IMG/VR virus record: IMGVR_UViG_3300046336_000105 | Span: 1-21,442 of that record | Strand: one strand, 5' to 3' | Source of the DNA: a virus | DNA: 21,442 nt | Part shown: piece by piece, positions 1 through 21,442 of the stretch | How positions within the stretch are numbered: the first letter of the stretch is position 1 | How the letters are laid out: each line of letters opens with the position of its first letter | Notes under the pieces: model-generated | The model's input: only the letters and a program-made list of their open reading frames with translations | What the model was told of the DNA's origin: nothing | The model's database searches: none | Program-made: the position numbers and the translations under genes

Positions 1-3000
1 ATAAAAACATTGCAGTATCTGTTATATTTTTTAATATACGTCCGAACATCTCTCCCCAACTTTCGCCATCTTTTTTGAGCATTAAAAATAATGCTGCACC
101 AATAACTGCAATTGAACCTATAATTAAAGCAAATGGACTTAGAATTGTAGTGATAAAAGTTCCAAACATTGACATAGCAGCTGGAATCATTGCCATAAAT
201 CCGGCAAATCCATTTTTTAAAGATCCCATAATTTTATCTGCACCAACGCCAGGTAAACTTTTTAATCCTTTAATTTTATTTCCTAGTGATGCTCGTCTAA
301 TATCTTTACCTTTTTTAAATTTACCTTTTCCATCTTTTTCATATTCGCCTCCACCAAAATCTAAATCTGGAATTAATGATTCGGCAGCAACCATAGCAGC
401 AAGTTTTAAGTTTGGCATTATAGATTTTTTTACAGATGATAATTTATTGCCAGCACCTTTAGCTCCGCCTTTTAATACATCTTTAGCTTTTTCACTTCCA
501 AATAAGCCAGCGGTTAAATAATTATCACCAAGCGCTCCTAAAAATCCACCAAAACCTTTAGCTCCGCCCTTTAACTTATCTTTAAAAGTTCTTTTACTTG
601 GTCCATCATCTAAACTATCAGCTCCAATTCCAGTTGTTTTTACAAATAAATTTCTCCTTTCTGATAATGCTTCAAGTGCGCTTGGTTCATTTTTTGCAAT
701 TGTTGAAAAGAAACTAGAATTATCTGGCCTACCAGTACTAAAATCAACAGCATTAGATATAGTTTCAATGGATTTTTTTAATTTCTTATTGCCTATATTG
801 TCTTTAATTCCAGAAATATCGTTAATACTATCAGCTGCATCTGCCATTTTATCAGCCGCACTTGCAACATTATTAGATCCAAATTTACCACTTTGTCTAG
901 ACCCGCCAAAAGCATTTTCATTTGAACCAGATACTCCAAGTGCATCGCTAACAATATCAGTTATTGATTCATGTCCTTTACTTCTAGACATTTGACTGTT
1001 AATGCTATCAGATCCAACTCCAACACTTGTTGCTATAGCTTGTGTAATTTTATTGTTATTTGTGCTTTCTTTAATTACATCTGATAAATCACCAATTGAT
1101 TTGCCACTTGTATTATGAAAATCAATACTATCACCAAAACTAATCTTGCCTCGACTCGCAGAATCTCCAACGGTTTCTTCAGCAAATTCAGCAAGAACTT
1201 CTTTCATAAAGTTCTTTTTTGAAGACTTAGAACTGGGAGTGTTTGGAGATGTAGAGTTTCCAGTTACAGCATCAATTATATTGTCTGATTTATTAAATAA
1301 ATGTCTAACTTTTGAAACGCCTTCAGATGCGTGCATCATTGCAGTTCCAAGAAACGCAAACGATGAATACAAGCCCATAGTTATGTTTTTAACAAATAAC
1401 ATACCAAGACCAAGTGGAGTTAATATCATTGATATGGCAGATATGTGCGCAACAGTTTGTCCAAGGTCTTGCATACTCTTACCTTCACCAAAAACATTAA
1501 AAAATTTTGACGTTTCTTCATACATTTTTTTAGCAACGTCAACAACGTCTTCAATACCTTGCCTAAAACCAATTATAAAATCTAATGTATCACCCCAAAC
1601 TCTATCTCCCAGTAATAGTTTTGCGGTTTTAATGTCTCCGTTTGCAACCTCAAGAGCTGTATTATAATCAAGAAATAAACCAACAAAATCTTCAAATTTA
1701 TCAGCAACTTTAGTTAACCATTTAAATAACCCCATATCAGTTATAAGTTGTCCAACAGATATACTTATAGATTCAAATCCAGATTTAAGTTTTTCGACTT
1801 GTCCAGTATAAGATTTAAGTCGTTCTCTTTCCATTTGAGCGGCATAACCTTTTATTTTTTCAAACTCCATAAACTCTTGTCTTGATTTCTCAAGCTCTTC
1901 AGGATCAATTGAAAGTATACGACTTAAGAATCGACGACCACGAGTTTCTGCAACCTCTTTAATAACTTTTTCCCTATCTTCTATATTTAATTTGCTAAAT
2001 CCTTGTCTTAAACTTGAAAGAACATCAAAAATATTTTTTCTATATAATGGATTTCCTTTTTGATCTCGCGCATATAAATCGGTTCCAAGTTTTTTCTTCA
2101 TAACTTCTTGAGCATCGCTACTTGACATTATACGTTCAATGAATTGGTTCATTGAAGTTCCTGAAGTTGACGCGCTCATACCGAAATCTCGCATCTTACC
2201 AGTAAAAAACGTTTGTTCTTCAAGTGTCATACCATAATCTTTTGCAGTTGAACCTGCATAGTTCATAGATATAATTAAGTCTTTTACATCAGAGTTAGTT
2301 TTATTTGCAGTAAACGATAAAGTATCGACAACTTTATTTAATGCTTCTATACTATCTCCAACTCTAAAAGTATTTTTTGCAGCAATCATTGCCGCTGCCG
2401 CATCTTCCATTGTCATGTCGTTAGCTGAAGCCATATTAATAACGCTTGGAGCTACATTTAATAATTTTTGACCTTGATAACCAGCTTTAGCTAAGATGAT
2501 TTGAGCCTTACCAACTTCAGTTGGAGAATAACGACTTGACATACCTAAACTAATAGCTTGCTTTTTATAATGATTTGCAAAACTATCTAACGTTTTTGCG
2601 CGAAGATCAGCCATAACTTGGTCAAATTGCGCAAAACTTTTAGTTGCTTTAAATCCAACATAAGCACCTGGAAGTCCTGCTGTTGCTAAACCCATAGATA
2701 TATTTTGTTGATGCATCGCAAGGCTTCTAGCTTTTGCAGACATCTTTGCATTTACACGTTCAATTTCTCTGGGAGTTTTATGAATATATTGAATAAATTT
2801 TTCTTGATTCCTTCGCATATTGCTCAACATTCTATTTTGATGAGCTGCAATATCAGCTTCATGTCTTTTAAGTTTAGAACTCATAGTTCCAACAACTTTA
2901 TCAATATTATTAACCATTGTTGGCATTTGTTGACTCATAATTTTTAGCCGTTTAGATATTTTTTCTAATACAGATGTCATTCCATCTTTAATGTTGATTG

Positions 3001-3022
3001 CACCGTTTAGTATTTGTGACAT
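1..3022 (-). CDS. Phage tail tape measure protein, N-terminal 1007 codons (runs off window start)
   Basis: I translated the minus strand from ATG at 3022 to the window edge and found no stop, so the C-terminus is missing. The protein sets tail length and lies inside the tail tube. Residues about 30-105 are helical and charged. Residues about 125-390 look like the TP901-type tape-measure core: the stretch SPTEVGKAQIILAKAGYQ (about 166-183) is followed by an Ala-rich helix and a GSTAKDYGM-type segment. A long hydrophobic stretch near residues 525-560 and a pair of likely membrane helices at about 936-981 fit a protein that may contact the host membrane. Between them is a Gly/Ser/Lys-rich linker with KGGAKG repeated. 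Its position directly after tube and chaperone genes is the normal order. The start has only a weak Shine-Dalgarno (GAG just before ATG). Confidence 0.93.
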   Translation of the reverse strand, partial: MSQILNGAINIKDGMTSVLEKISKRLKIMSQQMPTMVNNIDKVVGTMSSKLKRHEADIAAHQNRMLSNMRRNQEKFIQYIHKTPREIERVNAKMSAKARSLAMHQQNISMGLATAGLPGAYVGFKATKSFAQFDQVMADLRAKTLDSFANHYKKQAISLGMSSRYSPTEVGKAQIILAKAGYQGQKLLNVAPSVINMASANDMTMEDAAAAMIAAKNTFRVGDSIEALNKVVDTLSFTANKTNSDVKDLIISMNYAGSTAKDYGMTLEEQTFFTGKMRDFGMSASTSGTSMNQFIERIMSSSDAQEVMKKKLGTDLYARDQKGNPLYRKNIFDVLSSLRQGFSKLNIEDREKVIKEVAETRGRRFLSRILSIDPEELEKSRQEFMEFEKIKGYAAQMERERLKSYTGQVEKLKSGFESISISVGQLITDMGLFKWLTKVADKFEDFVGLFLDYNTALEVANGDIKTAKLLLGDRVWGDTLDFIIGFRQGIEDVVDVAKKMYEETSKFFNVFGEGKSMQDLGQTVAHISAISMILTPLGLGMLFVKNITMGLYSSFAFLGTAMMHASEGVSKVRHLFNKSDNIIDAVTGNSTSPNTPSSKSSKKNFMKEVLAEFAEETVGDSASRGKISFGDSIDFHNTSGKSIGDLSDVIKESTNNNKITQAIATSVGVGSDSINSQMSRSKGHESITDIVSDALGVSGSNENAFGGSRQSGKFGSNNVASAADKMADAADSINDISGIKDNIGNKKLKKSIETISNAVDFSTGRPDNSSFFSTIAKNEPSALEALSERRNLFVKTTGIGADSLDDGPSKRTFKDKLKGGAKGFGGFLGALGDNYLTAGLFGSEKAKDVLKGGAKGAGNKLSSVKKSIMPNLKLAAMVAAESLIPDLDFGGGEYEKDGKGKFKKGKDIRRASLGNKIKGLKSLPGVGADKIMGSLKNGFAGFMAMIPAAMSMFGTFITTILSPFALIIGSIAVIGAALFLMLKKDGESWGEMFGRILKNITDTAMFL

Positions 3023-3083
3023 TTTCTCATTTTATTTCTATAGTTCCCAGTTAAGAACTTATTGTTTAAAAACCTTGTGTTTG

Positions 3084-3110
3084 CAAAAAAAATAAGAGCT
3101 ATAAGCTTAG
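3084..3110 (-). terminator. Weak hairpin plus U8 between chaperone and tape measure genes
   Basis: On the minus strand AGCT-TAT-AGCT, extendable with a bulge, is followed by CTTA and eight T residues. It lies between the stop of the frameshifted chaperone (3127) and the tape measure ATG (3022). The stem is short, so this is at best a leaky terminator or attenuator. Confidence 0.25.
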
Positions 3111-3126
3111 AGGTACAACAACAAGT

Positions 3127-4229
3127 TTATAGTTGTATACGTCGCGCTTCTAGCTCTTTTTTGGTTAATTCTATTATTTTTGGAATCTTATAATCTATTT
3201 CTTTATCTGACATTTGAAATATATCTAATAAAGAATGGTTTCCATATTTTATTAAAACTATTTCTCTTTCCCATAACTCCTCAAGAGTAAATACATGAAA
3301 CAAATTACTTAATACATTTATAAATCTTGGGTTTTTTAGATTAAAAAACTTGCATCATACCATGGTAGATAGTGCATAAACTTGGTTTGTAATTCTTGAT
3401 CTTCAAATTCAACAATCATATTAATTCCAGTATAGTGTTTAGCTAATTGTTCTCGCATTTTTTTTAAGTCATTTAAACATAATTTATTTAACTCTGAACT
3501 ATTTATAATAACTTTAGAAGTTTGCAGCTCTGGAACATAGTAAATTGAACTTGATAAATATGAAATAGGATCATAATTACTTTTATCTGAATTGCCTGAA
3601 AATGGAGTATCAGCAATTTGATTAAAAGCACAAGGACCAAGAATCATAAATGTAACTTGTTTGCCTCGAATATTAATTGGTCGATGTAATTTATAATAAA
3701 ACAATGAATCTTCTTGTTTGTCTGAACCTGTAAATTCAATTTGTCGTAAATCAAATTCAACTGGTACCACTCGTTCGTTATCAGTTTCAATGCTAACACT
3801 CATAATCTCGCCGCGCGAAGCAATATGTAAAAGAATATAAGCAAGAAGAACGTCTGTTTCATGATGTGAAGCAATAAAATTCTTTCGTTCGCTTTCTTTC
3901 ATTGCTTCTTTATAACCGTTACCACTTGCTGCTGGAAGCCATAGGTCCTTTCCAGCAAATTTAATACACATAAACTGGAGGATATATAGAATCTTCTTAA
4001 ATAACTTTCCACCTTCAAAATCATCTTTTACTTTTTGAGACCCAAGTAATGAAGCTAAGTCGCGATGAGTTGCGCCGTTCCAATCCTTAAATACAATTTC
4101 TTTATTTTCCGCAAAGAACAACTGTTCGCCATGATCTTTAATAGTTGTTACAATTTGCTTATAAAACTCTGGGTCTTTATCTGCAAACTTAGTTGTCCAA
4201 TCAGTATCTTCGGTAAATTTTTCTAACAT
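3127..4229 (-). CDS. Tail assembly chaperone, long (GT-like) product made by -1 ribosomal frameshift
   Basis: Ribosomes that slip back one base at T TTT TTA (3342-3348) leave the 297-residue frame after Leu296 and read 71 more codons (AAT CTA AAA AAC CCA ...) to TAA at 3127-3129. This gives a fusion of about 367 residues. The -1 frame is closed by TGA at 3355-3357 and has no ATG until 28 codons from its end, so it is hard to express in any other way. The extension is rich in charged residues and ends KKELEARRIQL. Frameshifted chaperones sit just before the tape measure gene in many tailed phages (lambda G/GT is the model), where the long form binds the tape measure protein and the short form recruits tube subunits. 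The site is seen directly; the function is inferred from position. Confidence 0.82.
3336..4229 (-). CDS. Tail assembly chaperone, short (G-like) product
   Basis: This 297-residue frame lies between the tail tube and tape measure genes, the position of lambda G, PBSX XkdN and P2 E. I do not recognise a sequence family. It is soluble-looking, acidic and mixed alpha/beta, with no signal peptide or membrane segment, and is long for a tail chaperone (many are 100-200 residues). Translation ends at TAA 3336-3338, two codons after a T TTT TTA heptamer. ATG 4229 has only a poor ribosome-binding site (AAAGATACTAAAATG), which suits a protein needed in smaller amounts than the tube. The assignment rests on gene order plus the frameshift signal. 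Confidence 0.75.
   Translation of the reverse strand: MLEKFTEDTDWTTKFADKDPEFYKQIVTTIKDHGEQLFFAENKEIVFKDWNGATHRDLASLLGSQKVKDDFEGGKLFKKILYILQFMCIKFAGKDLWLPAASGNGYKEAMKESERKNFIASHHETDVLLAYILLHIASRGEIMSVSIETDNERVVPVEFDLRQIEFTGSDKQEDSLFYYKLHRPINIRGKQVTFMILGPCAFNQIADTPFSGNSDKSNYDPISYLSSSIYYVPELQTSKVIINSSELNKLCLNDLKKMREQLAKHYTGINMIVEFEDQELQTKFMHYLPWYDASFLI
3342..3348 (-). other. -1 frameshift slippery heptamer T TTT TTA
   Basis: In the reading frame of the 297-residue protein the codons are AGT TTT TTA ATC TAA, so the heptamer has the right phase (X XXY YYZ). Starting 11 nt downstream, CAAGA (3329-3325) can pair with TCTTG (3286-3282). Inside that, TAAATGTAT can pair with ATGTATTTA over 9 bp with two wobbles, giving a candidate stimulatory stem. 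Confidence 0.82.
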
Positions 4230-4272
4230 TTTAGTATCTTTTTTTGTGGTTGTGGTTAATTGTTTAAAAGTT

Positions 4273-4308
4273 CAGTTTTTTATGTTCAATTGAACAAACG
4301 ACAAACTG
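4273..4308. promoter_or_regulatory. Nested inverted repeat with 14-bp palindrome upstream of chaperone gene
   Basis: TGTTCAATTGAACA (4283-4296) is a perfect palindrome, flanked by CAGTTT (4273-4278) and AAACTG (4303-4308). It lies in the 113-nt gap between tube and chaperone genes, beside an AT-only tract (4325-4351) that holds several TATAAT-like boxes on the minus strand. It could be an operator, an mRNA hairpin or a processing site. No U-tract follows it, so it is not a standard terminator. Confidence 0.3.
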
Positions 4309-4342
4309 CAACGTTAATTTTTTTATACTATATTATATTATA

Positions 4343-4807
4343 TTATAATATGCTACATTCGTCATATGAAATTTTATAAGTTACTTCTGTCATTTTATCG
4401 GCACCTTGCATATCGAAATCAGGCTCAGTTCTTTCGAAGATAAAACAATTTAAGAATTGTATAGATCGCTTTTTAATTCCTGAGTTTGAAATTTGTGTAA
4501 TTACTAATGGTATATGTGTGGCCGCTAATAATCCAGGAGTTTTACCGCTTGAAGTTAATGCAAACCAAGAATCAAGTATCACAAGATTATCGCTATTGGA
4601 TGAGAATGTTAAATCTAATTCACCAGATTCAATAACTGTAGACGAAGCAACTGAAAAATCAGGAAGGTCAACTTTTTTTACTTTTCTTGATCCTTGTGAA
4701 ATTTTAATACAATCACTAATTGGTTCCTTAAACCCTTCAAATCCAACTGAAAGTATATACGAATCTTGTCTAAAAATATCTTTTCCAATTTTACCTGTAA
4801 ATGCCAT
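4343..4807 (-). CDS. Contractile tail tube protein (T4 gp19 / XkdM type)
   Basis: This 154-residue protein has the size and look of a tail tube subunit: it starts MAFTGKIGKDIFRQDSY, is beta-rich throughout, and ends with a KMTEVTYKISYD-like strand typical of tube proteins. It would form the inner rings that the sheath surrounds and through which DNA passes. It follows the sheath gene, as expected for a myovirus. AAAGGATAAAATG gives a near-ideal ribosome-binding site, fitting a high copy number. No terminator is clear after it, but a palindromic element lies downstream before the chaperone gene. Confidence 0.85.
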   Translation of the reverse strand: MAFTGKIGKDIFRQDSYILSVGFEGFKEPISDCIKISQGSRKVKKVDLPDFSVASSTVIESGELDLTFSSNSDNLVILDSWFALTSSGKTPGLLAATHIPLVITQISNSGIKKRSIQFLNCFIFERTEPDFDMQGADKMTEVTYKISYDECSIL

Positions 4808-4842
4808 TTTATCCTTTATTTATCTTTCTATTATTTTGTTGA

Positions 4843-7122
4843 TTATGTTCCAACCTTGACACCTTTTTTGCCAAGGGAGAAAATTAACTTTTCAATAGCA
4901 TTTGTTACAGCAACTTCAATATACACATGAGTTTCTCCAGAACCTTTAGTAATGGCATTATTATTTGTTGCATCAATTACAATAATTGCGGCATCGGAAA
5001 ATGAATAAGCATCATCTAAATGTTTACTTTTATATTGAATAAAGAAATAGTTAGTAAGTTCTGAAAGGAGAGCTGAGTATGTTACAAGGTTATTTGGCTT
5101 AAATATAAACCCTAAGTAATTCTCTCGTAAGTAATGGGTCCAATGCATCATTTGAATATAAACAGATGCAGATTTATTTTCTTCTACTGAACTTGTGGTT
5201 TTATTACCCCAAACAACATAACGTCCGCCAACCTTCTTAATGCAGTTAATTCCTCGTGGATATAAGTATTCTTGATCTAATTCTTTATTTAGTGGCAATT
5301 TAACAATATCGTTAAGGGCAAAACTAATACCAGCAGCTGGAGAGGTATATCCTTTTTTGTTATTTGAATAAGCTGCTTCAAATCCAAGAATCATTGGATT
5401 CAAAGATACAAGTTTGAGTTTTGCATTTGACTTTGGGTCGGCAATATAAACTTGTGAAGGAACATGCATAATATAACCATCTTGGCGACCAACAGAATCA
5501 ACTACAAACGCTTCAATAGAAGTTTCTGTATTCTTTGAAATGTCAACTTCACCGTAATACGAGTAACCTTTAGAATAAGTAAAATCAATGAACGCTTTTT
5601 GTACAGTTGCAGAATAAACACCGGGAGTTGCGAACTTAATAATTCCGTAATTTTCATTATAGAATTTATTAAATGTAGATGTATTAATATCTGCATGTTT
5701 CGTGTAATCAGCATCAACTACATTTGCATGACCATCTCTACCAAGTTCCAATGCATTTGTACAACTAATAGCAATTTGCGGTGTTGCACCAGCACCAGAT
5801 AAATCAGCGGCCATATCAAAACCAGGATAAATAGTAATGATTTCAAACGTATTACTTTGAACCTTATAAAATAATCGTTTATTCCCAGTTACATCAGGAT
5901 AGATTTCATGATCTTTAAGAGCATTTAATTTAAGTGGATTAACATAAATAGCAACAGTATCGGCAGCAACTAACGGAGAACCACCGCTTGTAACAGTAAA
6001 CGCTGGAACCCATTTGTTGACAGTTACTGGAGTAAATGCAACACCGTTAGTGCCAGGACCTAATGTTCCGAACTTATCGCTTGTAGCAATAAAAGCCGTT
6101 GCGCTTGAATAAGTTAGTGTAATAACTTGAGTTTCGGTTACTGAGTTACAGGTAAGGGCTAATGTTGGGTTACCAGCAATACTGTTAATTGTATAATTAA
6201 ATAATTTTGGCTTAACTGTAAGTGCAGTTAAATCAGTTGATTTTGTATATTCAGAAAAATAGTTAGCTGGACGAATTGATTCATCTTCTCGACCACCAGT
6301 CCAAGTGTCTACAGCTTCAACATAGTAGTTCGAAGCATCATCATTAATGACACTTGCCCAGTACTTTTTATCAGCAATATCAAACGAAATATTTTCAAAT
6401 ACTTTAACGATTGCATTGTCTAAATAAACATTGAGCGTAAAGTATTTTGGTTGGTCATTATTTGGAATAACTTTATAAGTTAAACCGTTTGCACCAGAAT
6501 CAAGTGTAAGATAAAATTTCTTAGAACTTGATACACCATAATCTGTTTTCATTTTCGAATCAGCATAAACTGTTAGTACGCCGGCGGTTGTGTTAGAAAC
6601 AACAACATAAGATTTTCCAGCAATACCATCAAACTCTAACTTTGCACCCTTCCATTCATCTTTCTTCCAAGTAACAACGCCAGTCGTAAGAGTTGTTTCA
6701 GTTAAATCTCCAGAAACAGAAAAATCGCTTGCATGTTTCTTAGAATGTCCACCCCAACGTCCACCGTCTTTTGCTTTGAGTTTTCCAAGTGGAGTATTTT
6801 TTACTTTACGAGCGTATAAAGTTGCCTCAGAAGGGTTTTCAGTTCCGTCTGTTACTCGACAAACAATAACTCCACCGTTTCCGCCACTGTATTTAAAATG
6901 ATGTTCTAATCCTAACGGGAGTTGTCCATCATCAATTAAATTTCCAAAAATAGTTCTATAATCATTTGCAAAACATACTGTCGCTTTACCTACAGGACCA
7001 CGTTGTGTTAATCCAGTATAAGCAGTCCAACCAAAACTTGCTGCGGTTGGAGAAGAAATTGAATCTCTAATTCTTACTTGACTACCTGGCGCATTTATTG
7101 CACCAAAAACTTTTTCTACCAT
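4843..7122 (-). CDS. Contractile tail sheath protein, enlarged
   Basis: The 759-residue protein begins like tail sheaths: a PGSQVRIRDS segment near residue 12, then GWTAYTGLTQRGPVGK (31-46), YRTIFG (55-60) and an RVTDGTE strand (about 89-95). The end also fits: SVYIQMMHWTHYLREN, then an aromatic-rich helix region and a beta C-terminus. Sheath subunits polymerise around the tube and contract during injection. At 759 residues it is longer than T4 gp18 (659) and many PBSX-type sheaths; the extra length falls in a Thr/Ser/Gly-rich, beta-looking middle (about 100-500), probably surface domains. The start has AAGGAATAATAAGCAAATG. The next gene upstream ends 8 nt before this ATG, so both are in one transcript. 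Confidence 0.92.
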   Translation of the reverse strand: MVEKVFGAINAPGSQVRIRDSISSPTAASFGWTAYTGLTQRGPVGKATVCFANDYRTIFGNLIDDGQLPLGLEHHFKYSGGNGGVIVCRVTDGTENPSEATLYARKVKNTPLGKLKAKDGGRWGGHSKKHASDFSVSGDLTETTLTTGVVTWKKDEWKGAKLEFDGIAGKSYVVVSNTTAGVLTVYADSKMKTDYGVSSSKKFYLTLDSGANGLTYKVIPNNDQPKYFTLNVYLDNAIVKVFENISFDIADKKYWASVINDDASNYYVEAVDTWTGGREDESIRPANYFSEYTKSTDLTALTVKPKLFNYTINSIAGNPTLALTCNSVTETQVITLTYSSATAFIATSDKFGTLGPGTNGVAFTPVTVNKWVPAFTVTSGGSPLVAADTVAIYVNPLKLNALKDHEIYPDVTGNKRLFYKVQSNTFEIITIYPGFDMAADLSGAGATPQIAISCTNALELGRDGHANVVDADYTKHADINTSTFNKFYNENYGIIKFATPGVYSATVQKAFIDFTYSKGYSYYGEVDISKNTETSIEAFVVDSVGRQDGYIMHVPSQVYIADPKSNAKLKLVSLNPMILGFEAAYSNNKKGYTSPAAGISFALNDIVKLPLNKELDQEYLYPRGINCIKKVGGRYVVWGNKTTSSVEENKSASVYIQMMHWTHYLRENYLGFIFKPNNLVTYSALLSELTNYFFIQYKSKHLDDAYSFSDAAIIVIDATNNNAITKGSGETHVYIEVAVTNAIEKLIFSLGKKGVKVGT

Positions 7123-7129
7123 TTGCTTA

Positions 7130-8374
7130 TTATTCCTTTTTCTTTAAATCGTAATTTAATGTTTTTACAACTACTTCTTGATAAGAATCTAATTCGTACA
7201 ATATCACATTTTGTATTTGAATTCTAATTATTCCATGTCTTACATCAGACATGCTGGGAATTGTTCCGTCGTCAAAACCTGTTATTTGTAACATATCATG
7301 TTCTTCATCCATTCCCCAAGTTTTGAGCATTATATTCTCTCGTATCCATTTTTGAAATCCTTCTTTTAGATATAAATAATCATAATTTGATTTTACGTCA
7401 ACAAATGCTTGGAATTCATAGTCACAAGTCTTAGGAAAATAGCTTACATAACCTTCACCTGTATCATTGTTAAAAATACTAATACCATATTTATGAGAGC
7501 CATAATGAGTAATCATTTCTTGAAAATCAAATACAGTGATTGAAGGTATTGAGGCTATTTCATAATAATCAACACTTTTAGATACTTGGACCGTAGGGTT
7601 ATATTTAAAATAAATTATTAATTTACAATTAGTAGAAATAGAAGAATTTAGTTGACATTCTCCAGTAACTGAATTGTAAGACGAAAATAAATTAGTAATT
7701 TCGTTTTCATCAACTGTTAAATTGTAAACTTCAAAAGGTGTTGCGTTTTTGTATAATCTTTGAGATTCGTCTATCAAACTAATCATATTAAATTTTGAAC
7801 CTATAAAATTATCCATAATAACTCTAGATTGCCCTTGACATTCAGTTTCTAGTTTATTACAAAAAGTCTTATATAAATAATCTTCAGTGTGATTTAAGTT
7901 ACATTGACATAAAATTCTAATATCACTTAATTCAACTTTAGTTCCAATAATATAATTTACATCTTTTTCAACCTTAATTATAAAACCTATTTTTTTATTT
8001 GCTGGGAATGTGAATAAATTTAAGTTCTCACAAGCTTGTTTTTCGGTGCAAAACAATGAGTTGCTAATTTGCCAACTTGTGCCATTAAAATAATATTCGT
8101 TAGAATCGGTATAAACTCTTATTGAAACTTTTATAAAATCTTCTGTTACATTTATTTTCTTTCTTGTTAATTCAGAAAAAATACTCTGTAACATGAGTAT
8201 TTTTTTACAAGCATTGAGTTGATATAATCTAGTTTTAATTAAAAAGGAATTTTTCGTAAGGTCTAATGATATGTTTGTTTTGTTAATTTTAGAATTAGTA
8301 TCTAATTGAACAATATTTCCAGAACTAAATTCATTATAATTTGTGTTGAATATTTTTATAATTTTTCTGTTCAT
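7130..8374 (-). CDS. Unknown protein in the neck / tail terminator position
   Basis: I do not recognise a family for this 414-residue protein. It lies between the tail-completion gene and the sheath, where contractile phages encode tail terminator or neck proteins. The ATG overlaps the upstream stop (TAATG), so translation is coupled. It is beta-rich, with Cys pairs such as CQC near residue 155 and further Cys at about 170 and 179. The C-terminal third (from about VFDFQEMITHYG) contains a WIRENIMLKTWGMDEEHDM segment that could be the conserved core, with the N-terminal two thirds as an added domain. No signal peptide or membrane helix is visible. A tail terminator role is an inference from order only. 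Confidence 0.6.
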   Translation of the reverse strand: MNRKIIKIFNTNYNEFSSGNIVQLDTNSKINKTNISLDLTKNSFLIKTRLYQLNACKKILMLQSIFSELTRKKINVTEDFIKVSIRVYTDSNEYYFNGTSWQISNSLFCTEKQACENLNLFTFPANKKIGFIIKVEKDVNYIIGTKVELSDIRILCQCNLNHTEDYLYKTFCNKLETECQGQSRVIMDNFIGSKFNMISLIDESQRLYKNATPFEVYNLTVDENEITNLFSSYNSVTGECQLNSSISTNCKLIIYFKYNPTVQVSKSVDYYEIASIPSITVFDFQEMITHYGSHKYGISIFNNDTGEGYVSYFPKTCDYEFQAFVDVKSNYDYLYLKEGFQKWIRENIMLKTWGMDEEHDMLQITGFDDGTIPSMSDVRHGIIRIQIQNVILYELDSYQEVVVKTLNYDLKKKE

Positions 8375-9042
8375 TATTTGGCACTTCCAGTCTTAATTGT
8401 TTTCATAGTTCTTTTTAATATTTTTGTCATTGTTTTTATCATAAATTTTTCTAGTTTTTTACTTTTAGTTAAAACATTCCAATAATTTCTTCTAGGTATA
8501 ATAATTTCAGTTGTAGTGTCTTTTAATGGATACCAAATTTTATTTTGTTTGTATAATTCGGCAGCCCTTCCAGATAATACAGAAGGATTTTCAATACCTT
8601 TTGAAACGTTTGAAAGTAATCTAAACATATTTCGCAAAGTCTCAGTTACCGGAATAACAATATCTTGAGTTGCTAGTTTTTTATAAATCCAATAATTAGG
8701 GTCTTTTTTATCAAGGTATATTTGCATGTCCATAAAATTAAGATTTGTTTTACATTTTACTTTTATCGCATTATAAATAAGATTCCCAGTATCTATTAAA
8801 GGTATATCATGCCCTTTAATTAATTTTGTGAGTTCTGAGTTTTTTGATGCCTTTTTTTTGTCATGCTTATATCTAGCGCCAGTTAATATTTGTTCAACTA
8901 TATTATCTAAATCTCTTGATATTTCAACATCCTCATCTATTTTATATTTTTTTGCGAGCTGGAAGTTTTTTCTAAGTTGTTGTGGTGTATATGAAAAACG
9001 ATCAAATGATATTCTCATAACTATATTAAAATATGTCCCCAT
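8374..9042 (-). CDS. Tail completion / virion morphogenesis protein (HK97 gp10-like)
   Basis: This 222-residue basic protein has the pattern of HK97 gp10 / Mu-type virion morphogenesis proteins: a helical N-terminus, a PLIDTGNL-IYNAI segment (about residues 80-92) and a late IIIPRRNYWNVL motif (about 179-190) followed by a Lys-rich helix. These proteins act at the head-tail interface or on the tail end. The start ATG lies just after GAGGAGTAA, so the ribosome-binding site overlaps the upstream stop and the two genes are coupled. The central region (about 60-160) is not diagnostic. Confidence 0.65.
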   Translation of the reverse strand: MGTYFNIVMRISFDRFSYTPQQLRKNFQLAKKYKIDEDVEISRDLDNIVEQILTGARYKHDKKKASKNSELTKLIKGHDIPLIDTGNLIYNAIKVKCKTNLNFMDMQIYLDKKDPNYWIYKKLATQDIVIPVTETLRNMFRLLSNVSKGIENPSVLSGRAAELYKQNKIWYPLKDTTTEIIIPRRNYWNVLTKSKKLEKFMIKTMTKILKRTMKTIKTGSAK

Positions 9043-9492
9043 TTACTCCTCAAATCTAACATTACTTCCAGAACCTTTTATTGCTGGATGTTTATCTGCG
9101 TAATAAGCTCTAAACAATTGTGGCATTCCATTTCCATGAGCGGCAGGCCGTATTAAATTTATATAAACATTCATTTCAACTTGTCTAGAAGTTTCGTAAT
9201 AAAAAAACTTAATCATATCTCCTATTCTTGGAATCCAATTATTGAACTCAGCGTCTATATATCTGAACATAATGTATGAAGTATTTTCTTGGTCTAAACC
9301 TTGATGTGTAGGTCTTACGTTAAATCCATAATTAAAATATTCTTTATTTTTAATTTGACCATATATAGTTATTGTGTCTAAATATTTTTTTTCACCAACA
9401 GGTTCTTTTAGTGTGTCGTCAAAAGTTGTATTATTAAAACTTTGCGGCAAAATGAGGAATTTGCATGGATGTATTAATTTTGGTGTTCTCAT
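9043..9492 (-). CDS. Probable head closure / stopper protein
   Basis: This small beta-rich protein (149 residues from the chosen start) sits between the connector and the tail-completion gene, where PBSX- and SPP1-like phages encode the head closure or stopper protein (SPP1 gp16 position). Segments such as KYLDTITIYGQI and NNWIPRIGDMIKFF fit a small beta-barrel. I prefer ATG 9492 (MRTPK) because GGAT lies a normal distance upstream; ATG 9501 would add three residues. It directly precedes the coupled 8374-9042 gene. The family call is by position and size. Confidence 0.55.
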   Translation of the reverse strand: MRTPKLIHPCKFLILPQSFNNTTFDDTLKEPVGEKKYLDTITIYGQIKNKEYFNYGFNVRPTHQGLDQENTSYIMFRYIDAEFNNWIPRIGDMIKFFYYETSRQVEMNVYINLIRPAAHGNGMPQLFRAYYADKHPAIKGSGSNVRFEE

Positions 9493-9595
9493 TTTTATCA
9501 TCCAATGAATTTTTTCTATGTATTTCAGAAATATTAATTGTAGCTGACAACAAAAATAAACAACAAACGAAAACTTTAAGTATTATGAAAAACAT
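9434..9595 (-). CDS. Possible 53-residue membrane or secreted mini-protein overlapping the stopper gene
   Basis: A 53-codon frame starts two bases after the connector stop (TAA TA ATG), with TAGG 6-7 nt before the ATG. It reads MFFIILKVFVCCLFLLSAT, a strong hydrophobic N-terminus like a signal peptide or anchor, then a polar tail ending HFAAKF. It would fill the otherwise empty 95 nt between connector and stopper genes and overlaps the stopper start by about 59 nt in another frame. The long overlap is a reason for doubt. I cannot assign a function. Confidence 0.4.
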   Translation of the reverse strand: MFFIILKVFVCCLFLLSATINISEIHRKNSLDDKNENTKINTSMQIPHFAAKF

Positions 9596-9597
9596 TA

Positions 9598-10269
9598 TTA
9601 ACCTACATTTTGTATTTGGAAAGAGTTTCTATATGTATTTAAAATATCTAGAACTTCAAAATCTTTTATCACTCCACTTATACCTTGCATTCTCGGTTTA
9701 ACTTGTATTGTTTTATATTTTTGTGAATGTTCATCTGTTATTTCTTCAGTAATTGTACCGCTTTGAGTATTTAACGAAACAGTTAATGACTCAAATTCTG
9801 GAGTAAGAATTATTGGATTCATAATTTTTTCTATAACTAATTTAAGTGCAGCATAACGAATTGCTTTTGGAGTTGCTCCATCTTCTTCAACATAGCCAAA
9901 AGTTCCAACTAATCGTTGATTTTGACTTCCAGCTTTAAATATTCCATTATTATAAACAATTTTTGGATTGTTTCTATCATCTCTAAATTGATTACGATTA
10001 TTGTAAACGATATAATCTGTATTTGAAGCTGGGGATATAGATTCATTAATATATAACGACGACAATGTTATGATTGGAATATTTAAATGAAGATATTTAG
10101 AATCGTTACCATCAGTTTTAATATCTAAAGCTCTAGATTCAAACCAACGATCACAATACTTATCAATGAATTTACACCATAAATCAATAAGCATATTAAT
10201 TTTAAAGTCAGCTGCAATATCTTCGCTGATTCCAGCATCACGTACTTCGCACAAATTAGTATAAGCCAT
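9598..10269 (-). CDS. Head-tail connector / adaptor protein (gp6/gp15-like)
   Basis: At 223 residues with an N-terminal helical pattern MAYTNLCEVRDAGISEDIA and a following helix containing FIDKYCDRWFE, this resembles the head-tail connector group of HK97 gp6 and SPP1 gp15, which bind beneath the portal. The middle has a beta strand and PIITLSSLYINES typical of these proteins, then a late AAL-LVIEK helix. Its ATG is inside the end of the preceding mini-gene (14-nt overlap) and has AAGGAG about 11 nt upstream, a strong site. It lies with other neck genes behind a terminator. Confidence 0.75.
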   Translation of the reverse strand: MAYTNLCEVRDAGISEDIAADFKINMLIDLWCKFIDKYCDRWFESRALDIKTDGNDSKYLHLNIPIITLSSLYINESISPASNTDYIVYNNRNQFRDDRNNPKIVYNNGIFKAGSQNQRLVGTFGYVEEDGATPKAIRYAALKLVIEKIMNPIILTPEFESLTVSLNTQSGTITEEITDEHSQKYKTIQVKPRMQGISGVIKDFEVLDILNTYRNSFQIQNVG

Positions 10270-10423
10270 CTAAAACGCACTCCTTATCAATGCATAGCAT
10301 ACAGCACTTTAATTCTTGATTTAATTTTATAAAAACATCTAAATTTTCAATTGCTAAACTATTGTCATATATAATTTTCATTTGTTTAATAAACTCACAA
10401 CGTTCACATTTATTTTTATTCAT
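10256..10423 (-). CDS. Cys-rich 55-residue mini-protein, unknown function
   Basis: The likely start is ATG 10423 (MNKNKCERCEF). A longer reading from GTG 10459 would start inside a terminator hairpin and is rejected. The protein has CERC near the N-terminus and CCMLCIDKEC near the C-terminus, which could bind a metal such as zinc as a small ribbon, though the spacing of about 35 residues is wide. Its stop overlaps the connector start by 14 nt, giving translational coupling. The only nearby Shine-Dalgarno-like bases (GAGAG) lie in the 3' arm of the hairpin, so translation may depend on whether that hairpin forms. Confidence 0.6.
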   Translation of the reverse strand: MNKNKCERCEFIKQMKIIYDNSLAIENLDVFIKLNQELKCCMLCIDKECVLDGLY

Positions 10424-10430
10424 GATTTTT

Positions 10431-10476
10431 AAAAAACTCTCGGTGAAACCAACAACCACATCAAAAACACCGAGAG
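10431..10476 (-). terminator. Intrinsic terminator after the 10482-10862 gene
   Basis: On the minus strand CTCTCGGTG (10476-10468) pairs with CACCGAGAG (10445-10437) over 9 bp, with a 22-nt loop and six T residues. It lies 6 nt after one stop and 8 nt before the next ATG, so neck genes downstream depend on readthrough or another promoter. Confidence 0.8.
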
Positions 10477-10481
10477 AAACA

Positions 10482-10862
10482 TTAAGTTTTTTTAGTTGAT
10501 GCCTTTGGTTTTTTGTTTATTAAATCTACAAGATCGATTCTATGTTGGTCAATTTCTAAAATTTCAACTAAAGAAACATCTTCATGAACTTTTGAATTAT
10601 CTGGTTCACTAACTCTATTGTTAACATCGCCGTTATTAACGACGTTACAAATATCAACATTAGTATTGATATTAATACCATTAATGGAGTTAATATTATT
10701 AGAGATGTCATTTCTACTAAGAATTGTAACATGTTGTTTCCAGTAAGGTTCAATTGCATTATATTCTTCTTGTGTAATTGTATTAGTTGAGTTTGGATAT
10801 AAATGTTTATCGTTCAGAATAAAAGACTTAGGGCAACTAGGTTGAATTTGAATAGTTACCAT
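10482..10862 (-). CDS. Unknown small protein with Asn-rich middle
   Basis: I chose ATG 10862 (MVTIQIQPSC), which has AAAGG upstream; a TTG four codons earlier overlaps the previous stop and is less likely. The first 45 residues contain KSFILNDKHLYPNST and EEYNAIEPYWKQHVTIL, a compact beta/alpha start. Residues about 52-86 are dominated by Asn, Ile and Val (NNINSINGININTN), likely a flexible linker. The end is acidic then Lys-rich. Lying between capsid and connector genes, and closed by its own terminator, it may be a head decoration or minor head protein, but nothing in the sequence proves this. Confidence 0.6.
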   Translation of the reverse strand: MVTIQIQPSCPKSFILNDKHLYPNSTNTITQEEYNAIEPYWKQHVTILSRNDISNNINSINGININTNVDICNVVNNGDVNNRVSEPDNSKVHEDVSLVEILEIDQHRIDLVDLINKKPKASTKKT

Positions 10863-10866
10863 TTTA

Positions 10867-11451
10867 TTACTCAACCTTTAAAATGTCAGCACAAATTTTA
10901 TTGACCATTGCAATCATATCTGCTCTTGAATATTGTTCTTTAAGTTTGTCAGGGTGAACTCCATTCAACTTATTTAATGCAACAGCATAATCTTCTTTGC
11001 TGGAAGTTTGTTTCAGTGAAGATTTAGTTTCGGTTGCAAGTTTAACCTTGTTCTCATTTGATATTTTTGATAAATGCATTGCTTCATCAATTTTACTATC
11101 AGTTTTATATTTAACTTCTCCGTTTGTAATTTTATCAACCATATCGAATACAGATGAGTTTTTAATATTAATAGATTTTACTTCTTCATATAAATTAACT
11201 TGAATATGATTGTCGGGTTTTATTAATTTAGACTCTTTTTCAAAGTCACGTTCGTAAATAACGTTATCATTATCATCAAATACTTTGAGATCTAAAATAT
11301 GTTCATTAAAAAATTCTTGAAACATCGTTTCAAAGTTTGGATCACTTTTTGTATATGTATAAACTCTTCCAGAACAATAAGTCATATTTGGTGTTCCATA
11401 ATTATTATATTTAGTGATTTTAATTTCAATTTTATTGGCTTTTTCTAGCAT
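10867..11451 (-). CDS. Unknown protein downstream of the capsid gene
   Basis: The chosen start is ATG 11451 (MLEKANKIEIK), 194 residues, with AGAGA upstream; a GTG 14 codons earlier is less likely. The N-terminal 90 residues look beta-rich (IEIKITKYNNYGTP, GRVYTYTKSD), and the C-terminal 90 are helical and charged, ending in an ADMIAMVNKICADIL helix. It is the first gene after the capsid terminator and stops 4 nt before the next gene's ATG. No family is recognised; a head-associated role is possible from position. Confidence 0.6.
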   Translation of the reverse strand: MLEKANKIEIKITKYNNYGTPNMTYCSGRVYTYTKSDPNFETMFQEFFNEHILDLKVFDDNDNVIYERDFEKESKLIKPDNHIQVNLYEEVKSINIKNSSVFDMVDKITNGEVKYKTDSKIDEAMHLSKISNENKVKLATETKSSLKQTSSKEDYAVALNKLNGVHPDKLKEQYSRADMIAMVNKICADILKVE

Positions 11452-11500
11452 TTTAATTTCTCTTTGTGGTTGAATGAGTTCAAAATACAACACAATGTTT

Positions 11501-11513
11501 ATTTTATATAATT
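11501..11513 (-). promoter_or_regulatory. AT-rich -10-like box after the capsid terminator
   Basis: AATTATATAAAAT on the minus strand lies between the capsid terminator and the next gene, about 50 nt before its ATG. There is no clear -35 hexamer. Similar AATTATAAAA boxes occur at 17463-17472 and 18821-18830. Confidence 0.25.
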
Positions 11514-11540
11514 TTGCGTCTTTATTTTTGAATAATAAAT

Positions 11541-11576
11541 AAAAAAACAGGACCCTTTTTATAGAGTCCTGTTTTT
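11541..11576 (-). terminator. Strong intrinsic terminator after the major capsid gene
   Basis: ACAGGACTCT pairs with AGGGTCCTGT over 10 bp (one G-T wobble) around an AT-rich loop, and seven T residues follow on the minus strand. A-tracts on the other side make it potentially bidirectional. It lies 33 nt after the capsid stop. Confidence 0.92.
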
Positions 11577-11608
11577 AAAGTTTTGGATATTAAGTTTTTA
11601 ATTAAAAA

Positions 11609-12835
11609 TTAAGAAGTGGCAATGTTATTAACAAATACGCAAGCTTCTTCGTTTTCAACACCGAATGCAACTTTAAGATGCATTACATATTCATACGTAT
11701 CAGCATAAATATTTTGACCTTTTAAGAATCTAACTTCATTTAGGTCGTATCCAAGTAATAGATTCTTAGGATCAACAAGAACCATCATTGGGTTAGCGAG
11801 GTATGTAACTTTAACAGTTGCACCGTCAGCGATGGTGCCACCACCGTTCCGAGCAACAGTTCCAGCGGCAGAGTCAAGAACATAATCGGTTGTTACAGTA
11901 TATGGTTTTGTTTGAACGCTATCAAGAGTTGAAGATGTAACTGTAACACTAGCAGTGCTCCAGTATTTATGTTGTAGAGCTGTTGCAGTTGTACCGTTAA
12001 GAACAATATGTTCAACAATTCGTGGCTGGAAATCGAATGTCGATAATGGCATTCGACGCGCAACAGCGTTACCGATATTACCACCAACAACAGCTTGATC
12101 GCCGAGTGCGGTTAATCGTGGCATCAACTTTTCATTATATAATAGATCTAACGAAGTTGAAGTCAAAAACTTCATACTGTTACCTAATTTATGATATTTT
12201 TGTGGAAGAGTTCGGAATGCTTGTGAGAAGAGTTGTGAGCTAATAGAAGCGTTTGTTGCATTTACAATAGTTGCCGGTTTAACAACAGTTCCACCAGTTC
12301 TGAGTAATTGCTTAAACCAACCATCTTGCACTGCGAACAATTCGTCCTTAACTACGCCAGCAGAGTCACTCATTTCTGTAAAGTCTAGTTCAGAAGGTAG
12401 AGCGGCCGCGCCAAGTTTATTTCCCCAAAGAGCAATTTGCTTGAGTTCAGTTCGGAGTTTTGCTGCCATTAATTTAATAATAACATTTTCAACATCTCCA
12501 TCAACGCTTTGTTCAAACATTCTATGCGAGATTTCGAATGGAACAGTAATCCATCCAGGCTCCATAGTAATTTTGTCGTTGACTGTTTTTCGACGACGTT
12601 GTGGATCAGTTGCTTCTCTAAAAGCTAAACCTACCCGTTTTCCGGCGGCGGTTCGATGCATTTCCCAACTTGGTTCACTAAAACCTTGCGAACGAACTAA
12701 ACCAAATAACTCTTGATCTTCTTCAATAATATAAGTCCAAAGTTTCTTTACTTGTTTAGATTGTAATTTGCCGGCAGAGGCAATAGATTCTGTAGTAATG
12801 ATACTCTTTTCAAGCATTTCTTGTGATGTAGACAT
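11609..12835 (-). CDS. Major capsid protein, HK97 fold, with inserted beta domain
   Basis: This 408-residue protein forms the head shell. It follows portal and protease genes and has AAAAAAGGATAAAATAATG, the best ribosome-binding site in the region, and a strong terminator after it, all fitting the most abundant virion protein. The N-terminal arm (1-45) is helical; DPQRRRKTVNDKI (77-89), the long helix at 112-137 and the C-terminal NPMMVLVDPKNLLLG (348-362) and HLKVAFGVENEEACVF (386-401) look like the HK97 P and A domains. Residues about 280-346, containing DYVLDSAAGTVARN and ADGATVKVTY, look like a beta module inserted before the last part of the fold. The composition is less AT-biased than its neighbours. 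Confidence 0.88.
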   Translation of the reverse strand: MSTSQEMLEKSIITTESIASAGKLQSKQVKKLWTYIIEEDQELFGLVRSQGFSEPSWEMHRTAAGKRVGLAFREATDPQRRRKTVNDKITMEPGWITVPFEISHRMFEQSVDGDVENVIIKLMAAKLRTELKQIALWGNKLGAAALPSELDFTEMSDSAGVVKDELFAVQDGWFKQLLRTGGTVVKPATIVNATNASISSQLFSQAFRTLPQKYHKLGNSMKFLTSTSLDLLYNEKLMPRLTALGDQAVVGGNIGNAVARRMPLSTFDFQPRIVEHIVLNGTTATALQHKYWSTASVTVTSSTLDSVQTKPYTVTTDYVLDSAAGTVARNGGGTIADGATVKVTYLANPMMVLVDPKNLLLGYDLNEVRFLKGQNIYADTYEYVMHLKVAFGVENEEACVFVNNIATS

Positions 12836-12899
12836 TATTTTATCCTTTTTTCTTTTTGTATCTTTGTTAAATTATTGACTATCAAACGTGCTTGATTTA

Positions 12900-13310
12900 T
12901 TATTCAAAGAAATTATCAAGCGCACTGCCTGATTTTTTATCAGATTTCTTGACTTCAGAATTAGAACCAGAAGCAAGTCGTGAAATTAAAGTTTCAAGTT
13001 TAGCATTAACAGCCTTTTCAACTTTAACTTCAATATCTTCTTCTTTAACTTCAATTGTTTTAACTTCGTTCTTTTCAACTTGAACTTCGGTTATAATTTC
13101 CTTTTTAGAAAGTTGTTCAATTTGAGTTTTGAGTTCAGTAATTTGTTGTTGAAGAGATTCTTTTTCCGCTTTTTCAAGAGCAACTTTCTCTTCTTGTTCT
13201 TTAATAATTTTTTCTTGTTTTTCTTTTTCTGCTTGAGATGCCGCTTTTTCAGTTGTAATTTCTTCTACAACTTTTCGAACAACATCTAAAAGTTCTTTTG
13301 TAACTTCCAT
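12900..13310 (-). CDS. Nested scaffold protein from internal in-frame start
   Basis: ATG at 13310 is in frame with the protease gene (codon 309). It is preceded by AAGGAA (13322-13317) with a 6-nt spacer, a better site than that of the full-length gene. The product, MEVTKELLDVV onwards, is 136 residues and consists of the coiled coil and C-terminal tail. This matches the nested protease/scaffold design of lambda C/Nu3, in which the free scaffold guides shell assembly and is then degraded. Start site and frame are seen directly; actual use is inferred. Confidence 0.7.
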   Translation of the reverse strand: MEVTKELLDVVRKVVEEITTEKAASQAEKEKQEKIIKEQEEKVALEKAEKESLQQQITELKTQIEQLSKKEIITEVQVEKNEVKTIEVKEEDIEVKVEKAVNAKLETLISRLASGSNSEVKKSDKKSGSALDNFFE

Positions 13311-14234
13311 TTTTGATTCCTTAATTTCTTTGTTGTATTTGTCTTCTATTTGTTTAAGAAGATTTTGATCAAAATCATTAGTTAGACTAGTTTTGATATA
13401 ATCGTAAGATATATCATAATCGTTATCTAACAAAATTTTAGTTAGTCTTTTTTGAATATTTTGTTCTGGTTTTGCATATTGCCAAGATTTTAATAAATTT
13501 TCTACTTGTTCTTTAGTTTCAATTTCATAAGTTAAATTTATAAATAATCCATCATCTAAAATATCATTAACTTCATTATGTTCTTTTTCAATTAAAACTT
13601 CATTGTTTTGAACTGGAAGTTCTTCATTTGATGATTTATAGATACCAACTCTAAGGTTTGCTCCCATATCTACAAAATCTATTTTATTAATTTTAGTTTT
13701 TAGAATGATGCGTTTAGGTACGTCGAACTTAGAATTTTTAACTTTAGATTTGGTTAATTGCATACAGTCATTAACTGTATACCCTTTTTCTTCTAAATAT
13801 GAAAATGGGATAGCAGTTGCTTTAGCTTCGATAGAAACTCCAGTTAAACTCCCAGATTCATATTGTTTTTTAACAGACTCTTCGTTAATTTTAAATTTTG
13901 CAATAAACGAGTTAGCTGGAGCTTCAACATCATCAAACACTCCACCGCTTTCAGTGAACCAATGTGATAAGAGTTGAGCATCAACTATGTTCCCAGCATG
14001 TTGGGTTCCATGAGCCTTGCTAGATTCGTTGTAGGTATTTACATAATCTTCGTACGCTTTTTTAACGCACTCAATTGTGAACATATCTCCATGAGCATCG
14101 ATTTCGTTAGCAACCATTACAACACAAGTTAATTCACCTTTTGAAACAGATGAACGTTTTTGTACAAACGTCGCTTTTTCTCCTTCTTCGGTCGTATCAA
14201 AGTCGCTTACTTTAATTTCTGAGTAATTTTTCAT
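12900..14234 (-). CDS. Prohead protease (XkdF-like) fused to C-terminal scaffold
   Basis: The 444-residue protein joins two parts. Residues about 30-200 resemble the XkdF-type phage serine protease: ANEIDAHGD (42-50), a His pair in KAHGTQHAGN (H75, H79), and GSLTGVSIEAKA (128-139), with S134 the likely nucleophile. Residues about 305-385 form a long Lys/Glu coiled coil as in scaffold proteins, followed by a short acidic tail ending DNFFE. The protease would cut scaffold and capsid arms during maturation. It starts 3 nt after the portal stop, with a modest site (AAAGAAATAAAAATG). An internal ribosome-binding site precedes Met309, so the scaffold part is probably also made alone. Confidence 0.85.
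   Translation of the reverse strand: MKNYSEIKVSDFDTTEEGEKATFVQKRSSVSKGELTCVVMVANEIDAHGDMFTIECVKKAYEDYVNTYNESSKAHGTQHAGNIVDAQLLSHWFTESGGVFDDVEAPANSFIAKFKINEESVKKQYESGSLTGVSIEAKATAIPFSYLEEKGYTVNDCMQLTKSKVKNSKFDVPKRIILKTKINKIDFVDMGANLRVGIYKSSNEELPVQNNEVLIEKEHNEVNDILDDGLFINLTYEIETKEQVENLLKSWQYAKPEQNIQKRLTKILLDNDYDISYDYIKTSLTNDFDQNLLKQIEDKYNKEIKESKMEVTKELLDVVRKVVEEITTEKAASQAEKEKQEKIIKEQEEKVALEKAEKESLQQQITELKTQIEQLSKKEIITEVQVEKNEVKTIEVKEEDIEVKVEKAVNAKLETLISRLASGSNSEVKKSDKKSGSALDNFFE
13317..13322 (-). promoter_or_regulatory. Internal ribosome-binding site for the nested scaffold
   Basis: AAGGAA lies 6 nt before the in-frame ATG at 13310 within the protease gene. Among ATGs inside genes examined here it has the clearest spacing and strength. 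Confidence 0.68.
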
Positions 14235-14236
14235 TT

Positions 14237-15817
14237 TTATTTCTTTTTATCTTGATACTTATCAGCATCTTTATTGGGATTTTTAATTCTACTTCCAACA
14301 ACTTGTTGATTTATATTTCTAGGGTCTTTGGTGTTTTGTACAGCTTCTGCCATTGTTTTAGAGAACGGCGTATCAACATCAATCCCTTCAATAGCTGGAA
14401 GTTTCTTGTTAAGGATGTGTTGAAGAATTATATCAGCACGTTCAGGAGTCATTGCTCCAAGTGGTTCCATAAATCTTGCAAGATCAATTAATGTACTTGG
14501 ATCAGTAACGTCAGGAGTGTTAAATTTAATTATTAAGTTCGCAACATTAAGTTCTGGAAGAAGATAATCATTTAAGAATCTTTGAATTTTAACTCTTTTT
14601 GGATTGAATACCTGTTCATCTGCAAATTTTAAAATACTTTCAAGAGATTTGCGATCCTTTGGAGGTTCGCCTTTTGCAACCAATAGTTGAGGCAATCTAA
14701 AATTCTGCAATATACGATTAAAGTTTTGCTCTCTATAATCGTTAAACATAGAATCAGTTATTAGTTCATCTTTTAATTTTTCAATTTTAATAGTTTTTTC
14801 ACCCTTATCTAAAAACCCATCTTCACTAGGTTGTGTTTTAAGGATTAAAAACCTTGAACGATTATATGATAGTTCTTGTTTTTGTTCTTGGAACTCTTTA
14901 ATGCGGTCCATTGAACCTTGGTCAAGATCACCAAGAATAGCCAAGTTAGGAACTAAATTTTGTCGAAATGTACTTGAATTAACTTTAGCTGCATGTACAT
15001 CTCCCAGCGCATCAATTATTGAACCTGAATAACGAGGTTCTGGATATATATTATTATTTAATGCATCAGATAGATACCAAATTTCATTTGCTAAGTTATT
15101 ATCTTTTTTTGCAAAATTTAAATCTTTTTTAGTTGTTATAAGTTTTCCTGTTTTCTTTTCATAATTGTTTGGATCTTGAAATTCTTTATAATAAATTTTT
15201 TCACCATCATCTAAGTATTGAACAAAAAGTCTAAAACGTTTTGAGTCAACTCGCTCTTGTACGATATATTTATTTTTTTGTTTAAAAATTCTTTTTGCTT
15301 TATAAGTATAAGTGTCATTATTTTTTCTACATAATTTAATTTTATCTGGTTGTAATCTATATAATCCATCAGGTTTGTTATTTATATTTCTTGTAATTTC
15401 ACAAAACGAATATCCTAATATTGAATAATCTTGTATTAATTGATATGAAAGTTCTGTTAAATCTTGATCTGCGTTTATATATCTAAAGAAATTTTCAATA
15501 GTTTCTTGTTCTTCAGATGAGTTTGTAATATCATCTTTATCTTCATCAGTTTGTCTTGGCAAAATTGAATAACCAAATCCAACAGTATTAGTTGCTATAC
15601 TTTCAATAATTGGAGCAAAAGCTGAATTTTCTTTAATTATTCCATTATACAATTGAGTAGGATTATAAAAAGGAATATGCTCATCGTACATTCCTGTATC
15701 ACGAGACTCAACGTTTATAGTTGTTTCTTCTCGTTTTTTAATGTCTACGTTTCGAACAAGACTCATAGCTGTATCATTAAAATTTTGAATTAATTTATTC
15801 TTTTCTTCTTGTTCCAT
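14237..15817 (-). CDS. Phage portal protein (PBSX family)
   Basis: The 526-residue protein forms the dodecameric ring through which DNA enters and leaves the head. Residues 52-83 (NPTQLYNGIIKENS then PIIESIATNTVGFGY) match the PBSX-family portal start. A middle region binds with KRFRLF and LSDALN, followed by GSIIDALGDVHAAKVNSSTF (about 265-284), a typical portal helix. FRLPQLLVAKGEPPKDRKS (about 383-401) and the late LIDLARFMEPLGAMTPERAD region (about 448-470) are also typical. Length fits the family. It lies between TerL and protease, in canonical order. AAAAGG lies 7 nt before the ATG. The C-terminus is Lys/Asp-rich and disordered-looking. Confidence 0.92.
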   Translation of the reverse strand: MEQEEKNKLIQNFNDTAMSLVRNVDIKKREETTINVESRDTGMYDEHIPFYNPTQLYNGIIKENSAFAPIIESIATNTVGFGYSILPRQTDEDKDDITNSSEEQETIENFFRYINADQDLTELSYQLIQDYSILGYSFCEITRNINNKPDGLYRLQPDKIKLCRKNNDTYTYKAKRIFKQKNKYIVQERVDSKRFRLFVQYLDDGEKIYYKEFQDPNNYEKKTGKLITTKKDLNFAKKDNNLANEIWYLSDALNNNIYPEPRYSGSIIDALGDVHAAKVNSSTFRQNLVPNLAILGDLDQGSMDRIKEFQEQKQELSYNRSRFLILKTQPSEDGFLDKGEKTIKIEKLKDELITDSMFNDYREQNFNRILQNFRLPQLLVAKGEPPKDRKSLESILKFADEQVFNPKRVKIQRFLNDYLLPELNVANLIIKFNTPDVTDPSTLIDLARFMEPLGAMTPERADIILQHILNKKLPAIEGIDVDTPFSKTMAEAVQNTKDPRNINQQVVGSRIKNPNKDADKYQDKKK

Positions 15818-15858
15818 TCAAAAACCTTTTTCAAAAATGTTTTAATCATAAAATTATT

Positions 15859-15876
15859 TATATCACACTTTATAAT
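15859..15876 (-). promoter_or_regulatory. Repeated TATATCACAYTTTATAAT element, copy 1 (terL end / portal upstream)
   Basis: The plus-strand sequence TATATCACACTTTATAAT matches 17 of 18 bases of the copy at 17454-17471. It overlaps the terL stop codon and lies 42 nt before the portal ATG. On the minus strand it contains TTATAAAG and GATATAAATA, which resemble -10 boxes. Confidence 0.4.
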
Positions 15877-17420
15877 AAACCAAAATATTCCTCTTGCCTT
15901 TTAATTCTTTTGGTTGCCATTTGAAAAGCATATTCCATTGCATCAAACAAATCGTCATGATCTCCACTTGGAAATAATAATAATTGTTCTCTTAATTTCC
16001 AACTTGGAGTTTCCATAACCCTTTCATCGCCAATTTTAATTTCTTTTTCTGGAAAATATACTTGTTTATCTTCAAATATTGGAGTTATTCGCCAAGCTCT
16101 TGAAACTTTATCATCATTTGATTTAGGAATAATAGCTCTTAATCGTTTTCTAAGTTCAGGATAATCCTCGCTAAGTTTTTGATATTGTGCTTTTTGGTAT
16201 GCAACAGAATCAATACCAATTCCTTGACAATCCCATTTCTTTGCCATTTGCACAATTTTATTAGTTTGTTGTGTAAATTTTAATTTACCATTATATGAGT
16301 CTAAAATATAAAATCTATACTTATTATCTAAAACTATTTTTCCAATAATTACAATGGCAAAATCATCAGCTTCTTCTTTTTCTGAAATAGCAAGATCAAC
16401 CCCCATAAATGTTGACATTTTCCCAGACTCATATAATGGTTTAACAACATCTTCCCAGCTAACTGCTTGACAATCATCAATATCAAATATTTCACCTTTC
16501 ATTGCATCTGTTGAATTTAAATACTGAGCGCTAAATGCAATAGTTCCAATAGCTCTTTTAATTTTTAATAAATGTTTAACGGAAAATCTTTCTGGCCAAG
16601 GTGATTTGCCAGAAACTGGATGCAACGCAGGAACAATATTTACATCCATTAACGGTTCTTCTCCAGCTTTTATAAGTTCTTCGTTTCTTTTGATCCATCT
16701 TCCATACTGATCTAAATAATGATAACGAGTTCCAACTCTATGTCTATGATGTCGAAATGGATATTTAGGATCTGGAGGATCTAACATTGGAGTAAAAGTT
16801 GAATTATACCATTCATCAACTTCATCTCTTGTTTTATCGGACCATGAGTTTTTCTTATCAATTAAGTCATCGCTAAACTCAACATCAAAGTGGAAACCTG
16901 CACTTGAACCGTCAGCACCAATACATTTAATTGTTGGTGTTGCATCATGTGATTTACGCTGTGCAATTTCTATTTCTCTTGCGTTCCATATTTTTTTATT
17001 ATAAAATTCACCAAAAATTTCAATTAATAGTTCATTGTTTTCTAATATACTTTTAATTTCTTTAAGTCTTGCTTGTGACTGTCCAATTGTTTTTGATGCA
17101 ATAACAATACGAACATCAGGCCATGCACACATGTACCAAATTGCCTTTGCAACGGTACACATTGTTGATTTCCCAGCTCCCCGGAATACAAGTTGGAGGT
17201 TATTAGGGTGTATAATTTGGAATTGTAACATTTGAAGATGAAAAGGTTTCAACTCAAATTTCAAAACTTCAGTTACAAGTAAATCAATTCTTTGATGATT
17301 AATAATTAAATCTTTTAATTGATCTAAATATATTTTTCTCTGCATTCCATATAATGCATCTAACTCACTACATTCTAATTCATTTACATTTTTAGGGTCT
17401 ACTAATGATTTATATTTCAT
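15870..17420 (-). CDS. terL: Terminase large subunit (packaging ATPase and nuclease)
   Basis: This 516-residue motor protein cuts concatemeric DNA and pumps it into the prohead through the portal. The N-terminal ATPase has Walker A VFRGAGKST (78-86) and Walker B FDVEFSDD (178-185). The C-terminal RNase H-like nuclease shows acidic residues D342 (GVDLAIS), D404 (GIDSVAYQK) and the HDD pair at 488-490 with D493. All key motifs are present, so it is probably active. The ATG is preceded by AAAAAGATAAAATA, a weak site, as suits a low-copy enzyme. It follows a terminator by about 70 nt, in which a candidate promoter-like repeat lies, and is followed by the portal gene. Confidence 0.96.
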   Translation of the reverse strand: MKYKSLVDPKNVNELECSELDALYGMQRKIYLDQLKDLIINHQRIDLLVTEVLKFELKPFHLQMLQFQIIHPNNLQLVFRGAGKSTMCTVAKAIWYMCAWPDVRIVIASKTIGQSQARLKEIKSILENNELLIEIFGEFYNKKIWNAREIEIAQRKSHDATPTIKCIGADGSSAGFHFDVEFSDDLIDKKNSWSDKTRDEVDEWYNSTFTPMLDPPDPKYPFRHHRHRVGTRYHYLDQYGRWIKRNEELIKAGEEPLMDVNIVPALHPVSGKSPWPERFSVKHLLKIKRAIGTIAFSAQYLNSTDAMKGEIFDIDDCQAVSWEDVVKPLYESGKMSTFMGVDLAISEKEEADDFAIVIIGKIVLDNKYRFYILDSYNGKLKFTQQTNKIVQMAKKWDCQGIGIDSVAYQKAQYQKLSEDYPELRKRLRAIIPKSNDDKVSRAWRITPIFEDKQVYFPEKEIKIGDERVMETPSWKLREQLLLFPSGDHDDLFDAMEYAFQMATKRIKRQEEYFGLL

Positions 17421-17446
17421 TATTTTATCTTTTTCATGTGGTTGTT

Positions 17447-17472
17447 TATCACATATATCACATTTTATAATT
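17447..17472 (-). promoter_or_regulatory. Repeated TATATCACAYTTTATAAT element, copy 2, with extra TATCACA (upstream of terL)
   Basis: TATATCACATTTTATAAT at 17454-17471 matches the copy beside the portal gene, and a further TATCACA lies directly next to it (17447-17453). It is between a terminator and the terL ATG, 34 nt from it at the closer copy edge. The minus strand includes AATTATAAAA, a -10-like box. It may be a late promoter, an activator site or a terminase recognition site. Confidence 0.4.
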
Positions 17473-17492
17473 TATTATATAATTTTGAACAT

Positions 17493-17522
17493 AAAAAAAC
17501 ACACGTAAAATTACGTGTGTTA
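17493..17522 (-). terminator. Intrinsic terminator after the 17550-17963 gene
   Basis: ACACACGTAA pairs with TTACGTGTGT over 10 bp around a 2-4 nt loop, and seven T residues follow on the minus strand. It lies 28 nt after the stop of the upstream gene and about 72 nt before the terL start. Confidence 0.9.
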
Positions 17523-17549
17523 ATTAAATTAATTAAGTTTTGATTAAAA

Positions 17550-17963
17550 TTAGTTATAAAAACAAGTAAAGATTCCAAGTTTTATACCAGCAGCTTGTGC
17601 CGCAATTGTAATGCTTGAAATTTTAAGTATCATTTCTCTAGTTACATTTGTAAAACTTACAACATCCCATTGATTTTTTGATGCAACAGATGTTTGTCTT
17701 GATAGTAAAGTTTTATCTGAAGTTTTAACTAAATGTATAGGTTGAATTGTGTAAGTAAATGCAGGAGATACAACAGGCGCAGCACTTAATGTTTCATTGT
17801 ATAATGCCAAGAACACATCAAGTTTAGTTAATGGCGATATATCTGGAATTGTTAGAACTGGAAGTGTGTTTATCTGTGTTGCAACAACATCAACATCTCC
17901 AGTAAATCCTGCAATTAAGTCTATTGTTCTATGTAATGAAAATTGATTATTTATGTATGGCAT
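17550..17963 (-). CDS. Unknown small protein between terminase genes (second of pair)
   Basis: ATG 17963 overlaps the previous stop (TAATG) and has GGAA 7-8 nt upstream; a TTG four codons earlier is less likely. The 137-residue protein is Thr/Ser/Val-rich and mostly predicted beta, with no signal peptide, membrane helix or catalytic motif that I can see. It is co-translated with the 17963-18415 gene and closed by a strong terminator. A virion surface or decoration role is possible from composition and setting but not shown. Confidence 0.65.
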   Translation of the reverse strand: MPYINNQFSLHRTIDLIAGFTGDVDVVATQINTLPVLTIPDISPLTKLDVFLALYNETLSAAPVVSPAFTYTIQPIHLVKTSDKTLLSRQTSVASKNQWDVVSFTNVTREMILKISSITIAAQAAGIKLGIFTCFYN

Positions 17964-18415
17964 TAGAGATTCCAACCTTCTGCTAATAGCACAAAGTTTG
18001 CGAATTCTGCTGGTATTGAAGATGCGCTTGTACTAGATAACCCTGTATATGTTAATGTAATAACTGAAGATGGGTTATTAGCATTAAATGTTGGTGTTAC
18101 GACAGCGGTAACATAAGTATCGTCAACAGACAAACTGCTTCGTTCAAGAATTAATGTATTAGATCTGTTTGAAAAGTTTAAATCACTTATTAAAGTATTA
18201 TAATACAAAGTTTCAGTATATAAATCATATGTACAATTCAACCTAACATCAATACGAAAATAATTACTTCCGATATCATGGTATAATTGTACAGCTCTAA
18301 AGTTCTTTACTATAAATGGACAGTTAAAAACCGTTTGAGATACTACAGCATTAAGGTTATACGGAGCAGAACCGTCAGCTGGATAAGAAATTGTAAATGG
18401 AAACGCTTTAAACAT
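17963..18415 (-). CDS. Unknown small protein between terminase genes (first of pair)
   Basis: ATG 18415 (MFKAFPFTISYPADGSAP) is preceded by GGAATTAAAA; a TTG four codons upstream lacks support. The 150-residue product is beta-rich with many Thr, Ser, Asn and Tyr and resembles virion surface proteins in composition, but I recognise no family. It begins just 15 nt after a long terminator hairpin, so expression probably needs readthrough. Its stop overlaps the next ATG, so the two are likely to be made in similar amounts and may form a complex. Confidence 0.65.
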   Translation of the reverse strand: MFKAFPFTISYPADGSAPYNLNAVVSQTVFNCPFIVKNFRAVQLYHDIGSNYFRIDVRLNCTYDLYTETLYYNTLISDLNFSNRSNTLILERSSLSVDDTYVTAVVTPTFNANNPSSVITLTYTGLSSTSASSIPAEFANFVLLAEGWNL

Positions 18416-18429
18416 TTTTAATTCCAATT

Positions 18430-18482
18430 AAAAAAATAAATCGTAAGCCTAAGTATAAAACTCAGAACTTACGATTTATTTT
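18430..18482 (-). terminator. Long two-part hairpin terminator after the 18492-18785 gene
   Basis: AAATCGTAAG pairs with CTTACGATTT, and inside it CTGAGT pairs with ACTTAG around a 5-nt loop. The outer arms extend with A/T pairs, and a T-run follows on the minus strand. It lies 10 nt after the stop and 15 nt before the next ATG. Confidence 0.9.
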
Positions 18483-18491
18483 AAGTGTTTA

Positions 18492-18785
18492 TTACTTGTA
18501 AATTTGGATAATTAAAAGTTTATCAGCTGTGCCATTAAGGCCAGCATCATTACCAAGAGTAACACTTGCTGTAGCGTTATCCCAGTTAATGCCGGTAGTT
18601 GTTAAAAAGGTAGTTGTACCAAGAGCTGCTCGTTTACGGGTATTGCTACCAGGAGCGTGAGTTAGTTCAATGCCGTCTTCTTGAGTTACATGAATAAATG
18701 ATGGCTTAAACCCGGTACCAATTGTTAATGTTCCAGAACCAGTGGTTCTGAGAGTGATTGTTCTAACTGCGAATGTGCTTGACAT
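18492..18785 (-). CDS. Small beta-rich virion protein candidate
   Basis: The 97-residue protein has a TGSGTLTIGTGFKPSFIHV segment (about 15-33), a pattern seen in small phage structural domains, then alternating strands to the end. AAGGAAACAAACATG is a strong ribosome-binding site. Codon and base composition are less AT-biased than its neighbours, as in the capsid gene. A strong terminator follows. These points suggest high-level synthesis of a structural or decoration protein. The exact role is unknown; it could decorate the head or sit in a fibre. Confidence 0.7.
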   Translation of the reverse strand: MSSTFAVRTITLRTTGSGTLTIGTGFKPSFIHVTQEDGIELTHAPGSNTRKRAALGTTTFLTTTGINWDNATASVTLGNDAGLNGTADKLLIIQIYK

Positions 18786-18820
18786 GTTTGTTTCCTTGTA
18801 TTTTTACTTTTGTCTTGAAT

Positions 18821-18830
18821 TTTTATAATT
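18821..18830 (-). promoter_or_regulatory. AATTATAAAA box upstream of the 18492-18785 gene
   Basis: The same 10 bases occur at 17463-17472 before terL. Here they overlap the stop of the upstream gene and lie 36-45 nt before an ATG that has a strong ribosome-binding site. No -35 hexamer is clear. In AT-rich DNA such a box can occur by chance. Confidence 0.25.
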
Positions 18831-19440
18831 ATTCATCTTCAATTTCTGAACTTTCACTTTCATCAAGTAAAATTTCATCAACTGAAGGCCCATAATGTAG
18901 AACCGACGTATCTAATTCAAGAATAGATTTCGGTTCTGAATCTAATTTTTTGGTAAGTTTAATATAATCTTGTGAAAATTTATATAGTTCTTTACGTTTT
19001 TCATCTGGAGAAAGATTGCTAAAGAAGCCAATATTAATATTTCCAATGTTAGTTTTCATAACATCAGCAGGTTTATTAATCATAAATAATCTTTCTCTAG
19101 CGTTTATATGTAATTCTTTAGCTAATTCTAGCTTAATTTTAAGAATGCCAGCAATTTCTTTGGTGTTCTTAGAACCGCTTAAATTAGTTATATGCTCATC
19201 GATACTTTTATTTACTTTCATAACATCTACAAAATATTCTGCATAAATTAGTTCATTGGGTTTATTTTTTAATTTTTCAGCTAATTCTTGAAGAGTTTCA
19301 GAATATAAAATTTCAAATTCTTCGTCATCTTCAATGCCAAGTTCAGATTTAACATACTCTAAGTTTTCTCCATTTCCTAATAACACAATAGCTTGTTCTA
19401 TTTTATTTTTATATTTTTTCTTTTTGAGTGACTTTGACAT
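18829..19440 (-). CDS. Probable terminase small subunit
   Basis: This 203-residue protein is in the region where terS is expected. The first 60 residues are basic then helical (KIEQAIVLLGNGENLEYVKSELGIEDDEEFEILY), compatible with a DNA-binding helix-turn-helix. The middle is a helical, coiled-coil-like oligomerisation part (about 70-120), and the end is very acidic (DESESSEIEDE), a typical TerS design. TerS recognises the phage DNA and feeds it to TerL. It is unusual that three genes separate it from terL. No sequence family is recognised with certainty. Confidence 0.6.
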   Translation of the reverse strand: MSKSLKKKKYKNKIEQAIVLLGNGENLEYVKSELGIEDDEEFEILYSETLQELAEKLKNKPNELIYAEYFVDVMKVNKSIDEHITNLSGSKNTKEIAGILKIKLELAKELHINARERLFMINKPADVMKTNIGNINIGFFSNLSPDEKRKELYKFSQDYIKLTKKLDSEPKSILELDTSVLHYGPSVDEILLDESESSEIEDE

Positions 19441-19443
19441 ATA

Positions 19444-19611
19444 TTATTTCTTTTTTAACGATTTGAAATAAGCTCGAATACCTTCTTCAAAACCATCATC
19501 CCACACTTCTTTTTGCTCACTTCCAACTACATATTTACATGTTTCAGATGTATCTCCAGAACCAGCTAACCAACCAGACACATAAATTATATCAATTTCA
19601 TCACTACTCAT
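19444..19611 (-). CDS. Ribosome modulation factor-like mini-protein (Rmf/CrpP type)
   Basis: I chose ATG 19611 because AAGGAAAC lies upstream; this gives 55 residues. A longer start at 19638 lies inside the HNH gene without a ribosome-binding site. The protein has GWLAG (13-17), C25 with Y27, W37, then GFEEG (40-44). E. coli RMF, also 55 residues, shows the same order: GYQAG, CPY, W, GGWREA. RMF binds 30S subunits and dimerises ribosomes to silence them. In a phage it may alter host ribosomes or have another use of the fold. It overlaps the HNH stop by 8 nt, and the terS gene starts 3 nt after its own stop. Confidence 0.6.
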   Translation of the reverse strand: MSSDEIDIIYVSGWLAGSGDTSETCKYVVGSEQKEVWDDGFEEGIRAYFKSLKKK

Positions 19612-20071
19612 AACTATTTGTTTCCTTCTTTTGTTCATAACGCTTATTAATTTCTTTTAAGTATTCTTTTTCTTGTTTTGTTAATTTAGACATTGTATTT
19701 TTTGTAATGTCGCTTATAGTCCAATTTATTTTATCGGACTTTTCGTTGTTTACGATTTTTGGAAGATAACATAAGTTATCAAAATTCCAACATTTAATAA
19801 CTTCTTCGTCAAATTGTAAATCAAATTTACAAATTGGAACTATATGATCAATGTTCCACCTTCTACAATGATCCGGGCATTGTCCAAGTTTTATTGAAAT
19901 ATGAAGCCAATCTATTTTATAATGCTTTTGACTTTTTAAATTATGTTTTTTACAAAATTTAATGAATATCCTTTTTAATTTCTTGGACTGTTTTATTGCC
20001 CAATCATAATCTTTATTTTTATAAATATCTTTTTTTGTAAGTTTTAAATTTCTATCATTTACATGATTCAT
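19604..20071 (-). CDS. HNH endonuclease
   Basis: This 155-residue protein is basic and Lys-rich, with an HNH core near the middle: NIDHIVPICKFDLQF (about 84-98), an aromatic W-N-FDNLCYLPKIVNNEKSDK pattern (about 106-125) with the last N and K as expected. It has a C-D-H-C-type pair upstream (CPDHC, about 76-80) that may bind zinc or structure. I start at ATG 20071 with GAGG 4 nt upstream; a TTG one codon earlier is less likely. Freestanding HNH enzymes next to terminase genes can aid DNA packaging in HK97-like phages, and others are homing enzymes; position next to terS favours the first but does not prove it. Confidence 0.8.
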   Translation of the reverse strand: MNHVNDRNLKLTKKDIYKNKDYDWAIKQSKKLKRIFIKFCKKHNLKSQKHYKIDWLHISIKLGQCPDHCRRWNIDHIVPICKFDLQFDEEVIKCWNFDNLCYLPKIVNNEKSDKINWTISDITKNTMSKLTKQEKEYLKEINKRYEQKKETNSYE

Positions 20072-20125
20072 CAAACCTCAATGATTTGAGCATATATCCA
20101 AATATTAATATTGTTAAATTTTGTA

Positions 20126-20154
20126 TTTGTATTTGTCCATTGAAAAATTGACAA
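20126..20154 (-). promoter_or_regulatory. Candidate sigma70-type promoter for the HNH-RMF-terS group
   Basis: On the minus strand TTGTCA (5 of 6 to TTGACA, 20154-20149) is 17 nt from TACAAA (4 of 6 to TATAAT, 20131-20126). It lies between a terminator and the HNH start, where a promoter is needed. The 3' region continues AT-rich to the ATG. Confidence 0.4.
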
Positions 20155-20155
20155 T

Positions 20156-20188
20156 AAAAAAGCCCAGTGTTTTTGACACTGAGCTTAA
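20156..20188 (-). terminator. Intrinsic terminator closing the small-gene group
   Basis: AGCTCAGTGT pairs with ACACTGGGCT over 10 bp (one G-T) around a 5-nt A-rich loop, and six T residues follow on the minus strand. It lies about 24 nt after the stop of the 20212 gene. Confidence 0.92.
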
Positions 20189-20211
20189 AAAGAGCTAGGT
20201 TAAATTTTATA

Positions 20212-20394
20212 TTAATTTAATTCTTTTGTTAAGATTACATATTCTTGATCTTTAGATTCTGCAATTAATAACAACGTTTTATAATTCTTATCATGAATAA
20301 GGACGTTTTTATATTTTAAAGATAATTGAACATTATACTCTTTACATAACTCTTCAAAATCTTTTTTAAAGGCTTCAATTTTATTTTTTGACAT
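20212..20394 (-). CDS. Unknown 60-residue protein
   Basis: A short acidic/basic mixed protein, MSKNKIEAFKKDFEELCKEY followed by alternating beta strands, with no recognised family. It is the last gene before the terminator at 20156-20188. The start ATG 20394 has only distant AGG bases upstream. It lies 15 nt after the end of a tiny frame at 20410-20490. Confidence 0.55.
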   Translation of the reverse strand: MSKNKIEAFKKDFEELCKEYNVQLSLKYKNVLIHDKNYKTLLLIAESKDQEYVILTKELN

Positions 20395-20409
20395 TTTATG
20401 TATTACTAC

Positions 20410-20490
20410 CTAATAGCCTTCTAAATTTAAATCAACTTCATTTTCTATTAAAAAATGATTTTTATTTATTTTATTTACTTTAGAACTCAT
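20410..20490 (-). CDS. Possible 26-residue micro-ORF
   Basis: MSSKVNKINKNHFLIENEVD then LNLEGY and TAG. The ATG overlaps the previous gene's end by 11 nt, in another frame, and no clear Shine-Dalgarno is seen. It fills the otherwise empty stretch between two small genes, but AT-rich DNA has many such frames. Confidence 0.3.
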   Translation of the reverse strand: MSSKVNKINKNHFLIENEVDLNLEGY

Positions 20491-20644
20491 TAGTAACTTT
20501 ATTTAAAAAATTTCTAAATGTTTGTTTATATGCATCACGTTCAGATTGCGGATTTTGTTTCCATTGATTATAACCACTTCTTCTAGCATCAAACTCAAAG
20601 TACATATATTCTAACATTTCTTCTTGTTCTTCAGTTAATCTCAT
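20480..20644 (-). CDS. Unknown 54-residue acidic/aromatic mini-protein
   Basis: The ATG overlaps the upstream stop in ATGA, the classic coupled arrangement. The 54 residues begin MRLTEEQEEMLEYMYFEFDA and continue with an Arg/Gln/Asn-rich helix ending RNFLNKVTNEF. No family is recognised. It belongs with neighbouring micro-genes of the exonuclease transcript. Confidence 0.6.
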   Translation of the reverse strand: MRLTEEQEEMLEYMYFEFDARRSGYNQWKQNPQSERDAYKQTFRNFLNKVTNEF

Positions 20645-20838
20645 AACAATTTTTGCTCTAAGTCTTGTAATTCTTTTATTAAAATTTGAACTTGTTCTTT
20701 GTCTGCATATATAGATAACATTACATCTTCATCGTCGCCAATATTTTGTGTTTTTATAGTGACTATACGTACTTTATTATTGTATAAATCAATAGTTAAT
20801 ATTTTGGTAACATAATTTGATTCGTTAAATATACTCAT
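20641..20838 (-). CDS. Unknown 65-residue protein after the exonuclease
   Basis: This small protein begins MSIFNESNYVTKILTIDLYN and ends with a Gln/Leu/Glu helix (KELQDLEQKLL), an alpha/beta pattern without a recognised family. It overlaps the exonuclease end by 14 nt with AAAGG about 8 nt before ATG, so it is well placed for coupled translation. Confidence 0.6.
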   Translation of the reverse strand: MSIFNESNYVTKILTIDLYNNKVRIVTIKTQNIGDDEDVMLSIYADKEQVQILIKELQDLEQKLL

Positions 20839-21442
20839 GTTTCAACCTTTCAACATCCAAGCTGGAAATTAGTTCGATAACTTTTATCATTTGTTTGCAG
20901 TCATCAATAGCTCTATGTCCACCTTCTAATTTTAGATATTTAAATGAACTATATTTTTTGTTCCAGTTGCCACACCACAAACTCATGTCCATAAGTGGAT
21001 CATATAAAGCTGGGAGTTTTATCTGATTAATGTTGTGTGAAAAACAAGTTTGTTTAATAAGTCTAACATCGAACTCTCCGTTATATGCCAATGATAATTC
21101 GTACTTATCAAAGAACTCTTGAATTTGAGTTTGATGTTTTGAAAACTTTGGCATTGTTTTTACAATATCATTAGATATACCATGAACATTTTCAGCTGCT
21201 TTTAGAATTGGAATGTTAGGGTTAAATAGTTGATTGTATTCAAACTCTAACTTTGAATCAAGGATTCCTAGCTCAATAATTTCATCGTCATTTCCAATGC
21301 CAGTGGTTTCAGTGTCATATAAACAAAACCTTTGAGATAAAAGGTTTTGATACTTTAATGTAATATCACATACTTTATTAATCCACTGATTGGATTTTTC
21401 TTCGCCAATTGTTTTACATAAATCTTTATATTTTTTGTTAAT
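20825..21442 (-). CDS. DEDDh 3'-5' exonuclease (DnaQ-like), partial at the window edge
   Basis: The last 205 residues are visible and the frame is open to 21442, so the N-terminus is outside. Exo I is YDTETTG (D43 and E45 of the visible part), Exo II is NGEFD (D125), Exo III is HRAIDD (H176 with D180/181), so all catalytic residues are present. HGIS near residue 87 is also typical. Such enzymes degrade single-stranded DNA or proofread. Phage versions help DNA metabolism or repair. There is no linked polymerase domain in the visible part. An ATG at 21154 lies inside the conserved domain and would delete the catalytic DxE, so it is not the start. Confidence 0.92.
   Translation of the reverse strand: MNKKYKDLCKTIGEEKSNQWINKVCDITLKYQNLLSQRFCLYDTETTGIGNDDEIIELGILDSKLEFEYNQLFNPNIPILKAAENVHGISNDIVKTMPKFSKHQTQIQEFFDKYELSLAYNGEFDVRLIKQTCFSHNINQIKLPALYDPLMDMSLWCGNWNKKYSSFKYLKLEGGHRAIDDCKQMIKVIELISSLDVERLKHEYI

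Follow-up and report, generated by a model that had tools for sequence, protein, structure and literature searches.

The question raised by this locus is whether the gene directly before a tape measure gene is decoded in one reading frame only or is extended, by a programmed -1 frameshift, into a longer tail assembly chaperone. The window, that is, the whole stretch of DNA analysed, comprises all 21,442 bases of an IMG/VR virus record with a GC content of 30%, and its minus strand, on which all of the features below lie, encodes head and tail proteins of a phage with a contractile tail: terminase, portal, protease, capsid, sheath, tube, an open reading frame for 297 residues, and tape measure. 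The sheath (759 residues, 4843-7122) matched PHROG_23 (1.5e-12) and resembles the sheath of Streptomyces phage BRock at its C-terminus. The tail tube gene (4343-4807) adjoins it and gave a weak gp19 match below the cut-off (PF06841, E 0.035), while the tape measure protein (2-3022), incomplete where it runs off the contig end, matched PhageMin_Tail (6.6e-33) and PHROG tape measure families. The 297-residue frame lies between the tail tube and tape measure genes, as do the genes of T4-type chaperones. Scans of IMG/VR with single proteins (the 297-residue protein, sheath, tape measure, major capsid protein, and terminase) and of GTDB genomes with the 297-residue protein and the sheath returned no close relative; the sole remote tape-measure match from the relative scans (L002) had an unrelated neighbourhood, and none of the 600 pattern matches from a gp51 alignment scan for relatives was confirmed. 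Judged by these comparisons, the window phage appears to be a very divergent tailed phage, almost without recognisable relatives.

The 297-residue frame (4229-3336) ends with CTA CCA TGG TAT GAT GCA AGT TTT TTA ATC TAA, giving a protein that terminates in YDASFLI. The slippery heptamer T_TTT_TTA (3348-3342) is in phase with this frame and is followed directly by ATC and the zero-frame stop TAA (3338-3336), which closes the short form. After a slip of one base back, the -1 frame stays open for 71 codons (3342-3130, NLKNPRF...ARRIQL) up to its own TAA (3129-3127), and it is bounded upstream of the heptamer by a TGA (3357-3355). The short form plus the extension would make a long form of about 367 residues. 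The tape measure frame starts at 3022, just past the end of the -1 frame. These coordinates, the phase of the heptamer two codons before the stop, and the limits of the -1 frame are as given in the preliminary description, made from the sequence without database searches. A +1 shift in the window was considered and discarded, as the +1 frame closes after 10 codons.

A heptamer near a gene end is, taken alone, not remarkable. The listed genes of the window contain 56 in-phase heptamers of the form XXXYYYZ, in four genes one lies no more than four codons from the stop, and the -1 extensions in these four run for 8, 1, 13, and 71 codons; only T_TTT_TTA has a long extension just past the gene end. 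At the local base composition, the probability of 71 open codons is about 0.0008. The codon-usage score of the extension, a short sequence rich in Leu, Ile, and Lys, was above 99% of true -1 frames and below 99% of real genes.

Neither the short form nor the extension gave a significant match in Pfam and PHROG scans, including the curated PF12322 model, and DUF6760/PF20546, tried as a family for the extension, had no match in the window. The family was reached by way of the sheath, whose C-terminus led to phage BRock and from there to the BRock protein encoded between tube and tape measure, which belongs to PF12322 (T4_baseplate, E 4.8e-8) and to a PHROG baseplate hub family. From BRock, the gp26 set was extended to SagM-GXN1, SP-15, LIS04, immuto, Mel-JY01, two uncultured huge phages, KVP40, P-SSM2, Bellamy, Atu_ph07, and T4, and gp26 and gp51 profiles were built in this analysis from neighbouring open reading frames. 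Against the profile of 15 gp26 proteins, the 297-residue protein scored 13.9 bits, a value reached by none of 5000 shuffles (maximum 8.5), with an hhalign P of 0.003; among 240 frames of the window it was the best, the next frame scoring 4.4 bits. Run on single sequences, hhalign lacked the power to test for a relation to four BRock-type sequences. On these profile scores, the 297-residue protein is a remote homologue of gp26 (PF12322). It also ends two codons after a conserved FF/FL motif, like the gp26 proteins of KVP40, P-SSM2, Bellamy, and Atu_ph07, and the order of sheath, tube, gp26, gp51 domain, and tape measure is common to the window and to BRock, SP-15, LIS04, and immuto. It differs from other gp26/gp51 proteins in its longer N-terminus, in falling below the Pfam cut-off, and in having no CxxC motif anywhere in its sequence; CxxC pairs occur in many but not all gp26 proteins, the C-terminal pair being also missing from those of P-SSM2 and Bellamy, and so do not define the family. 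The short form had been described as long for its class, a view that does not hold, since the gp26 members collected span 208-292 residues and 297 is not unusual beside them.

The extension scored 12.0 bits against a profile of 14 gp51 domains, with 5 of 20,000 shuffles scoring as high and the next independent frame of the window at 4.2 bits. Local alignment to the gp51 domain of Streptococcus phage SagM-GXN1 covered 47 residues ungapped (raw score 71) and to gp51 of Vibrio phage KVP40 27 residues (raw score 52), neither matched by any of 2000 shuffles, and the score summed over 15 gp51 domains was 529, compared to 376 for the next frame and exceeding all of 1000 shuffles. With an expanded profile dominated by members whose gp51 domain lies in the +1 frame, the score dropped to 7.9 bits (25 of 20,000 shuffles), indicating that the closest relation of the extension is to the SagM/KVP40 type. 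By these alignments, the -1 frame encodes a recognisable gp51-type domain. AlphaFold gave a pLDDT of 36.5 for the 297-residue protein alone and predicted the extension as helices with a pLDDT of 67; a PDB fold search with the predicted extension structure returned no match.

Within the family, KVP40, P-SSM2, Bellamy, and Atu_ph07 carry the gp51 domain in the -1 frame with an in-phase T_TTT_TTC at the conserved FF motif, while in SagM, SP-15, LIS04, LR756508, Mel-JY01, immuto, and BRock-like phages the domain is read in +1 and overlaps the stop of gp26, in many members without an early gp51 start. An alignment-based scan collected 80 cyanophage-like loci (L107-L186), 72 of them distinct at the gp26 end, counts that overstate independence because related contigs were counted separately. 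The heptamer T_TTT_TT[CT] is invariant in all 80, and every one of the 72 loci that could be assigned has its gp51 domain in -1, the motif search not deciding the other 8. In the window, the heptamer sits on the conserved FF/FL motif, and a run of T's is partly expected there from the protein alone. In the 72 distinct cyanophage-like gp26 genes, the FF pair is written TTT TTC in 71 against an expected 15%, whereas only 5 of the 81 other FF pairs in these genes are written so; the preceding codon ends in T in 72 of 72 against 47 expected from synonymous usage. Such a synonymous constraint on the cyanophage-like heptamer is hard to explain by protein conservation. In four of the loci (L168, L169, L176, and L177), the -1 frame is intact and contains no ATG, GTG, or TTG from which gp51 could start, and frameshifting would be the only evident route to gp51 there. 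The conservation seen is that of the wider gp26 family, in the form T_TTT_TTC; no close relatives of the window phage were found.

The heptamer at the homologous place, a gp51 domain in the -1 frame with no ATG before it, and a gp26-like end to the zero frame together led us to accept a programmed -1 frameshift. We consider the production of a long-form T4-type chaperone in this way to be, with high probability, the best explanation of the window locus, and the frameshift proposed in the preliminary description is supported by the gp51 domain in the shifted frame, the gp26-like zero frame, and the selection on the heptamer in homologous cyanophage-like genes. We infer slippage in the window phage, its frequency, and the roles of its products as follows. 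Most ribosomes would stop at 3336 and release the gp26-like short form, and a minority would slip one base back on U_UUU_UUA and read 71 more codons, which would give the long form its C-terminal gp51 domain. If the roles follow those of lambda gpG and gpGT (PMC5009743), the tape measure protein would be coated by the short form, with the long form recruiting the tail tube subunit. The junction had been given as SFL-NLK; on the precedent of the HIV site (PMC5009743), a mixture of SFL-NLK and SFF-NLK is expected.

The competing explanations make different use of the same sequence. In the one with the most in its favour, which we still regard as unlikely, the gp51 domain would be translated on its own as a small protein of about 58 residues beginning Met-FHVFTLEELWER, and the heptamer would merely reflect conserved Ser-Phe-Leu codons. 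It had been stated that the -1 frame has no ATG or Shine-Dalgarno sequence by which it could otherwise be expressed. An ATG indeed occurs only once, deep inside the gp51-like domain, but a TTG at 3303-3301 was overlooked, and this codon aligns with the Met of KVP40 gp51. Moreover, gp51 is annotated as a separate gene in T4-like phages, with an ATG of its own in KVP40 and P-SSM2, and although the TTG has no convincing Shine-Dalgarno sequence, with nothing beyond AAG before it, such sequences are weak throughout this genome and many ATG genes are no better provided. A separate gene, however, would not need the frame to be open all the way from the heptamer to the TTG, as it is, and the many +1-frame relatives without an early start and the four cyanophage-like loci without any argue against independent initiation.

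The T-run itself suggests two further readings, one of which is that a sequencing or assembly error removed a T from the homopolymer and split a single continuous chaperone gene. One extra T would indeed join both frames, and the window is a single metagenomic contig with no second copy. Yet the end of the 297-residue protein coincides exactly with that of gp26 proteins, at two codons past FF/FL, which argues against an indel, and the two-frame arrangement recurs in homologues from many independent genomes, making an error very improbable. Even less probable, in our estimate, is a genuine shift that arises by transcriptional rather than ribosomal slippage. The run has six T's and the protein products would be identical; six-base runs are, however, short for polymerase slippage, and the homologous cyanophage site, T_TTT_TTC in 71 of 72 with the preceding T fixed, fits tandem tRNA slippage in a defined phase.

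With ribosomal -1 frameshifting as the preferred explanation, we considered whether the heptamer has stimulators. A bipartite stem downstream (CAAGA/TCTTG) had been put forward in this role, but the downstream RNA showed no more folding stability than dinucleotide-shuffled sequence (z +0.4 to +1.2), and no Shine-Dalgarno-like stimulator was found in the sequence before the site. Downstream structures and upstream Shine-Dalgarno sequences are common companions of frameshift sites, not obligatory ones. In the cyanophage-like loci, a GAG GG(G/A) pair stands about 10 bases (10-15) upstream of the heptamer, far above background: GAG occurs in 65 of 72 compared to 29% and GGG in 32 of 72 compared to 5%. 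This element resembles a dnaX-type upstream Shine-Dalgarno stimulator and, being too far from the gp51 ATG, is probably not the ribosome binding site of gp51. The window site differs from the cyanophage-like sites in having TTA instead of TTC, no gp51 ATG, and no upstream GAGGG.

The preliminary description had likened the locus to lambda G/GT. The likeness holds for the position directly before the tape measure gene and for the logic of a rare -1 long form, but by sequence the locus is of the T4 gp26/gp51 type, and Pfam and PHROG family scans of the window gave no lambda-type gpG/gpT match. The lambda frameshift site is G_GGA_AAG. T4-type gp26/gp51 systems (PF12322 plus a gp51 domain) share with the window the homologous short form, the C-terminal domain, and the interval between tube and tape measure, and the cyanophage-like T4-type members share in addition T_TTT_TT[C/A] at the FF/FL end motif and the gp51 domain in -1. 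Frameshifting is widespread among tail chaperones (PMC5009743). The window heptamer is of the class found at the HIV and dnaX -1 sites, the HIV site being exactly U_UUU_UUA (PMC5009743), though neither a downstream structure nor a Shine-Dalgarno stimulator was found in the window. The TAC of phage Adele (Vandenendeviridae/Andersonviridae) is likewise a myovirus chaperone with a poly-T site near its 3' end and an uninterrupted -1 frame; its type of extension, also -1 and with a GTTTTT motif, has been annotated as hypothetical or overlooked (PMC12846349). These are different phage families, likened to the window by description.

In T4, gp26 and gp51 are classed as chaperones of hub assembly (PMC3004832). 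According to papers that cite it, the work of Vladimirov, Gautam and Davidson (2022) identified the T4-type chaperone genes; by these secondary accounts, some T4-like phages have one short gene and one fused long gene, with no frameshifting (PMC10885494), and poly-T shift signals were already known in T4-like TAC-N genes (PMC12846349). As far as these accounts convey, T4-type chaperones and the way they are made have been described before, and the window is a further example, unusual for its divergence. For a phage almost without recognisable relatives, it supplies a long-form chaperone that was hidden and is now correctly typed, and matching of the gp51 domain in a shifted frame can recover extensions that ordinary gene callers miss.

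Other arrangements were seen among the homologues. In 68 distinct environmental viral contigs (L027-L106, for example L029, L036, and L048), gp26 ends in FF[W/Y]P with the stop a few codons later, encoded as TTTTTTTGGCCT in 51, TTTTTTTACCCT in 6, and TTCTTTTTTCCC in 5, and the gp51 domain lies in the +1 frame, in many cases open from no more than 1-3 codons before the T-run; this gp26 end looks like a conserved, unannotated +1 frameshift site. Four BRock-like Streptomyces phage genomes (L003:10110-10345, L012:1470-1710, L013, and L014) have GAA CTC TGA/TAA TTA at the gp26 stop, and their gp51 domain, which lies in +1 and has no early ATG, is annotated as a separate short open reading frame or not at all; the CTC-stop is a candidate +1 shifty stop. 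In T4, gene 26 lies on the strand opposite to gene 51, whose product (249 residues, L026:3980-4729) looks like a gp26-like part (14.7 bits) joined to a gp51 domain at the C-terminus (13.1 bits), scores consistent with a fused long form.

We lean slightly towards the view that the gp26/gp51 family keeps short and long forms while repeatedly changing the recoding device. The proposed devices would be, for -1, U_UUU_UUC with GAGGG in cyanophage-like members and U_UUU_UUA without visible stimulators in the window; for +1, a conserved UUU_UUU_UGG or UUU_UUU_UAC in the large environmental group and CUC-stop in the BRock-like Streptomyces phages; and, in T4, separate genes. If this is true, the window is a distant, independent data point.

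Some minor observations were made elsewhere in the window. The capsid protein (11609-12835, minus strand) matches Vibrio and Streptomyces phage capsid proteins in its N-terminal part and, in a C-terminal stretch, phrog_807, a family of tail proteins with an Ig-like domain (3.5e-5). The tape measure gene has, at 2-220 (minus strand), a -1 frame that runs without a stop for about 70 codons as far as the contig edge, following in-phase T_TTA_AAA and A_AAA_AAT; this is probably chance. In a small open reading frame at 19444-19638 (minus strand), A_AAA_AAG lies in phase two codons ahead of the stop and the -1 frame continues for 13 codons, and this site is also probably due to chance.
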